Shown here in pieces: positions 1 to 64,000 of a stretch of DNA of 64,000 bases; within the stretch, counting starts at the first letter, position 1; the number at the start of each line of letters is the position of its first letter. The notes under the pieces are model-generated. The model had not been told where the DNA came from. It did not search any database and saw only the letters and a list, made by a program, of their open reading frames with translations. The position numbers and the translations under genes are program-made. Origin of the DNA: Variovorax sp. HW608 (GTDB lineage: Bacteria > Pseudomonadota > Gammaproteobacteria > Burkholderiales > Burkholderiaceae_C); NCBI RefSeq assembly GCF_900090195.1, contig NZ_LT607803.1, positions 6,846,229-6,910,228 on the forward strand, given 5' to 3'.

Positions 1-63
1 TACGAAGCCGAAACCGCCCGCTACCGCGCGATCGCCAAGACCATCAACCTGCAGCCGCAGTAA
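1..63 (+). CDS. C-terminal end of a Bug/TctC-family solute-binding protein (partial)
   Basis: Only the last 20 codons and a TAA stop are in the window; the gene begins upstream. The tail (ETARYRAIAKTINLQPQ) resembles the C-terminal helix of Bug proteins, the periplasmic substrate-binding subunits of tripartite tricarboxylate transporters that are greatly expanded in Burkholderiales. The stop lies 9 bases before the start of an amidohydrolase gene, and Bug genes are often placed next to a catabolic hydrolase. With so few residues the family call is an inference from the tail and the context. Confidence 0.6.
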   Translation, partial: YEAETARYRAIAKTINLQPQ

Positions 64-72
64 GGAAGCCCC

Positions 73-1251
73 ATGACCCCCTCCCTGCTCGACCAACTGC
101 ACCAACAGGCCGACGAATTCATCGGCCTGCGCCGCGACATCCACCGGCACCCCGAACTCGCCTTCGACGAGCACCGCACATCCTCGCTGGTGGCCGAGAA
201 GCTGAAAGCGTGGGGTTACGAGGTCGAGCGCGGCCTCGGTGGCACCGGCCTGGTCGGGCGCATGGTCCGGGGCAACGGCCAGCGTCGCCTCGGCATCCGC
301 GCCGACATGGACGCGCTGCCGATCGACGAAGCGACCGGCCTCGCCTATGCGAGCAGCCATGCCGGCGTGATGCACGCCTGCGGGCACGACGGCCATACCG
401 CGATGCTGCTGGCCGCCGCGCACCACCTGGCCCATCGCGGGCGCTTCGACGGCACGCTGAACCTGATCTTCCAGCCGGCCGAGGAAGGCGGTGGCGGCGC
501 GCTGCGCATGATGGAGGACGGCCTTTTCGACAAGTACCCGTGCGACGCGGTCTTCGCGATGCACAACATGCCGGGCATGCCGCAGGGCCGGTTGGTGCTG
601 CGCGAAGGTGCAGCGATGGCCTCGTCGGACTACGCCACGGTCACGCTCACCGGCATCGGCGGACACGGCGCGCTGCCGCATCGCACCGCAGACCCGATCG
701 TGGCCGCCGCGAGCATCGTGATGGCGCTGCAGACCATCGTGTCGCGCAACATCGATCCGCTGCAGATGGCCGTGGTCACGGTCGGCGCGATCCATGCCGG
801 CAAGGCGAACAACGTGATCCCGCAGACGGCAACGCTCGAACTCAGTGTGCGCGCGCTCGACCGCGAAGTGCGCAGCACGCTGGAGAAGCGCATCAAGTCG
901 GTGATCGCGTCGCAGGCGGAAAGCTTCGATGTGCAGGCGAAGGTCGACTGGCGGCCCGGCTACGCGGTGCTGGTCAACACGCCGGAAGAGACCGCCTTCG
1001 CGCGCGAGGTCGCGACCGAGCTGGTCGGTGCCGAGCGCGTCACGCTGCAAGGCCCGCCGCTGTCGGGCAGCGAGGACTTCGCCTTCATGCTCGAGAAGGT
1101 GCCGGGCTGCTACGTGCTGATCGGCAACGGCGACGGCGACAGCCACGGCGCCTGCATGGTCCACAACCCGGGCTACGACTTCAACGACGCCAATGTCGCG
1201 GTCGGCTCCGCGTATTGGGTACTGCTGGCCGAACGCTTTCTTGGCGCGTGA
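73..1251 (+). CDS. M20-family amidohydrolase (hippurate hydrolase / aminoacylase type)
   Basis: The 392-residue product is a full-length M20D metallopeptidase, a cytoplasmic enzyme that hydrolyses N-acyl amino acids or related amides. The metal ligands of the family are visible: Cys103 and His105 in MHACGHDGH, the acidic pair Glu137-Glu138 in FQPAEEGGGG, a His in AMHNMPGMP, and a C-terminal His in CMVHNPGYDFND. The lid domain lies between the two halves of the catalytic domain. An AAGGAAG ribosome site precedes the ATG. It follows a Bug transporter protein by 9 bases, so uptake and hydrolysis of one substrate may be coupled. The exact substrate cannot be told from sequence. It ends exactly where the convergent porin gene ends. 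Confidence 0.9.
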   Translation: MTPSLLDQLHQQADEFIGLRRDIHRHPELAFDEHRTSSLVAEKLKAWGYEVERGLGGTGLVGRMVRGNGQRRLGIRADMDALPIDEATGLAYASSHAGVMHACGHDGHTAMLLAAAHHLAHRGRFDGTLNLIFQPAEEGGGGALRMMEDGLFDKYPCDAVFAMHNMPGMPQGRLVLREGAAMASSDYATVTLTGIGGHGALPHRTADPIVAAASIVMALQTIVSRNIDPLQMAVVTVGAIHAGKANNVIPQTATLELSVRALDREVRSTLEKRIKSVIASQAESFDVQAKVDWRPGYAVLVNTPEETAFAREVATELVGAERVTLQGPPLSGSEDFAFMLEKVPGCYVLIGNGDGDSHGACMVHNPGYDFNDANVAVGSAYWVLLAERFLGA

Positions 1252-2349
1252 TCAGAAGACGAGCTTCATGCCCAGGTCGTAACCGTTCGAACTGCGATTG
1301 GCATCGGTCAGGCTGCCGTTCAGTGCCGTCGTCGAGCCGCCGCTGTTGCTCACGCGCGCATAAGTGGCATAGACGGCGGTGCGCTTCGAGAAGTTGTAGA
1401 CGTAGCCGAAGGCCCACTTGCGCGCAGTCGGATCGCCCGCGGCATCGGTGCCGTAGGTGGACCACGAGACCTTGATCTGGTCGAAGCCGAAGGGCACGAT
1501 CGCGCCGACCAGATAGCCCGTGCCGGTGAGCTCCCCGAGCTTGTCCACCTTGTCGCGGTAGTAGCCGCCCATCACCTTGACCACCTTGAAGTCCCACGAC
1601 GCGCCGATGTTGGCCGAGTCGATGTCGCCGTTGGTGGCGGTGTGCGCGAACTTCGTTCGGCCCGCCGCCAGCGCGATGGCGAACGGCCCGTTGGCATAGC
1701 CGACGCGCCCGCTGTAGCCGGTGCCGTCGTCCTCGATCGGCGAAGGCGAGCCGTTCTCGCCGAAGTAGTACTGCACCTCGCCGAAGAACCCGCCGAGATT
1801 GGGCGGCAGGAAGTACGCAACGATGTTCGAGGCGCGCGTGGACGTGGGCCCGCCGATCGAGCCGGCCTGCGGCTGGCTGGTGCCGGCGCCGTTGTTGCCG
1901 AACGGATCGACATCGGTGCGATTGCGATAGTGCGCCGTGAAGTCGCGGCCCAGGCGCATCTCGCCCCAGAAGTCCATCAGGCTCACCGTCGCGCGCCGGT
2001 TGAAGTTGAATCCGCCGACCGAGCCGTTCGACTGGTTGTTGATGTTGGTGGAGCCGGTGGACCCGTCGTCGATGTCGAGACCGGCTTCGAGCCAGAACCC
2101 GGCCGCCATGCCGCCGCCGAGATCCTCCACGCCACGAAATCCGAGCCGCGATGAGGTGTTGCCGCCGCTATAGAGCTGGGACTGGCTCGCGATGCTGCCG
2201 GAGCCGTGGCCGAGGGTCACGTCGGCGATGCCGAAGACCGTGACGCTGCTGCCGCCACCGGAACTCTGGACCGCGCTGGTCTGCGCCGACGCCATGCCGG
2301 CCGCGCACAGCGCGCCCCATGCAAAGGTGGCAAGGGTGGCTCTCCTCAT
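1252..2349 (-). CDS. outer-membrane trimeric porin (Burkholderiales type)
   Basis: The 365-residue protein begins with a signal peptide ending near ASAQ. It continues as a beta-barrel in the style of the Omp32/OpcP porins: an opening strand SSVTVFGIADVTLGHG, a SRLGFRGVEDLGGGMAAGFWLE block, an RRATVSLMDFWGEMRLGRDF segment, and a closing strand ending in Phe (YDLGMKLVF), the usual outer-membrane assembly signal. It should give a 16-stranded general diffusion channel. A GGAGGG ribosome site lies 8 bases before the ATG. The gene lies downstream of fliA on the same strand, but 71 bases separate them and there is no functional link to flagella. Confidence 0.93.
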   Translation of the reverse strand: MRRATLATFAWGALCAAGMASAQTSAVQSSGGGSSVTVFGIADVTLGHGSGSIASQSQLYSGGNTSSRLGFRGVEDLGGGMAAGFWLEAGLDIDDGSTGSTNINNQSNGSVGGFNFNRRATVSLMDFWGEMRLGRDFTAHYRNRTDVDPFGNNGAGTSQPQAGSIGGPTSTRASNIVAYFLPPNLGGFFGEVQYYFGENGSPSPIEDDGTGYSGRVGYANGPFAIALAAGRTKFAHTATNGDIDSANIGASWDFKVVKVMGGYYRDKVDKLGELTGTGYLVGAIVPFGFDQIKVSWSTYGTDAAGDPTARKWAFGYVYNFSKRTAVYATYARVSNSGGSTTALNGSLTDANRSSNGYDLGMKLVF

Positions 2350-2420
2350 CTCGGCATCCCTCCGGACGTTGGTGGCACTCCGGCGGCATGATAGCGAGAC
2401 GATGCCTCGCGCGCACTACC

Positions 2421-3155
2421 CTAGAGCAGCTCTTTCAGGCGTGCGCGCAGCCGGCTGATCGCCTGGCTGTGGAGCTGGCAGACGCGGCTCTGGCTCACTT
2501 CGAGGATCGCGCCGATCTCGCGCAGGTTCAGCTCCTCCTCGTAGTAGAGGTTCAGCAAGAGCTGGTCGCGCTCCGGCAGTTGCTGGATCGCTTCGACCAG
2601 TTGATGACGGAAGCCGCTTTCGAGCAATTGCTCCAGCGGATCGTCGCCGCCGCGCTGGCTGCGCCGCGCGTCCTGCGCATGCAGGTCGATGAAGGGGTTC
2701 TCCGCCTCGCCCTTGGCGAAGTCCTCCACGTAGAGAAGCTGGCAGCCCTGGATCTCCTGCAGCAGCGACTGGTAGGCCTCCAGGTCGATCTTCAGTTCCT
2801 TGGCGATCTCGCCCTCGGTGGGCGGGCGGCCATGGCGATGCTCGAGTGCCTGGATGGCGCGCTCCACGTTCCGCGCCGACTGGCGCAGCCCGCGCGAACC
2901 CCAATCGCTCGCGCGCAGTTCGTCGAGCATCGCACCGCGGATGCGCTGGCTCACGAAGGTCTCGAACTGCGCACCCTTGTTCTCCTGGTAGCGGCTCGAT
3001 GCATCCAGGAGGCCGATCATGCCGGCCTGGATCAGGTCGTCGAGTTCGACGCTGGCGGGGAGCTTGGCGATCATCTGCAGCGCGATGCGCCGCACCAGCG
3101 GCTGATGCTGTTCCAGCAGATGGGACTTCTCGATGGTTCCCTGGGCGGTGTACAC
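2421..3155 (-). CDS. fliA: flagellar sigma factor sigma-28 (FliA)
   Basis: The product is 244 residues from a GTG at 3155, which has an AAAAGGA ribosome site 6 bases upstream; the open frame extends further but the extra residues are low-complexity and unlike the family. Region 2 (LVRRIALQMIAKLPASVELDDLIQAGMIGLL), region 3 and a region 4 helix-turn-helix (LREIGAILEVSQSRVCQLHSQ) are all present. It directs RNA polymerase to late flagellar promoters; three matching promoters occur in this window (fliC, flgK, MCP operon). It is the last gene of the flhB-flhA-flhF-flhG-fliA run and starts 34 bases after flhG ends. No flgM (anti-sigma) is in the window. Confidence 0.96.
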   Translation of the reverse strand: MYTAQGTIEKSHLLEQHQPLVRRIALQMIAKLPASVELDDLIQAGMIGLLDASSRYQENKGAQFETFVSQRIRGAMLDELRASDWGSRGLRQSARNVERAIQALEHRHGRPPTEGEIAKELKIDLEAYQSLLQEIQGCQLLYVEDFAKGEAENPFIDLHAQDARRSQRGGDDPLEQLLESGFRHQLVEAIQQLPERDQLLLNLYYEEELNLREIGAILEVSQSRVCQLHSQAISRLRARLKELL

Positions 3156-3189
3156 GTGCGGTCCTTTTGCGTTGTTGGGTGGATCTGCT

Positions 3190-4002
3190 TCAGGCGACGA
3201 CGGCGCTCGGCAAGTGGAGTGCGCGTGGCGCGGCCATCGCGATGCCGTTGTCATTCATGGCGTGGTCGTTCGTCCGTGGGGTCCGTGCGGGTGCGCGCCA
3301 CGGCCAGCGCGGCACATCGGCTGCGATGCGGCGGAAGTCGACCGCGGCCGGGCTCGCCGGAAATGCCTCGACCACCGTGCGGCCGAGGCGCCGGGCGTCG
3401 CCATGGTGCGCATCGGCGTGAACCCATCCCGCCGGTTCCAGCGACACCGCGAGATAGCGGCTGCCGGTGCTCGCGAGATTGCTCGTGATCTTCTGCGCCT
3501 CGCCCGCGCCCGACGCCCGGTTGACCAGGAAGCGAAGCTGCATCAGGCCGTGCGCATAGTGCAGGCGCTTGATGCCGGCATAGGCCATCGTGATCGACGC
3601 GGCATTCGGCTGCAACACCAGCACCCGTTCGTCCGCGCGCTGCGCGAGCGGCGAGAGCCTGCCTTCGTCGTCGAGTGCGGCATCGATCAGCACCACGCCG
3701 CCGTGGCGAAGCGTCCGCAGATCGACCGATGGATGGGGCGCCGGCAGCACTTCGACGCCGCATTCAGCCGCCACGCCCGGCACATCGATACCCCAAGCCG
3801 CGCCGGCCGAGCCGTGGCCCGAAGCCTGCTCGTCGATCAGCAGCACCTCCTTGCCCTGGTGCGCCAGTGCCGCCGCGAGATTCATCGCGGTGGTGGTCGC
3901 GCCATCGCCCAGGCTCATGCCCGCGATCGCGATGACACGCGTCGGCGTGTGCGCCAGAAGGCGGCGCAGTCCGTCCGCCTGATCCGCAACCAGCTTGCTC
4001 AT
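3190..4002 (-). CDS. flhG: FlhG/FleN-type MinD-like protein with a degenerate P-loop
   Basis: The 270-residue protein has the ParA/MinD fold pattern and lies directly between flhF and fliA, as expected for FlhG, which controls flagellar number by acting on FlhF. The deviant Walker A at residues 28-37 reads GMSLGDGATT: neither the signature lysine nor the P-loop lysine of the family (GKGGVGKT) is present. The second motif reads VLLIDEQ. ATP hydrolysis is therefore doubtful, although nucleotide binding or a structural role is possible. A C-terminal segment LRFLVNRASGAGEAQKI matches the usual VVNMV strand region. No frameshift is apparent and the codon use is like its neighbours. Confidence 0.85.
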   Translation of the reverse strand: MSKLVADQADGLRRLLAHTPTRVIAIAGMSLGDGATTTAMNLAAALAHQGKEVLLIDEQASGHGSAGAAWGIDVPGVAAECGVEVLPAPHPSVDLRTLRHGGVVLIDAALDDEGRLSPLAQRADERVLVLQPNAASITMAYAGIKRLHYAHGLMQLRFLVNRASGAGEAQKITSNLASTGSRYLAVSLEPAGWVHADAHHGDARRLGRTVVEAFPASPAAVDFRRIAADVPRWPWRAPARTPRTNDHAMNDNGIAMAAPRALHLPSAVVA

Positions 4003-4012
4003 CCGGTTCTCC

Positions 4013-6457
4013 TCAAGCCTCTTTCTCCATGGCGCGCAGTTGCGGCTGCAGCGGCGCGGTGGACTCGGTGCCGAGCGCCTCCAGCAGCACGAAGAGCTTG
4101 CTCACGCCCACGTAGAGCGCATTGCCCGTCAGCGGCCGGGTCGAGCGCGCAGGACGTCCGGTCAGCTCGTTGAGCAGCATGCGCGCGCGGTCCGCCCACT
4201 CGCCCTTGGCGTGCAGCAGGCGCCACGCGGTGGTGGTCACCTGGCCCGCGATCAACAGGCGCTTGAGCATGTCCGGATCGCCCAGTTCGCCCATGCCGCC
4301 GGCGAGTTGCAGGCCCTGGCGGACGAGGCGGAAGCACGGCTCGGCGTCGGATGCCCAGGCCTGCCACTGCGCGAGCTGGCGCGCGCTGACGCGCATGTCC
4401 ACGTTCGACAGCAGGCAGGTCTGCGCGAGGATCTTCTGGCCGCGCTCGTCGAGCACGCGCCGCACCACGCCGCGCAGCGGCGGCAGCGCGGGCTTGTCCG
4501 CAGCGACGCGCAGCTGGACCAGCGCATGGGCCTCGCATTGCATCGCCGGCTTGCCCTTGAAGACGGCCGGCACCGGCTCGCTGAATTCGGCATCGATGCG
4601 CGCGAGCGCGCTCGACTCGCCGGTGCGCAGCTCGATCACGCTGGTGGAACCCGGCACGCGCGCGAGCCATTGCTGGCTCTGCGACTGCCATTCGGCCATC
4701 AGTTCGACCGCGGGCATCCTCGGCAGCAGGTGCACCACCGGCTTGCCCAGCGCTTGCTGGCGCAGCCACTGCACCTGGCGCACGCCCGGCTTGCGGCGCG
4801 CATCGCTGCCGCCGCGCGTCGCCGCGGTGGAGAGCCACTGATTCGGCGCCGCGAGCGGCTGGCCGCTGCGGTCCGACAGCAGCAGGCTGCTCTGGCATTC
4901 GTAGACATCGTCGCCGCCGTTCGAGCGAAGCCCGACCTGCCCCGACAAGGCGAGCACATGGCTGTCGCAGCCGACGGCGATCTCGCTGCGGGCGTGGACC
5001 ATCAGGTCATCCTGCACCGCCTTCTGGCCGATGCTGTCGTCGCCCGCATGGCGCCACAGCCGGCGCGCCGCCTCGAAGCCGATCTGCGCGCCGGCCAGCG
5101 CGCCCGCCGCCGTCGCGAGTTCCTGCGCGTCGTGCGCCATGGCGCGAATGAGGTTCTGGTACCGCGCGCGCAGCCGGTCGGCCTCGGCCTGCGCCTGCAC
5201 CACCTGCGCCGAGGGCGCGGCGCCGCCCGGATCGTCGTGCATCTCGGCCTCGGAGGGCACGAACAGCGCGTTGTGGCGCCGCGCCTGGAAGACGCTGTCC
5301 ACCAGCTGCGCGCGGTCGGCGGGCATCAGGTTCTCGGGCACCTTCTGGCCGCTGGAGATGTAGTGCACCGGCAGGCGGTGGCGGATCACGGTGTCGATCA
5401 GCGCGCCCGGGTGCGTGGCTTCGTCCATCTTGGTGAAGATGCAGCCCGCGAGTTCGTTGCCGCCGCCGTGGCGGTAGGCGTGCACCACTTCGTTGAGCGT
5501 GTCGCCGTGGCTCGTCGCGTTGAGCAGCAGCAGCCGCTTCACCGGCCGGTGGCTGCTGCACAGCATCGCGATCTGGTCCGACACGGCGCGGTCGCGCTGG
5601 CTCATGCCGACGGTGTCGATGAGCACCATGTGCTTGTCGCGCAGGTCCTGCAGCACGAGGTGCAGGTCGGCCGCGTCCTTCACGCCGTACACCGGCACGT
5701 CGAGGATCTGGCCGTAGATGCGCAGCTGCTCGTAGGCGCCGATCCGGTAGCTGTCGGTGGTCACCAGCGCGAGCTTGTAGGCGCCGAAGCGCATCACGCA
5801 GCGCGCGGCCAGCTTGGCCGTGGTCGTGGTCTTGCCGACGCCGGTCGGGCCCATCAGCGCGTAGACGCCGCCCTGCGAGAGCAGCGCGTCCTCGTCTTCA
5901 TGCACCGGCAAGGCGCGGATCAGCTCCGAGCGCGCGAAGGCCATGCCCTGCGCGTAGGTCTGGCCGGTGGGCAGCTTCTCGAGCATGGCCTTCGACAGGC
6001 GCGCGCTGAAGCCGGCGCCAAGCAGCGTGCGCAGCAGACGGCCGCGCACCGGGTCCTGGCGCTGCTTGTCGTTCCACACGACGCTGGCGAGCTGTTCCTC
6101 GATCATGCCGCGCATGGAATGAAGTTCGTTGAGCACCGCATCGGTCTGCGGCGTCGCCGGTTGGGGCTCGGGCCTCGGCGGAGCCACGGATGCCGAAGCC
6201 GGCACGGCGGCAACGACCGGCTTCGCGGGTGCGGCCGCAACGACTGGAGCCATCGGCGCGGCCGGCGCCGCGCTTTCCAGCGCCTCGCTCACATCGCTCT
6301 CCACCATCGCCACGATCTCGACCCCTTCGGCCGTTGCGCGGTTGCTGAGAACGATGGCTTCCGCGCCGAGCGCCTCGCGCACCAGGCGCAGCGCCTCGCG
6401 GCTGGTTGCGGCAACGAATCTGCGGGCCGTGGTCCGCACGTCTGTCGGGATACTCAC
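4013..6457 (-). CDS. flhF: FlhF signal-recognition-particle-type GTPase with a long C-terminal extension
   Basis: FlhF is the SRP-family GTPase that sets the place of flagellar assembly. This one has 814 residues. Residues 1-60 are the basic N-terminal domain, 60-105 an Ala/Pro-rich linker, and about 110-400 the NG domain with P-loop GPTGVGKT (203-210), DTVGM (281-285) and TKMDE (342-346). From about residue 410 a further 400 residues follow that are not part of the canonical FlhF core. They include FRLVRQGLQLAGGMGELGDP and a Trp/Arg-rich block, and their function is unknown to me. Its ATG overlaps the flhA stop, and flhG follows after 10 bases. No internal stop or frameshift separates the two parts. 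Confidence 0.93.
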   Translation of the reverse strand: MSIPTDVRTTARRFVAATSREALRLVREALGAEAIVLSNRATAEGVEIVAMVESDVSEALESAAPAAPMAPVVAAAPAKPVVAAVPASASVAPPRPEPQPATPQTDAVLNELHSMRGMIEEQLASVVWNDKQRQDPVRGRLLRTLLGAGFSARLSKAMLEKLPTGQTYAQGMAFARSELIRALPVHEDEDALLSQGGVYALMGPTGVGKTTTTAKLAARCVMRFGAYKLALVTTDSYRIGAYEQLRIYGQILDVPVYGVKDAADLHLVLQDLRDKHMVLIDTVGMSQRDRAVSDQIAMLCSSHRPVKRLLLLNATSHGDTLNEVVHAYRHGGGNELAGCIFTKMDEATHPGALIDTVIRHRLPVHYISSGQKVPENLMPADRAQLVDSVFQARRHNALFVPSEAEMHDDPGGAAPSAQVVQAQAEADRLRARYQNLIRAMAHDAQELATAAGALAGAQIGFEAARRLWRHAGDDSIGQKAVQDDLMVHARSEIAVGCDSHVLALSGQVGLRSNGGDDVYECQSSLLLSDRSGQPLAAPNQWLSTAATRGGSDARRKPGVRQVQWLRQQALGKPVVHLLPRMPAVELMAEWQSQSQQWLARVPGSTSVIELRTGESSALARIDAEFSEPVPAVFKGKPAMQCEAHALVQLRVAADKPALPPLRGVVRRVLDERGQKILAQTCLLSNVDMRVSARQLAQWQAWASDAEPCFRLVRQGLQLAGGMGELGDPDMLKRLLIAGQVTTTAWRLLHAKGEWADRARMLLNELTGRPARSTRPLTGNALYVGVSKLFVLLEALGTESTAPLQPQLRAMEKEA

Positions 6458-8547
6458 GCTCTTCCTCCAATGGTGGCGGTGATCTTGATGTTGCGGGTGT
6501 CAGGGATCTCCGCGTGGGAGAGCACCTTCAATTGAGACAGGCTGCGCCGCAGGAAGCGCGCGAGCAGCACGCGCAGCGAGTGCTGCACCACGAGCACCGG
6601 CGCCAGGCCGATCTGCTCCTGGCGCGTGATCGCCGCCTGCGTCTGGCGCAGCAGGCTGTCGGCCAGGCCGGGCTCGATGCCGCTGCTGCTGGTCATGGCC
6701 TGCTGCAGGACCGCGTCGAGAGAGGCATCGAGGCCGATCACGTGCAGCTCGGCATCGCCCGGGAACAGCTGCTGCGTGATCGCGCGGCCCAGTGCGAGCC
6801 GCACCATCGACGTGAGCTCGGTCGCATCCTTGATGGTCGAGGCATGCTCGGCGATGACGTCGAGGATGGTGCGCATGTCGCGGATCGAGACTTCCTCGTC
6901 CAGCAGGTTCTGCAGCACCTTGTGCAGCGTGCTGAGCGACACGACCTTGGGCACGAGGTCTTCGGTGAGCTTCGGTTCGGTCTTGGTGATCTGGTCGAGC
7001 AGCTGCTGCACTTCCTGCCGGCCGAGCAGCTCGGCCGCGTGCGTCTGGATCAGGTGGTTCAGGTGCGTCGCCATCACGGTGCACGCGTCGACCACGGTGT
7101 AGCCGTAGATCTGCGCCTGCTGGCGCAGGCTGCCGTCGATCCACACCGCCGGCAGGCCGAAGGCCGGGTCCGTCGTCGGCGTGCCGGGCAGGCTGCCGGT
7201 GACCTGCCCCGGGTTGATCGCCATCCACTGGTTCGGAAAGGCCTCGCCGCGGCCGATCTCCACGCCCTTGAGGCTGATGACGTAGCTATTGGGCTTGATC
7301 TCCAGGTTGTCGCGGATGTGCACCACCGGCACCAGGAAGCCGATCTCCTGCGCGATCTTCTTGCGGATGCTCTTGATGCGGCCCAGCAGCTCGCCCTGCT
7401 GCGCCTGGTCGACCAGCGGGATCAGGCGATAGCCCACTTCCATGCCGAGCGGATCGACCATCGCGACGTCGTCCCAGCTCGCTTCGGTCGCTTCGACCGC
7501 CGGCGCGAGCGCGACCTGCGCGGCCGCCGCCTGCTCCGCCGTCTGGCGCGGCTTGCGGCTCAGCAGCGCCCGGCCGCCGAAGGCCAGCGCACCCGCGATC
7601 AGCAGGAAGGCCAGGTTCGGCATGCCGGGGATCGTCCCCATCAGGCCGATGATGCCGGCCGTGAGGAACAGCACCTGCGGGTTCGAGAACAGCTGGCCGG
7701 TGAGCTGGCGGCCAACGTCTTCGTCGGTGGTCACGCGCGAGACGATCACGCCGGCCGCGGTCGAGATCACCAGCGCCGGGATCTGCGCGACCAGCCCGTC
7801 GCCGATCGCGAGCAGCGTGTAGGTCGTGCCGGCGGTGGAGAAGTCCAGCCCGTGCTGCACCACGCCGACCACCAGGCCGCCGATGATGTTGATCACCATG
7901 ATCATGAGGCCCGCGACCGCGTCGCCACGAACGAACTTGCTGGCACCGTCCATCGAGCCGTAGAAGTCGGCTTCCTGCGCGACCTCGGTGCGGCGCTTGC
8001 GGGCCACGTCCTCGCCGATCAGGCCGGCGTTGAGGTCGGCATCGATCGCCATCTGCTTGCCGGGCATCGCGTCGAGCATGAAGCGCGCACCGACCTCGGC
8101 GATGCGGCCCGCGCCCTTGGTGATCACCATGAAGTTGATGATCACGAGGATGACGAACACCATCACGCCGACCGCGAAGTTGCCGCCGACCAGGAAGTGG
8201 CCGAAGGCCTCGATCACCTTGCCCGCCGCGTCGGGGCCGGTGTGGCCGCGCATCAGCACCACGCGCGTGGACGCGACGTTGAGCGACAGGCGCAGCAGCG
8301 TCGAGAACAGCAGCACCGCCGGGAACGCCGCGAAATCCAGCGCCTTCATGGTGTACATGCTGACCAGCAGCACCATCACCGACATCGCGATGTTGAAGGT
8401 GAACAGCAGGTCGAGCAGGAAGGGCGGCAGCGGCAGCACCATCATGCTCAGGATGAGGATGATGAGGATCGGCCCCGCCAGGCTCTTGAACTGGTTGCCG
8501 GAGAACATTTGCGTCGGCAGACGCATCAGGCTGGCCATGGAATTCAT
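6454..8547 (-). CDS. flhA: flagellar export gate protein FlhA
   Basis: The 697-residue protein is the large export-gate component of the flagellar type III secretion system. The N-terminal half has about eight membrane segments starting with PILIILILSMMVLPLPPFLL. It carries the FHIPEP-family signature RLSLNVASTRVVLM and the cytoplasmic loop GRIAEVGARFMLDAMPGKQM. The C-terminal half, from about residue 350, is the soluble domain that binds chaperone-substrate complexes and forms the nonameric ring. The ATG overlaps the flhB stop by 4 bases (ATGA) and the stop overlaps the flhF start, so flhB-flhA-flhF are translationally coupled. Confidence 0.97.
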   Translation of the reverse strand: MNSMASLMRLPTQMFSGNQFKSLAGPILIILILSMMVLPLPPFLLDLLFTFNIAMSVMVLLVSMYTMKALDFAAFPAVLLFSTLLRLSLNVASTRVVLMRGHTGPDAAGKVIEAFGHFLVGGNFAVGVMVFVILVIINFMVITKGAGRIAEVGARFMLDAMPGKQMAIDADLNAGLIGEDVARKRRTEVAQEADFYGSMDGASKFVRGDAVAGLMIMVINIIGGLVVGVVQHGLDFSTAGTTYTLLAIGDGLVAQIPALVISTAAGVIVSRVTTDEDVGRQLTGQLFSNPQVLFLTAGIIGLMGTIPGMPNLAFLLIAGALAFGGRALLSRKPRQTAEQAAAAQVALAPAVEATEASWDDVAMVDPLGMEVGYRLIPLVDQAQQGELLGRIKSIRKKIAQEIGFLVPVVHIRDNLEIKPNSYVISLKGVEIGRGEAFPNQWMAINPGQVTGSLPGTPTTDPAFGLPAVWIDGSLRQQAQIYGYTVVDACTVMATHLNHLIQTHAAELLGRQEVQQLLDQITKTEPKLTEDLVPKVVSLSTLHKVLQNLLDEEVSIRDMRTILDVIAEHASTIKDATELTSMVRLALGRAITQQLFPGDAELHVIGLDASLDAVLQQAMTSSSGIEPGLADSLLRQTQAAITRQEQIGLAPVLVVQHSLRVLLARFLRRSLSQLKVLSHAEIPDTRNIKITATIGGRA

Positions 8548-9689
8548 GCGGTCTTCGGTGTGTAGGCGAGCGCCTCGGGGATCGGCAGGTCGGTCGGGGT
8601 GCGTGGCGCTTCGCCGACGCCCTCATCCTTCCAGCGCTTGAGCTGGTAGACCCAGGCGAGCACTTCGGCGACCGCGGTGTAGAGGCCGGCGGGGATCTCG
8701 TCACCGAGGCGCGTGTGCTTGTAGAGCGCGCGCGTGAGCGGCGGGGCTTCGAGCACTGCGACCTTGTGCTGGGCCGCGATCTCGCGGATGCGCTGCGCGA
8801 TCAGGTCGGTGCCCTTGGCGACCACGCGCGGGGCGCGCATGTCGCCGTCGATGTACTTCAGGGCCACCGCGAAGTGCGTCGGGTTCGTCACCACGATGTC
8901 GGCCTTCGGCACCTCGGACATCATCCGGCGCCGCGCGATCGCCTGCTGCTGGCGGCGGATCTGCGCCTTGATCTGCGGATCGCCTTCGCTTTCCTTGTGC
9001 TCCTGGCGCAGGTCCTCGCGCGACATGCGCAGCTTGCGGTAGTAGCTGAAGAGCTGCCATGGCACGTCGATCATCGCCACCAGCAGCAGCGCCGCGGCGA
9101 TCAGCGCACAGTCGCGCGCGATGATCATGATCGTCTGGGGAATCGCGGCGCTCACCGGCAGCGCCATGAGCTGCATCACACCGTCGAGGTCGCCCATGAC
9201 CACGAGCCAGGCGACGCCGCCGATCAGCGCCGACTTCGCGAGCGCCTTGACGAGCTCGACGAGCGACTGCGCGGAAAACATCCGCCCTATGCCTGCGAGC
9301 GGGTCGAGCTTGGTGAAGTCGGGCGCCACCGCCTTGCCCGAGAAGAGCCAGCCGCCGAGCAGCATCGGCGCGACCACCGCGGCGACCACCATCATCACGA
9401 ACAGCGGTGCGATGGCCGTGAGGGCATGCAGCACCATCGATCCGGCCTGCACCATCATCTGCGACGGATCGAACGCCGAGTTGCGCTCGAAGCGCAGGCC
9501 CTTGCGCAGCGCGCTCTCCAGAGTGCCGCCCAGCGACCCGCCGCTGAACCACAGGCCGCCGATGGCGGTGCCCAGCATGACCAGCGTGGTCAGCTCGCGG
9601 GACCGGGCAACGTTGCCTTCTTCGCGCGCCTTCTCCAGGCGCCGCGCAGAGGCAGGTTCCGTTTTTTCGAGATCGCTTTCCTCAGCCAT
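8544..9689 (-). CDS. flhB: flagellar export switch protein FlhB
   Basis: FlhB (381 residues) is the export-apparatus protein whose self-cleavage changes substrate class from rod/hook to filament. Four membrane segments lie between about residues 30 and 215. The cytoplasmic domain holds the autocleavage motif NPTH at 269-272 (IVVTNPTHFAVALKY), followed by the cleaved C-terminal part ending in a Pro-rich tail. The ATG has a GGAG site 5 bases upstream. A separate protein resembling only the cleaved C-terminal part is encoded at 20138-20431. The gene is separated from cheZ by 119 bases that contain a strong hairpin. Confidence 0.97.
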   Translation of the reverse strand: MAEESDLEKTEPASARRLEKAREEGNVARSRELTTLVMLGTAIGGLWFSGGSLGGTLESALRKGLRFERNSAFDPSQMMVQAGSMVLHALTAIAPLFVMMVVAAVVAPMLLGGWLFSGKAVAPDFTKLDPLAGIGRMFSAQSLVELVKALAKSALIGGVAWLVVMGDLDGVMQLMALPVSAAIPQTIMIIARDCALIAAALLLVAMIDVPWQLFSYYRKLRMSREDLRQEHKESEGDPQIKAQIRRQQQAIARRRMMSEVPKADIVVTNPTHFAVALKYIDGDMRAPRVVAKGTDLIAQRIREIAAQHKVAVLEAPPLTRALYKHTRLGDEIPAGLYTAVAEVLAWVYQLKRWKDEGVGEAPRTPTDLPIPEALAYTPKTA

Positions 9690-9770
9690 TCATGCTCCAT
9701 CGAGCATCGGTGAGGACCACCGGCTCGTGGCTGATTATTCGATCCACCGGGCTGGAACAATCGCCCGATC

Positions 9771-9791
9771 AAGGGGGCGAACGCCCCCCTT
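9771..9791 (-). other. strong hairpin between cheZ and flhB
   Basis: An inverted repeat of nine bases (AAGGGGGCG / CGCCCCCTT, with one extra C) with a two-base spacer lies just downstream of the cheZ stop. It would form a very stable RNA hairpin at the end of the che genes. There is no following U-run on the minus strand, so it is not a classical rho-independent terminator; attenuation or 3'-end protection is possible. Confidence 0.45.
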
Positions 9792-9808
9792 CTCTCCCAA
9801 TCGGCGAT

Positions 9809-10450
9809 TCAGAACCCCAGGCTCGCGAGAAGGTCGTCGACCTGCGACTGGTCGGTCACCGCGTCGGCGCTGCCGGGCTTGATCTGCGGCCCGTTCAGCA
9901 GGCTGTTGGAGGCGATTTCCTGCCGCTTCTCGGCCGGCGAGTTGTCGATCAGCACCTGCAGCAGTTGCGTCTCGACTTCGTTGACCACTTCCATCATCTT
10001 CTTGATGACCTGGCCGGTCAGGTCCTGGAAGTCCTGCGCCATCAGGATCTCCATGAGCTGCGCGTTGATCGCGCTGGCCTTCTGCGGCACGTCGCCGAGA
10101 TACTCGCGCGTGTCCATCACGAGCTGGCGCGCGTGATCGAGCTCGATCGGGTCCTTGAACCATTCGTCCCAGCGCTGGCTAAGGCCCTTGGCATCCGTTG
10201 CAAGTCCTTCCTGCAAGGGCTGTGCGATGTCGATCGCGTTCAACGCGCGATGCGCCGCCCGTTCCGTGGTTTCCGCCACGTAGTTGAGGCGGTCCCGCGC
10301 ACCGGGAATCGCCTGCGCAGCCTTCTCGACCTGCTTGTCCAGGCCCAGCTCCCGCATGCCTTCGCGCAACTGGCGCGTCAATTGCCCGATGCGGCCCAGC
10401 AACTGCTCGGCGGTGTTCCCGTGATCGTTGTCGATGGAGTGTTCATTCAT
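9809..10450 (-). CDS. cheZ: CheY-P phosphatase CheZ
   Basis: CheZ dephosphorylates CheY-P and so ends the tumble signal. The 213-residue product starts at the ATG at 10450, which has a GGAG site 8 bases upstream; an upstream extension in the same frame has no such site. The helical segment QDFQDLTGQVIKKMMEVV carries the catalytic-Gln region of the long hairpin, and the C-terminal peptide SQVDDLLASLGF is the CheY-binding tail. It follows cheY by 41 bases and ends the che gene run before flhB. Confidence 0.95.
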   Translation of the reverse strand: MNEHSIDNDHGNTAEQLLGRIGQLTRQLREGMRELGLDKQVEKAAQAIPGARDRLNYVAETTERAAHRALNAIDIAQPLQEGLATDAKGLSQRWDEWFKDPIELDHARQLVMDTREYLGDVPQKASAINAQLMEILMAQDFQDLTGQVIKKMMEVVNEVETQLLQVLIDNSPAEKRQEIASNSLLNGPQIKPGSADAVTDQSQVDDLLASLGF

Positions 10451-10491
10451 CTGATTTGCTCCGCGATGCGCGCGACGCGCACCGCAAAAGA

Positions 10492-10884
10492 TCACCTGGC
10501 CGCGAGTTTTTCGAAGATCTTGGTGATCTTCTCTTCGAGGGTGGCCGCGGTGAAGGGCTTGACCACATAGCCGTTCGCACCGGCCTGCGCGGCGGCGACG
10601 ATGTTTTCCTTCTTCGCCTCGGCGGTCACCATCAGCACCGGCAGCTTCGACAGCTCCGGATCGGCGCGGATGTTCTGCAGCATGGTCAGGCCGTCCATGT
10701 TGGGCATGTTCCAGTCCGACACCACGAACCCGAAGCTGCCGCCGCGCAGCTTCTCCAGGCCCGCCGCGCCATCCTCGGCCTCGTCGACGTTGAGGAACTC
10801 GAGTTCCTTCAGAAGGTTGCGCACGATGCGCCGCATGGTCGGGAAATCATCCACGACCAGGATCTTGATGCTCTTGTCAATCAC
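10492..10884 (-). CDS. cheY: chemotaxis response regulator CheY
   Basis: A single receiver domain of 130 residues that, when phosphorylated by CheA, binds FliM and changes motor direction. The GTG at 10884 is chosen because a GGAG site lies 8 bases upstream, the same arrangement as cheZ; a TTG further up overlaps the cheB stop but has no support. Acidic pocket Asp12-Asp13, phosphorylation site Asp57 ([12 protein letters not shown]), the Thr of VTAEA and the Lys of VVKPFT are all present and match enterobacterial CheY numbering. Confidence 0.97.
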
Positions 10885-10907
10885 TTCATTTGCTCCAAAG
10901 GTTCGTC

Positions 10908-12002
10908 TCAAACGCGGTTCGTCCGCGCACCGAAGGTGCGCAGGTGGGCCAGCACACGGCGGCTCATCTCTCCCAACGGCGCGACCTCATCGGCTGCGCC
11001 CAATGCAATCGCTTCCTTCGGCATGCCGAAGACCACGCAGCTCGCCTCGTCCTGCGCCAGGGTGTGCGCGCCGGCCTTCTTCATGCGCAAGAGGCCCTCG
11101 GCGCCGTCCTTGCCCATGCCGGTGAGGATCATCCCGATCGCGTTCTTGCCCGCATGCCTGGCGGCCGAATCGAAGAGCACGTCGATCGACGGCCGGTGCC
11201 GGTTCACCGGCGGCTCCTGGTCGAGATGCGCGACATAGTTGGCGCCGCTGCGGGCCAGCGAGAGGTGGTAGGCGCCCGGCGCGATGTAGGCATAGCCCGG
11301 CAGCACGCGCTCGCCGTGCTCGGCCTCCTTGACGGTGATGCGGCACAGGCCGTCCAGCCGCTGCGCGAAGGACCTGGTGAAACCCGCCGGCATGTGCTGC
11401 GCGATGAGCACGGCCGGGCAGTCCGGCGGCAGCGGCTGCAGCACTTCGCGGATCGCCTCGGTGCCGCCGGTCGATGCGCCGATGATGATGAGCTTCTCGG
11501 TACTCAGGAGTGGACTGCGCAGCGGCGCCTCCAGCGCCACCTCGCCCTGCGGCCTCGCCCCCGCGCCGCCGCGTGCCGGCAGCAGCCGCGCGCAAAAGGC
11601 GGTGCGGATCTTGCCAGCAATCAGCTCGGTGTAGTTCAAGAGTCCGTCGCGCACGCCGAGGCGCGGCTTGGTCACGAAGTCGATCGCGCCGAGCTCCAGC
11701 GCGCGCAGCGCGATCTCCGAGCCGCGCTCGGTCAGCGACGAGACCATCACCACCGGCATCGGCCGCAGGCGCATGAGCTTCTCGAGAAACTCCAGGCCAT
11801 CCATGCGCGGCATCTCGACGTCCAGCGTCAGCACGTCGGGGTTGGTCACCTTGATCAGGTCGCGCGCGACCAGCGGATCGGCCGCCGTGCCTACGACCGT
11901 CATGTCGGGCTGGCTGTTGATGATCTCGGTCATCACGCTGCGGATCAGCGCCGAATCGTCGACGCACAGCACCTTGATCTTGTTTGCGTTGTTCGTGCTC
12001 AC
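10908..12002 (-). CDS. cheB: chemoreceptor methylesterase/deamidase CheB
   Basis: CheB removes methyl groups from receptors during adaptation. The GTG at 12002 overlaps the cheD stop (GTGA) and has an AAAGGAAG site, giving 364 residues; the longer open frame upstream lies inside cheD. The N-terminal receiver has Asp61 ([12 protein letters not shown]). A Gly/Pro/Arg-rich linker leads to the catalytic domain, with Ser in [10 protein letters not shown], His in IAQHMPAGF and Asp in [10 protein letters not shown] forming the catalytic triad. The next gene, cheY, starts 23 bases after the stop. Confidence 0.96.
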
Positions 12003-12664
12003 CAGCTTCCTTTGTTCTTCGCCAGCAGGCTCGCATCGCCGGCGGCATTGTTGTTGCGCCTCACCGGGCCGGGGCTCGCGCGGGGGCCGGCCAGCTGGCG
12101 AAGCAGCTCGCCCTCCTCCCACTGAATGGATTGCACGTCGGCCTGCCCGCGCAGCCTGCGCACCACGGCCTTGCCGCTCGACGGGATGAAGCACACGCGC
12201 CGCGCGTACGGGCCGCGCAGGTCCTGCGCGGCGACGGCGATGCGCTCGGCGCGCAGATAGCGCAGCACGAAGTCCGCGTTGCGGTCGCCGATGTTGAGCG
12301 TCGTCATGTTGGCGAGCACCGCGCCGCCGCCGAAGACTTTCGCCTGCAGACGCTCGCGCCGCGCGCCGGCGCGCAGCAGCTCGCGGATCAGCACGTCCAT
12401 CGCGTAGGCGCCGTAGCGCATCGACTCGGCCTGGTCGCGCGCGTTCGCATCGCCGTCGTCCGGCAGCATGAAGTGGTTCATGCCGGCCACGCCGTTGTCG
12501 ATGTCGAGGAGGCAGGCCGACACGCACGAGCCCAGCACCGTGGTCAGCACCGTGTCGGTCGTCGTGACGTAGTACTCCGAAGGCAGCAGCTTCACCGCCA
12601 TGCTGCCGACGTCACGGTCGAAGTAGTGGTGACTGGCGACGGAGCCCGGCGCAACGAAGCTCAT
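11999..12664 (-). CDS. cheD: chemoreceptor glutamine deamidase CheD
   Basis: CheD deamidates glutamines of chemoreceptors. The 221-residue protein carries the catalytic Cys47 in [10 protein letters not shown] and His64 in GMNHFMLP. It overlaps cheR upstream and cheB downstream by four bases each, so cheR-cheD-cheB form a coupled adaptation module. The C-terminal 40 residues are Arg/Pro-rich and poorly conserved in appearance. Confidence 0.95.
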
Positions 12665-13503
12665 GCAGGCACCGCCTTCGCAACGCCGCGCGCCAGCTCA
12701 TAGACCGTGTGGCCCAGCGGCTTGAAGGTCTGGTTGACGAGCGACGCATTCTCCGAATGCCCGGCGAACAGCAGACCGCCCAGCTTGAGCAGCGGCGCGA
12801 AGCGGTCGAGCACCTTGTTCTGCGTCGGCTTGTCGAAATAGATCATCACGTTGCGGCAGAAGATCGCATCCACCGGCTCCTTCACCGACCATGACGGGTC
12901 GAGCAGGTTGAGCCGCGAGAACTTCACCATCGCCGCCACCTCGGGCCGCACGCGGACCTTGCCCGCGTTGGCGCCGGTGCCCTTGTTGAAGAAGCGCCGC
13001 AGCCGCTCGGGCGACAGGCGGCCGACCTGTTCGGCGGTGAACACGCCCGCCTCGCCCTTGGCCAGCACCGCGGTGTCGATGTCGGTCGCGATCACCTTGG
13101 CGGAGCCGGCGCGCGCGCCGAGCGCCTCTATCAGCGTGATCGCGATCGAGTAGGGCTCCTCGCCGGTCGAGGCCGCCGCGCACCAGACGGTGACCGGCTG
13201 CTGCGCCTTGCGCACATGCTCGGCCAGCACCGGGAAGTGGTGCGCCTCGCGGAAGAAGGAGGTCAGGTTCGTGGTAAGCGAATTGATGAACGACTGCCAC
13301 TCGTCGCCGTCCTGCCGCGATTCGAGCAGCTCCAGGTAGGCCGCGAATTCCGGCAGTCGAAGTTCGCGCAGCCGCCGCGAGAGCCGGCTGTAGACCATCT
13401 GTCGCTTCTGCTCGCCAAGGGCGATGCCTGCGCGCCGATGGATCAGCGTGCGGACTTTCGCGAAGTCGCTGTCGGTGAAGAGGAATTCGGTGTTCACTGC
13501 CAT
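12661..13503 (-). CDS. cheR: chemoreceptor methyltransferase CheR
   Basis: CheR methylates receptor glutamates using S-adenosylmethionine. The 280-residue protein has the N-terminal helical domain (FAKVRTLIHRRAGIAL) and the SAM-binding domain with CAAASTGEEPYSIA and IFCRNVMIYF. The family's beta-subdomain that binds the receptor pentapeptide should lie in the C-terminal half; two receptors in this window carry such a pentapeptide (see 55558 and 57287). No ribosome site is evident before the ATG; a sigma-28-like sequence lies immediately upstream. Confidence 0.96.
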   Translation of the reverse strand: MAVNTEFLFTDSDFAKVRTLIHRRAGIALGEQKRQMVYSRLSRRLRELRLPEFAAYLELLESRQDGDEWQSFINSLTTNLTSFFREAHHFPVLAEHVRKAQQPVTVWCAAASTGEEPYSIAITLIEALGARAGSAKVIATDIDTAVLAKGEAGVFTAEQVGRLSPERLRRFFNKGTGANAGKVRVRPEVAAMVKFSRLNLLDPSWSVKEPVDAIFCRNVMIYFDKPTQNKVLDRFAPLLKLGGLLFAGHSENASLVNQTFKPLGHTVYELARGVAKAVPA

Positions 13504-13512
13504 CTTGCACGT

Positions 13513-13540
13513 ATATCGGCAGCAACCCCCCCGAGATTTA
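13513..13540 (-). promoter_or_regulatory. possible sigma-28 promoter before cheR
   Basis: The minus strand reads TAAA (13540-13537), a 16-base spacer and GCCGATAT (13520-13513). The sigma-28 consensus is TAAA-N15-GCCGATAA, so the spacer is one base long and the last base differs. The -35 element overlaps the stop codon of the HDOD gene, and transcription would begin only 2-4 bases before the cheR ATG, giving an almost leaderless message. That makes it doubtful despite the good -10 match. Confidence 0.35.
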
Positions 13541-14866
13541 GGCCGTCTCGATCGCGCTGGCCTCCTGCGACCAGACCATTGCCGACAGGTGCGCCGCGTT
13601 GACCTGGCCCGCGCTGACGAACAGCGCCTCCGCCAGGCGCGGGGCGTCGCCGTTGTCGGTCTCGCAGGCTTCGACCAGCGACAGGAAGGGTGCGTACACG
13701 CCCTCGCGCGACAGGATCGCCTGCTGCACCGACTCGGTCAGCTGAACCTTCTCCAGCACCTCTTTCATCGGCACGCCGAGCAGCCGGTCGATGAGCGAGA
13801 ACATGCCGACCACGAAGAGGTTGTCCGATTCGCTCGCGGGCAGCATGCCCTGCCCCATCAGCTCGACGAAACGGCCGCGCATGATCGCGCGCTTCATCAT
13901 GAAATGGGAGCTCGCGCGATTGCTGGTCGCCAGCAGCAGCGAAAGCCAGCGGAAGAGCGGCTGGTAGCCGAGCATCGCCACGGCGTGCCGCAGCGAAGTG
14001 ACCTCCACTCCCACGCCGATCGCCGGCGAATTGATGTGACGCAGCAAGCGGTAGGTGAGCGCGACATCGCGCTTGAGCGCGGCCTCGATGGAACGCACGT
14101 TCTCGTTGCGCTTGAGCATCTGCATCAGCCGCACGATCAGGATCGACTCGGGCTGCAGCTCGCCGACCTCCTTCACCGGGGGCGCTTGCCGGCCCTCGAC
14201 GAGCACATCGACGCACTGCTCCGCACAGGCCTCGAAGTCGTCCCAGCCGTTCATGCGTGTCGCGACGAGCTGGATCGGCGCGCGGCCGGTCGGCTCGCCC
14301 TTGCGCGCCTCGGTGATCAGGGCCGGGTCGCCTGCACCGACGTCGAGGTGGGTGACGATTTCCAGCAGCTCCGGGTCCTGCGGCAGCGTCTTCGGATCGC
14401 GCAGCATGAAGCCGAAGCCCTGCTCGCGCAGGAACAGCAGCATCGAGCGCGTGTCGGGATCGGCGAGATCGTCCATGCCCATGCACAGCACCACGTTTTC
14501 CGGTGGGAGCCCCTGGAGTTCGTTGAGGAACAGTGCATCGACCGTGACGTCGAGGTAGACGGCCAGCCGCCCGAGCCGCCAGCCCTTGGGCGGGTTGAGG
14601 TGCTTCGCGATGCACTCGACCAGCGCCCTGCAGCGCGCGGACGCATCGGCGCCGCCGCTTGCATCGCGCCAGGCGAAGCGCAGGCCCTGCACGCGCATCT
14701 GCGCATCGAGCTGCAGCGCGTAGCTCACGTAGCCCTTGGCCTGCGCCTCTTCCAGCAGCGCAGCTTCCGGCGAGGCTTCCGATGCACCTGGCGCCACGGC
14801 TCTCACCAGCTCGTCGACCGCGACCTCCCCCTTCGATCCGGGGCGGCGAAAGAAGTCAAAACGCAT
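13538..14866 (-). CDS. HDOD-domain protein with a degenerate EAL-like N-terminus
   Basis: The 442-residue product starts at the ATG at 14866 with a GGAG site upstream; a GTG 24 bases earlier lacks one. The N-terminal ~200 residues resemble an EAL phosphodiesterase fold (YVSYALQLDAQMRVQGLRFAW, LGRLAVYLDVTVDALF) but show no EAL catalytic motif. The second half is an HDOD domain (RDVALTYRLLRHINSPAIG, SLRHAVAMLGYQPLFRWLSL). This matches the YuxH-type signalling proteins, which are thought not to hydrolyse c-di-GMP. It occupies the place between cheA and cheR usually held by cheW. A role in c-di-GMP or motility control is inference. Confidence 0.85.
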   Translation of the reverse strand: MRFDFFRRPGSKGEVAVDELVRAVAPGASEASPEAALLEEAQAKGYVSYALQLDAQMRVQGLRFAWRDASGGADASARCRALVECIAKHLNPPKGWRLGRLAVYLDVTVDALFLNELQGLPPENVVLCMGMDDLADPDTRSMLLFLREQGFGFMLRDPKTLPQDPELLEIVTHLDVGAGDPALITEARKGEPTGRAPIQLVATRMNGWDDFEACAEQCVDVLVEGRQAPPVKEVGELQPESILIVRLMQMLKRNENVRSIEAALKRDVALTYRLLRHINSPAIGVGVEVTSLRHAVAMLGYQPLFRWLSLLLATSNRASSHFMMKRAIMRGRFVELMGQGMLPASESDNLFVVGMFSLIDRLLGVPMKEVLEKVQLTESVQQAILSREGVYAPFLSLVEACETDNGDAPRLAEALFVSAGQVNAAHLSAMVWSQEASAIETA

Positions 14867-14943
14867 TGCAAGTGTCTCCGTCAAATTCACAGGTCACGCA
14901 CCCGGTCGCGACCGGGTGCACGGGGCAATTGCATGAGGGACGC

Positions 14944-16995
14944 TCAGGCTTCGATGGCCGTCATCCTCGACGCGCCGGCCAGCGCCGCGGCGCTGGCGGC
15001 CTGCGCGCGCTGGATGCGCGGCATCGCGCCGACGTCGATGATGAAAGCCACGCTGCCGTCGCCGAGGATGGTGGCCGCCGAGATGCCGGGCACCTTGCGG
15101 TAGTTGGTCTCGAGGTTCTTCACCACTACCTGGTGCTGGCCGAGCAATTCGTCCACGAGCAGCGCGAAGCGCGCGTCGTCGGCCTGCACGATCACGAGGA
15201 TGGCCTGAGTCGGGTTCACCTGCGCGCCCGCCACGTCGAACACGCGATGCAGCTCGATCAGCGGCAGGTATTCGCCGCGCACCTTGATGACATGGCCGTC
15301 GCTGGTGATCGAATGCAAGTGCTCCGGCAGCGGCTGCAGCGACTCGATCACGTAGGACAGCGGCAGGATGTAGGCCTCGCTGCCGACCTTGACCGACATG
15401 CCGTTGAGGATCGCGAGCGTCAGCGGCAGCACGATGCGGGTGGTCGTTCCGTAGCCGCCGCGCGACTGGATCTCGACATGGCCGCCCATTTCCTGGATGT
15501 TGCGCTTGACCACGTCCATGCCGACGCCGCGGCCCGAGATGTCGGTCACCTGCTCGGCAGTCGAGAAGCCCGGTGCGAAGATCAGTTGCCAGACTTCCTC
15601 GTCGGGCATCGACTCGCTCACCGCGAGCCCCTGCTGCATGGCCTTGGCGAGGATCTTCTCGCGGTTCAGGCCCCCGCCGTCGTCGCTGACCTCGATCACG
15701 ATGTTGCCGCCGTGATGCTGCGCGGACAGCAGCAGCTGACCGGTCGATTCCTTGCCCTTGGCGAGGCGGACCTCGGGCGTCTCGATGCCGTGGTCGAGGC
15801 TGTTGCGCACGAGGTGCGTGAGCGGATCGACGATGCGCTCGATCAGGCCCTTGTCGAGTTCGGTCTCCTTACCGAAAGTGTCGAGACGCACCTGCTTGCC
15901 GAGCTTGGCGCTCACGTCGCGGATCACGCGCGGGAAGCGGCTGAAGACGTAGTCCATCGGCATCATGCGAATGGACATGACCGATTCCTGCAGGTCGCGC
16001 GCATTGCGCTCCAGATGGCCCAGGCCGCTCAGGAAACGCTCGTAGGCCACCGGGTCGAGCATTGTCGCGGCCTGCGTGAGCATCGATTGCGTGATGACCA
16101 GTTCGCCCACGAGATTGATGAGCTGGTCGACCTTCTCGACGTCCACGCGGATCGAGCTCGATTCCTTCGCGGCCGCTGCTGCGGCGGCGGGTGCCGGAGC
16201 CGAGGCCTGGACCCGCACGGGTTCGGCGGGCGACGACGCGGCCGCGGCCGTGGCGGGCGCGGCGGCGACGGGCTCGGCCGCGGTGGCAGGCGCCCCGGAC
16301 TCGCGCGCGATGTCGATCTGCGATTCGTCGATGACGAAGCAGCACACCGCGATGATCTCGTCGGGCTCGCAGGTGGTGTCGAGCATCACGGTCAACTGGT
16401 CGTTGCTGCGCGTGCGCGAGACGATCTTGCCGAGGTTGGCCAGCTCGTCCGCGAGCAGGTCGCACTCGCTGTCCGACAGGCGGCTCAGGCGGATGCGCAG
16501 CGCCGCGCCTGAAGCGGACATCTCGGATGCCTCGGGCGCGGGCGCGGCGGCCACCGCGGGCGCCGGTGCGGGCGCAGGTGCAGATGCCGGCGCGAGGGCC
16601 TTGCCGTCGGCAGTCTCGAGCGCGAGTTTCTGAAGCACGGCGCAGATATGCGCCACCATGTCAGGGTCGGGCTCTTTGCCCGCCTGGTAGGCAGTGACTT
16701 GTTCTTGCAAGGCGTCCTTCGTTTCCAAAAAGGCGTCGATCATGGGAGCGCAGAGGCGAAGCTGGCCATGGCGTGCCCGGTCCAGGAGGGTCTCCAGCAG
16801 ATGCGTCGTCTCGGTCAACGCGGTGAAGCCGAAGGTGGCCGCGCCGCCCTTGATCGAATGGGCTGCGCGAAAGATGGCGTTGAGCTGCTCGTTGTCGGGC
16901 GAGTCCATGTCCAGCTCGAGGAGCAGTTGCTCCATCTCGGCCAGAAGCTCGATCGCTTCGACAAAGAATGCCTGGGAAAACTGACTGAGGTCCAT
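14944..16995 (-). CDS. cheA: chemotaxis histidine kinase CheA
   Basis: CheA (683 residues) passes receptor signals to CheY and CheB by phosphotransfer. Order of domains: Hpt with His46 (FRAAHSIKGGAATFGF), an Ala/Pro-rich linker, a P2-like domain (about 165-235), a second Ala-rich linker, dimerisation helices (VDQLINLVGELVITQSML), the ATPase domain with N box HLVRNSLDHGIE, G1 box SDDGGGLN and G2 box ISGRGVGMDVV, and a C-terminal CheW-like domain. It follows motB by 15 bases. The linkers are unusually long and Ala-rich but no frame break is seen. Confidence 0.97.
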   Translation of the reverse strand: MDLSQFSQAFFVEAIELLAEMEQLLLELDMDSPDNEQLNAIFRAAHSIKGGAATFGFTALTETTHLLETLLDRARHGQLRLCAPMIDAFLETKDALQEQVTAYQAGKEPDPDMVAHICAVLQKLALETADGKALAPASAPAPAPAPAVAAAPAPEASEMSASGAALRIRLSRLSDSECDLLADELANLGKIVSRTRSNDQLTVMLDTTCEPDEIIAVCCFVIDESQIDIARESGAPATAAEPVAAAPATAAAASSPAEPVRVQASAPAPAAAAAAAKESSSIRVDVEKVDQLINLVGELVITQSMLTQAATMLDPVAYERFLSGLGHLERNARDLQESVMSIRMMPMDYVFSRFPRVIRDVSAKLGKQVRLDTFGKETELDKGLIERIVDPLTHLVRNSLDHGIETPEVRLAKGKESTGQLLLSAQHHGGNIVIEVSDDGGGLNREKILAKAMQQGLAVSESMPDEEVWQLIFAPGFSTAEQVTDISGRGVGMDVVKRNIQEMGGHVEIQSRGGYGTTTRIVLPLTLAILNGMSVKVGSEAYILPLSYVIESLQPLPEHLHSITSDGHVIKVRGEYLPLIELHRVFDVAGAQVNPTQAILVIVQADDARFALLVDELLGQHQVVVKNLETNYRKVPGISAATILGDGSVAFIIDVGAMPRIQRAQAASAAALAGASRMTAIEA

Positions 16996-17010
16996 GTGGG
17001 TGTTTCGCTG

Positions 17011-17928
17011 CTACTGGGTGGACGCGGCTGGCTCGAGCGACGTCAGCTTCGCGTCGGTGCCTGCGGGCAATGACGTGCCGACTCTCGGCTTGTCGAGTTC
17101 GCCGCTGTTCTCGCGCTCGATGCGGTCCTGCGTCTGACGGTTCAGGACCATGATGCTGATGCGCCGGTTGATCGGGTTGCGGGGGTCGGCGTTGTCCAGG
17201 TGCATGCTGTCGGCGAGGCCGACGACGCGCAGCACCTTGTTCTCGTTCATGCCGCCTGTCACGAGCTCGCGCCGCGATGCGTTGGCGCGGTCGGCCGACA
17301 GTTCCCAGTTGCCGTAGGCCTTGTCGCCGTTGGTGTAGACGACGGCGTCGGTATGGCCCGAAAGGGTGATCTTGTTCGGCAGGTCGTTGAGCGTCGGCCC
17401 CAGCTCGCGCAGGATCGCACGCATGTGCGGCACGACGCGCGCGCTCGCGAGGTCGAACATCGGGCGCTTGGCGCTGTCCACGATCTGCAGGCGCAGGCCT
17501 TCGCTCGTGATGTCGATCAGGATCTGCGAGCGCAGCTGCTTGAAGACCGGGCTGTTCTCGATCAGTTCGTCCAGCCGCTTCTTCATGTCGGCGAGGCGCG
17601 CGGCGTCTTCCATCTCGGCGCGTTCGGCGTCGGAGAGCTTCTCCTCGCCTTCCTGTGCGATCGGGTCCGGCCCGCCGCCGGGGATCACGCTCGAACTGAG
17701 GCTGCTCTTGTCGCCGCCGCTCAGAGCGACCTTCAGCGGCATGCGGAAGTGCTCTGCGATGCCCTCGCGCTGCTTGGGCGTCGAGATCGACAGCAGCCAC
17801 ATCACGAGGAAGAAAGCCATCATGGCCGTCATGAAGTCGGCGTAGGCGATCTTCCAGCCGCCGCCGTGATGGCCAGCATGGCCGCCGGCGACCTTCTTGA
17901 CGATGACGCGATTCTTGTCTGCGTTCAT
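17011..17928 (-). CDS. motB: flagellar motor stator protein MotB
   Basis: MotB (305 residues) anchors the proton-driven stator to peptidoglycan. A single membrane segment near the N-terminus contains the proton-accepting Asp31 (AYADFMTAMMAFFLVMWLL), followed by a plug region and an OmpA-like peptidoglycan-binding domain (ITLSGHTDAVVY, LSADRANASRRELV, NRRISIMVL). The C-terminal 45 residues are an unconserved tail. It lies 14 bases after motA and 15 before cheA. The Asp in the membrane segment and the general sequence indicate a proton-type (not sodium PomB) stator. Confidence 0.97.
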   Translation of the reverse strand: MNADKNRVIVKKVAGGHAGHHGGGWKIAYADFMTAMMAFFLVMWLLSISTPKQREGIAEHFRMPLKVALSGGDKSSLSSSVIPGGGPDPIAQEGEEKLSDAERAEMEDAARLADMKKRLDELIENSPVFKQLRSQILIDITSEGLRLQIVDSAKRPMFDLASARVVPHMRAILRELGPTLNDLPNKITLSGHTDAVVYTNGDKAYGNWELSADRANASRRELVTGGMNENKVLRVVGLADSMHLDNADPRNPINRRISIMVLNRQTQDRIERENSGELDKPRVGTSLPAGTDAKLTSLEPAASTQ

Positions 17929-17942
17929 GGTCTACCCGGCGA

Positions 17943-18803
17943 TCAGCGGGCCTTGACTTCGCGGACGTGCTCGTCGAGCTCGTTGAAGGTCGGACGTTCG
18001 GTCGAGAACAGCACCTTGCGACCGAACTCCACCGCCAGTTGCGGCGCATAGCCGTTCAGGCTCGCGAGCAGGGTGACCTTCGCGCACTGGAAGACCTTCA
18101 TGCCCTCTTCCACCTTCTGGTTGATCACGGTGGCCAGCGGCATCACGAAGCCATAGGCCAGCAGCACGCCGAGGAAGGTGCCGACCATCGCGTGGGCGAT
18201 CAGCGCACCCATCTCGGAAGGCGGCAGGTTGGCCGAGCCGAGCGCATGCACCACGCCCAGCACCGCGGCCACGATGCCGAGGGCAGGCAGCGCATCGCCG
18301 ACGCGCGCCAGGCTGTGCGAGGGCACTTCGGCCTCGTGGCGGATGGTCTCGATCTCGTGGTCCATCAGCGCCTCGATCTCGAAGGCGTCGGTGTTGCCGC
18401 TCACCATCAGGCGCAGGTAGTCGCAGAGGAACTCCATCACCTCGTGCTCGGCCATGATGGACGGATAGCGGTTGAAGATCTCGCTTTCCTTCGGGCTCTC
18501 GACGTCGGATTCGAGCTTCATCATGCCGTCCTTGCGGGCCTTGGCGAGGAGCTCGTACAACAAGGCGAGCAGGTCCATGTAGAGCTGCTGGTTGTGCTTG
18601 GTCGAGCGCAGGAGCAGCGGCAACTCCTTCATCGTCGCCTTGATCGTCTTGCCGTTGTTGCCGGCGACGAAGGCGCCCAATGCGGCGCCGCCGATCATCA
18701 GGACTTCGACCGGCTGGAACAGGACGCCGAAATGACCGCCCATGAGGGCATAGCCCCCGAACACGGTTCCCACCACCACCAGGTATCCGACGAGCACCAG
18801 CAC
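17943..18803 (-). CDS. motA: flagellar motor stator protein MotA
   Basis: MotA (286 residues) forms the proton channel with MotB. The start is a GTG at 18803 giving MLVLVGYLVVVGTVFGGYAL, close to the enterobacterial MotA N-terminus, with an AAGGGGAAG ribosome site. Four membrane segments are visible; the large cytoplasmic loop between the second and third contains the charged region that touches FliG, and the last pair includes VGDALPALGIVAAVLGVVHAL and MVGTFLGVLLAYGFVMPLA. It starts 65 bases after flhC and is probably transcribed with it. Confidence 0.97.
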   Translation of the reverse strand: MLVLVGYLVVVGTVFGGYALMGGHFGVLFQPVEVLMIGGAALGAFVAGNNGKTIKATMKELPLLLRSTKHNQQLYMDLLALLYELLAKARKDGMMKLESDVESPKESEIFNRYPSIMAEHEVMEFLCDYLRLMVSGNTDAFEIEALMDHEIETIRHEAEVPSHSLARVGDALPALGIVAAVLGVVHALGSANLPPSEMGALIAHAMVGTFLGVLLAYGFVMPLATVINQKVEEGMKVFQCAKVTLLASLNGYAPQLAVEFGRKVLFSTERPTFNELDEHVREVKAR

Positions 18804-18868
18804 ACGCTTCCCCTTTTGCCCTCAGGCTTCAAATCAGTTGGTTCGAATTCCGAAGTGAATGAATCGCC

Positions 18869-19474
18869 TCAGTGGCCTCCGATGGCGGCCCGCGCCTCGG
18901 CGCGCGCCAGAACGGTGTCGGAACCGGACTCGGATTCGGCGGGCGCCTCCGCCCGCTTCGGGCCGCGCGCCTTGCCCGCGCGCGACGGCGGTCGGCAGAG
19001 CACGCACACATAGCCGTGCTTGTTGTCGTGCGCGTGCGCCACGAAGCGGCCGCCGCAGCGGCTGCAGGTGCTCAGCTGGAGCATGTCGCTCTCGAAGAAG
19101 CGCACCATCGTGTAGGCGCGCGTGAAGTCCAGTACGACGTCGCCGCCGTGTGCCTCGATCTGCTCCATGTAGAGGCGGTAGCTCTTGATCAGCGCGCGCA
19201 GCGGCGTCTCGTAGGCCTCTTCCAGCATGAAGCGGTACATGTTGTAGAACATCGAGGAATGGATATTGGCCAACCAGGTCATGTACCAATCCGTCGAAAA
19301 AGGCAAAAGACCCTTGGGCGGCGAAACCCCTTTCAATTCCTTGTAAAGGCGAATCAGGCGTTCACGGCTCAGGCCGACTTCCGATTCCAGAAATTGCAGC
19401 CGCGCGCCGAGCTCGATCAGCTCGATGGCTAATTGAACCTGGCGCACTTCGCCCAGGACGCTTTTCTTGCTCAT
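18869..19474 (-). CDS. flhC: flagellar master regulator subunit FlhC
   Basis: FlhC combines with FlhD to activate class II flagellar promoters. The start is set at the ATG at 19474 (MSKKSVLGEVRQVQLAIELI), which overlaps the flhD stop by four bases; the longer open frame lies within flhD. The 201-residue protein carries four cysteines as two CxxC pairs (STCSRCGG and VCVLCR) that bind zinc in the family. The C-terminal 30 residues are a basic, Ala-rich tail. Confidence 0.96.
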   Translation of the reverse strand: MSKKSVLGEVRQVQLAIELIELGARLQFLESEVGLSRERLIRLYKELKGVSPPKGLLPFSTDWYMTWLANIHSSMFYNMYRFMLEEAYETPLRALIKSYRLYMEQIEAHGGDVVLDFTRAYTMVRFFESDMLQLSTCSRCGGRFVAHAHDNKHGYVCVLCRPPSRAGKARGPKRAEAPAESESGSDTVLARAEARAAIGGH

Positions 19475-19824
19475 GCCATTGCGCCCACTTCGCGCGATTG
19501 AATTTTCCGCGCCGACATCAGGATCGACATATGCGCCTGCTGGAGCGTCGTATCCTTTTCCTCGCCAAATACGGCGAACATCGGATGGTCGTCGAGGCGG
19601 AAACTGCAAAGCAGAAAATTCGACGCCGCCAATTTGACGATCTGGGTTAGAGACATGTTGGCCAGCAAATCCGCGAGTTCGCGGCCGACCCCCAAACGAT
19701 ACATGGCTGCTGCGCGATCCTGCTTGGCCAGCTTTTGAGCGAGCAGCATGTAGGCGAGATTGATGTCGCCGATCTCTTTCGAGATGTCGCCATGTGTCAC
19801 GGCGCCGTCATTTTCCAATTCCAC
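19471..19824 (-). CDS. flhD: flagellar master regulator subunit FlhD
   Basis: FlhD (117 residues) is the partner of FlhC in the FlhD4C2 activator. The start is a GTG at 19824 with GGAG six bases upstream. The core reads INLAYMLLAQKLAKQDRAAA then MYRLGVGRELADLLANMSL, matching the helical dimer of the family. A 313-base AT-rich control region precedes it. It is the first gene of a run that continues through flhC, motA, motB, cheA and the che genes on the minus strand. Confidence 0.96.
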   Translation of the reverse strand: MELENDGAVTHGDISKEIGDINLAYMLLAQKLAKQDRAAAMYRLGVGRELADLLANMSLTQIVKLAASNFLLCSFRLDDHPMFAVFGEEKDTTLQQAHMSILMSARKIQSREVGAMA

Positions 19825-20137
19825 TCTGCACTCCGTTTGATTTTGGCTCTAGTCTATCGACAGAATCTAACAATCTTTAACAACTGGCTGTCATTCATCC
19901 TGAAAGTGAGACTTATCTGACACGACCCAAACGCCCTCCCAATTCAGGGAAACCCTCACGTGGACAATGTAAGTAGAATGCATACAAAAAAATTGGCGCC
20001 CTGCCGCTTCGAATTGATGAAAAAGTATTAAACTCGTCAATGAAACGGGAGATTCAGGATCAATTGTTCGCTTCTTTCATGAAATCCAATTAATACGAAA
20101 CAAAAAGTATCAATTCGAATTTCTCGTGTGAAATAAT
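19825..20137 (-). promoter_or_regulatory. AT-rich control region upstream of flhDC
   Basis: This 313-base stretch holds no supportable gene and is much richer in A+T than the rest of the window. It separates the end of the minus-strand fliK-like/flhB-C genes from flhD, so it must contain the flhDC promoter and probably binding sites for several regulators. It includes several poly-A/T tracts (for example a run of seven A on the plus strand near 19985) that would favour bending or nucleoid-protein binding. I could not identify a convincing -35/-10 pair. Confidence 0.6.
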
Positions 20138-20431
20138 TCATGCCATTCGCCCCGGAATCGCATCCGTGTCACTTTCGAGACCGTGGATCCACGCCATCAG
20201 CTCGGCCACCGCGCGATAAAGCTGCGGCGGGATCTGCGCATCGAGGTTCACCTGCATGAGCAGCCGGACCAGGTCCGCGGACTCGTGCACGTAGAGGCCG
20301 TTCGCCTTCGCCTCGCGCATGATCGATTCGGCCACCACGCCATAGCCCTTCGCCACGACCACGGGCGCCTTCGCGGTGTCGGCATGCGACAGCGCCACCG
20401 CGCCCTGACGTTCGTTCGCACCGGCGGTCAT
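20138..20431 (-). CDS. free-standing FlhB C-terminal-domain protein (FhlB/YlqH-like)
   Basis: The 97-residue product starts at the ATG at 20431, overlapping the stop of the upstream FliK-like gene by four bases. It aligns with the cleaved C-terminal part of FlhB: KAPVVVAKGYGVVAESIMRE compares with APRVVAKGTDLIAQRIRE of FlhB in this window, and QIPPQLYRAVAELMAWIHGLE with EIPAGLYTAVAEVLAWVYQL. It has no membrane part and no NPTH cleavage site. Such proteins can stand in for FlhB-C in some bacteria. Its coupling to a FliK-like gene suggests a dedicated partner, which is inference. Confidence 0.88.
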   Translation of the reverse strand: MTAGANERQGAVALSHADTAKAPVVVAKGYGVVAESIMREAKANGLYVHESADLVRLLMQVNLDAQIPPQLYRAVAELMAWIHGLESDTDAIPGRMA

Positions 20432-21714
20432 GACGGATTCATCCCCGAAACCTGGAAGTCCTGCAGCGACAGGCCGATCGCGTCGAAGCGCCGGGCCAGC
20501 GCCCCGCCGTCCGCCCGCAGGCGTGCCACCGTGGACGCTTCGGCGGCACTGAGGCGCGCATGCACGCCCGAACCGGCGAGGCTGAGCCGCACATCGACCA
20601 CGCCGAGGCGCGGCAGATGCATCGACACCGTGGTGGACCAGGGTCGAGCGGCTTCTTCGCCGCCGGCATGAGATTCGCGTTCGTCGCTCTCCTGCTCGAT
20701 CGACCATTGCATCGGCACGCCGGGCCACGCCTCGCCGTTCCACCGGAAGACCGACGTGGCGAGCAGATCGAGCTGCTGGTGCACCAGCGTGACGGACTGC
20801 GGATGGATCATCCCGGTTGCAACCGGCATGAGCCCGGTCGTCGCGGCATGACCTGGATGGCGAACCGCGCTGCCTTCTGCAACAACGGCACGCTCGGTCA
20901 CGGCCTCGGGCATCGCCGCGGGCGCTTCGGCCCAACGGTAGGCCGCCTCGACACGCGCGGCCTCCGGATGGGCTTCGCGATCGGCGGCAAGCGGCGCATC
21001 ACCGGAAGGCGCCTGTGCTGCCGAGGGCTTTGCCTCTTGGACCTCGGCAGTACCGCCCTGCCCCGCTGCTTCCACGGGTTTCCCGGTGTTCGATGCGAGT
21101 TCGTCGACCACCGGTGCGAGGCCTTGGGCAACCGCCTGCTGCGCGGCTTCGGCGGCCTGCGACGAAGGCCCAGCCACGGTCGGCAGGGCGGGCTGCGCCT
21201 GTGCAGCCAATGCCGCCGCGAGCCCCGGACCCGACCAGCGCGCCTGCGGCTCCTCGGCCATCTGCGCCAGCGTGCGGCTTCCCGCCGCGAGTTCCACGAG
21301 GTGCGATTCGTAGAAGAGTCCGCTCGCCCTGACGTTCTGCGACAGCATGCCGGCAAGCACACCCGCATCCGGCGCCTTCGCCGAAGCCCAGGCGGGCGCG
21401 GCGCCGCGCACCGGGCCCGCATCGCCATGGGCATCCGCCAGCACCGCGCTGATGAGTCGCGCCGCCGCCGACAGCTCGGCCTTGGCGGCGCGCGTCGGCG
21501 AGCCGTCGCGGTACGCCGCGTCGCCGAGGGCGCCGGGCACCAGTCTCTCGAGTGCCGCGTTGGAGGGCAGCCGCACGTCGTTCGCGACGCGCCCCACCTG
21601 CAGCACCGGCCCGGGCGGACCGATCTCGGCCTCGTTCCTGATCGCGAGCACGTCCACGCGCGGCGAAGTCTTCGCGGCGAGCAGCGTGTCGATCAACCCG
21701 GTCAAACCTGTCAT
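20428..21714 (-). CDS. second FliK-like hook-length-control-family protein
   Basis: The 428-residue protein has a Pro/Ala/Gln-rich middle and a C-terminal domain with the FliK hook-domain pattern (STTVSMHLPRLGVVDVRLSL, then ARLRADGGALARRFDAIGLSLQDFQVSG). In FliK this domain touches FlhB-C and triggers the export switch. It is distinct from the FliK encoded between fliJ and fliL at 31724. The N-terminal ~100 residues show nothing I recognise. It lies after fliT by 20 bases and overlaps the FlhB-C-like gene, so the two are probably made together. It is not a truncated copy of the other FliK. Confidence 0.78.
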   Translation of the reverse strand: MTGLTGLIDTLLAAKTSPRVDVLAIRNEAEIGPPGPVLQVGRVANDVRLPSNAALERLVPGALGDAAYRDGSPTRAAKAELSAAARLISAVLADAHGDAGPVRGAAPAWASAKAPDAGVLAGMLSQNVRASGLFYESHLVELAAGSRTLAQMAEEPQARWSGPGLAAALAAQAQPALPTVAGPSSQAAEAAQQAVAQGLAPVVDELASNTGKPVEAAGQGGTAEVQEAKPSAAQAPSGDAPLAADREAHPEAARVEAAYRWAEAPAAMPEAVTERAVVAEGSAVRHPGHAATTGLMPVATGMIHPQSVTLVHQQLDLLATSVFRWNGEAWPGVPMQWSIEQESDERESHAGGEEAARPWSTTVSMHLPRLGVVDVRLSLAGSGVHARLSAAEASTVARLRADGGALARRFDAIGLSLQDFQVSGMNPS

Positions 21715-21734
21715 GGCGCGCAGTCAGTGCCTGT

Positions 21735-22067
21735 TCAGTGCGAGAAGCGGTAGGCCTTGCCCAGCGTCTGCTGCTGATGCAGCGAGCTCATGCGCGCGAT
21801 CAACTGCTCGATCTGCGGCTTCACCAGGCCGCACACCTCGTCCTGGTCCATGCGGATGCGCGCGATCAGCCGCCGCACCTCGTCGTACTGCGCCGGATCG
21901 AGCGCTTCCAGCGGCTGCAGCACCTTGAGCCTGTCGACAAGCGCCGAGCACTGCGCCTCGAGCTCCGGTAGCCGACTCCATTCCTTCCCGCGCGCCAGTT
22001 CAGCCATCAGCGACACGCGCATCGCGAGCTCGCTGTAGCAATGGACGACTTCACTCGTGACTGCCAT
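21735..22067 (-). CDS. fliT: flagellar chaperone FliT
   Basis: FliT is a small helical cytoplasmic chaperone for the cap protein FliD and, in enterics, an inhibitor of FlhDC. The 110-residue product starts at the ATG at 22067, with GAGGGA six bases upstream. It is predicted all-helical (YSELAMRVSLMAELA, LIARIRMDQDEVCGLVKPQIEQLI). Position directly after fliS supports the call, since sequence conservation of FliT is low. Confidence 0.85.
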   Translation of the reverse strand: MAVTSEVVHCYSELAMRVSLMAELARGKEWSRLPELEAQCSALVDRLKVLQPLEALDPAQYDEVRRLIARIRMDQDEVCGLVKPQIEQLIARMSSLHQQQTLGKAYRFSH

Positions 22068-22095
22068 GTTGTCCCTCGTCTTGTGCATTGCCGGT

Positions 22096-22518
22096 TCAGG
22101 CGCGGGCAGGCGCGGCGTCGATCTCGCGCCAGGCCGACCCGATGGATTCGAGAAGTTCCTCGGCTTCGTCCAGCGCCCCGGCGTCGTTGCGCAGGTTCGC
22201 CTGGAAGAGCTTCTGGACGATGTAGTCGTACAAGGCCGACAGGTTGTTCACCAGTTCCTCGCCGGCCGATCCGGCCGCATCGGCGTCGAGCGCGGCCTTC
22301 AGGCCGCTGGCCACGATGTCGATGGCTTTCGAGATCGCGTTGCCCTTGGCGACGATCTCGCCGCAAGCCATGTGATGCCTTGCCATGCCGATGGCCGCCT
22401 TGGCCCCTTCGAACAACATGGAGATCAGCTGATGAGGCGAGGCGCTCATCGCGCTCGTCTCGATGCCGATGCGGGCATACGCGCCGGCGCCGGTCCTGAA
22501 AGTGTGAGGCGTGTACAT
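22096..22518 (-). CDS. fliS: flagellin chaperone FliS
   Basis: FliS binds the flagellin C-terminus and prevents early polymerisation in the cytoplasm. The 140-residue helical protein has the family N-terminus with YARIGIETSAMSASPHQLISMLFEGA and the helix ALDADAAGSAGEELVNNLSALYDYIVQKL. It lies between fliD and fliT and starts 21 bases after the fliD stop. Confidence 0.95.
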   Translation of the reverse strand: MYTPHTFRTGAGAYARIGIETSAMSASPHQLISMLFEGAKAAIGMARHHMACGEIVAKGNAISKAIDIVASGLKAALDADAAGSAGEELVNNLSALYDYIVQKLFQANLRNDAGALDEAEELLESIGSAWREIDAAPARA

Positions 22519-22539
22519 GCAGTGCTCCGATCGGCCGGT

Positions 22540-24003
22540 TTAGCTGCTCTTGCTGCTGCTGGTGGTGGTTCCGTTCATCGCATTGAACTGCTGCGTGAGA
22601 TAGCTCATGGTGCTGTTCATGGTGCTCATCAGCACGTCGAGCTGCTGGAACTGCGTGCGGTAGCGCGCCACCGTGTCGTCCACGCGCGCCGACATCGCGG
22701 TGTATTCGGTGTCGAGCTGCTTGAGCGTCGCGTTGACGCCGTCCGTGGCGACCTGCAGCGCGCCGCCGTCCGCGGTCATGCCGCTCACGAGCGAGCTCAA
22801 TTGCTTGCCATATCCGGCCGTGCTGCCATCCGCGCTGGCGAAGAGCTTCGACACGCCGGCCAGATTCGTCGAGAGCGCCTTGTTCAGCTTGTCGGAATCG
22901 AGCGCCAGCGTGCCGTCCTTCTGGAAGGAAATGCCGACCTCCGACAGCACCTTCATGTCGTTCGAACCGCCGTCCTGCGGCGCCACGAGTGCCTGGCGAA
23001 TCTTCGTCTGGATATTGCGCAGCGTCGCATCGCCCATCAACGCGGCGCCCGTCTTCGTGGTCGCGTTGTAGGCGGTAAGCGACGTGGCGGTCGACTGCAG
23101 GTTGTTGTAGGCCTGGACGAAGGCGGAGATCGCCGACGACACCGACGTGGTGTCATTGGAAAGGTTGACGCTGCTGGTGCCGAGCGACACCAGGTTCAGC
23201 GTCGTGCCCTGGATCGCCTCCTTCACCGTGTTCCTGGCGCTCGACACGGCGATGCCGTTCACGGTCAGTTTCGCATCCTGGCCACTCACCGTCTGCGTCA
23301 GGTTCTGGGTGGCTTCGGGATCGTTGGCGAGCAGGTTCTGGAGCGCCGCATCGCCCGCCACGGAGATCTTCATGCTCGATGCCGCGCCGGTTTGCGTGGA
23401 GGACAGGACCAGGCGTTCCGGCGCCGCGCTGCCATCGCTCACGACAGTGGCCGTCACGCCCGCGTTGGCGGCATTGATGGCGTCGCGGATCCCCTGGAGC
23501 GTGTTGTTGCTTGCGTCGATGGTGATCGGGACCGCAGTGCGCGTGGCGTCCTTCGTGAAGGTGGCACCGGCGTACTTTCCGGTCGTCGCGTCGAGCGTGC
23601 CGCCCGAAACGGTCCCGAAATCGATGGTGATCGTGCCATTGCCGATGGCCGTCGTCGCACTCGCCTGCCCCGCCGAGACCAGGGACTGGGACTGTGCCAG
23701 CTGGGTGACGTTGATCGAATAGCTGCCGGCCACGGCGGTGCTGTCCCCCGTGGCGGTCAGAACGCCCGTGTTGCTCGATGCGGCCTTCACGCTCTGGAAC
23801 AGCGAAGGCGATCCCAGCGCCGCGGCAGCCGACTCGAACCCGCTCAGCACGCTCGACAACTTTCCGTAGGCCGTCAGCTTGGTGGTGTAGCCGGTCTGCT
23901 TGGATTGCAGGTCGACCAGCGGCTGGCTCTCTGCCGTCTGGAGCTGCGTGAGCAGGGTGGAGAGATCGAGATTCGATCCGACGCCGAGGCTGCTGATGGT
24001 CAT
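22540..24003 (-). CDS. fliD: flagellar filament cap protein FliD
   Basis: FliD (487 residues) caps the filament and helps flagellin fold at the tip. The N-terminal region TISSLGVGSNLDLSTLLTQL and the coiled-coil C-terminus (LKQLDTEYTAMSARVDDTVARYRTQFQQLDVLMS) are the conserved D0/D1 parts; the middle is variable. The C-terminus is a Ser/Thr-rich tail. The 182 bases between fliC and this gene contain no sigma-28 promoter that I could see, so it may depend on readthrough from fliC or on another promoter. Confidence 0.95.
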   Translation of the reverse strand: MTISSLGVGSNLDLSTLLTQLQTAESQPLVDLQSKQTGYTTKLTAYGKLSSVLSGFESAAAALGSPSLFQSVKAASSNTGVLTATGDSTAVAGSYSINVTQLAQSQSLVSAGQASATTAIGNGTITIDFGTVSGGTLDATTGKYAGATFTKDATRTAVPITIDASNNTLQGIRDAINAANAGVTATVVSDGSAAPERLVLSSTQTGAASSMKISVAGDAALQNLLANDPEATQNLTQTVSGQDAKLTVNGIAVSSARNTVKEAIQGTTLNLVSLGTSSVNLSNDTTSVSSAISAFVQAYNNLQSTATSLTAYNATTKTGAALMGDATLRNIQTKIRQALVAPQDGGSNDMKVLSEVGISFQKDGTLALDSDKLNKALSTNLAGVSKLFASADGSTAGYGKQLSSLVSGMTADGGALQVATDGVNATLKQLDTEYTAMSARVDDTVARYRTQFQQLDVLMSTMNSTMSYLTQQFNAMNGTTTSSSKSS

Positions 24004-24185
24004 GGTGTTGTTGGTCTGTTGTCTACTCTCGAGCCTCGCGGCCCACGAACACGATCTCGCTGTCCTCTGCGGCCTGGCGACGCCTGGCCGCAGGGGACAG
24101 CGCAGGCCGCACGGATTCGCATGCGAATGCCTGCACCTGGCCGACGCCCTCCCCGAACGGAAAGGACGCCTGCGAGCCGCCCGGA
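24004..24185. other. fliC-fliD intergenic region with a long hairpin and a palindrome
   Basis: No gene is seen. A long inverted repeat of 17 bases per arm with a single mismatch (24058-24074 with 24086-24102, 11-base loop) and a perfect 14-base palindrome ATTCGCATGCGAAT (24115-24128) lie in this gap. No U-run follows the hairpin on the minus strand. It may set the ratio of fliC to fliD message by partial termination or mRNA protection. Confidence 0.6.
24058..24102 (-). repeat. 17-base imperfect inverted repeat (stem-loop)
   Basis: The arms are complementary at 16 of 17 positions around an 11-base loop, GC-rich, and without a following T tract. It lies downstream of the abundant fliC message and upstream of fliD. 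Confidence 0.7.
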
Positions 24186-25424
24186 TTACTGCAGCAGCTT
24201 GAGCACGCCCTGCGTCGTCTGGTTGGCCTGCGCCAGCACCGAGGTACCCGCTTGCTGCAGGATCTGGGCGCGGGTCATGTTCGACACTTCGGTCGCGTAG
24301 TCAGCGTCCTGGATCCGCGAGCGCGACGAAGACAGGTTGGTGATCGAGGTACCGAGGTTCGAGATCACCGAATCGAAACGGTTCTGCACCGCACCCAGCG
24401 AGCTGCGCAGATCGTCGACCTTCTTCAGCGCAGCGTCGATGGCGGCCAGCGGGCTGGCGGTGGTGCCGGTTTGCAGGCTGCTGGCCGTGATCTTGGACGT
24501 ATCGACCGTGAAGGCCGCGGTGCCCGCCGTGGTCGTCGTGTCGGCCGATGCCGGATCGAGCGCGACGTAGCGGTACATCGAGGTGCCGCTGGTGGCACCG
24601 GTGAAGCCCTGATTCACCAGGGAAGCCGCTTCGCCAGCCGATGCGGGCGTGATCTTGACCTCGGCGAACATGTTGCCGTTCTTGTCGGTCACGGCATTGC
24701 CCGTGAGGGTAGCGCCACCGGCGGCCAGGCCGAGGGCCGTCGACAGGGTGTCGGTCGTCTTTTCGGCAACGGTCGTGGTCGTGACGGCCGTGGTGCTGCC
24801 GTAGGCGGCCTGCAGTTGGGCCGCAGTCGGCGCATCGCCGGCAGCGGAGGCGGTCGTGCCGTTGAACGCGAGCGACGCGGTAGCGACCGGGCCGGACACG
24901 TTGAAGCCCTGCATGCCGAGCGTCTTCGAGTCGATTTCCTGCAGGTTGATGCTGATGGTCTCGCCGTCATTGGCGCCGACCTGCACGGTCAGCGGCTTGG
25001 CGGAAGCCGAGAGAACCTTCACGCCGTTGAAGTCGGTCTGGGCCGAGGTACGGTCGATTTCGGCCAGACGCTGCGTGATTTCGTCCTGGATCGACTTCAG
25101 GTCGGAAGCCGAGTTGGAGCCGTTGGCAGCCTGCACCGTCAGTTCGCGCACGCGCTGCAGATTGTTGTTGACCTCGGTCAGCGCGCCTTCCGTCGTCTGC
25201 GCGAGCGAGATGCCGTCGTTGGCATTGCGCTGGGCTTGCGTCAGGCCGTTGATGTTCGCCGTGAAGCGGTTGGCAATGGCCTGGCCGGCGGCGTCGTCCT
25301 TGGCGCTGTTGATGCGCAGACCGGACGACAGGCGCTGGATCGCCGTGTTCAGGGACGATTGCGACTTGCTCAGGTTGTTCTGCGTGAGCAGGGAGAGGCT
25401 GTTGGTGTTGATGACTGACGCCAT
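24186..25424 (-). CDS. fliC: flagellin FliC
   Basis: The 412-residue filament protein has the conserved N-terminal D0/D1 helices (MASVINTNSLSLLTQNNLSK, LSSGLRINSAKDDAAGQAIA) and C-terminal D1/D0 helices (ALGAVQNRFDSVISNL, MTRAQILQQAGTSVLAQANQ). The central domain from about residue 180 to 320 is Thr/Ala-rich and variable. It is the only flagellin gene in the window. An AGGAG site precedes the ATG, and a near-perfect sigma-28 promoter lies about 95 bases upstream, giving a leader of roughly 90 bases. Confidence 0.98.
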   Translation of the reverse strand: MASVINTNSLSLLTQNNLSKSQSSLNTAIQRLSSGLRINSAKDDAAGQAIANRFTANINGLTQAQRNANDGISLAQTTEGALTEVNNNLQRVRELTVQAANGSNSASDLKSIQDEITQRLAEIDRTSAQTDFNGVKVLSASAKPLTVQVGANDGETISINLQEIDSKTLGMQGFNVSGPVATASLAFNGTTASAAGDAPTAAQLQAAYGSTTAVTTTTVAEKTTDTLSTALGLAAGGATLTGNAVTDKNGNMFAEVKITPASAGEAASLVNQGFTGATSGTSMYRYVALDPASADTTTTAGTAAFTVDTSKITASSLQTGTTASPLAAIDAALKKVDDLRSSLGAVQNRFDSVISNLGTSITNLSSSRSRIQDADYATEVSNMTRAQILQQAGTSVLAQANQTTQGVLKLLQ

Positions 25425-25518
25425 GTTCGACTCCTAGTAAGAAGAAAGGGTTGAAAGCTCTGGTCCTTAACGCTGGCTCTTGCCCTTTGCGGGGTTTCGA
25501 ATTCCATCGTTGAGTGAG

Positions 25519-25545
25519 TTATCGACAGGGGCTTTCAATCCTTTA
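25519..25545 (-). promoter_or_regulatory. sigma-28 promoter of fliC
   Basis: The minus strand shows TAAA (25545-25542), exactly 15 bases, then GTCGATAA (25526-25519). The sigma-28 consensus is TAAA-N15-GCCGATAA, so only one position differs. The expected transcription start is near 25512, about 88 bases before the fliC ATG. Confidence 0.88.
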
Positions 25546-25556
25546 GGGCGGCCTTC

Positions 25557-25584
25557 AAAAAAAGTACGCCCCGTGACTCGGGGC
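25557..25584 (-). terminator. rho-independent terminator after fliE
   Basis: A hairpin with a six-base GC stem (GCCCCG / CGGGGC, five-base loop, 25568-25584) is followed on the minus strand, after four bases, by seven T. It starts five bases after the fliE stop and lies just before the fliC promoter, so it insulates fliC from fliE transcription. Confidence 0.88.
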
Positions 25585-25589
25585 GCGCG

Positions 25590-25916
25590 TCAGGCTTGCA
25601 TGGCCATCACTTCCTGATAGGCGGCGACCAGCCGGTTGCGCACCTGCAGGCCGGTCTGGAACGCGACGTTCGCCTTCTGCAGATCGACCATCACGTCGTT
25701 GAGCGCGACACCCGGCTTGCCGAGTTCGAAGGCCTCGGCCTGGCCGTAGGCGCGGTTCTGCGCGCCGCTGATGTTGTCCAGCGAGCGCCTGAGCTCGGCT
25801 GCGAAGCCGCCCGATTCAACGGCGGTGCGGGGCGCGGCGGACGTGGGTGCGAAGCCCGCCTGCACGGCGGTGGCCCGCATCTGCTGCAGGACGGATTCGA
25901 TGGCGGAGATCGACAT
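25590..25916 (-). CDS. fliE: flagellar basal-body protein FliE (MS ring-rod junction)
   Basis: FliE joins the MS ring to the rod and is exported early. The 108-residue product starts at the ATG at 25916 (MSISAIESVLQQMRATAVQA); the open frame upstream is non-coding in character. The conserved C-terminal half reads VALNDVMVDLQKANVAFQTG then LQVRNRLVAAYQEVMAMQA. It is divergent from fliF, as in other betaproteobacteria, and is followed by a clear terminator. Confidence 0.95.
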   Translation of the reverse strand: MSISAIESVLQQMRATAVQAGFAPTSAAPRTAVESGGFAAELRRSLDNISGAQNRAYGQAEAFELGKPGVALNDVMVDLQKANVAFQTGLQVRNRLVAAYQEVMAMQA

Positions 25917-26264
25917 TCGGGTTCTTTCTTGGTTCGTGCTTGGCGGTTGCCAAGGAAGCGCGCAGGCGTTGCGTCGTCCCTTCAGCGTAACAAGGGAAGA
26001 CCCGCATTCAAGCCGCCAACAAACGGCAAAAACCCCCGTTGTTCGGCCCATCGATTTCCGACCGTCTCCAGACAATCGATCGCGAAACGAAAAGTCCGCT
26101 GACCTTGTCATCGGCCTCCGGCATGAAATCTGAACGACAAACTTCAAGCATCCACATGACGACGGACCGCGACTGCGCGACTGCCATGACGAGGATCCGC
26201 GCATGAGCGCCGCCCGGCCAACCGAAGGCGCTCGCACCGCAGTGCGAAGCATGGAGATTTCCCG
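25917..26264. promoter_or_regulatory. divergent fliE-fliF control region
   Basis: This 348-base gap between divergent flagellar genes holds no supportable gene and should contain class II promoters in both directions, most likely driven by FlhDC with sigma-70. I found no sigma-28 or sigma-54 consensus in it. The part nearest fliE is moderately A+T-enriched around 26010-26110. Confidence 0.55.
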
Positions 26265-28028
26265 ATGACCGCTGCGGCAACGCCGGCGAACGCGGCGCCC
26301 ATGGCGGCCTCCTCGCTTCCGCCGTTCCTAGAGCGACTGCGTGCCCAGCCCAGGCTGCCCATGATCGTCGCCGGCGCCGCGCTGGTCGCGGCGGCCGCCG
26401 CCTTCACGTTGTGGAACCACGGGCCCGAGTACAAGGTGCTCTACACCAACGTGTCGGACCGCGACGGCGGCGCGATCATCGCGTCGCTGCAGCAGATGAA
26501 CGTGCCCTACAAGTTCGCCGAAGGCGGCGGCGCGATCCTCATCCCCGGCGACAAGGTGCCCGAGGCGCGCCTGAAGCTCGCGGCGCAGGGCCTGCCCAAG
26601 GCCGGCGGCGTGGGCTTCGAGCTCATGGACAACCAGAAGTTCGGCACCAGCCAGTTCGCCGAGCAGGTCAACTACCAGCGCGCGCTCGAAGGCGAGCTCG
26701 CGCGCTCGATCGAATCCATCGGCAGCGTCGATTCGGCGCGCGTGCATCTCGCGATCCCGAAGCCCTCGCTCTTCGTGCGCGAGCAGAAGAAGCCTTCCGC
26801 CTCGGTGGTGCTCACGCTGCAGCGCGGCCGCAGCATCGACGAAGGCACCGTCAGCGCGATCGCGCACATGATCGCGAGCAGCGTGCCCGAGCTCGACCCA
26901 AAGAGCGTGACCGTGGTCGACCAGCGCGGCAACCTGCTCTCGGCAGCCAACGGCGATGCGCGCGGGCTGGACGTGAGCCAGCTCAAGTACACGCAGGAGA
27001 TCGAGCAGGGCTACATCCGCCGCATCGAGGCGATCCTGCAGCCGATCGTCGGCGCGAACAACGTGCGCGCGCAGGTGGCGGCCGACATCGACTTCTCGGT
27101 CATCGAGCACACCGACGAGAAGTACAGCCCGAACGCGGACCCGACCCGCGCCGCGATCCGCAGCCAGCAGTCGAGCGAATCGAACCAGCGTGGCGCGGTG
27201 CCCCCGGGCGGCGTGCCGGGCGCGCTGTCGAACCAGCCGCCGCTGAATCCGACCGCTCCGATCACCAATCCGCCGCAGCCTGGCCAACCCGGCCAGCCCG
27301 GCGCGCAGAACGCACAGGGCGCCCGCGGTGCCCAGGGCGCGGCTGCCGCGAACGGCGCCAACACCGCCGTCTCGACCGCCGCGGCCGCCGCACCGGGCAG
27401 CTCGCGCAAGGACGTGACGACCAACTACGAGCTCGACCGCTCGATCCGCCACGTGCAGCAAGGCGCCGGCGCGGTCAGGCGCCTGTCGGTCGCGGTGGTG
27501 GTGAACTACAAGGACGCCGTCGAAGGCGGCAAGAGCACGCAGCGCGCGCTGACGCCGGTCGAGATCGACCAGATCCGCAACCTTGCCAAGGAAGCGATGG
27601 GCTTCAGCCAGGAGCGCGGCGATTCGCTCAACGTGGTCAACAGCGCCTTCGCCGACGACCGCGATCCGCCTGCGCCGGAAGTGCCGCTGTGGCGCGACCC
27701 GCAGAACATCGAGCTCGCCAAGACCCTCGGCGGCTACCTGCTCGTCGCGATGCTGGCCCTCCTCGCGTGGTTCGCGGTGCTGCGTCCGCTGCTGCGCAGG
27801 CACCTCGCACCGCCGCCGGCACCGCAACCCGCGGTCGCGGCCGAAGCGCCCACCAGCGACGAGCCGAAGCTGGACGACACGCCGCAGGTCCCGCCGGAAG
27901 AGGCCCTGCGCGTGCGCGAAGCCGCGCGCCAGAAGGCCGACATGGACTACGCCCATCAACTCGCCGAGCAGGACCCCAAGCTCGTCGCCACCCTGATCCA
28001 ACACTGGATGAACAGCAATGATCAGTGA
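26265..28028 (+). CDS. fliF: flagellar MS-ring protein FliF
   Basis: FliF (587 residues) builds the membrane ring on which the flagellum assembles. One membrane segment lies near residues 35-52 (PMIVAGAALVAAAAAFTLWN) and a second near 490-510 (LGGYLLVAMLALLAWFAVL). Between them are the ring-building motifs (EYKVLYTNVSDRDGGAIIAS, KFGTSQFAEQVNYQRALEGE) and a Pro/Gly/Ala-rich periplasmic loop at about 300-370. The cytoplasmic tail ends in DPKLVATLIQHWMNSNDQ, the FliG-binding end. It overlaps fliG by 11 bases. Confidence 0.97.
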   Translation: MTAAATPANAAPMAASSLPPFLERLRAQPRLPMIVAGAALVAAAAAFTLWNHGPEYKVLYTNVSDRDGGAIIASLQQMNVPYKFAEGGGAILIPGDKVPEARLKLAAQGLPKAGGVGFELMDNQKFGTSQFAEQVNYQRALEGELARSIESIGSVDSARVHLAIPKPSLFVREQKKPSASVVLTLQRGRSIDEGTVSAIAHMIASSVPELDPKSVTVVDQRGNLLSAANGDARGLDVSQLKYTQEIEQGYIRRIEAILQPIVGANNVRAQVAADIDFSVIEHTDEKYSPNADPTRAAIRSQQSSESNQRGAVPPGGVPGALSNQPPLNPTAPITNPPQPGQPGQPGAQNAQGARGAQGAAAANGANTAVSTAAAAAPGSSRKDVTTNYELDRSIRHVQQGAGAVRRLSVAVVVNYKDAVEGGKSTQRALTPVEIDQIRNLAKEAMGFSQERGDSLNVVNSAFADDRDPPAPEVPLWRDPQNIELAKTLGGYLLVAMLALLAWFAVLRPLLRRHLAPPPAPQPAVAAEAPTSDEPKLDDTPQVPPEEALRVREAARQKADMDYAHQLAEQDPKLVATLIQHWMNSNDQ

Positions 28029-29016
28029 AACCGGAACCCGCAAGAGCGCCATCCTGCTGCTGGCGCTCGGTGAAGACCGCGCGGCCGCCGCGCTCCACCA
28101 CCTGCCCACCGCCGAGGTGCAGACGCTGGGCCTCGCGATGGCGAAGCTCAACGCGGTCTCGAAGGACGAGCTCTCGGCGGTGCTCGCAGAGTTCCGGCAG
28201 GAAACCGAGCAGCTCTCGGCGCTGCATCTCGGGTCGAGCAGCTACATCCGCGCGGTGCTCAAGAAGGCGCTCGGCGACGACCGCGCGAGCAACCTGCTCG
28301 AGGACATCCTGCAGGCCGAAGAGCCGTACAGCGGCATCGAGCGCCTGAACCAGCTCGAAGCCAGCGAAGTGGCCGAGCTCATCCGCGACGAGCATCCGCA
28401 GATCCTCGCGACGGTGCTCATCCACCTGGACCGCATGAAGGCCTCGGAAGTGCTCGAGAAGCTGCCGACGCGCCTGCGCCACGACGTGATCATGCGCATC
28501 GCCACCTTCGGCGGCGTGCAGCCGTCGGCGCTCAGCGAACTCACCGACGTGCTCACCGAGATGCTGTCGGGCCAGGGCCTCAAGCGCAGCCGCCTCGGCG
28601 GCGTGCGCACCGCGGCGGAGATCGTCAACCTCATGACGAGCGCGCAGGAAGAAGAAGCCATCGCCCACGTGCGCGAAGTCGACGAGACGCTCGCGCAGCG
28701 CATCGTGGACGAGATGTTCGTCTTCGAGAACCTGGTGGGCCTCGAGGACCGCAGCATCCAGCGCCTGCTCAAGGACATCGAAGCCGACTCGCTCATCATC
28801 GCGCTCAAGGGCGCACCGCAGGAACTGCGCGACAAGTTCCTCAGCAACATGTCTCAGCGCGCCGCCGAGACGCTGCGCGAAGACATGGAACTGCGCGGCC
28901 CGGTGCGCGTGTCGCAGGTCGAGGCCGAACAGAAGTCGATCCTGCAGGTCGCGCGCCGCCTTGCCGAATCCGGCGAGATCGTGATCGCAGCGCCTGGCAC
29001 CGATGACTTTGTCTAA
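28018..29016 (+). CDS. fliG: flagellar motor switch protein FliG
   Basis: FliG (332 residues) is the rotor protein that interacts with MotA. The N-terminal FliF-binding domain, the middle domain with the EHPQ-type motif (LIRDEHPQILATVLIHLDRM) and the C-terminal torque helix (DRSIQRLLKDIEADSLIIAL then FLSNMSQRAAETLREDME) are present. Its ATG overlaps the fliF end and its end overlaps fliH by 14 bases, so fliF-G-H are translationally coupled. Confidence 0.97.
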   Translation: MISETGTRKSAILLLALGEDRAAAALHHLPTAEVQTLGLAMAKLNAVSKDELSAVLAEFRQETEQLSALHLGSSSYIRAVLKKALGDDRASNLLEDILQAEEPYSGIERLNQLEASEVAELIRDEHPQILATVLIHLDRMKASEVLEKLPTRLRHDVIMRIATFGGVQPSALSELTDVLTEMLSGQGLKRSRLGGVRTAAEIVNLMTSAQEEEAIAHVREVDETLAQRIVDEMFVFENLVGLEDRSIQRLLKDIEADSLIIALKGAPQELRDKFLSNMSQRAAETLREDMELRGPVRVSQVEAEQKSILQVARRLAESGEIVIAAPGTDDFV

Positions 29017-29809
29017 GCGCGCCTTCGCCCCCGGTGCGCGCGCGCTGCTCGCATCGGCCTATTCGGCACCCAGGGCGCCTGCGCCTGCGCCCGCAGCGCA
29101 GCCCTCCCGTCTCGGCAAGCCGGTGCTGTCCGCATGGCAGCGCTGGGAGATGGACACGCTCACCGAAGCGCAGCCCGCATCGGCCTCGCAGCGCGCCGCC
29201 GCTGCCCCCGCCGAGGTCGCGCCCTCGGCCGCCCTGCTGCATGCCGCCGAATTGGCGCAACTGCGCCGCGAAGCGCGCGCCGCCGGCGAGGCCGAGGGCC
29301 ACAGGGAAGGCCTCGCCAAAGGCCGCGCGCAAGGCCTGACGGAAGGCCATGCCGAAGGCGTCGCGGCCGGACTCGCGGCCGCCAGCGCGCACGCCGAACA
29401 GCTGCGCGCCTTGGCGAGCAGCCTGCCCGTCGCGCTGCGCCGCGCCGAAGCCGAAGTGGCCGACGCGCTGCTCAGGCTCGCACTCGACATCGCGCGCCAG
29501 GTGGTGCACCGTACCCTGCGCGCCGAACCCGAATGGGTGCTGCCGCTGGTGCAGGACCTGCTCCATGCCGAACCTGCCTTGCAGGGCGAGCCGCGCCTCG
29601 TCATGCATCCGGACGACGTCGCGCTGGTGAAGAACAGCCTCGGCAGCGAGCTGGAATCCGCCGGCTGGCAGGTGCGCGCCGACGACACCATGGCGCGCGG
29701 CGGCTGCCGCGTGCAATCCGCGAGCGGCGAGCTCGATGCCAGCCTGGAAACGCGCTGGAAGAACGTGACGGCCGCCCTTCATCGCGATGCCGCCGCGCAG
29801 GGGACCTGA
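29003..29809 (+). CDS. fliH: flagellar export ATPase regulator FliH
   Basis: FliH (268 residues) holds and inhibits the FliI ATPase at the export gate. The N-terminal ~50 residues are Ala/Pro-rich with conserved Trp ([12 protein letters not shown]), followed by a helix with repeated Glu/Gly-x3-Gly-type spacing ([20 protein letters not shown]), a known feature of FliH, and the C-terminal V-ATPase E-like domain ([20 protein letters not shown]). It lies between fliG and fliI. Confidence 0.94.
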
Positions 29810-29813
29810 CCCG

Positions 29814-31235
29814 ATGATCATCGCCACGCCCCCCGCTTCGGCCGACCGCCATCTGCAATCCTGGCTCGACACGCTCGCGCGCGCCCGCCATGACGTGCGC
29901 CGTGCGCCCATGAGCGTGCAGTCGGGCCGCCTCACGCGCGCGGTGGGCCTCGTGCTCGAAGCCGTCGGCCTCCAACTGCCGGTGGGCAGTGACTGCCTCG
30001 TCGAGCTGCCGCCCGGCCATGCGCAGCGCTATGCCGAAGCCGAAGTGGTCGGCTTCGCGGGCGACAAGCTCTTCCTGATGCCGCAGAGCGAAGTGTCCGG
30101 CCTCTTGCCGGGCGCGCGCGTGGTCCCGCGCCACGGCAGCGCCGGTTCGGCCCTGGCCGGCGAAGGCCACGCCAAGCGGCTGCCGGTCGGCGAAGGCATG
30201 CTCGGCCGCGTGGTCGATGCGGCCGGACGGCCGCTCGACGGGCTCGGCCCGCTCGACATCAGCCGCAAGGTGCCGCTGTCGTCGCCGCCGATGAACCCGC
30301 TCACGCGCGCGCCGATCGATTCGGTCCTCGACGTCGGCGTGCGCGCGATCAACGCCATGCTCACCGTCGGCCGCGGCCAGCGCATGGGCCTGTTCGCAGG
30401 CTCCGGCGTGGGCAAGAGCGTGCTGCTCGGCATGATGGCGCGCTACACCAGCGCCGAAGTGATCGTGGTCGGCCTGATCGGCGAACGCGGCCGCGAAGTG
30501 AAGGACTTCATCGAGAACACGCTCGGCGAGGAAGGCCTGGCGCGCGCGGTCGTCGTCGCCGCGCCCGCCGACAACTCGCCGCTGCTGCGCCTGCAGGGCG
30601 CGGCCTATGCCACCTGCCTGGCCGAGTATTTCCGCGACCAGGGCAAGGCCGTGCTGCTCATCATGGATTCGCTCACGCGCTATGCCATGGCGCAGCGCGA
30701 AATCGCGCTCGCGGTGGGTGAGCCGCCCGCCACCAAGGGCTATCCGCCCTCGGTGTTCGCGAAGCTGCCGGCGCTGGTGGAACGCGCCGGCAACGGTGCA
30801 CGCGATGCCAACGGACACGGCGGATCGATCACCGCGTTCTACACCGTGCTCTCCGAAGGCGACGACCAGCAGGACCCGATCGCCGATTCGGCGCGCGCGA
30901 TCCTCGACGGCCACGTGGTGCTGTCGCGCTCGCTCGCCGAGGCCGGCCACTATCCGGCGATCGACATCGAGGCGTCGATCAGCCGCGCGATGACCGCGCT
31001 GATCCCGCCCTCGCAGTTCGACGTGGTGCGCCGCTTCAAGCAGATGCTCTCGCGCTACCAGCGCAACCGGGACCTCATCAGCGTCGGCGCGTACGCCCCC
31101 GGGCACGACACGCAGCTCGACCAGGCGATCGCGATGTATCCGCGCATCGAGGCCTTCCTCCAGCAGGCCATGGAGGAGCGCACCGACTACGCGGCGTCGA
31201 TCGCGCGCATGACCAAGCTCTTCGAAGCCGGCTGA
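29814..31235 (+). CDS. fliI: flagellum-specific export ATPase FliI
   Basis: FliI powers substrate release at the export gate. The ATG at 29814 is preferred (AGGGGA upstream, five bases after the fliH stop), giving 473 residues. The P-loop AGSGVGKS is at 195-202 and the Walker B strand reads [12 protein letters not shown]. The hexamer-forming and catalytic segments of F1-beta-like ATPases follow ([35 protein letters not shown]). Confidence 0.97.
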
Positions 31236-31252
31236 CCCAGGAAGGAACGACC

Positions 31253-31708
31253 ATGCCCCAGCGACTCCCCCTCGAAATGCTGTCCGACCTCGCCCGCACG
31301 CAGACCGACGAGTCCGCCAAGCGGCTCGGCATGCTGCAGAACGCGCAGCTCAGCGCCAGCCAGAAACTCGAGATGCTGATGAAGTACCGGCAGGACTACG
31401 TCCAGCAGCTGCAGGCGCTGATGAGCGAGGGCCTTGCCACCGCCAAGCTGCGCAACTACCAGGCCTTCCTGGCCACGCTCGACGGCGCCATCGAGCAGCA
31501 GCGCGCCATCGTCGCGCAGGCGCTGACGCGGCTGGACCACGGCCGCGACGACTGGCGCAACAACAAGCGCCGCCTCAATTCCTTCGACACGCTCGCCGAG
31601 CGCATGCGTCGTCAGGAACTGATGGCGCAGGCCAAGCGCGAGCAGCGCGACAGCGACGAGCGCGCGACGCGCAAATTCTTCGACCGTGCCGCCAACCCGA
31701 CTTTCTGA
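31253..31708 (+). CDS. fliJ: flagellar export chaperone FliJ
   Basis: FliJ (151 residues) is a coiled-coil protein that sits in the FliI ring and couples it to the gate. The sequence is almost entirely helical with long heptad runs (QNAQLSASQKLEMLMKYRQD, MRRQELMAQAKREQRDSDER). It follows fliI by 17 bases and precedes fliK. Identification rests on position and coiled-coil character as well as the pattern. Confidence 0.92.
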   Translation: MPQRLPLEMLSDLARTQTDESAKRLGMLQNAQLSASQKLEMLMKYRQDYVQQLQALMSEGLATAKLRNYQAFLATLDGAIEQQRAIVAQALTRLDHGRDDWRNNKRRLNSFDTLAERMRRQELMAQAKREQRDSDERATRKFFDRAANPTF

Positions 31709-31723
31709 AGCATCGGAGCCCCC

Positions 31724-33082
31724 ATGTCCACCGTCATCTCGCCTTCCCTCAACCTGTCGGGTCTGCAGGGCGCAGCCTCCGGTTCGCGCGGCCGCAATGC
31801 CGAAGAGCCCGAAGGCCGCAGCTTCGGCGCCGCGCTCGAGCGCTCGCGTGCGGCCAGCGCGCAAGACGCGCAGCAAACCGCCGAGGCGTCCGGCACTGAG
31901 CCGCTTGCGGGCCGCAAGACCACACGCGCCGCAGACAAGAAGAGCGAGCTCAGCGCGGACGACGTCATGGCGCTCCTCGCGCCGCTTCCGGCGCCCGTCG
32001 TGCCTGGGGCCGCGCAGGGCAAGCCGACGCCCGAGCCGGCGTCGAAGGGCGGTGCCGGGGCGACCGTCGATGGACTCGCCGCCGGCGCGGCATCGGGCGT
32101 CTTGCAGGAACAGGCATCGGCCCTCGCCGACGGCGCACCGCAGACGGCAGCCGATCGAGCCGCTGCGAAGACCGCGCGCGCCGCCGACAGCGCTGACTGC
32201 GCCGACCACGACGCCCATGCCGAGGCGCCGGTGGCAGAGCAGCGGGACGACGCCGCCCTGCCGCTCGCGACCGCCGCTGCCGCCGCGGCGACAGCTTCGA
32301 AGGACGCAAGCGCCAAAGCCGCCGTGCCGGCGCCCACGCCAGCCGCTGCTGGGACCCTGGATGCCAAAACATTCGCCGCCGTGAAAGCGCAAGCCGCCTC
32401 CGATACCACCGCCACGGCGACGAGCGCGGACGAGTCCGCCGTCGCACCGCAAGCCGCTGCAGCCATCGAAACCGCGAAGGCCGACACACCGGCCGCGAAG
32501 CCCGACACCGCATCGATCGGGCCGGCCGCCGCACCCGATGCCCAGGCCCTGGCGGCCCTGCAGGCCAATGCCGCGCCCGCCGCCGACCGCGCCGCCGCGC
32601 CCGCGCAGTCCACGCCGGCGCTGACGGTCGCGCCGCAGGTCGGCAGCACCGAGTGGGGTCCGGCCATCGGCCACCAGATGATCCGCATGAGCGCCAGCGG
32701 CCATCAGGTGGCCGAGCTCAACCTGAATCCGGCCAATCTCGGCCCGCTCAAGGTCACGCTGACGATGGGCGACAACCAGGCGCAGGCGATGTTCGTCTCG
32801 GCGCACGAGTCGGTGCGCAAGGCCGTCGAAGCCGCGCTGCCACAACTCCGCACCACGCTGGCCGAGCAGGGCATCAACCTCGGCCAGACCTCGGTCGGCG
32901 CGGAAGCCCGCCAGCCGAACGGCGGCAGCGCCTTCGCCGAGCAGAACCCGCAGCGCCCGCAGGGCCTGCCGAACTATCCGGGATCGGGCCGCGCCGACAA
33001 CACTGCCGCACAGCCGGTGGCTGCAGCGCCTTCGGCATCCACCTTGCGCCGCGCCACGGCCGGCCTCGACACCTTCGCGTGA
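31724..33082 (+). CDS. fliK: flagellar hook-length control protein FliK
   Basis: FliK (452 residues) measures the hook and signals FlhB to switch export. It is very Ala-rich through residues 1-300, as is common for the flexible ruler part. The C-terminal domain at about 305-400 contains the hook-domain core LNLNPANLGPLKVTLTMGDN and LPQLRTTLAEQGINLGQTSV. A short Ala/Pro tail follows. It is placed in the standard slot between fliJ and fliL. A second, different FliK-like protein is encoded at 20428-21714. Confidence 0.94.
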   Translation: MSTVISPSLNLSGLQGAASGSRGRNAEEPEGRSFGAALERSRAASAQDAQQTAEASGTEPLAGRKTTRAADKKSELSADDVMALLAPLPAPVVPGAAQGKPTPEPASKGGAGATVDGLAAGAASGVLQEQASALADGAPQTAADRAAAKTARAADSADCADHDAHAEAPVAEQRDDAALPLATAAAAAATASKDASAKAAVPAPTPAAAGTLDAKTFAAVKAQAASDTTATATSADESAVAPQAAAAIETAKADTPAAKPDTASIGPAAAPDAQALAALQANAAPAADRAAAPAQSTPALTVAPQVGSTEWGPAIGHQMIRMSASGHQVAELNLNPANLGPLKVTLTMGDNQAQAMFVSAHESVRKAVEAALPQLRTTLAEQGINLGQTSVGAEARQPNGGSAFAEQNPQRPQGLPNYPGSGRADNTAAQPVAAAPSASTLRRATAGLDTFA

Positions 33083-33189
33083 ACAGCTTCCAGCAATGAA
33101 CGGATCTGAAGCGCTTTTCCACGCTTGATCAGCCGTTCGCCTGCAGGGGAGTTCGCAAAGAATAGACCGAACTTTTACCTCGCTTCAAC

Positions 33190-33690
33190 ATGGCTACTTC
33201 ATCTCCCGTCGCCACCGCCACCGCCGCCGCCGCGCCAGCCGCAGCGCCCCGCTCGTCGAAGTTCATGATCGGCCTGATGCTCGGCGTCGCCGTGCTCGTC
33301 GCCGGCGCGGCCGGCTACACGTACTTCCAGCACAAGTCGGCGGGCGCCCCGGCCGAAGCCGCGAAGCCCGTGCCCGAGAAGCCGATCTTCGTCACGCTCG
33401 AACCGATGACGGTCAACCTCCAGGCCGAGGGCCGCAAGTACCTGCACGTCGGCATCTCGCTCAAGATGAAGGACGAGGCCTCGAAGGCACAGATCGTCGA
33501 GTTCATGCCCGAGCTGCGCAGCCGCGCGCTGCTGCTGCTGTCGAACCGCGCGCCCGACACGCTCATGTCCACCGAGGACAAGACCCGGATTGCCGAGGAA
33601 GTCCGCAGCGAACTCAACCGCCCGCTCAACGACACCCTGCCGCCGCAGGGCATCACCGGCGTCTCGTTCAACACCTTCGTGGTGCAGTAA
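33190..33690 (+). CDS. fliL: flagellar basal-body-associated protein FliL
   Basis: FliL (166 residues) is a single-pass inner-membrane protein that surrounds and supports the stator. After an Ala-rich cytoplasmic start the membrane segment FMIGLMLGVAVLVAGAAGYTYF is followed by the periplasmic domain (FVTLEPMTVNLQAEGRKYLH, EVRSELNRPLNDTLPPQGIT) ending in VSFNTFVVQ. The 107 bases between fliK and fliL contain no obvious promoter or ribosome site. Confidence 0.95.
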   Translation: MATSSPVATATAAAAPAAAPRSSKFMIGLMLGVAVLVAGAAGYTYFQHKSAGAPAEAAKPVPEKPIFVTLEPMTVNLQAEGRKYLHVGISLKMKDEASKAQIVEFMPELRSRALLLLSNRAPDTLMSTEDKTRIAEEVRSELNRPLNDTLPPQGITGVSFNTFVVQ

Positions 33691-33711
33691 ACACCGCGAG
33701 GCAAGCGACCC

Positions 33712-34713
33712 ATGGCCTATGAACAGGTCCTCTCGCAGGACGAGGTCGATGCGCTGCTCAATGGCGTCACCGGCGGCAGCGTCGACCAGACATCGAAGCC
33801 CGCGCTACCGGCCGACGGCCTGCCGGCCTACGACCTCGGCGCGCCCGACCGCGTGGTGCGCGGCCGCATGCACACGCTGGAGGTCATCAACGACCGCTTC
33901 GCGCGCGGCCTGCGCAGCGCGCTCCTGAACTTCATGCGCCGCAGCCCCGACATCTCGGTGGGCCCGGTGCAGATCCAGCAGTACGGCGAGTTCGTGCGCC
34001 ACCTCCCGGTGCCGGCGAACATCAACATGCTGCACATGAAGCCGCTGCGCGGCACTGCCCTCTTCGTGTTCGATCCGAAGCTGGTGTTCCTCGTGGTGGA
34101 CAACCTCTTCGGCAGCGACGGCCGCTACCACGTGCGCGTGGAAGGCCGCGACTTCACGCGCACCGAGCAGCGCATCATCAAGCGCCTGCTCGATCTCTCG
34201 CTGCAGTGCTACGCCGAGGCGTGGCAGCCGGTGCACCCGCTGGCCTTCGACTACATCCGCGCCGAGATGCACGGCAAGCTCGCGAACATCGTCGCGCCCA
34301 ACGAGGTGGTGGTGAACACCACGCTGCAGATCGAGTTCGGCCCCCTCGGCGGCTTCCTGCACGTGTGCATCCCCTACTCGATGATCGAGCCGATCCGCGA
34401 CCTGCTCTCGAACCCCATCCAGGACGAGGTGGAGATCGACAAGCGCTGGGTCAAGCAGATGTCCAAGCAGATGCAGGCCGCCGACGTCGAGCTGACCGCC
34501 GACTTCGTGACGATGTCCTCCACCATCGGCGACATCCTCAAGCTCCAGGTCGGCGACGTCCTGCCCATCGACCTGCCGGGCAGCGTCGTCGCCAAGGTCG
34601 ACGGCGTTCCGGTGATGGAGTGCGGCTACGGCATCTCGAACGAGCGCTACGCCCTGCGCGTGCAAAACATGATCACCCACCAAGACAGCGATTCGAAGAA
34701 CGACCATGACTGA
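33712..34713 (+). CDS. fliM: flagellar motor switch protein FliM
   Basis: FliM (333 residues) is the C-ring protein that binds CheY-P. The N-terminal CheY-binding peptide is clear (LSQDEVDALLNGV). The middle CheC-like domain includes the FliG-contact GG-type region, and the C-terminal SpoA domain (LKLQVGDVLPIDLPGSVVAK) pairs with FliN. A GAGG site lies upstream of the ATG. The end overlaps fliN by 8 bases. Confidence 0.97.
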   Translation: MAYEQVLSQDEVDALLNGVTGGSVDQTSKPALPADGLPAYDLGAPDRVVRGRMHTLEVINDRFARGLRSALLNFMRRSPDISVGPVQIQQYGEFVRHLPVPANINMLHMKPLRGTALFVFDPKLVFLVVDNLFGSDGRYHVRVEGRDFTRTEQRIIKRLLDLSLQCYAEAWQPVHPLAFDYIRAEMHGKLANIVAPNEVVVNTTLQIEFGPLGGFLHVCIPYSMIEPIRDLLSNPIQDEVEIDKRWVKQMSKQMQAADVELTADFVTMSSTIGDILKLQVGDVLPIDLPGSVVAKVDGVPVMECGYGISNERYALRVQNMITHQDSDSKNDHD

Positions 34714-35143
34714 CAACACTTCTCCCGCCAGCGAAGCCGACGACTGGGCCGCCGCACTGGCCGAGCAGACCGCAGCCAGCGCGCCCGCGGCATCGCCCGA
34801 GCCGGCGCCCGCACCCGCGGCGTCGCAGGTCTTTCAGCAGATCCAGGAAACGGCTTCGGTCGCGGCCGGCGTCACCGCGCTCGACATCGCCCGCGTGATG
34901 GAAGTGCCGGTGCAACTCACTGCCGAGATCGGCCGCACGCGCATCACCATCAAGAACCTGCTCCAGCTTTCGCAGGGCTCGGTCGTCGAGCTCGACGGGC
35001 TGGCGGGCCAGCCGCTGGACGTCCTGATCAACGGCTACCTGATCGCGCAGGGCGAAGTGGTGGTGGTGAACGAGAAGTACGGCATCCGGCTGACCGACAT
35101 CGTCACCCCCTCCGAACGCATGCAGAAGCTCTCCCGCGCATGA
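34706..35143 (+). CDS. fliN: flagellar motor switch protein FliN
   Basis: FliN (145 residues) completes the C-ring and helps dock the export ATPase complex. After an Ala/Pro-rich 60-residue leader, the SpoA domain reads [20 protein letters not shown] then [20 protein letters not shown] and [17 protein letters not shown]. It overlaps fliM and fliO (4 bases), indicating coupling. Confidence 0.97.
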
Positions 35144-35628
35144 ACCTCCTTCCACGACGGCCGCGCGCCGTCCACCTGCTGGCGTCGGCGATCGCGCTTG
35201 CCGCGCTGCCGGTGCACGCCGTGCTGCCCACGGTGCCGTCGCACAGCGCTGCCGAGGCCGCGCCGGTGGTCGGTGCGGGCGGGCTGCTGCAGGCCGGGTT
35301 CGGCATGGTGGTGGTGCTGGGCCTGATCTTTCTGTGTGCTTGGCTTGCGCGGCGCTTCGGGCTGCAGCGTTTCGGCGGCGGCAACGTGGTGAAGGTGGTG
35401 TCGAGCTCGAATGTCGGCCAGCGCGAGCGTGTCGTGGTGGTCGAAGTGAGCGGCACCTGGCTGGTGCTCGGCGTCACGCCGAGCCAGATCAACACGCTGC
35501 ACACGCTGCCCGCGCAGGCGGTGCCCCAGGCACCTGCCGCCGCCAGCACGGCGGCGCCCAAACCCATCGACCTCTTCGCGCAGAAGCTGCGCGAATCCAT
35601 CACCGGCAAGACCCGCCCGGCTCCATGA
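35140..35628 (+). CDS. fliO: flagellar export protein FliO
   Basis: FliO (162 residues) is a small membrane protein that helps FliP assemble. A signal-like hydrophobic start ([16 protein letters not shown]) is followed by a second membrane segment ([21 protein letters not shown]) and a conserved cytoplasmic beta domain ([37 protein letters not shown]). Its position between fliN and fliP supports the call. Confidence 0.93.
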
Positions 35629-36383
35629 TGCCCAAGCTTTTCCGCCGAAGCCTTCGGGGCGGCGTGGTGCTGCTCGCGGCCATGCTGCCGCTGGCGGCCT
35701 GGACGCAGGGCCTGCCGGGCCTGACCAGCACGCCCGGCCCCGGCGGCAGCCAGACCTGGTCGCTCAGCGTGCAGACGCTGGTGATGCTGACCTCGATCAC
35801 CTTCCTGCCCGCGCTGCTGCTGTCGATGACCAGCTTCACGCGCATCCTGATCGTGCTGGGCCTGTTGCGCACCGCGATCGGCACGCAGGCCTCGCCGCCC
35901 AACCAGATCCTGGTCGGGCTGTCGCTCTTCCTCACCTTCTTCGTGATGTCGCCGGTGTTCGACAAGGCCTACAGCGACGCCTACAAGCCTTTCTCGGACA
36001 ACAAGATCAGCGCCGAGAAGGCGCTGGAGCGCGGCATCGAGCCCTTCAAGACCTTCATGCTGCGGCAGACGCGCGAGAACGACCTCGCGCTGTTCGCCAG
36101 GCTCGCCAAAGCGGCGGAGATGCAGGGGCCCGAGGAAGTGCCGCTGCGCATCCTGCTGCCGGCCTTCGTCATCAGCGAGCTGAAGACCGCCTTCCAGATC
36201 GGCTTCACCATCTTCATCCCGTTCCTCATCATCGACATGGTGGTCGCGAGCGTGCTGATGTCGATGGGGATGATGATGGTGCCGCCCGCGAGCATCGCGC
36301 TGCCCTTCAAGCTGATGCTCTTCGTGCTGGCCGACGGCTGGCAGCTGCTGATTGGCGCGCTCGCCCAGAGCTTCTTCACCTGA
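35625..36383 (+). CDS. fliP: flagellar export gate protein FliP
   Basis: FliP (252 residues) forms the core of the export gate with FliQ and FliR. The ATG at 35625 overlaps the fliO stop (ATGA); a second ATG follows immediately. An N-terminal signal peptide ([16 protein letters not shown]) is usual for FliP. The conserved blocks [36 protein letters not shown] and [20 protein letters not shown] are present. Confidence 0.97.
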
Positions 36384-36393
36384 CGAGACCACA

Positions 36394-36663
36394 ATGACCC
36401 CCGAATCCGTCATGACCATCGGCAGCCAGGCCATCCAGGTGTCGCTGCTGCTCGGTGCGCCGCTGCTGCTGGTGGCGCTCGTGATCGGCCTCGTCATCAG
36501 CATCTTCCAGGCGGCCACGCAGATCAACGAGGCGACGCTCTCCTTCATCCCGAAGCTGGTCGCGATCTTCCTCACGCTGATCCTTGCCGGGCCGTGGATG
36601 CTCGAGAAGATGCTCGACTACATCCGCGCGCTCTTCATGAGCATTCCGCAGCTCGTGGGTTAG
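36394..36663 (+). CDS. fliQ: flagellar export gate protein FliQ
   Basis: FliQ (89 residues, the usual family length) is a two-helix membrane protein of the gate. The ATG at 36394 gives MTPESVMTIGSQAIQVSLLL; an in-frame ATG 14 codons upstream lies inside fliP. Both membrane helices are clear, with the conserved IFQAATQINEATLSFIPKL loop between them. Confidence 0.97.
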   Translation: MTPESVMTIGSQAIQVSLLLGAPLLLVALVIGLVISIFQAATQINEATLSFIPKLVAIFLTLILAGPWMLEKMLDYIRALFMSIPQLVG

Positions 36664-36692
36664 GGCGTGTTCACACTAAGGCCTCTTCACTG

Positions 36693-37484
36693 ATGCCGCA
36701 GGTCTTCTCGGTCACCTCCGCGCAGCTCACCGCGTGGCTGGTGGCCTTCCTCTGGCCTTTCGTGCGCATGCTGGCGCTGGTCAGCACCGCGCCGGTCTTC
36801 GGCGAAGCGACCGTGCCCAAGCAGGTCAAGGTCGGCTTCGCTGCCTTGTTCGCGATTCTTCTCTCCCCCGTGCTCGGGCCGATGCCCGACGTGCCGGTCG
36901 TCTCGGCCGGCGGCGGGTGGATCATCATCCAGCAGGTGCTGATCGGCGCCGCGATGGGCTTCACCATGAAGCTGGTCTTCGCCGCGGTGCTCGCGGCGGG
37001 CGAGTACATCGGCCTGCAGATGGGCCTGTCGTTCGCGTCCTTCTTCGACCCGATGAGCGGCGGCGCCACCATGGTGGTCGCGCGCTTGCTCAACATGCTC
37101 GCGATGTTGATCTTCATCGCGGTCGACGGCCACCTGATGATGATCGCCGCGCTGGCCGAGAGCTTCCAGGCGCTGCCGATCTCGGATGCGGCGCTCAACG
37201 CCAACGGCTGGATGGTCCTCGCCGCCGGCGGTGCACAGATCTTCGCGAGCGGGCTGATGCTGTCGCTGCCGCTCGTCACCGCATTGCTCACGCTCAACCT
37301 CGCGATGGGCATCCTGAACCGCGCCTCGCCGCAGTTCAGCATCTTCGCGGTCGGATTCCCGCTGACGCTGCTCGCGGGCATCGGGATGCTGCAACTGCTG
37401 ATGCCGCACCTGGGGTCGATGCTCGCGCCGCGCTTCGATGCGGGGATCGAGGCGATGGTGCGGCTGGTGCAGGGCCTCCGGTAG
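36693..37484 (+). CDS. fliR: flagellar export gate protein FliR
   Basis: FliR (263 residues) is the third gate protein and the last gene of the fliF-R run. The ATG at 36693 gives MPQVFSVTSAQLTAWLVAFL. About six membrane segments follow with the conserved LFAAVLAAGEYIGLQMGLSF-like block and the NRASPQFSIFAVGFPLTLLA motif near the C-terminus. Twenty-nine bases separate it from fliQ. Confidence 0.97.
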   Translation: MPQVFSVTSAQLTAWLVAFLWPFVRMLALVSTAPVFGEATVPKQVKVGFAALFAILLSPVLGPMPDVPVVSAGGGWIIIQQVLIGAAMGFTMKLVFAAVLAAGEYIGLQMGLSFASFFDPMSGGATMVVARLLNMLAMLIFIAVDGHLMMIAALAESFQALPISDAALNANGWMVLAAGGAQIFASGLMLSLPLVTALLTLNLAMGILNRASPQFSIFAVGFPLTLLAGIGMLQLLMPHLGSMLAPRFDAGIEAMVRLVQGLR

Positions 37485-37562
37485 CTTGCCGGGGCAAGCA
37501 CCGATTGAATGGCTCGCAGAATGGCCTAGATTCCTGTCGTGTCGAGTCTGTAGGGGGTTCGC

Positions 37563-38075
37563 ATGCGACCGCTTCCGGTCTTCACCGCCGCATTCACCAT
37601 CGTCACCAGCGGGCTTGCCTCATGCGCTGATGCTCAAAACGCGCAGACGACCGCAGGCGCCCGTGAGGATCTGGTGGTCGACATCCGTCTTGCCGGCAGC
37701 CGCATCAATGCAGGCAAGATCGCCTGGGCCCATCTCATCGGACTCGGGGAGCAGACTGCCGTGTCGGTCACGGCCGCCGGCGTTCCACCGCAGGTGAGCC
37801 GGCCGGTCCATCTCTACACCTACATCTATGAGGGCGCGTGCGGCGCTTTGTCAGAGCGCCCCGCCCATTCGCTCAACGCGATCGTCTTGGCCCGCTCAAC
37901 GGGCCCTGCAGGCCGCATCGGGCCGCCCTACACGGTCGAGAACACCGCCAGGGTCCGCCTGGCAACCCTTCGGGCGACACCGCATGCGCTCGTGATCCGG
38001 AGCGCGCCCGCCGACGGCAACCTGGACCTCTTCTGCGGCGACATTGCGGTCTCGTCGGCAAGCAGCCCGCGCTAG
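37563..38075 (+). CDS. small exported protein of unknown function
   Basis: The 170-residue product starts with a signal peptide; LASC at 18-21 could be a lipobox, or signal peptidase I could cut after ADA. The mature part has short beta-like stretches (EDLVVDIRLAGSRINAG, PVHLYTYIYEGACGAL, HALVIRSAPADGNLDLFCGD) and two further cysteines, and I do not recognise the family. Its TAG stop codon is the insertion point of the IS630 element: the TA belongs to the target site and the G is the first base of the element, so the reading frame is intact. Confidence 0.65.
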   Translation: MRPLPVFTAAFTIVTSGLASCADAQNAQTTAGAREDLVVDIRLAGSRINAGKIAWAHLIGLGEQTAVSVTAAGVPPQVSRPVHLYTYIYEGACGALSERPAHSLNAIVLARSTGPAGRIGPPYTVENTARVRLATLRATPHALVIRSAPADGNLDLFCGDIAVSSASSPR

Positions 38076-38098
38076 TACAACATCCCTTAAATAGCTTT
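38075..38098 (+). repeat. left terminal inverted repeat of the IS630 element
   Basis: This end begins GTACAACATCCCT and matches the right end at 21 of 24 positions. It directly follows the TA target duplicate. Confidence 0.88.
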
Positions 38099-38131
38099 CT
38101 TAAAGATAGAGTCTGAGATAAGCTTCAAGGC

Positions 38132-39262
38132 ATGGGTCGAGGACGTCGAGCACAGCCTATCAAGCTATCGCGAGAAGAGCGTAAGTCGCTGGAGGCTCTG
38201 ACCCGGCGCGCAACGGCCGAGCAACGCCATGTGATGCGAGCGCAGATCGCGCTGAGGGCCCACCGAGGCGAGACGACCGCCTCGATTGCTCAGGCGCTTG
38301 GCGTATCCGCACAGACCGTGTCGCATTGGCGCTCGCGGCTGGCCCGCAAGGGCGTTCAAGGACTGCAGGAGGTGCCCCGTCCTGGTCGCCCCCGGCGTAT
38401 CGGTGAGACGCAACGACTGGAACTGCTGGCCCTGGCCTGCGAGCCGGCCGAACCGCACGGACGGGCGACACCCACGCTGGACGAGTTGGTGGATCGTGCC
38501 GTCCAGCGAGGCGTGGTCCAGCAGATCAGCCGCAGCCATCTGCAACGCATTCTGCAAGCGGGCGACCTGCGCCCGCACCGCGTGCGGCAGTGGCTGCACA
38601 GCCCCGACCCGCAATTCCGGGAGAAGGTCAACGAGATCTGCGCTCTGTACCGCCGGGCCCCCAAGGGGTCGGTCGTGCTTTCCATCGACGAGAAGACCGG
38701 AATCCAGGCCATCGAGCGCAAGCACGCGGACCGCGAGCCCCGGCCCGGTCGAGCGCGTCGGCGCGAGTTCGAGTACATCCGTCATGGCACGCAGGCCCTC
38801 ATTGCCGCGCTGGACGTGCACACGGGGCGCGTCATCGGCAGTTGCTCGGATCGACGCACGCAGGCCGATCTCCTGGCCTTCATGGAGCAAGTCGCCATGG
38901 CCTACCCCAAGGGTCGCATCCACATCGTGTGGGACAACCTCAACACCCACCGTGCGCAGGCCGTGTGGGATGATTTCAATGCCCGCCACGATCAGCGCTT
39001 CGTCTTTCACTTCACGCCCCTGCATGCGAGCTGGGTCAATCAGATCGAACTGCTGTTTGGGATCTACTCGCGTCGCGTCCTGCGCCACGCCAGCCATACC
39101 TCCATTGGGCACCTGCGCCAGCGCACCGAAGCCTTCCTTGCGCAACGCAACCGGGCGCCCAAGCCGTTCAGTTGGACATTCGCCGGCTTTGAGCTTCAAA
39201 TTGGCGAACCCTTGAGGTTCAACAACGATGCCAACCCACGACGCCCAAAGAAGGGCCGCTGA
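38132..39262 (+). CDS. IS630-family transposase
   Basis: The 376-residue enzyme has an N-terminal helix-turn-helix pair (TASIAQALGVSAQTVSHWRS) with a second winged-helix region, then the DDE catalytic domain: Asp186 (LSIDEKTGIQ), Asp268 (VWDNLNTH) and Glu306 (WVNQIELLFG). Length and motif spacing match intact IS630-family transposases. It should cut and paste the element into TA sites. The last 35 bases overlap a second ORF in another frame. Confidence 0.96.
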   Translation: MGRGRRAQPIKLSREERKSLEALTRRATAEQRHVMRAQIALRAHRGETTASIAQALGVSAQTVSHWRSRLARKGVQGLQEVPRPGRPRRIGETQRLELLALACEPAEPHGRATPTLDELVDRAVQRGVVQQISRSHLQRILQAGDLRPHRVRQWLHSPDPQFREKVNEICALYRRAPKGSVVLSIDEKTGIQAIERKHADREPRPGRARRREFEYIRHGTQALIAALDVHTGRVIGSCSDRRTQADLLAFMEQVAMAYPKGRIHIVWDNLNTHRAQAVWDDFNARHDQRFVFHFTPLHASWVNQIELLFGIYSRRVLRHASHTSIGHLRQRTEAFLAQRNRAPKPFSWTFAGFELQIGEPLRFNNDANPRRPKKGR

Positions 39263-39527
39263 GCTTCAGCGCCAACTCGCCACCCTGACCGGCCACAACC
39301 AGGCCAGCGTGCGCCCCTATGGAAAGCATCTGCTCATCCAGATGCGCCGCGAGGACGACGTGGTGGACACCGTTGCGCGCATCACCGAACTTGCCCGCAA
39401 CGCCTACTCATCCGCGTTTCGCAGCCACACCGGTCGCTGGGAGCCACTGCCGGGCACCGGAACGCTCGCCGAAACCGCAGAGCTGGTCGTCACTCTGCTG
39501 GCACCTTACCTTGATCCAAATACTTAA
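39228..39527 (+). CDS. IS630 passenger ORF of unknown function
   Basis: The 99-residue product lies wholly within the element, starts inside the transposase gene in another frame and ends in the right terminal repeat. It looks like a real protein: a charged helical start (AQRRAAELQRQLATLTGHNQ), a beta-like stretch (SVRPYGKHLLIQMRRED), a helix (VDTVARITELARNAY), then SHTGRWEPLPGTGTLAETAE. I do not recognise a domain. Basic IS630 elements carry only a transposase, so this may be an accessory DNA-binding or regulatory factor, which is inference. Confidence 0.65.
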   Translation: MPTHDAQRRAAELQRQLATLTGHNQASVRPYGKHLLIQMRREDDVVDTVARITELARNAYSSAFRSHTGRWEPLPGTGTLAETAELVVTLLAPYLDPNT

Positions 39528-39549
39528 ACCTATTTCAGGGATGCTGTAC
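39526..39549 (-). repeat. right terminal inverted repeat of the IS630 element
   Basis: Read on the minus strand this end begins GTACAGCATCCCT, differing from the left end at 3 of 24 positions. A TA duplicate follows at 39550-39551. Confidence 0.88.
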
Positions 39550-39583
39550 TAGTCTCCCGCCGGGCGTCCGGCCGGCGAACGGG

Positions 39584-41236
39584 CTACAGGCCCTGCTCCC
39601 TCACCGTCTTGGCAATCCGCCGGGAGAAACGCGCGATCTGCCTGATCGCCTCGATCAGGTCCGTGGCCCGACGGAAATCGAGCACGTCGGACTTTTCGTC
39701 CAGCCTGAGCTTGTCGAGCACGCTCTTGCGTGCCGCGGCGGCCAGGGTATCGATCTCTGCTTTCGGCGTGCTGGCGGCCGGCGCGCCCTCCGTGTCCCGG
39801 TGGATCATGCCGATCACCTGCTCGAAATTGCCGACGACGGCGTCCACGAACCGGGTGGCGTGCTCGTCGCGCAGGCGGGTCAGGTCGGCGCCCTCTTCCA
39901 TCCTTTGCTGGCGACCGATGATCAGGTTGCTCGTGACCACGTCGCGGATACCGTCCAGACTGGCGGTGACCTGCGTCAGGCCGACCATCTTCCGGCCCTC
40001 GTCCTCGGAATGCTCCACCTGCGACAGGCGGCCGATGTAGTGCAGGATCGATGACGTCAGCCGGTCGATTTCCTTGTCTTCCTCGAGCAGGGTCTGAAGG
40101 TCCTGCGGCTTCGCTTCCGCGCCGGCTGCCAGCCCGGCCTTGACCCCCCGCAGGATCATCCCGCCGAGCCGGTCCACCTCCAGGTAGACCTTCTCGAGCC
40201 CGAGGGATGCCGCCGCCAGCGAGGCGTCGTCGAGGTAGATCGGTTCGCCTTCGCTCGTCGGCTCGTGACGCGCCGGAACGAGCCACCGGGCGAAGCTCGC
40301 CATCGGCGCGACGAACCAGATCAGGATCAGTGTGCTCCCGACGCTGAAGATCGTGTGCGTGTTGGCCACCTGGCGCGGCGTCTCGGCCGCGAGACGGGCG
40401 ACGCCTTCGAGCTCGGGCGAGGACGGCGAGATGGCCCTCACGAGATCGGCGAACTGCGGAATGACGAAGACGAAGAACAGCACGCCCAGGACGTTGAACA
40501 GCAGATGCACGATGCCGACCTGCAGCGCCTCGGGCGGCCTTCCGATGGCAGCCAGCAGCGCCGTTCCGCAGGTACCGACGTTGGCGCCGAGGATCAGGGC
40601 GATCCCGGCTTCGAGGGGCATGAGCCCCTGCCCCGCCAGCGCGATGATGACCGCCAGCGTCGCCGCGGAGCTCTGCACGATCGCCGTGAACACCGCGCCC
40701 GCCACGATGCCAAGGAGCGGCCCCTTCATGTCCTGCATGGCGTCGATGAAGGGCTGGTAGGTGCGCAGGGGGTGGGTTGCATCGCTCATGAACTGGATGC
40801 CCAGAAAGAGCATGCCGAACCCGAGCACGACGCCGCCGAGCTGCCGGATCAAGGCGCGGCTCGCGAACGCATGACAGAGAAAGCCGACCGCCAGCATGAA
40901 CGGCGCGAGTGCCGACACGTTGAAGGCGATGATCTGCGCGGTCACGGTCGAGCCGATGTTGGCCCCCATGATCATGGGCACCGACTGGGCGAGCGTCATG
41001 AGTCCGGCCGAGACGAACCCAACCATCAGCACGGTGGTGATCGTGGACGAGTTCAGGATCGCGGTGACCATGGCGCCGGCCAGCACGCCCCGGAACCGGT
41101 TGGCGGTCATCCTGCCCAGCATCACCTGCAGCTTCGGTCCGGCGATCGTCTTGAGCCCGTCCGTCATCAGCTCGAGGCCGAAGAGAAAGAGCGCGAGACC
41201 ACCCAGCAGCGAACCCAGCATCGGGATGAGCTTCAA
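39584..41236 (-). CDS. Na/Pi-cotransporter II family protein with a PhoU-like C-terminal domain
   Basis: The inner-membrane protein of about 550 residues has two inverted Na/Pi repeats with the family's Ser-rich motifs (AILNSSTITTVLMVGF, AIVQSSAATLAVIIAL) and GANIGSTVTAQ / GANVGTCGTALLA. The C-terminal ~220 residues are helical and PhoU-like. It is expected to move phosphate (or a related anion) with sodium. The start is uncertain: a TTG at 41236 has GGAGG eight bases upstream and is preferred, while an in-frame ATG lies 15 bases further in. It was convergent with the exported-protein gene before the IS inserted. Confidence 0.9.
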   Translation of the reverse strand: MKLIPMLGSLLGGLALFLFGLELMTDGLKTIAGPKLQVMLGRMTANRFRGVLAGAMVTAILNSSTITTVLMVGFVSAGLMTLAQSVPMIMGANIGSTVTAQIIAFNVSALAPFMLAVGFLCHAFASRALIRQLGGVVLGFGMLFLGIQFMSDATHPLRTYQPFIDAMQDMKGPLLGIVAGAVFTAIVQSSAATLAVIIALAGQGLMPLEAGIALILGANVGTCGTALLAAIGRPPEALQVGIVHLLFNVLGVLFFVFVIPQFADLVRAISPSSPELEGVARLAAETPRQVANTHTIFSVGSTLILIWFVAPMASFARWLVPARHEPTSEGEPIYLDDASLAAASLGLEKVYLEVDRLGGMILRGVKAGLAAGAEAKPQDLQTLLEEDKEIDRLTSSILHYIGRLSQVEHSEDEGRKMVGLTQVTASLDGIRDVVTSNLIIGRQQRMEEGADLTRLRDEHATRFVDAVVGNFEQVIGMIHRDTEGAPAASTPKAEIDTLAAAARKSVLDKLRLDEKSDVLDFRRATDLIEAIRQIARFSRRIAKTVREQGL

Positions 41237-41328
41237 GCCTGAATCCTCCAACGTACAGCGCAGGGAGAGGATTGTGCAAGGCTCGAGGCGCAGGTCAAGC
41301 GCAGGTCAAGCCTCGGGGTGTTCGCCTT

Positions 41329-42657
41329 CTAGTTGAAACTCACCTGGTCGGCCATCAGGGCGCCGTTCACGATCCGGGTGCCCACCACCGTCACGTTGAC
41401 GCTGTTTGCCAACGCGGCCCGCGTCCCGTTCACGAACAGGACGCCGGGGCCGCTGGCATCCACCAGCTGTCCGCGCACGCGGAAACTCGCGGGCGAGACA
41501 TAGTTGCCGACGCTTCCGATGAGCGTGTACGAGGGCAATGCGCCGGCGCCCGGGATATGCCTGATCTTGAGTTCGGACGCGACGAGCACGCCATTGACGA
41601 GCGTTCCGCCAACCTGCACCTTGACGTCATTGTTGATCTTGCTGGAGGTGCCGCCGGTGACCTGGGCCCCCGAGGCATCGACGGATTGCCCCAGGACCTG
41701 GAAGGCACCCAAGGACGTGTAATTCGTGATCACGCCTTCCAGGTGAACCGGCAGCCCGTTCACCGTGGGGATCGGATACCACGCTTCGACCTGCGTCGCG
41801 GTGAGCAGCCCCGGCGTCGTCTGGGCATCGGCGCGGACGCGCACGATCATTCCGTTCGCCAGGCCGCCGGACAGGTTGGCTGAACCGTAGGCAACGGTCA
41901 GGTTGCCCAGCATGAAAGTGCCGCTCGCCGAATCAAGCTGCTGGACGGTACCCGTGACGATGGGTGCCGGGTTCGAGACCTGCTGCTGGACGCGCGTCGC
42001 GCTCAGCACGCCGGGACTTGCCGGCAGGCCCCAGACCTGAACGTTCGAACCGACCGTGAGGCTCGCCACGCCCGGAAGATCGGCCCACACGGTGGCGTCA
42101 TCGAGGATCACCTGGGTACCCATGACCACGAAGCTGCCTGCGGCCGGATCGACAGAAGTGACGGGCCCGCGAAGCTCAGCCGCCGATGTCAGGCGCGTGG
42201 CGACGCCATTGCTGAACGAAGCATCGACCGGGCCGGTGACGGCGATCGACATCCCGATCTGCAACTCGGTCGCGTCGCTGAGACTCAGGGTCGCGTTGTC
42301 GACGTTGTAGCGCAGGCCATTGACGATGATGCTCCCCATGCCATCGACCGCGCCGACGCTGGTCGCTGCGTCGGCCGTGCTGATGCCGGTCCCGCCGGAG
42401 CCGACGCCCGAGCCGTCGCCGCTCGAGGCGGTGGTCGTCGATCCGCTGTCCGAACTCGTGCTGCTGCCGGTGTCGGCGCCACCCGTTGCTTCGAGGGTTG
42501 TGCTGCCGGCGGAGGCGATCGTGGATGTCGTGCTGCCCGTCCCGGCCGATGCGGCGGAACTCGCCGCACCACTGCCGCTGTCGCCACCGCCGCCGCATGA
42601 AAGCAGCAAGGCCAACAGCAAAGGCGACAAGCCGCGGAGCAAGTTTCTGATGTTCAT
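41329..42657 (-). CDS. DUF5666-domain lipoprotein
   Basis: The 442-residue protein starts with a lipoprotein signal (LLLALLLSC, Cys21) followed by a Gly/Ser/Thr-rich flexible linker of about 80 residues. Then come several repeats of roughly 60-70 residues, each a small beta-barrel-like unit (for example GPVTSVDPAAGSFVVMGTQV and GSVGNYVSPASFRVRGQLVD), matching the DUF5666 repeat family. It should sit at the cell surface or outer-membrane inner face; its role is unknown. The ATG overlaps the stop of the DUF6502 gene, so the two are coupled. Confidence 0.85.
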   Translation of the reverse strand: MNIRNLLRGLSPLLLALLLSCGGGGDSGSGAASSAASAGTGSTTSTIASAGSTTLEATGGADTGSSTSSDSGSTTTASSGDGSGVGSGGTGISTADAATSVGAVDGMGSIIVNGLRYNVDNATLSLSDATELQIGMSIAVTGPVDASFSNGVATRLTSAAELRGPVTSVDPAAGSFVVMGTQVILDDATVWADLPGVASLTVGSNVQVWGLPASPGVLSATRVQQQVSNPAPIVTGTVQQLDSASGTFMLGNLTVAYGSANLSGGLANGMIVRVRADAQTTPGLLTATQVEAWYPIPTVNGLPVHLEGVITNYTSLGAFQVLGQSVDASGAQVTGGTSSKINNDVKVQVGGTLVNGVLVASELKIRHIPGAGALPSYTLIGSVGNYVSPASFRVRGQLVDASGPGVLFVNGTRAALANSVNVTVVGTRIVNGALMADQVSFN

Positions 42658-43475
42658 GATTCGCCGTCGCCAGTGCCTGACGGCTTCACGGCGCTTTCGA
42701 AATACGTGTAGATACCGACGCGGATTCTGCCCAAGGGCGAATCGCCTGCTGTATCGACAGCATGGGTCATCTTGTCGACAAGTTCGTGATGGAGCGTGCT
42801 CCAGCGCTGGCGGACGAGTTCGTGAATGCTTTCGCAGTCCTCGATGGCCACGCCGTTCGCGTAGACCGAGCGTTCCAGCATGGGGGGCCGTTCGCCGAGG
42901 ATGTTCGATACCGCCGCGAGCAGGTGGTCGCGGGAATTGTCTCCGAGGAATGCGAGCATCGACCGAAGATCTTGCGCGGGAACGAAGGCGTCGGCTTTGA
43001 GCTCGACGTGGCCGTCGACCTCGTCCACCATCTCGAGCCGCACCAGTTCATCGAGGATGGCACGGTGATGCACATTGCCGCGGCTGCCTTCCCTGGCGAG
43101 CTTTTCGAATGACGGTGTTCCCGCGTCGCCCATGATGGGCAGCCGCCGGTATGCAGGGTCGTCCGATAAGAACTGGAGCCAGAGGGTGACTGTCTTCGCT
43201 GCCGGCGAGACATCCGTGTTCGGTAGCGGGTCGGCCGTCTCCCGCACTTTGGCGGTCACTGCCTTGCGATTCAGCCCGGTCGTGACCGACAACTGGCTGA
43301 TGTTTGGCGCCTTCACGCCCTGGGCACGCCACAGGCGATGGGCTTCGTCCAGAAGCAGGTCGCGCAGCAACTCTTCCAGGTGAGGATGCTTGAGCCCCAT
43401 GGCCAATGCCAGCCTGATCACCGGACGCATGATGCGTGCGCAGGCGGCCTGGGCCCAGGCAAGTCGGTTATCCAT
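42654..43475 (-). CDS. DUF6502-family protein (winged-helix-like, possible regulator)
   Basis: The 273-residue protein resembles the DUF6502 family, which is often found next to DUF5666 lipoproteins in betaproteobacteria. A segment NISQLSVTTGLNRKAVTAKV looks like a helix-turn-helix, which would fit a DNA-binding role. No signal peptide or membrane segment is present. It overlaps the DUF5666 gene by four bases. The family function is not established; regulation of its partner is inference. Confidence 0.8.
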   Translation of the reverse strand: MDNRLAWAQAACARIMRPVIRLALAMGLKHPHLEELLRDLLLDEAHRLWRAQGVKAPNISQLSVTTGLNRKAVTAKVRETADPLPNTDVSPAAKTVTLWLQFLSDDPAYRRLPIMGDAGTPSFEKLAREGSRGNVHHRAILDELVRLEMVDEVDGHVELKADAFVPAQDLRSMLAFLGDNSRDHLLAAVSNILGERPPMLERSVYANGVAIEDCESIHELVRQRWSTLHHELVDKMTHAVDTAGDSPLGRIRVGIYTYFESAVKPSGTGDGES

Positions 43476-43857
43476 GGCGGGGTGGCATATCTGCTCGGCG
43501 GGTGCTGTCGCGCAGGCGCCAATGTAACAAACGCGTCATATTGAATCCACGACGTGCAACACAGCCGTGGACACAGCGCTGGCGAAAAAATCGCAATTGA
43601 TGACCGCCGCCCGTGAGTGCAGCACGCCGCCATGCACCAAGCCGCACACGCGCGGCATGCCGCGCGATGGCTGCGCGCTCGGTCTCCTGCAGCGTGGTGA
43701 CAACCGCGATGTCATTCAGGTCCAGCCCGTCGAAGGGCTCGAGCAGCGCGATTTGCTCGCGCTCGGGCAGCGGCGGCGGTGGTGCGCCGCTCAACGGGCG
43801 ACCGCCTTCTTCGTGCAAGGGTACCGGACGATGGTCCAAGCCGACGCCCTGCACCAG
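43476..43857. other. 382-base stretch with no supportable gene between pilY1 and the DUF6502 gene
   Basis: Open frames exist on both strands here, but none has a convincing start, family resemblance or consistent codon use. The minus-strand frame at 43468-43854 has a plausible middle (REQIALLEPFDGLDLNDIAV then TLQETERAAIARHAARVRL) but a non-protein-like end, so a decayed gene fragment is possible. It probably also holds the end of the pil transcript and the promoter of the DUF6502-DUF5666 pair. Confidence 0.5.
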
Positions 43858-46800
43858 CTACCGGTCAATATCGTGATTCCAGTAGGTGCGCTTCTTCTTC
43901 GTCGTGGGCGGCGGCAAGGTTTGGGCGCCCAGAGGCGAACCACTGTCCGGCCCGGAGCCCCCGCCGGCACCGATAAGGGCTGGAAGGGTCCTGTTCTTGG
44001 TCTTGGTCGGATCAGTGGGGTCGGGCACCTTGACCGTCACCAGAACGAAAACCGGGCTCGGCGGCAAGCCGCCGCCGTTGAACACCTGAGGCGTGTCGTC
44101 TCCGGTCAGGAAATTGAACTGGTGCCCCCGCGCGATGCCGAGATTGTTGGTGCAGGAATTGGTCGGGGCCACCGGCTGGTTCGTGCCGACGTAGGTGATG
44201 CCGCCGACCGTCGTGGGCGCATTCACGCTCTTCTCGCCCGGACTCGTGAGGGATTTGTAGTAGCCCGCCAGGGTGCCGTCATAGGCCACGGTCGTTGCAT
44301 TGAACAAGGCGCTCGGCGCCACATCGGCAGTGGCCGAAGTTGCGTCGACCACGGTCGTCCAGCCCGTGCTGTCGGGGCCGATGATCGTGTCCTTGATCAT
44401 GTAAAAGCGATTCACGACCGAAGTGGCGGCCGCTCCCAGCAGCGGATGCTCGCGGTCGCCGGTGGCGGCCATCACGGCGTCGAAAGTCTTCGTCAGCACC
44501 ACGTCGGGCGGGAACAGGAACTTGCGATGCGTGGTTCCCGTTCCGCCGAGGGATGCCAGCTTCGTGATGGTCCAGGTATTGAACGCACCCGTGCCGGTCG
44601 GCTCCAGGTTGACGCGCCAGATGTTGCCCCCCGTATCGGCTGCATACAGCCGGTCGGTCTTGCCATCGGCGCCAATGCGATCAACGAGGGCGATGTCGGC
44701 CGCGAACGGAAAGGTCATTCCCGCGTTGACGGAACAGACCGTCGCGCCGACGCAGGTGTTGACGGGCCCGGCCTGCCACAAGGGCGCCCCGGTGAAAGCA
44801 TCCAGCACGAAAATGCCCCGGCCCATCGTCGCAGCCGTCGGGGACTGGAGCAACGGGAAGTTGGCGTCGTAGTCTTCGCTCTTGTCGTAGCCGGCGCCGA
44901 AGATCAGCACCGGGTTCGCCTGCGCCTTGATCCGGGTCACCTTGGGCAGCGACCAGGTCTGGCCGAGTTCGGTGAAGCCGGCGTCGCAACCGACGTTGTC
45001 GGTGAGGTTCGGGCAACCCTTCTTCCATAGGAATGCGGGCCTTGTCGGGTCGGTGACGTCGAGCGCATAGATCATCCGCCCGCCGCGCCGTGCCGACAGG
45101 AACAGGTAGGTCTTCGTGCTGTCCTGGTAGACGGTGGTCGAACCGTCGAAGAAGTAGTCCTTGGGTGTCGCGGTCGTATCCACCGTGGTCGAGAGCTTCA
45201 CGGTCGGGCTGTTGTCGCGCAGGCGCTTCAGCTTGCCCTGGAACTCCGGCGCGATAAAGCCCCACAACTCTCCGCCCGGAGGGATGCCGCCGATCGAGCA
45301 GGTCGTGCTCACCGTGCAACCGCCCATCGGCTGCGGCGATGTGTTGGTCGCCGGGGGCTGGTTCCCGTTGATCGCGTGAAACACGCCGTCGTTGGCGCCG
45401 TAGAACACCACCACGCCGATCGCGGCGCCGTAGTTGACCACCGCCGGCCGCGAGTGCAGCACGTCGCCGTGAATCGACGGCCGGATATTGATGGGGGTGC
45501 TAAGTGCGGGGGTGATGGAGAGGCCGGGCCCTTGTTCGTCGCCGGCGTTGTCTTCGCCGCGCACCCAGTTGATCAAGGTCGTGCCGAGGCTCGAATTCAG
45601 GGTCGTGTTCGTCGTCGCAAACAGCGTTGTCGACAAGGCGCCCGCCGCGCACGTCCCATTGCAGGTGTACAGATTGCGCGGATTCTTCGCATTGCCAGGC
45701 GTCTTCGTATAGTCGTTCTGGAGATTGGCGATCCGAAGCTGCTGAGCGACGCCGCCCTTCTCGACGAGATTGCCGTCGGGCGAGTCGTAGCCACCGCCCG
45801 CACCCTGCGCCTTCGGGTTGCTGACCCAGAAACCGCCAATGGAATCGGGCAACTGGGTTGCGTCTTTCGCGGTCCAGAAGCTGACGGTATCAGAGCCGAA
45901 GAAGCCGGTCGATGAACTGAGCGCCTGCTGCGCGGATTGCCCCGCCACCATCGGGGTCCAGGTCCAGGCCGCACCGCCCATATACAGCGACGGTCCGACC
46001 TGGGGGTTGCTCGTGTCGACCCCGAACTGATACTGCTTCAGGTTTCCCCACCAGCGCGGCAGGCCGGAGGCATCCGGGCGGAAGGTGGCCACATACACCT
46101 GGTTCAGATAGACGCCCTGCAGATTCGCGCTCACCGGCAGGGCCGGCGACGAGAACACGCTGTTGACATCCTGAATCTCGTCGAAGACCTTGCCCAGATC
46201 CGTGGCCAGCGCGTTCGGATCGGTGCCCGCGGGGTAGTACTTGCCGCCGCCATAGGTCGACGTCGCCTTGATGTACAGCTCCATCGTACTGGTGATGGTC
46301 GTGCCGGAAGCGGCCGTATCGCCCGTGCCGATCGAATAGGTCACGATGCTCTGCAGCCCGGACGCACTCGAGTTGGCATCGAAGCCGAACATGAAGCGTG
46401 CCCATTCGATGCCATAGCCCGCCTCCGGCTTGTTTGGAACCGGCGTGAGAAAATTCGTGCCTTGTGCTTGCGTGATGGTCTTGGCGGCCACCGCGTTGGT
46501 GACCGATGCGGTCAGCGGTACCAGTTCGCTGGGGTTGTTCCATTCAAGCGCGTGTGAGGCATTCGCCTTCACGCCGCTGAGAAAGATCGCGTAGTTGTGC
46601 TGGCAGCCGGTCGTGGCGCTCGTACCCGTGTAAGTCGTGCCCGAAAGGATGCCCTTGCCAGTGTTTCCGGTTCCGTCGTTGCCGCCGGTGAAGTAGGCCC
46701 AGGTTTCCTGAAACGCGGCACCCTGGCGGGCCTTGCCTGTCACCTTCGTCAGCGCCTTGACGGCGAGGATGTAGGCCTGCCGGTTCGTGGTGCCGGCCGG

Positions 46801-47181
46801 GACGCTCATGCTGCCCTTGTACGCCTTGTCGTCGATCGGCGTCAGGGCGATCAGTAGCCCGCTCATGTCAACCAGCCCGACGTTGAGCGCGGCGCTGCCG
46901 TCGGGCTGCGTCGCCACCTTATGGATGAAGTTCGCCAGCGCGCATTGATAGTTGCCCAAGGACTTGCTGTTCTCGGGGCTAGCGGGAGCCGTTCCGTCCC
47001 AATAGGTACAAGACCCCATGTCGGCGTCGTTGTTGGCCGTGTCGTCGATGATGACCATCACGTTCGACGTGCCGGTGCTGCTGGCGCCGGTGTAGAGATC
47101 GATGTCTTCGGCGCGCCCGCCGACGCCGCACAGCACCAGGCCCGTGCCCAGCACGGACTTCACGAGGTTCGAAATCTTCAT
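43858..47181 (-). CDS. pilY1: type IV pilus tip adhesin / assembly protein PilY1 (PilC)
   Basis: The 1107-residue exported protein has a signal peptide, an N-terminal von Willebrand A-like region (NVMVIIDDTANNDADMGS) and a C-terminal PilY1 beta-propeller (VFYGANDGVFHAINGNQPP, FLSARRGGRMIYALDVTD, RLYAADTGGNIWRVNLE). The calcium-binding loop of the family is recognisable as DRIGADGKTDRLY. PilY1 primes pilus assembly with the minor pilins and mediates attachment. It is the last and largest gene of the pilE-fimT-pilV-pilW-pilX-pilY1 run. Confidence 0.94.
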   Translation of the reverse strand: MKISNLVKSVLGTGLVLCGVGGRAEDIDLYTGASSTGTSNVMVIIDDTANNDADMGSCTYWDGTAPASPENSKSLGNYQCALANFIHKVATQPDGSAALNVGLVDMSGLLIALTPIDDKAYKGSMSVPAGTTNRQAYILAVKALTKVTGKARQGAAFQETWAYFTGGNDGTGNTGKGILSGTTYTGTSATTGCQHNYAIFLSGVKANASHALEWNNPSELVPLTASVTNAVAAKTITQAQGTNFLTPVPNKPEAGYGIEWARFMFGFDANSSASGLQSIVTYSIGTGDTAASGTTITSTMELYIKATSTYGGGKYYPAGTDPNALATDLGKVFDEIQDVNSVFSSPALPVSANLQGVYLNQVYVATFRPDASGLPRWWGNLKQYQFGVDTSNPQVGPSLYMGGAAWTWTPMVAGQSAQQALSSSTGFFGSDTVSFWTAKDATQLPDSIGGFWVSNPKAQGAGGGYDSPDGNLVEKGGVAQQLRIANLQNDYTKTPGNAKNPRNLYTCNGTCAAGALSTTLFATTNTTLNSSLGTTLINWVRGEDNAGDEQGPGLSITPALSTPINIRPSIHGDVLHSRPAVVNYGAAIGVVVFYGANDGVFHAINGNQPPATNTSPQPMGGCTVSTTCSIGGIPPGGELWGFIAPEFQGKLKRLRDNSPTVKLSTTVDTTATPKDYFFDGSTTVYQDSTKTYLFLSARRGGRMIYALDVTDPTRPAFLWKKGCPNLTDNVGCDAGFTELGQTWSLPKVTRIKAQANPVLIFGAGYDKSEDYDANFPLLQSPTAATMGRGIFVLDAFTGAPLWQAGPVNTCVGATVCSVNAGMTFPFAADIALVDRIGADGKTDRLYAADTGGNIWRVNLEPTGTGAFNTWTITKLASLGGTGTTHRKFLFPPDVVLTKTFDAVMAATGDREHPLLGAAATSVVNRFYMIKDTIIGPDSTGWTTVVDATSATADVAPSALFNATTVAYDGTLAGYYKSLTSPGEKSVNAPTTVGGITYVGTNQPVAPTNSCTNNLGIARGHQFNFLTGDDTPQVFNGGGLPPSPVFVLVTVKVPDPTDPTKTKNRTLPALIGAGGGSGPDSGSPLGAQTLPPPTTKKKRTYWNHDIDR

Positions 47182-47246
47182 CGTTGTTTTCCCTTGCCGC
47201 CGAATGCGGCGTTCAGTTCGTCGGGTGAATCGCCGCCGCGCTCAGC

Positions 47247-47819
47247 TCAGCAAGTGGCGCCGGGGCCGACGCGCACTGCGATGCCCTGGTGTGTGCTGGC
47301 CGTGGCGCCGGAGCCGTTGTGATCGGTCGCCGTGACGCTGATGTCCCAATTCGTCTGCGAGCAGATGCTCGCCTGGGTGGTGCCCGACGTCAGGTGGATC
47401 GAGCCATCCCCGCCGGGGCCCGACGACGAAGCAAAACACTTCTGGTCGTCCGCGTTTGTGACGTCGAGGTCGAGGCCCTCGAGCGGCTTCACGCCCTTGC
47501 AGGTGGGGACCGCAACGGCCATGTCGAAATCGGGGGCGCCGTCGTTGTTGATGTCCACCGTCGCGCTGATGCGGGCCTTGGCTGCGACCGGATCGGCCAT
47601 GAAATTCTGACTGATCAAGGCCTCCACGGCCTGCTGCGATGCGGCCTCGGCTTCGTGCTGCCGCTGCATGTTTCCGACGATCTTCGAGTTCACGTTGGTG
47701 CTTTTGATCGCCGAGACCACGATCAGCGTGAGCAACACCAACAACACCATCGAGACGAGCAGCACAGCGCCCGACTGGTGCTTCGACGACTGCGATCGAT
47801 TATTCTTCCTGCGCATCAT
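47247..47819 (-). CDS. pilX: minor pilin assembly protein PilX
   Basis: The 190-residue protein has a basic start followed by a hydrophobic helix typical of PilX (HQSGAVLLVSMVLLVLLTLI) with the prepilin-type Gly before the helix, and the helix continues as SKIVGNMQRQHEAEAASQQA. The start ATG overlaps the pilW stop. PilX works with PilV, PilW, FimT and PilY1 to prime pilus assembly. Confidence 0.9.
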   Translation of the reverse strand: MMRRKNNRSQSSKHQSGAVLLVSMVLLVLLTLIVVSAIKSTNVNSKIVGNMQRQHEAEAASQQAVEALISQNFMADPVAAKARISATVDINNDGAPDFDMAVAVPTCKGVKPLEGLDLDVTNADDQKCFASSSGPGGDGSIHLTSGTTQASICSQTNWDISVTATDHNGSGATASTHQGIAVRVGPGATC

Positions 47820-48970
47820 TGCAGCTCCCGTTGTCCCGAGACGTTGTAGAGCCGCGCGACGGCGCTGTAGACGTGGCGCTTGTAGCCGTCGTTGGAGGCC
47901 CCGACGGTGCCTGTTGTGGCCTGGCCGTTGCTGTCGACGATGCCGGGGACCGGGAGGCCCATGTCATAGGTGCGCCCGTCTTTCCAGCCGCCGGACTGCT
48001 CGGCATTGCGGGCCAGCACATGGATGCGCACAGCCACCACGTTCTGCCAGTTGGCGGCCGCGTTCGTCCAGACGTAGGCCGTCGGCGTGGTCTGCGGACA
48101 CCTGCTGGGGAGAATTTCCGCGGCCTGCGGACTCGCGGGGTCGCTGACGTAGCACCCCGGCGCGCCGCCGTTGTTCATGTCGATGCCGTAGTCGAACTGC
48201 AGGTTTTCGATGCCCTCGACCAGCGGCGTCACGACGTTCGCGCCCCCGCTGTATTCGGCGACTTTGAGCGTCGGCGTCGTATCGGCGCCGGCGCCAGTGC
48301 ACACATTGCAGTCGGCGACGAAATAGATGCGCTGAATGACCTTGCGCAACGGCGTCTTCGTGACGCAATCCTTTTCGTGCAAGGGGAACGGCCCAGCGTC
48401 ACCGGCAATCACGAGTTGTGTGGAGTCTGTCGCGGTGTCGGGGCAGTTGGAAAACTGCACGTAGGTTTCGCCCGTCCCGGCTGCGCCGGCTGCCGTGAGC
48501 GCGGTGGTGCTGAGCCGCGTGACCATCAGCCTGGCGGTACCGAGCTTGACGTGGCTCAGGCACGCCGGGGTCGCGGCAACACCGTAGACCGACAACGGAA
48601 TCGAAGAGAGCGCAGGCAAGGTGGCCGACGTGTAGCCTAACGGCGTGTAGTCTGGCGGGGTGACGATCGGGCACGCCGTCGGCACGACCGGAGGAGCAGC
48701 GAAGCTCGATTGCGCCTGCGAACCGATGAAGCCGGAGTGCTCGATATCGTCGCTGAGCAGTTGCACCGCGTAGCGGCCGTTCTCGATCTGCCGCGAGGAC
48801 TTGTCGAGCTCGGTCCGGTTCGTGGTATTCGATACCAGCAGCGTGATCAGGCCGATGACCAGGAACAGGCCCAGCGTTATTGCCACCAGCAGCTCGACCA
48901 GCGAAAACCCGAGCGCCGCGGCGCCACGGCAGTGCCTGGCGCGAACTGCGGCCAACGATCGATTCATCAT
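47816..48970 (-). CDS. pilW: minor pilin PilW
   Basis: The 384-residue prepilin starts at the ATG at 48970, overlapping the pilV stop. The type III signal is clear: AALGFSLVELLVAITLGLFL, cut after the Gly. The rest is the PilW family body (SSRQIENGRYAVQLLSDDIE). Several cysteines in the C-terminal half could form disulfides in the periplasm. It is part of the priming complex for the type IV pilus. Confidence 0.93.
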   Translation of the reverse strand: MMNRSLAAVRARHCRGAAALGFSLVELLVAITLGLFLVIGLITLLVSNTTNRTELDKSSRQIENGRYAVQLLSDDIEHSGFIGSQAQSSFAAPPVVPTACPIVTPPDYTPLGYTSATLPALSSIPLSVYGVAATPACLSHVKLGTARLMVTRLSTTALTAAGAAGTGETYVQFSNCPDTATDSTQLVIAGDAGPFPLHEKDCVTKTPLRKVIQRIYFVADCNVCTGAGADTTPTLKVAEYSGGANVVTPLVEGIENLQFDYGIDMNNGGAPGCYVSDPASPQAAEILPSRCPQTTPTAYVWTNAAANWQNVVAVRIHVLARNAEQSGGWKDGRTYDMGLPVPGIVDSNGQATTGTVGASNDGYKRHVYSAVARLYNVSGQRELQ

Positions 48971-49653
48971 GGTGTCAAGGTTCCGATCTGGATCGTGGTC
49001 GTGACGATGCGGTGCAGGGCCTCGTTGCCGTACAGCCCCTTGCCGCAAGGGCCGGGCCGGCCGGCCGCGGTCACGGGAGCCGCCGTGGGGGTCAGGCCCT
49101 GCCACGACACAGTGACCAAGTACACGACATCGGCAGCGGCCAGGCCGCTCGCCGTGGGATCGAGGCGGATGACGCAACCGACGGCGCCGATCATCGCGCC
49201 GATCTTCGTTCCGTTGACTTCAGCACTGCCCTTGAGCGCCGCATCCCAAAGGCTGAGGTCGGACACCGCCTGGGCGTTCTGCTGCGCGTTGCCCTGGGCG
49301 TTGCCCGTGGGGTTTGTACATGCCGGCGTACCCGTATAGCCGACCCCAACCTGCACGCCGGTGGTGGCGTTGGAGTAGCAGTCGGCCACCTTGCGATTGG
49401 CGTTGAGCCGATCGGCCATGTCCTGCAGCAAGAGGAGCGCCTGAACCCGCTGGTAGGACTCCATCTCGGCCGCGTTGATGCGCGCGCTGATGCCCGCCAG
49501 GCCGAGCAGTCCGAACACCAGGATGACCAGCGTCACCAGGACTTCGATCATCGCGAAGCCGCCGGCAGCGCGCCGTCGGCGCATCCGCGCGGTGGGCATG
49601 CGCACGGCCCCGAACGCGAGGAACGCGGGGCGCTTCATGAGCATGGCAAGCAT
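48967..49653 (-). CDS. pilV: minor pilin / pilus modification protein PilV
   Basis: This prepilin has the cleavage site AAGGFAMIEVLVTLVILVFG and the PilV family body (INAAEMESYQRVQALLLLQD, MADRLNANR). Its leader is long; an ATG at 49653 gives MLAMLMKRPAF, while the ATG at 49638 overlaps the fimT stop and may be used instead. The mature protein is the same either way (about 190 residues before the stop). The run of Gln/Asn-Ala in NAQGNAQQNAQ is unusual for the family. Confidence 0.9.
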   Translation of the reverse strand: MLAMLMKRPAFLAFGAVRMPTARMRRRRAAGGFAMIEVLVTLVILVFGLLGLAGISARINAAEMESYQRVQALLLLQDMADRLNANRKVADCYSNATTGVQVGVGYTGTPACTNPTGNAQGNAQQNAQAVSDLSLWDAALKGSAEVNGTKIGAMIGAVGCVIRLDPTASGLAAADVVYLVTVSWQGLTPTAAPVTAAGRPGPCGKGLYGNEALHRIVTTTIQIGTLTP

Positions 49654-50204
49654 GATCCCGCAGTGGTGAGGGTGGGGGTGGGGTTGTTGAGCGGCGTGCT
49701 GCTGGGAACGCCACTCAGGCCGACCGATACGCAACGCATCGCCACCCCTGCAATTACGGGGGCAGGGGGGCAAATGGCGAACTTGGTGCCTGCCGTGGTC
49801 GTGCGGCCGTCCTTGCCATAGGTCAGTGTGCCGAGGCTCGCGGAATCCGTGATCGCGACGCCCGCGAACGAATTCTGGGCAAGCAACGTCGTCGGCGTAC
49901 CGGCGACGACCGTCGACACTGTCCAGCCCGAGGACCAGCCGGAGCCAGACTTGGCGACGTCGACGCTCGTGTTGCGACTGATCGCTTCGCTACGCGCAAG
50001 GGTCAGCGCGGCGACCAGATCGAAGGACGCATTCTTGACCCGCTGCGACAGAATGAACTGCCGGAACGACGGTGCCGCCAGCGCGGCAAGAATCGCCACC
50101 AGGGTGATCGTGAAGACGAGCTCGATCAGGGTGAATCCGCGCATCGCCCGCGCTGCGGAATCGCCCGCCGCGGGCCGTGGCCGGAGGGTCGACATCACCA
50201 GCAT
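49635..50204 (-). CDS. fimT: FimT/GspH-type minor pilin
   Basis: The 189-residue prepilin has the site MRGFTLIELVFTITLVAILA and a GspH/FimT body (SFDLVAALTLARSEAISRNT). FimT/FimU-type minor pilins belong to the pilus-tip priming complex; in some bacteria FimT binds DNA during natural transformation. The start overlaps the end of pilE by 10 bases. A shorter start at 50195 is possible and would not change the mature protein. Confidence 0.9.
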   Translation of the reverse strand: MLVMSTLRPRPAAGDSAARAMRGFTLIELVFTITLVAILAALAAPSFRQFILSQRVKNASFDLVAALTLARSEAISRNTSVDVAKSGSGWSSGWTVSTVVAGTPTTLLAQNSFAGVAITDSASLGTLTYGKDGRTTTAGTKFAICPPAPVIAGVAMRCVSVGLSGVPSSTPLNNPTPTLTTAGSCLPCS

Positions 50205-50602
50205 GACGTGCCCGTCCCCGAAACCGTCTTCTGGCCTGTCTGGTCAACGGTCAGCGTGCCGCAGGCCGTATCGCGGGACTGCTGCGCATTGATGGGCGTC
50301 GCGGTGATCGTGTAGCCCGGCGGCGGCCCGGCCTGCAGGGCGATCGCGATGGTGTAGTTGGGCGACACGTTCGCGGGCGTGGGCCAGTTCGCCTGCCGCA
50401 CCGAGTCCGAGGCATACTGCCGCGCATCCAGCAGATAGCGCTGCTGCAAGTTGGTGACTTCGAGCATGTACCCCTGCGCCGCCGCCCGATTGGAGCGGAC
50501 GATGTACGCCGTGTACGACGGATAGGCGATCGCCGCCAGGATGGCAACGATCGCGACCGTCACCATCACCTCGATCAACGTAAACCCGTTTCGCCCGCGC
50601 AT
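50195..50602 (-). CDS. pilE: type IV pilin PilE-like minor pilin
   Basis: The 135-residue product starts at the ATG at 50602, with GGAGGGA upstream; the ORF extends further but without a ribosome site. The signal MRGRNGFTLIEVMVTVAIVA and the motif AYPSYTAYIVRSNRAAAQGY then LEVTNLQQRYLLDARQYA are typical of the PilE-like pilin found with minor-pilin genes. A pair of Cys near the C-terminus (TACGT, TSCW) would form the D-region disulfide. It is the first gene of the pil run. Confidence 0.92.
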   Translation of the reverse strand: MRGRNGFTLIEVMVTVAIVAILAAIAYPSYTAYIVRSNRAAAQGYMLEVTNLQQRYLLDARQYASDSVRQANWPTPANVSPNYTIAIALQAGPPPGYTITATPINAQQSRDTACGTLTVDQTGQKTVSGTGTSCW

Positions 50603-50685
50603 GAGGTCCCTCCAATTGTTTCTTGCGCCACTCGGCACCCACGTTCATCAATCGACATCTGTGTCAAAACGTGAATATTTGTAAG

Positions 50686-50700
50686 TGTGAACTTATCACA
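50686..50700. promoter_or_regulatory. CRP/Vfr-like inverted repeat upstream of pilE
   Basis: A TGTGA-N5-TCACA inverted repeat lies 84 bases upstream of the pilE start. The CRP/Vfr consensus is TGTGA-N6-TCACA, so the spacing is one base short. It sits between pilE and the divergent phytase-esterase gene. Without a mapped promoter it is only a candidate operator. Confidence 0.3.
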
Positions 50701-50837
50701 TTTAATTTCCTCTCGAAACCATCCCGACAAGTGGCGCGTTTAGACCGATGAACGGTTGATGGCGCCCACGTGCCGCCGTCATACCGCTGTCATCCAGCCT
50801 CATGACGATGCGACTTTTGTTTACAAAAGGAGCTCCC

Positions 50838-52235
50838 ATGGACTGGAGGAAGGGCGTACTCGCCGCCGCTTGCGTTGCCTGCGCACTGGCATCTACCGCG
50901 GCTCAAGCCATCGATCTGATCGCCATCGGTACCCTGCCTGGAGACAGCATCGACCATTCAGGCCAGAGCGCGCTGCTCGAGAACGGCGTGCGCGGCGATC
51001 TGCTTGGCGGCATCGGGTCGGGCCTGGCCTGGGCCGGGGGCAGCACGTTCCTGGCACTGCCGGACCGCGGCCCCAATGCGGTCGCGTGGAACGCCACCGT
51101 CGACAACACGACCAGCTTCATTCCGCGCTTCCACACGCTGCAGCTGCACCTGAAGCGGCAGCCGGATGCGGCCACCGGCCTGCCCTTCACGCTGCAGCCG
51201 GTGCTTGCGCAGACCACGCTGCTCTTCAGCCGCGAGCCCCTGCACTACGGCGGCGTGGTGGCCGGCTTCGGGGCCACACCGGCCAGCAACACGCGCGAGC
51301 GCTTCTACTTCTCCGGACGCTCGGACAACTTCGACGCCAATACGAGTTCGTCGGATCCGCTGGACGCCCGGCTGGACACGGAGGGCATCCGACTTTCACG
51401 CGACGGCAAGAGCGTGTTCATCTCCGACGAGTACGGGCCCTACCTCTACCAGTTCGACCGCCGCACCGGCGAGCGCCTGCGCGTGTTCACACTGCCGGCG
51501 ATCCTGGCCGTGAGCCACAAGTCGTCGATGGGTGCCAAGGAGATCTCCGGCAATACCACGGGTCGCGTTGCGAACAAGGGGATGGAAGGCCTGGCCATTT
51601 CGCCGGACGGCAAGACGCTGTTCGGCTTCATGCAGAGCCCGCTGATCCAGGATGGCGGCGACGGCGGCCGCGCCAACCGCATCATCGCGGTGGATATCCA
51701 GACCGGCGCGACCTCGCAGTACGCCTACGACAACTACCTCGCCGACAAGTCCAAGGCCTACAACAGCAGCGAATTGCTGGCGCTCAACGAGCACGAGCTG
51801 CTCGTGCTCGAACGCGACGGCAAGGGCCTGGGCGACGACAGCAACGCCGATGTCAAGCGCATCTACAAGATCGACATCCAGGGCGCCGCCGACGTCTCGG
51901 CGCTGAGCGGCCAGGCCGCGCTGCTGCAGAAGGCGGTGTCGAAGTCGCTCTTCCTGGATATCGCCGCGACCTTGAAGGCGCACGGCCTGAGCGCGGCGCA
52001 GATCCCCGCCAAGCTCGAAGGCATGGCCTTCGGCGAAGACGTGGTGGTCGACGGCGTGGTCCAGCACACCCTGTACGTCGGCAATGACAACGACTTCGTG
52101 GCCACCACGCCCGGCGGGCTCGCCAATCCGAACAAGTGGTTCGTCTTCGCGTTCACCGAGGCCGACCTCGGCGGCTCGCCGTTCGTCAACCAGCGCCTGC
52201 GGGACGATGACCGGGGCGAGGATCAGGACAGGTAG
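50838..52235 (+). CDS. exported phytase-esterase-like beta-propeller protein
   Basis: The 465-residue protein starts at the ATG at 50838 (AGGAG site) and has a signal peptide ending near AAQA. The body matches the esterase-like-activity-of-phytase family (PF13449): a beta-propeller with repeated blade motifs (NAVAWNATVDNTTSF, KSVFISDEYGPYLYQFDRRT, GMEGLAISPDGKTLFGFMQS, NKWFVFAF). It probably acts in the periplasm or outside the cell, perhaps on organic phosphates; the substrate is not certain. Its end overlaps the convergent flgL gene by 13 bases. Confidence 0.88.
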   Translation: MDWRKGVLAAACVACALASTAAQAIDLIAIGTLPGDSIDHSGQSALLENGVRGDLLGGIGSGLAWAGGSTFLALPDRGPNAVAWNATVDNTTSFIPRFHTLQLHLKRQPDAATGLPFTLQPVLAQTTLLFSREPLHYGGVVAGFGATPASNTRERFYFSGRSDNFDANTSSSDPLDARLDTEGIRLSRDGKSVFISDEYGPYLYQFDRRTGERLRVFTLPAILAVSHKSSMGAKEISGNTTGRVANKGMEGLAISPDGKTLFGFMQSPLIQDGGDGGRANRIIAVDIQTGATSQYAYDNYLADKSKAYNSSELLALNEHELLVLERDGKGLGDDSNADVKRIYKIDIQGAADVSALSGQAALLQKAVSKSLFLDIAATLKAHGLSAAQIPAKLEGMAFGEDVVVDGVVQHTLYVGNDNDFVATTPGGLANPNKWFVFAFTEADLGGSPFVNQRLRDDDRGEDQDR

Positions 52236-53434
52236 TTGAACAACGCGATCGAGTTCAGCTTCGCGAACGTCATCTGCGTGGCCTGCAGCGAGGTCTGCCG
52301 CTGGTAGAACTCGGAGATGGCCGCCGTCGGGTCGAGGTCCTGGATGTCCGACAGGTAGCTCTTGTCGAGCAGGTCGCGCGAGTCGCCGCTGGTCTTGAGC
52401 GAATCGAGCTCGGACATGCGCGAGCCCACCGACGAAAGCACCGTCAGCACGTTGTCGTGCGCGTTCGTGATCTTGACGTTGGCGGTGCTCAACGCGTTCT
52501 GCAGGTTCGCCTGCGCGGTGACGCCGCCGCCGGTGAGCGGCGTCTTGAGCGCGGTGACCAGCGCGCCGATCGAAGCGAAGATGTCCGTGCCGCCGTTCTT
52601 GGCCGTCTTGACGTTGAAGGTGTCGCCATTGGCCGGCGTGCCGGTGATGCTGATCTGCAGGCCGCCGAAGCCGATGGGCGTGCCGGCGCTGTAGGTGCCG
52701 GTGGCGGCGACGACCGGCGGCGTATCGTTGGTGGCGACGGTGTAGTTGCCGCCGGCGAAGCTGATCTGGAAGTCCTTGCCGTAGTTGGGATCGGTCGCGT
52801 CGGTGATGCCGACGCTGCCGAAGACGCCCGTCCCGGTGTTGCTGCCGCTCGACGCGACATAGCCCGCCCCGCCCTGCACCGACTGGAACACGGTGCGGCC
52901 GTCGTCCCCGGTGGACATCTGGCGCGCCACGTCCACCTGCATGAGCCGCTGGCCCTGGTCGCCGATGTACTGCACGCCGCCGCCCGCCTGCTGCACGAAG
53001 GGCGCGCTCGCGCTCTTGTAGCCCGCGAAGAGGAACTGGCCGTTGCCGTCGTCCGAGTTGGCGATGCCGACGAGCTGGTCGAGGTTGCTTTGCACCGCGG
53101 TGGCGAGCGCGGCACGGTCGGCGTCCGAGAGCGTGCCGTTGCCGGCCTGCACGGTCAGCGTCTTGAGGTTCTGCAGGATGCTGGTCGCGCTGTCGAGCGC
53201 GGTCTCCTCGCGCGAGAGCGACAGCGTCGCGCGGTCGCGGCTGGCCGCGTACTGCGACGATTCGGCCAGCGACTCGCTGACGCCGAGGGCGCGCGCGGCG
53301 CCCACCGGATCGTCGCCGGCGGTCAGGAACTTGGTGCCCGCCGACAGCTTCTGCTGGACACTCAACAGGTTCTGCTGCTGCAGGCCCATGGCTTTGACGT
53401 TCTGCTCGTAGAAAGAACTGGTGCTGATGCGCAT
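52223..53434 (-). CDS. flgL: flagellar hook-filament junction protein FlgL (HAP3)
   Basis: FlgL (403 residues) joins the hook to the filament with FlgK. The ATG at 53434 has AAGGAG upstream. The flagellin-like N-terminal D0/D1 helix (MRISTSSFYEQNVKAMGLQQ, LSAGTKFLTAGDDPVGAARA) and C-terminal helix (LYDTAAISEFYQRQ-type, TQMTFAKLNSIALFNYLS) are present with a large variable middle. It follows flgK directly and overlaps the convergent phytase-esterase gene by 13 bases. The rest of the flg operon (flgA-J) is not nearby. Confidence 0.94.
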   Translation of the reverse strand: MRISTSSFYEQNVKAMGLQQQNLLSVQQKLSAGTKFLTAGDDPVGAARALGVSESLAESSQYAASRDRATLSLSREETALDSATSILQNLKTLTVQAGNGTLSDADRAALATAVQSNLDQLVGIANSDDGNGQFLFAGYKSASAPFVQQAGGGVQYIGDQGQRLMQVDVARQMSTGDDGRTVFQSVQGGAGYVASSGSNTGTGVFGSVGITDATDPNYGKDFQISFAGGNYTVATNDTPPVVAATGTYSAGTPIGFGGLQISITGTPANGDTFNVKTAKNGGTDIFASIGALVTALKTPLTGGGVTAQANLQNALSTANVKITNAHDNVLTVLSSVGSRMSELDSLKTSGDSRDLLDKSYLSDIQDLDPTAAISEFYQRQTSLQATQMTFAKLNSIALFNYLS

Positions 53435-53477
53435 CACGGCTCCTTGAATCTGTGGGTCATCCGGGGTGGGACGGCGA

Positions 53478-55442
53478 TCAGCCGTTGATCGCGAGGATCG
53501 CGTCGAAGATGGTCGACGCGGTCTGGATCACCTTCGCGTTGGCCTGGTACATCTGCTGGTACATCAGCAGGTTGGCGGTCTCCTCGTCCTGGTTGACGCC
53601 GGAGATGGATTGCTGCGCCGCCTTGATCTGGCTGGTGACGCTGTCCTGCGTGGTGCTGGCGGTGCTGATCTCCATCGACTTGTTGCCCACCTCGCTCACG
53701 AGCTGCGAATAGGCGCCGTTGAAGGTGGCGGTGCCGTTGCCGACGAGCGACTGGCGCTGCAACGCGCCCATCAGCAGGGCATTGCTGCCGTCCGACACGC
53801 CCGCGCTGTTCTTGTCGATGGTGAAGGTGTCGCCCTGCGCCGGTGCGCCGCTCATGGTGACGGTGATGCCGTCGAAGCTGATGCTCGCGCTCGCGGTGTA
53901 CGGCACCGGGGTGCCGGCGGCATAGGTGGTGGACGTGCCGTTCGCGAGCTTCACGGTCACCGCCGAAGTCGCCGGGAAGCCCGAGAGTTCGTTCGTGGCG
54001 GCGTTAAAGCTCAGCGTAACGTTGGCGGCCAGCGGCGATGCGAGGTAGTTGGCATCGATGGTCGCGGTGGTGATGGCGCCCGTGCCCTGGTTGCCCGCGG
54101 TGGTGCCGGTGATGACCGGCGATGCGGCGGCGACATTGGCCGGGTCCTTGACGAGCACGTCCATGTCGCGCGCACCGTAGCGCGTCGGCTGCACGAGGAA
54201 GGTGTCGCCGTCCTGCGCGGTGCCGCTGGCGGCCGAGAGGCTCACGCCGTCGAAGGTGATGGGGAAGCTGGTGTAGGTGCCGACGCTCTGGTTGTCGGCG
54301 CTGCGGGTGACGACGTAGTTCAGCGTGCCCGACACATCCTTGACCTGCACCGAATAGTCGCTGGTGGTGAGCTGGCCGGCGTTGGTGACGGTGCCGGTCA
54401 GCACGAGGTTGCCGCTGTTCTTCGCGTTCGAGAAGACGCCGGGCGCGGCGCTGGTGAAGAAGTCCTGGCCGAGCGCGCCGTTGAGGTCGACGCCGAGGTT
54501 CTGCTGGTCGTTGACCGCACCCGCGAGCGCCATCGACAGGCGGCCGATCGCGTTCTGCGTGGGGATGAGCGACTCGTTGCGGAAGCCCAGCACGCCGCCG
54601 AGCGAGCCGCCGGTGATGGAAGAGTCGTTCAGCTCCTGCACGTTGCCGGCGATGCCGACGAGCGCGAGCGCCTTGCGCGTGGGGTCGGCGGACGAATTCA
54701 CCGCCTTCATCGTCGCGGCCTGGTCGCCGACGATCAGCGACTGGCCGGAGCCGATGAAGACGTTGTACTTGCCGTTGTCCTGCTGCAGCACCTTCACGTC
54801 GACGATCTGGCTCAGGTCGCTGACGAGCTGGTCGCGCTGGTCGAGCAGGTCGTTCGGCGGCTGGCCGCCGGCGACGGCGGTCATCATGCTGATCTGCTGG
54901 TTGAGGCTCGCGATCTTGCTGGAATAGGTATTGATCTGGTCGACGCTGCCGACGATCTGGTCGTTGACCGAGGAGTTCATGTCGGACAGGTACTGGTCCG
55001 TCGAGCGGAACTTGTTCGCCAGCGACTGCGCCGAGCTGATGAGCTGCTGGCGCGCGGCCGAATCGGCCGGCGTGTTGGCCACGCCCTGCACTGCGGTGAA
55101 GAAGCTCTGCATCAGCGGGCTGAGGCCGGCGGTCTTGTCGGCGAGCAGCGAGTCGATGCGGTCGATCTGCGTGCCGTAGGCGCTGAGCGCGGCCGAGGTG
55201 GATTGCGCCGATGCGAGTTGCGCGGTGAGGTAGCGGTCGTAGCTGCGCGTGACCGTGGTGACGCCCGCGCCGCTGCCGATGTAGCCCGAGCCCGTGGCCA
55301 CCGCGCCGTTGGTCGCGACTTCGGCGACCTGGCGGCTGTAGCCCGCGGTGTAGACGTTGGCGGTGTTGTGGGCCGTGGTCATCAACGCGGTGCGCGCCAC
55401 GCTGAGACCGCTCAGACCCGTGTAAAACAAGCTTCCTGACAT
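53478..55442 (-). CDS. flgK: flagellar hook-associated protein FlgK (HAP1)
   Basis: FlgK (654 residues) is the first hook-filament junction protein. The start is the ATG at 55442 (MSGSLFYTGLSGLSVARTAL), where the basal-body rod-type N-terminal motif begins; the longer ORF upstream contains the promoter. A TAGYSRQVAEVATNGAVATG block and a flagellar C-terminal helix (VNQDEETANLLMYQQMYQAN) complete it. A sigma-28 promoter lies 65 bases upstream, so flgK-flgL can be transcribed as a separate late unit. Confidence 0.96.
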   Translation of the reverse strand: MSGSLFYTGLSGLSVARTALMTTAHNTANVYTAGYSRQVAEVATNGAVATGSGYIGSGAGVTTVTRSYDRYLTAQLASAQSTSAALSAYGTQIDRIDSLLADKTAGLSPLMQSFFTAVQGVANTPADSAARQQLISSAQSLANKFRSTDQYLSDMNSSVNDQIVGSVDQINTYSSKIASLNQQISMMTAVAGGQPPNDLLDQRDQLVSDLSQIVDVKVLQQDNGKYNVFIGSGQSLIVGDQAATMKAVNSSADPTRKALALVGIAGNVQELNDSSITGGSLGGVLGFRNESLIPTQNAIGRLSMALAGAVNDQQNLGVDLNGALGQDFFTSAAPGVFSNAKNSGNLVLTGTVTNAGQLTTSDYSVQVKDVSGTLNYVVTRSADNQSVGTYTSFPITFDGVSLSAASGTAQDGDTFLVQPTRYGARDMDVLVKDPANVAAASPVITGTTAGNQGTGAITTATIDANYLASPLAANVTLSFNAATNELSGFPATSAVTVKLANGTSTTYAAGTPVPYTASASISFDGITVTMSGAPAQGDTFTIDKNSAGVSDGSNALLMGALQRQSLVGNGTATFNGAYSQLVSEVGNKSMEISTASTTQDSVTSQIKAAQQSISGVNQDEETANLLMYQQMYQANAKVIQTASTIFDAILAING

Positions 55443-55479
55443 GTTCTCTTGACCTGTGTGGTGAGTATTCGGCGGGGGT

Positions 55480-55496
55480 GGCATCGCTGCGATGCC
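55480..55496 (-). other. hairpin at the 5' end of the flgKL leader
   Basis: GGCATC-N5-GATGCC forms a six-base stem with a five-base loop about 5 bases after the expected sigma-28 start. A 5' hairpin of this kind could protect the message from decay. A similar short hairpin follows the promoter of the MCP operon (62719-62736). Confidence 0.4.
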
Positions 55497-55506
55497 TTCC
55501 CCGTCT

Positions 55507-55533
55507 ATATCGGCAGCCCGGCGCGGATGTTGA
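55507..55533 (-). promoter_or_regulatory. sigma-28 promoter of flgK-flgL
   Basis: The minus strand shows TCAA (55533-55530), exactly 15 bases, then GCCGATAT (55514-55507), against the consensus TAAA-N15-GCCGATAA. It lies between the stop of an MCP gene and flgK, with the expected start near 55500 and a leader of about 58 bases. Confidence 0.85.
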
Positions 55534-55557
55534 AGACCTGCGGCGCCGGCGCGCGGG

Positions 55558-57270
55558 TCAGAATTCGGTCCAGTCGCCCGAGGGTTCGGTGCGTGCAACA
55601 GCCTGCGGCCGCGCTGCGGCGGACGCCGGCTTCGCGGTGGGCGCGGACTTGGCCGCGCGCGGGGATGCGGCGGGCGCGCTCTTCGCTTGGGCCTGCGCGA
55701 TCGCGTGCACGGCCTCGCTGTCGCTGCCGAGGCGGAAGATGCTCACGGACTTGACGAGGCTCGCGGCCTGCTCCTGCAGCGAGCCTGCGGCGGCGGCGGC
55801 TTCCTCGACCAGCGCGGCGTTCTGCTGCGTGACCTGGTCCATCTGCGTGATCGCCTGGTTGACCTGCTCGATGCCCGAGGTCTGCTCCTGGCTCGCCGCG
55901 GTGATCTCGCTCATGATGTCGGTCACGCGCTTCACGCTGCCCACGATCTCGTCCATCGTGCGGCCGGCTTCGGCGACCTGCCTGCTGCCCTCCTCGACCT
56001 TCTCGACCGAGTCGCCGATCAGGGTCTTGATTTCCTTCGCTGCGGCTGCCGAGCGCTGCGCGAGGTTGCGCACTTCGGAAGCCACGACCGCGAAACCACG
56101 GCCTTGTTCACCGGCGCGAGCGGCTTCAACAGCCGCGTTCAGCGCGAGGATGTTGGTCTGGAAGGCGATGCCGTCGATGACGCCGATGATGTCCACGATC
56201 TTGCGCGAGGACGCATTGATCGAGCCCATCGTGTCCACGACCTGATTCACCACGCCGCCGCCGCGCACCGCCACTTCCGAGGCCGACACCGCGAGCTGGT
56301 TCGCCTGGCGCGCGTTGTCCGCATTCTGCTTCACGGTGCTGGTGAGTTCTTCCATCGAGGCAGCGGTCTCTTCGAGCGAACTGGCCTGCTCCTCGGTGCG
56401 CGACGACAGGTCCTGGTTGCCGCTCGCGATCTGGCTCGATGCGGTCGCGATCGTGTCCGTGCCGGTGCGCACTTCGCCGACGATCCTCACGAGGCTGTCG
56501 TTCATCTGCTTCAGCGCGGCGAGCAGCATGCCGGTCTCGTCCGTGGTCTGTGCATCGATGCGGCTGGTGAGATCACCGGCGGCGACCGACTGGGCCACCT
56601 TCACCGCCTCCGAGAGGGGCCCGGCGACGGCGCGGGCGATGGTGAACGCGAGCACGAGTCCGACCACGATGCTGCCCACCAAGAGGCCGAGGACCCACAC
56701 CCGCGCGCTGGCGTAGACCGCCGCGGCGGTGTCGTTGGCCTTGGCGGCGCCGGCGATTTTCACCGCGGCCAGCTTGTCGATCATCTCGTCGAGCTCGCGG
56801 TTGATCTTCAGCGATTCACCGCGGATCATGGCCGTCGCGTCGTCCTTCTTCTGTGCGCGCGAGAGCGCAACGACCTTTCCATGCTCCGTGGCGTACTGGG
56901 CCAGGGCCTTCTTGTAGGCCGGGTAGATTTCGCGCTCCTCGGGCTCCGAGATCAGCTTCTCGTACTCGCCAAGGTTCTTCTGCAGCTCGTTCCAGCTGTT
57001 GCCCATCGCCTTCTCGTACTCGGACATCTCGGTCAGCGTGTCCGAGAGGATGTGCTGCAGCTCGGTCGAGCGATATCGCGCCATGAGGCCCTTGACTTCG
57101 AGCAGGGTGCGGGTGGCCGGCATCCAGTTGGTCGTGATCTCGGTCGACATGGCGTTGACCTTCGAGAGCTGCACGATCGAGAACACGCCGACGACGACGG
57201 TCAACGCAAGGACCGCGATGAAGGACACGAGCAGCTTAGGTGCGATCCGGAGATTGGCGAATGCTTTCAT
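55558..57270 (-). CDS. methyl-accepting chemotaxis protein with C-terminal CheR-tether pentapeptide
   Basis: The 570-residue receptor has a first membrane helix ([20 protein letters not shown]), a periplasmic four-helix-bundle-type sensor (about 40-190), a second helix ([19 protein letters not shown]), a HAMP domain and the long signalling hairpin ([20 protein letters not shown]). A flexible Ala/Pro/Lys linker ends in the pentapeptide DWTEF, which fits the x-W-x-x-F CheR-binding pattern. It lies 16 bases after another MCP and is the last gene of the MCP-aer-cheW-MCP-MCP run. The ligand is unknown. Confidence 0.95.
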
Positions 57271-57286
57271 GATTCTTCTTTCTGGT

Positions 57287-58993
57287 TCAGAACTCGGTCC
57301 AGTCGCCCGAGGCGGCGCCGGACGTGGCGAGCCGGGGTTCGGTCTTCACTGCCTTGCCGCGCACGGCGGGCGCCGGCCTGGCGCGGCCCTTCGGTGCGGC
57401 GGGCGGCGCGCGCTTCGCCGCGGGCGCTGCCTTGACTTGCGCATGCGCGTCCAGACGGAACACGCTGACGGCCTGAACGAGGCTGGTCGCCTGGTCCTGC
57501 AGCGAGCCCGCTGCGGCGGCGGCCTCCTCGACCAGCGCCGCGTTCTGCTGCGTGACCTGGTCCATCTGGGCGATGGCCTGGTTGACCTGTTCGATGCCCG
57601 AGGTCTGCTCCTGGCTCGCCGCGGTGATCTCACCCATGATGTCGGTCACGCGCTTCACGCTGCCCACGATCTCGTCCATCGTGCGGCCCGCTTCGGCGAC
57701 CTGCCTGCTGCCCTCCTCCACCTTGCCCACCGAGTCGTCGATCAGGCCCTTGATCTCCTTCGCTGCGGCTGCCGAACGCTGCGCGAGGTTGCGCACTTCG
57801 GCCGCGACCACCGCGAAGCCCTTGCCCTGCTCGCCCGCGCGCGCCGCCTCCACCGCAGCATTCAGTGCCAGGATGTTGGTCTGGAAGGCGATGCCGTCGA
57901 TGACGCCGATGATGTCCACGATCTTGCGCGACGAGGCGTTGATCGAGCCCATCGTGTCAACCACCTGCGAAACGACGCTGCCGCCGCGCACCGCCACTTC
58001 CGACGCCGACACCGCGAGCTGGTTCGCCTGCCGCGCGTTGTCCGCGTTCTGCTTGACGGTGCTGGTGAGTTCTTCCATCGAGGCGGCGGTCTCTTCCAGA
58101 GAACTCGCCTGTTCCTCGGTGCGCGACGACAGGTCCTGATTGCCCGAGGCGATCTGGGTCGACGCCGTCGCGATCGTGTCCGTGCCGGTGCGCACTTCGC
58201 CGACCACGCGCGCAAGGCTCTCGTTCATCTCCTTGAGCGCGCGCATCAACTGCCCGGTCTCGTCCTTCGATTGCACCTCGATGCGCGAGCTCAGGTCGCC
58301 GGCCGCCACGGTCTCGGCCAGCTTCACCGCCTCGCCCAACGGCTTGACGATGCTGCGCGAGATCAGCACCGCGAAGCCGCCGCCGAACACCATCGTCAGC
58401 ACGAAGAACGCCACGCGCAGCGTGAACGCGCGAGCGTTCGCGGCGTCGATCGCCTGGCTCATGTCGTTGATGGCCTTGCGCTCCATCGAGAGCAGGTCCA
58501 GCACGCCGGTCTCATAGGCCTTGGCGGCGGGCTGGAACTGCTCCTTGAACGCGCGCTCGGTTTCCGCCGAGTCGCCGGACGCCTTGGCCTTGCTCACCAC
58601 CTCCTTGGCCGCCTGGTACTTGGCGCGCCGCTCCATGATCGACTTGAACATCGACTTCTCGTCGTCGGTCACCAGCAGCGCCTCGACCTTCGAGTTGATC
58701 TCGGTGCCCCTTTTCACGCTGTCGGAGATCACGTCGGCGAAGGTGACCGGCAAGGTCTCGTCGGTGGTCTTCGCGATCATCGAGGTCCGCGCGATGGCCG
58801 AGTAGGTCAGCACGTACCAATCGGAAATGAGCCGCTCCTTGGCCAGGGGGCTTTCCATCATCTGCCGGGTGGCCTCGGCGGTGCTTCTGGCCGAGACCAG
58901 CGCGAACACGCTCGAGACGATCGTCAGGGCCAGCACGATGCCGAAGCCGATGGCCAGGCGGGTGCCGATGCGTACGTTGGACAGGAATTTCAT
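57287..58993 (-). CDS. methyl-accepting chemotaxis protein with C-terminal CheR-tether pentapeptide
   Basis: The 568-residue receptor has membrane helices near residues 10-30 ([20 protein letters not shown]) and 190-215 ([20 protein letters not shown]), a four-helix-bundle-type sensor between, HAMP, and a signalling domain nearly identical to the neighbouring receptor. It ends in DWTEF like the gene at 55558, preceded by a basic Pro-rich linker. The sensor differs strongly from its neighbour, so a different ligand is likely. It starts 31 bases after the cheW stop. Confidence 0.95.
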
Positions 58994-59024
58994 GATCAGG
59001 CGATGAAAGTTGGTGCCGTCCGGC

Positions 59025-59507
59025 TCAGGCCGCCGCGGCTTCGACCAGGCCCATCTCCTCGCTGGACATCAGCCGGTCGATGTCCACCAGGATCAGCATC
59101 CGCTCGTCCAGCGTGCCCAGCCCGATCAGGTAGTCGGTGTCCAGCACCGAGCCCATCGCCGGCGCCGGCTTGATCTGCTCGTGGGTCAGCGTGATCACGT
59201 CCGACACGCTGTCCACCACCATGCCCACCACACGCCCGCCGATGTTCAGCACGATCACCACCGTGAACTGGTCGTAGCTCGGCGCTCCGATCCCGAAGCG
59301 GATGCGCATGTCGATGATCGGCACGATGATCCCGCGCAGGTTCACCACCCCCTTGATGAATTCGGGTGCGTTCGCGATGCGCGTCACCGCGTCGTAGCCG
59401 CGCAGCTCCTGCACCTTCTGGATGTCGATGCCGTATTCCTCGTCGCCGAGGGTGAACGAAAGGAATTCCAGCGGCTTTTCTGCCTTCGATGGTTCTGTAG
59501 TCTTCAT
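59025..59507 (-). CDS. cheW: chemotaxis coupling protein CheW
   Basis: CheW (160 residues) links receptors to CheA. The second of two close ATGs (59507) is chosen because an AAGGA site lies seven bases upstream; the first ATG directly abuts that site. The fold is clear ([58 protein letters not shown]). It is the only cheW in the window and lies in the receptor operon, not beside cheA. Confidence 0.96.
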
Positions 59508-59533
59508 CTGCATTTCCTTGACTTCCACTTGAA

Positions 59534-61129
59534 CTAGTTGCGCTCCAGCTTGAACACGCTGACGGCGTCGACGAGGCCGCCGGCCTGCTCCTGCAGCGCC
59601 TGCGCAGCGGCCGAGGCCTGCTCCACGAGCGCGACGTTCTGCTGGGTGACATGGTCCATCTCGGTGATGGCCTGGTTGATCTGCTCGATGCCCGCGGTCT
59701 GCTCCTGGCTCGCGGTCGTGATCTCGCCCATGATGTCGGTCACGCGCTTCACGCTGCCGACGATTTTCTGCATGGTCTTGCCGGCCTCGCCGACCAGCGC
59801 GGTGCCCGCGCCGACCTTGCCGACCGAGTCGTCGATCAGGCCCTTGATCTCCTTGGCCGCGGTGGCCGATCGCTGCGCGAGCCCGCGCACCTCGGCGGCG
59901 ACGACCGCGAAGCCCTTGCCCTGCTCGCCGGCACGCGCCGCCTCCACTGCGGCGTTGAGCGCGAGGATGTTGGTCTGGAAGGCGATGCCGTCGATCACGC
60001 CGATGATGTCGGCGATCTTTCGCGACGAGGTATCGATGGCGGCCATGGTCTCCACCACTTGCGACACCACGCTGCCGCCCCTCACGGCCACGTCCGACGC
60101 CATCGCTGCGAGCTGGTTGGCCTGGCACGCGTTGTCGGCGTTCTGCTTCACGGTGCTGGTGAGCTGCTCCATCGACGCGGCGGTCTCTTCGAGCGAACTC
60201 GCCTGCTGCTCGGTGCGCGCGGACAGATCCTGGTTGCCGGAGGCGATCTGGCCGGAGGTGCTCATCACCCCCGACACGTTGGCGCCGACGTCGGCGACGA
60301 TCGCGCAGAGGTTGGCGCTCATCTGGTTGAGCGCGCGCAGCAGGTCCCGGGTCTCGTCCTCCGGACGGATCTCGAACTTGAGCAGCGCACCGCCCGCGAT
60401 GGCCCGCGCCACGTCCAGCGCCTGATCCAGCGAGCGGAACACCGTGCGACCCAGGAACCGCCCGAGCCCGGCCCACGCGAGCGTCGCGCCGACGCTGGCC
60501 ACCACGATCAGGTGGGGCAGCCAGCTCTGCGCGCCCGCCTTGGCGACGAGCGCCGAAGCCTCGACCCAAGCCGCGGCGCCCAAGCCGAGCGAGAGCAAGG
60601 CCGCGATGCCCGTCACCGCGAAGACGCGGCGGCGCACGGGGATGCGGCGCAGGCGGCCGACCGGATCGGACCAGCCCTCTGCGACGGCTTCGCCCTGCCA
60701 GATCCGGAGGTCCCCGGCCTTTCCTTCACGGATCCTGCGATAGACCTGTTCGGCCGCGATCACGTCCGCGCGCTCAGCCCGGCTGCGCACCGACATGTAG
60801 CCCACCGTCGCGTTGTTGCGGCGGATCGGCGTGACGTTCGCCTGCACCCAGTAGAAGTCGCCGTTCTTGCGGCGGTTCTTCACGAGCCCGGTCCATGGCA
60901 GGCCCCGGCCCAGCGTGTCCCACATGTCGGCAAAGGCCTCGGGCGGCATGTCCGGGTGGCGCACGATGTTGTGCGCCTTGCCCATGAGTTCTTCGACCGC
61001 GTAGCCGCTGACCTCGACGAAGGTCGGATTGACGTAGCTGATCCGTCCCTTGAGATCGGTGCGCGAGACCAGCACCGCGTCCTGCGGCAGCGGATATTCG
61101 CTCTGGGTGACGGGAAGATTGACGCGCAT
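59534..61129 (-). CDS. aer: Aer-like energy/redox taxis receptor (PAS-HAMP-MCP)
   Basis: The 531-residue receptor lacks a periplasmic sensor. An N-terminal PAS domain (residues about 20-120) closely follows Escherichia coli Aer, including [18 protein letters not shown] and [17 protein letters not shown], the region that binds FAD and senses redox state. Two membrane segments ([20 protein letters not shown] and [18 protein letters not shown]) follow, then a HAMP-like linker and the signalling domain. The signalling domain carries local changes from its neighbours ([15 protein letters not shown]). It ends without a CheR-tether pentapeptide. It follows an MCP by 6 bases. Confidence 0.94.
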
Positions 61130-61135
61130 GTCGGC

Positions 61136-62686
61136 TCAGCGGCTTTCGAAGCGGAACACGCTCACCGCGCCCGAGAGGCTGCCGGCCTGCTCCTGAAGCG
61201 AGGCGGCGGCGGCAGCGGCCTCCTCGACCAGCGCGGCGTTCTGCTGCGTGACCTGGTCCATCTGCGTGATCGCCTGGTTGATCTGCTCGATGCCCGAGGT
61301 CTGTTCCTGGCTCGCCGCGGTGATCTCGCCCATGATGTCGGTCACGCGCTTCACGCTTTCCACGATCTCCTGCATGGTGCGGCCGGCTTCGGTGACCTGC
61401 CTGCTGCCCTCCTCGACCTTGCCCACCGAGTCGCCGATGAGCGTCTTGATTTCCTTCGCCGCGGCTGCCGAGCGCTGCGCGAGGTTGCGCACTTCGGAAG
61501 CGACCACCGCGAAACCGCGCCCTTGTTCGCCCGCGCGCGCTGCTTCGACCGCCGCGTTCAGCGCCAGGATGTTGGTCTGGAACGCGATGCCGTCGATGAC
61601 GCCGATGATGTCCACGATCTTGCGCGACGAGGCATTGATCGAGCCCATGGTGTCCACGACCTGGTTCACCACGCCGCCGCCGCGCACCGCCACTTCCGAG
61701 GCCGACACCGCGAGCTGGTTGGCCTGGCGCGCGTTGTCCGCGTTCTGCTTCACGGTGCTGGTGAGCTCTTCCATCGAGGCAGCGGTCTCTTCGAGCGAAC
61801 TGGCCTGCTCCTCGGTGCGCGACGACAGGTCCTGGTTGCCGCTCGCGATCTGGCTCGACGCGGTCGCGATCGTGTCCGTGCCGGTACGCACTTCGCCGAC
61901 CACGCGCGCCAGGCTCTCGTTCATCTCCTTGAGCGCCTGCAGCAACTGGCCCGTCTCGTCGCGGCTCTGCACCTCGATGCGGCTGCCCAGGTTGCCGGCC
62001 GCCACGGTCTGCGCCACCGACACCGCCTGCCCCAGCGGACGGACGATGCCCGCCGTCAGACGCCACGCCGCGAACGCACCCAGCGCGAGCGCCGCGAGCG
62101 ACAGCGCGATCAGCACATTGCGGCCACCCACATGGTCCGCCTCGATGCCGGCAGCGATACCGTCGATCTGCGCACGCTCGTAGTCGGCAAGCGCGCCCAC
62201 CGACTTCTCGTACTTCGCAAGGCCTGCGGAGAACGGCCCCTCGACCAGCTTGTTCGCGCCCTCGATGTCGTTGTCGGCCTTGAGCTTGTTCATCACGCCC
62301 AGCATCTCGAGCACGCTGCGGCGCGCCTCGGCCACCTCGCCGTAGAGCTTCTTCTCCTCCGGCGTGACCATGGTCGCTTCGATCTTCTTCTGCAGCGGAT
62401 TGATGATGGCCTGAGCCGCGGCGAGGTCCTTCTTGAAGTAGGCCTCGGTGGCCGGGTCGGTCGCCTTCACGATCGCGAAGGTGCGCACGATGCTCGCGGC
62501 GAGGTTCTTGGCCCACTCGGCCACCATGCGCTCCTTGGCCAGCGGGCCGGCGACCATTTGCTCGGTCGCGCTGCCCACGTTGGACAACCGATGCATGCCG
62601 GTGGCGGCAATCAGCGCCATCAGGACCAGCATGGCGCCGAAGCCGATGGCCAGGCGCCTACCGATCTTCAGATCCTTCAATCTCAT
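61136..62686 (-). CDS. methyl-accepting chemotaxis protein (first gene of the receptor operon)
   Basis: The 516-residue receptor has membrane helices near residues 10-30 ([20 protein letters not shown]) and 190-210 ([18 protein letters not shown]), a four-helix-bundle-type sensor between them, HAMP and a signalling domain almost identical to the neighbouring receptors. It ends FRFESR with no pentapeptide. A clear sigma-28 promoter lies about 65 bases upstream and should drive this gene with aer, cheW and the two following MCP genes. Confidence 0.95.
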
Positions 62687-62718
62687 CGCAATTCCTTCAA
62701 TGGTTCGAACTGTCGGGA

Positions 62719-62736
62719 CTGGCGGTCGGCCACCAG
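62719..62736 (-). other. short hairpin in the MCP operon leader
   Basis: CTGGTGG and CCGCCAG can pair (one G-U) around a four-base loop, about 7 bases after the expected transcription start. It parallels the hairpin in the flgKL leader. Confidence 0.35.
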
Positions 62737-62749
62737 CGCAATCGTCTTC

Positions 62750-62776
62750 TTATCGGCAGGACGCGAGCAAAGTTGA
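62750..62776 (-). promoter_or_regulatory. sigma-28 promoter of the MCP-aer-cheW operon
   Basis: The minus strand shows TCAA (62776-62773), exactly 15 bases and a perfect GCCGATAA -10 element (62757-62750). The expected start is near 62743, giving a leader of about 57 bases. The -35 lies eight bases after the stop of the upstream MCP gene. Confidence 0.9.
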
Positions 62777-62784
62777 AGGGGCGA

Positions 62785-64000
62785 TTACGCTTCGTGCGTC
62801 AGCCTGAAGACGCTGACGACCTGCGAGAGCCCGCCGGCCTGCTCCTGCAGCGATGCAGCCGCGGCGGCGGCCTCTTCGACCAGCGCCGCGTTCTGCTGCG
62901 TGACCTGGTCCATCTGGGTGATCGCCTGGTTGATCTGCTCGATGCCCGAGGTCTGCTCCTGGCTCGCCGCGGTGATCTCGCCCATGATGTCGGTCACGCG
63001 GCGCACGCTGCCGACGATCTCGTCCATCGTCTTGCCCGCCTCGCCCACCAGCGCGCTGCCCATGTCGACCTTGCCCACCGAGTCATCGATAAGGCTCTTG
63101 ATCTCCTTGGCCGCGGCCGCGGAGCGCTGCGCGAGGCTTCGCACCTCGGCCGCGACCACCGCGAATCCCTTGCCCTGCTCGCCTGCGCGTGCCGCTTCCA
63201 CCGCGGCGTTGAGCGCGAGAATGTTGGTCTGGAAGGCGATGCCGTCGATCACGCCGATGATGTCCACGATCTTGCGCGACGAGGCATTGATGGCAGCCAT
63301 GGTGTCGACCACCTCGTTCACCACCCTGCCGCCCTTCACCGCCACTTCGGACGCCGAGACGGCGAGCTGGTTGGCCTGGCGCGCGTTGTCGGCGTTCTGT
63401 TTCACCGTGCTCGTGAGCTCCTCCATCGAGGCCGCCGTCTGTTCCAGCGAACTGGCCTGCTCCTCGGTGCGCGACGACAGGTCCTGGTTGCCCGATGCGA
63501 TCTGCCCCGAGGCGACCAGGATCGAATCGGTGGCGCTGCGGATGCGGCCCACCACGTCGGTCAGCTTGTCCTCCATCTCGCCCATGCCGCGCAGCAGGCG
63601 GCCGAAGTCGCCGCCGCGCTCGGTTTCGAAGTCCTGGCTGAGGTCGCCGGAGGCCACGGTCTCGGCAATCCGCAGCGCCTCGTCGATCGGTAGGGCGATG
63701 CTGCGCGTCAAGAGCCACGCGAGCACCGAGCCCACGGCAAGCGCCAGTGCGGCGAGCAGGACGAGTTGGTTGCGGCCCGAGCGGTAGAGCTCGTCGATGG
63801 AGGTCGCGGACTGGTCGATCTGCGCCTTCTGGTGCTTGACCATCGCGCGGATGCTCGCGTCGTAGGCGTCGAGCGTGGGCAGCAGCTTTTCCTGGCTCAG
63901 CTTCTGGGCTTCATCCGCCTTGCCGTCCGCCTTGAGCTTGAGGATGGTGTTGCGCAGCTCCACGTAGCCGGAGCGCTTCGCCTTGATGTCCTTGCTCAGC
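62785..64000 (-). CDS. methyl-accepting chemotaxis protein (N-terminus cut by the window edge)
   Basis: The reading frame runs off the window, so the first membrane helix and most of the sensor are missing; about 404 codons are present. Visible are the end of a four-helix-bundle sensor, a membrane helix ([20 protein letters not shown]), HAMP and the signalling domain ([20 protein letters not shown]). The HAMP-proximal region is more divergent ([20 protein letters not shown]) than in its neighbours. It ends FRLTHEA with no CheR-tether pentapeptide. The sigma-28 promoter of the next operon lies right behind it. Confidence 0.94.

Follow-up and report, generated by a model that had tools for sequence, protein, structure and literature searches.

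A conserved, overlapping gene pair encoding a second FliK-type protein and a free-standing FlhB-CC homologue alongside full-length FliK and FlhB

Introduction

Why should a flagellar gene cluster that encodes a complete FliK and a complete FlhB also hold a second FliK-type protein and, directly adjoining it, a free-standing homologue of the CC domain of FlhB? The question bears on the flagellar export switch, a textbook case of ordered secretion, for which a 2026 paper (PMC13344023), in the sections available to us, describes that FlhB-CC, which helps to keep the export apparatus in early mode, is lost at hook-basal body completion and that this loss depends on FliK. This ejection model rests on Salmonella, and a conserved second FliK together with a free, pre-cut FlhB-CC constitutes a natural test of it.

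Genomic context of the gene pair

The window, that is the whole 64,000-nucleotide stretch of Variovorax sp. HW608 DNA that was analyzed, holds on its minus strand the gene for a second FliK-type protein of 428 amino acids (20428..21714), with a match to Pfam Flg_hook PF02120 of 50.8 bits (cut-off 29.8), followed by that for a free-standing FlhB-CC homologue of 97 amino acids (20138..20431, minus strand; PF01312, 58.9 bits, cut-off 24.4). We have coined the labels FliKs and FlhBs for the two. The stop codon TGA of FliKs and the start codon ATG of FlhBs share the sequence ATGA (20428..20431, minus strand), so that the second FliK-type hook domain and the 97-residue FlhB-CC protein overlapping by four bases, as described in the first-pass annotation, are borne out. 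The same holds for the full-size partners that it had listed, canonical FliK (452 amino acids ending in ...GLDTFA, 31724..33082, plus strand; PF02120, 74.1 bits) and full-length FlhB (381 amino acids with NPTH at residues 269-272, 8544..9689, minus strand; PF01312, 424.3 bits). Its wording of a genetically fused pair has to be corrected, as the genes overlap without being fused, and the pair does not consist of the two interacting parts only, FliKs being a whole two-domain protein and thus more than a FliK C-domain. Two PF02120 and two TIGR00789 matches were found in the whole genome (G000), all inside the window, and beyond FliK, FliKs, FlhB and FlhBs this search returned no other match to either family.

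On the minus strand the gene run is headed by fliC (24186..25424) and continues with fliD (22540..24003; PF07195 and PF02465), fliS (22096..22518; PF02561, 111.5 bits), fliT (21735..22088; PF05400, 54.2 bits), FliKs and FlhBs, followed by 313 bp of intergenic sequence and flhD/flhC. As the gaps from fliD to FliKs measure 21, 7 and 20 nt and are followed by the 4-nt overlap, fliD to FlhBs are likely to form a single transcript.

FlhBs, an FlhB-CC domain without the preceding parts

FlhBs aligns only to the last 75 positions of the PF01312 profile (261-335 of 335). Its best NCBIfam family is TIGR00789 flhB_rel, a hypothetical equivalog domain that we take to include B. subtilis YlqH, matched with 76.4 bits over profile positions 2-81 of 84, yet below the curated cut-off of 117.35 bits, which was passed in 0/120 and 0/187 drawn genomes. 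Of the features of FlhB/SctU, FlhBs has the CC domain, as evidenced by the profile and by a fold match, but neither the N-terminal membrane domain nor an NPTH motif after beta1. In an alignment of 72 FlhBs with 20 FlhB sequences (L012, L071, L078 and L079 left out, as well as L037 and L039, which the pattern missed) the CC core is kept, while the TM part, CN, beta1 and NPTH are missing; NPTH occurs in 0/73 FlhBs, and the missing beta1/NPTH region corresponds to columns 255-272 of the alignment. In FlhB the motif lies between beta1 and beta2 of a four-stranded sheet, according to the part of PMC3640470 at hand. The frame upstream of the FlhBs ATG stays open (265 amino acids from a TTG), reading across FliKs as an arginine-rich sequence, and in 30/76 relatives the frame from stop to stop does not exceed 112 amino acids, which leaves no room for a membrane domain. 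Judged by sequence, FlhBs is an FlhB-CC that is made already 'cut', starting at about the autocleavage point of FlhB. In one genome with FlhBs (L110), full FlhB reads NPLH rather than NPTH at this site.

Four residues of FlhB, A286, P287, A341 and L344, presumably line the early-substrate pocket. In the 72 FlhBs the first three are kept in 95, 100 and 100%, respectively, and the fourth is leucine in 84% and methionine in 15%. The pocket itself is described in PMC8983047, of which a part was available. Further positions set FlhBs apart: in FlhB numbering G295, H313, S315 and V319 are near-invariant and P334 is mostly kept, and one residue fewer at FlhB R320 precedes a stretch LLMQ-V-x-L-D. The strict signature fits 65/73 FlhBs of the fliDST type. 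A signature common to both FlhBs types was rejected, as only 2/6 gammaproteobacterial FlhBs fit a loosened form, in a comparison that caught 6/10 FlhBs, 6/9 FlhB and 4/11 canonical FliK regions. From the aligned sequences, the signature (H313, one residue fewer near 320, LLMQ) is a property of the fliDST type.

An AlphaFold2 model of FlhBs, of middling confidence (mean pLDDT 76.2, pTM 0.60; 57.6-76.2 over five models), has its best PDB matches in the crystallized FlhB-CC chains 3b0z and 3b1s, with TM scores of 0.74/0.85 for 3b0z_B. Comparison with four Variovorax relatives (L003, L004, L011 and L005) gave dN/dS values of 0.17, 0.22, 0.19 and 0.14 for FlhBs, which is under purifying selection, and of 0.25, 0.22, 0.22 and 0.38 for FliKs.

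FlhBs separated from FlhB in a first tree with a support of 100/100, and in a second tree of 57 rows, whose bootstrap had not settled, 31 FlhBs stood apart from 26 FlhB with 99/99. The fliDST-type FlhBs form one subgroup in the latter, where columns are few and inner forks weak. This topology would fit, and does not prove, a single old origin of FlhBs. P0002, in which the membrane part and NPTH of FlhB are joined to an FlhBs-type CC domain, falls among the FlhBs in the first tree; known from one contig, it is possibly a natural FlhB/FlhBs chimera, or else an assembly artefact.

FliKs, a FliK-type protein with its own N-terminal motif

FliKs and FliK share the Flg_hook (T3S4) domain and a similar length. 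In FliKs this domain spans residues 353-424 (20443..20658, minus strand), placed by profile and fold matches, and the protein ends four residues behind it. Flg_hook was matched at E 0.01 or better in 53/54 aligned FliKs, and the C-domain resembles both the SS domain of PscP (5cuk) and the C-domain of FliK (2rrl) in profile and fold comparisons. Unlike FliK, FliKs has a distinct motif in its N-terminal part, ends soon after the domain, and is encoded outside the fliFGHIJK run. The motif, SGLFYESHL...EPQA, belongs to a conserved segment of residues 117-173 (21196..21366, minus strand) that is modelled as helices in blocks with a pLDDT of 76-92 and that matched no Pfam family in the FliKs of the window; an SGLFYESH-like motif is present in 73/74 FliKs versus 0/20 canonical FliK. 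The linker is disordered by prediction. No fold emerged for the SGLFYESH segment, as a Foldseek search with the whole model, which effectively probed the C-domain only, reached an E-value of 0.001 with no structure.

The second discrepancy concerns the C-terminus. From the canonical FliK set (without L130, which gave no ORF, and L131, where the ORF was the wrong one) we defined a motif [VIL][DNS]x[FY][AV] following a tail; this VD-x-FA-type ending is found in 17/20 canonical FliK but in 0/74 FliKs. The distance from the LG motif to the C-terminus is 54-74 residues in 67/74 FliKs, five of the 74 rows offering no usable place for the measurement, versus 98-115 residues in 18 canonical FliK. A general statement that all FliKs are tailless had to be rejected: eight FliKs from polar gammaproteobacteria (a count without L152 and L155, whose ORF was the FlhBs frame) end in short LVDEKA- or LINDRA-like motifs.

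Distribution and co-inheritance

Scanning a single genome of each species yielded 77 FlhBs-related loci, the closest of them in Variovorax. FliKs adjoins FlhBs in 74/77; the exceptions are a full FlhB (L078), a locus edge (L019) and an Oscillospiraceae locus (L079) from a genome that has no PF02120 match. Within the 64 loci measured (L012, L019, L071, L078, L024, L027, L044, L051, L052, L055, L056, L057 and L062 left out) the two genes overlap by 1-20 nt in 47 and are separated by 8-135 nt in 17; starts were placed at the ATG nearest the core, else at GTG or TTG, and the overlap count is a low estimate.

Upstream of the pair, fliS is present in 62/77 loci. Seven of the 15 others end too near upstream (L012, L013, L019, L020, L037, L040, L071), two are the exceptions L078 and L079, and in six no fliS was found in the stretch read (L035, L060, L066, L070, L072, L076); the FliKs of these six carry the SGLFYESH motif. 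In ten pairs from polar gammaproteobacteria (L152-L161) no fliC, fliD, fliS or fliT was found beside the pair. The late-gene neighbourhood pointed out in the first-pass annotation thus holds for the majority of loci but does not extend to these ten. Their FliKs are of a different type, ending in LVDEKA-like motifs, the polar flagellation of the hosts being our assumption. Several of these loci have tblastn matches of the motA/motB or cheA-like kind near the pair; the neighbours in L153 are CheW, ParA-type, Memo, AMMECR1 and pentapeptide genes, and L156 also has a pentapeptide gene.

Genome-wide counts agree with the coupling. Among 23 genomes searched, at least two PF02120 matches occur in 22 and at least two TIGR00789 matches in all 23; in some genomes other than G000, TIGR00789 picks up an additional FlhB-like protein with a lower score. 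In G005 (locus L023), two FlhBs-type matches and three to PF02120 are spread over different contigs, and this genome may contain two pairs or be a mixed assembly. Of 120 genomes drawn from the order, TIGR00789 is matched in 86, and in 74 of them this includes an FlhBs-type match as told apart by TIGR00789 score and frame length. In at least 67 of the 74, a PF02120 domain on the same strand lies immediately upstream, and G098, where the two overlap by a few bases and fall outside our filter, is additional to these. Five genomes (G024, G076, G039, G077, G140) have two PF02120 matches each, the second not being among the matches listed, and G120 has an FlhBs-type match but no PF02120 match. Only a full FlhB was found in eight genomes (G070, G108, G141, G031, G057, G088, G093, G107), seven of which have a single PF02120 match and one (G107) two, and in each of four more (G062, G085, G101, G113) there is a single, weak match to TIGR00789 and none to PF02120.

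A second draw from the class, which has some genomes in common with the first, comprised 187 genomes, 106 of them with either domain. Two or more of both domains are present in 68 and at most one of both in 33, while five have an extra TIGR00789 match only (G189, G218, G255, G295, G301) and none an extra PF02120 match only (Fisher p 1.7e-22, a statistic that ignores relatedness); the count is a proxy, as two or more TIGR00789 matches may represent two FlhB-like proteins. At least 49 adjacent pairs were directly readable in this draw. Rare conservation, which had been named at the outset as speaking against a dedicated module, is not what we observe: FliKs adjoins FlhBs in nearly all loci scanned, and 68 genomes of the class draw have at least two of both domains. 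The pair is real and conserved, and it is co-inherited and kept alongside full FliK and FlhB well beyond the local lineage. As this coupling recurs so widely and FlhBs shows dN/dS values of 0.14-0.22, the pair is more than a product of chance.

Do the two proteins also evolve in step? In 20 genomes, the distances of FlhBs and FliKs correlate once those of FlhB-TM are taken into account (r 0.57, Mantel p 0.0005). FliKs correlates with FlhB-CC as well in this set (r 0.42, p 0.0005), and its link to FlhBs is therefore not specific; the correlations would be compatible with contact of FliKs to FlhBs, to FlhB-CC, or to neither. A search with a joined FliKs-FlhBs query returned six proteins. As proof of contact a natural fusion (P0003) was rejected, since it contains both domains but its arginine-rich linker reads as though it were out of frame. 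In another protein, P0001, FlhBs is in one frame with a C-terminal part that by eye resembles a YcgR-type flagellar brake; its precomputed family list gives PF01312 only.

Relation to known systems

FlhBs shares the CC fold and the pocket positions with FlhB (PF01312), but lacks its TM part, CN, beta1 and NPTH and is separate in the trees. A free CC domain beside a full FlhB is also what characterizes FlhX or HP1575, the free FlhB C-terminal homologue of Campylobacterota, and FlhX is further named in papers on Actinobacteria and Leptospira, in the parts that were accessible. The likeness, a separate small FlhB-C-terminal homologue beside full FlhB, is drawn here from the descriptions. For Nitratiruptor, 'flhX-fliK' is mentioned outside the main cluster in the accessible part of PMC9321776. 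The literature thus already contains free homologues of FlhB-CC as well as a flhX-fliK pair. The fliDST-linked operon, the gene overlap and the SGLFYESH-type FliKs are features of the present pair that are absent from the FlhX descriptions as far as these were available. In the open-licence literature we came across neither experimental work on such a pair in beta- or gammaproteobacteria nor a description there of a conserved, overlapping and co-inherited pair with its own FliK type.

Possible functions of the pair

Of the proposal in the first-pass annotation, a second FliK-type/FlhB-CC-type pair kept beside the full-size partners is supported, and contact between the two products, like a role as dedicated regulator, decoy or timer, is putative. 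By their sequences, a free CC domain and a second FliK may be parts for an exchange, for a decoy or for a simple backup. The reading that we rank first, with a probability somewhat short of even, sees in the pair an accessory cassette of the export switch whose FlhB-CC is pre-cut and exchangeable. We place it there because FlhBs starts at about the autocleavage point, keeps the pocket positions, has a signature of its own and travels with a FliK, and because of the 'spare part' title given to the H. pylori protein and the putative chimera P0002. According to this scheme, canonical FliK would, on completion of the hook, eject the CC domain that belongs to FlhB, and free FlhBs would take the vacated place on FlhB-CN, where beta1 of FlhB would complete the FlhBs sheet. 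The seated FlhBs might then keep the gate in one defined state or replace the lost part, and FliKs, binding FlhBs via its C-domain, might bring FlhBs to the gate or remove it. If FlhBs does sit on FlhB, switching would be an exchange that may be reversible.

Against such a cassette stand the unspecific link of FliKs to FlhBs in the distance correlations, the single contig behind P0002, the middling confidence of the FlhBs model and the C-terminal motif of FliK. This motif lies at the place at which, according to the available sections of PMC13344023, an action of FliK on FlhB-CC has been proposed, and the FliKs type is without it. That FliKs simply copies the known FliK/FlhB contact is disfavoured for the same reason, the motif being found in none of the 74.

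The linkage to fliDST suggests that in this lineage the pair would act at or after the switch. In this more specific form FlhBs, as an exchangeable subunit on FlhB-CN, would create a third gate state, with FliKs as its cognate carrier or remover, and many beta- and gammaproteobacteria would swap the switch domain rather than merely lose it; we regard this as unlikely. The neighbourhood does not generally support a post-switch role, as the polar gammaproteobacterial pairs are away from the late genes, and the timing of the pair in the window would be read from the fliD neighbourhood only.

Among the alternatives, a decoy or buffer survives best, although we consider it rather doubtful. Cytoplasmic FlhBs would bind the C-domains of FliK, FliKs or both and thereby prevent the switching of unfinished basal bodies, with FliKs regulating or titrating it. 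The retained CC fold and pocket positions are in line with this, and the overlapping genes would favour a fixed FliKs:FlhBs ratio. A guard against premature switching does exist in Salmonella with Fluke, the counterpart of E. coli Flk, as described in the available sections of PMC13344023. A query with E. coli Flk matched 0/187 class-draw genomes, but as the draw contains no positive control, this result carries no weight for a complementarity of Flk and the pair. The invariant signature of the fliDST-type FlhBs, by contrast, seems more than a passive mimic would need, and FliKs is without the canonical C-terminal motif.

A further possibility is a redundant spare part, FlhBs substituting for lost FlhB-CC without a regulated role in the wild type. 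In the reference list of PMC3040844, a title by Wand et al. 2006 calls H. pylori HP1575 a 'spare part'. We nevertheless hold this to be improbable in the present case, as both the purifying selection on FlhBs (dN/dS 0.14-0.22) and its co-inheritance with a second FliK argue for a function in the wild type. Less probable still is a role confined to late export and outside the hook switch, in which the pair might, for instance, dock FliD or FliC with the chaperones FliS and FliT: the 62/77 loci with fliS upstream agree with it, but the six SGLFYESH loci and the polar gammaproteobacterial pairs are without such neighbours in the stretch read, and FlhBs retains the early-substrate pocket positions. 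An affiliation of the pair with a non-flagellar type III secretion system is very improbable, for the weak HpaP matches in 7/54 FliKs (best 3.5e-5) and the resemblance of the C-domain to PscP are outweighed by the position of the pair within the flagellar cluster and by the TIGR00789 search of G000, which finds only FlhB and FlhBs and thus none of the cognate SctU expected for the injectisome rulers SctP/PscP/HpaP.

Promoter candidates

By eye, no sigma-28 promoter was seen before fliD in 24003-24200, a strict sigma-28 pattern matched nowhere in the window, and a sigma-70 scan of 19400-26400 found none. A loose -10 pattern gave 52 matches versus 32 expected and was set aside. Upstream of fliC, at 25519-25545 on the minus strand, lies a sigma-28-like candidate (TAAAGGAT-11 nt-GTCGATAA), judged against what we take to be the sigma-28 consensus.
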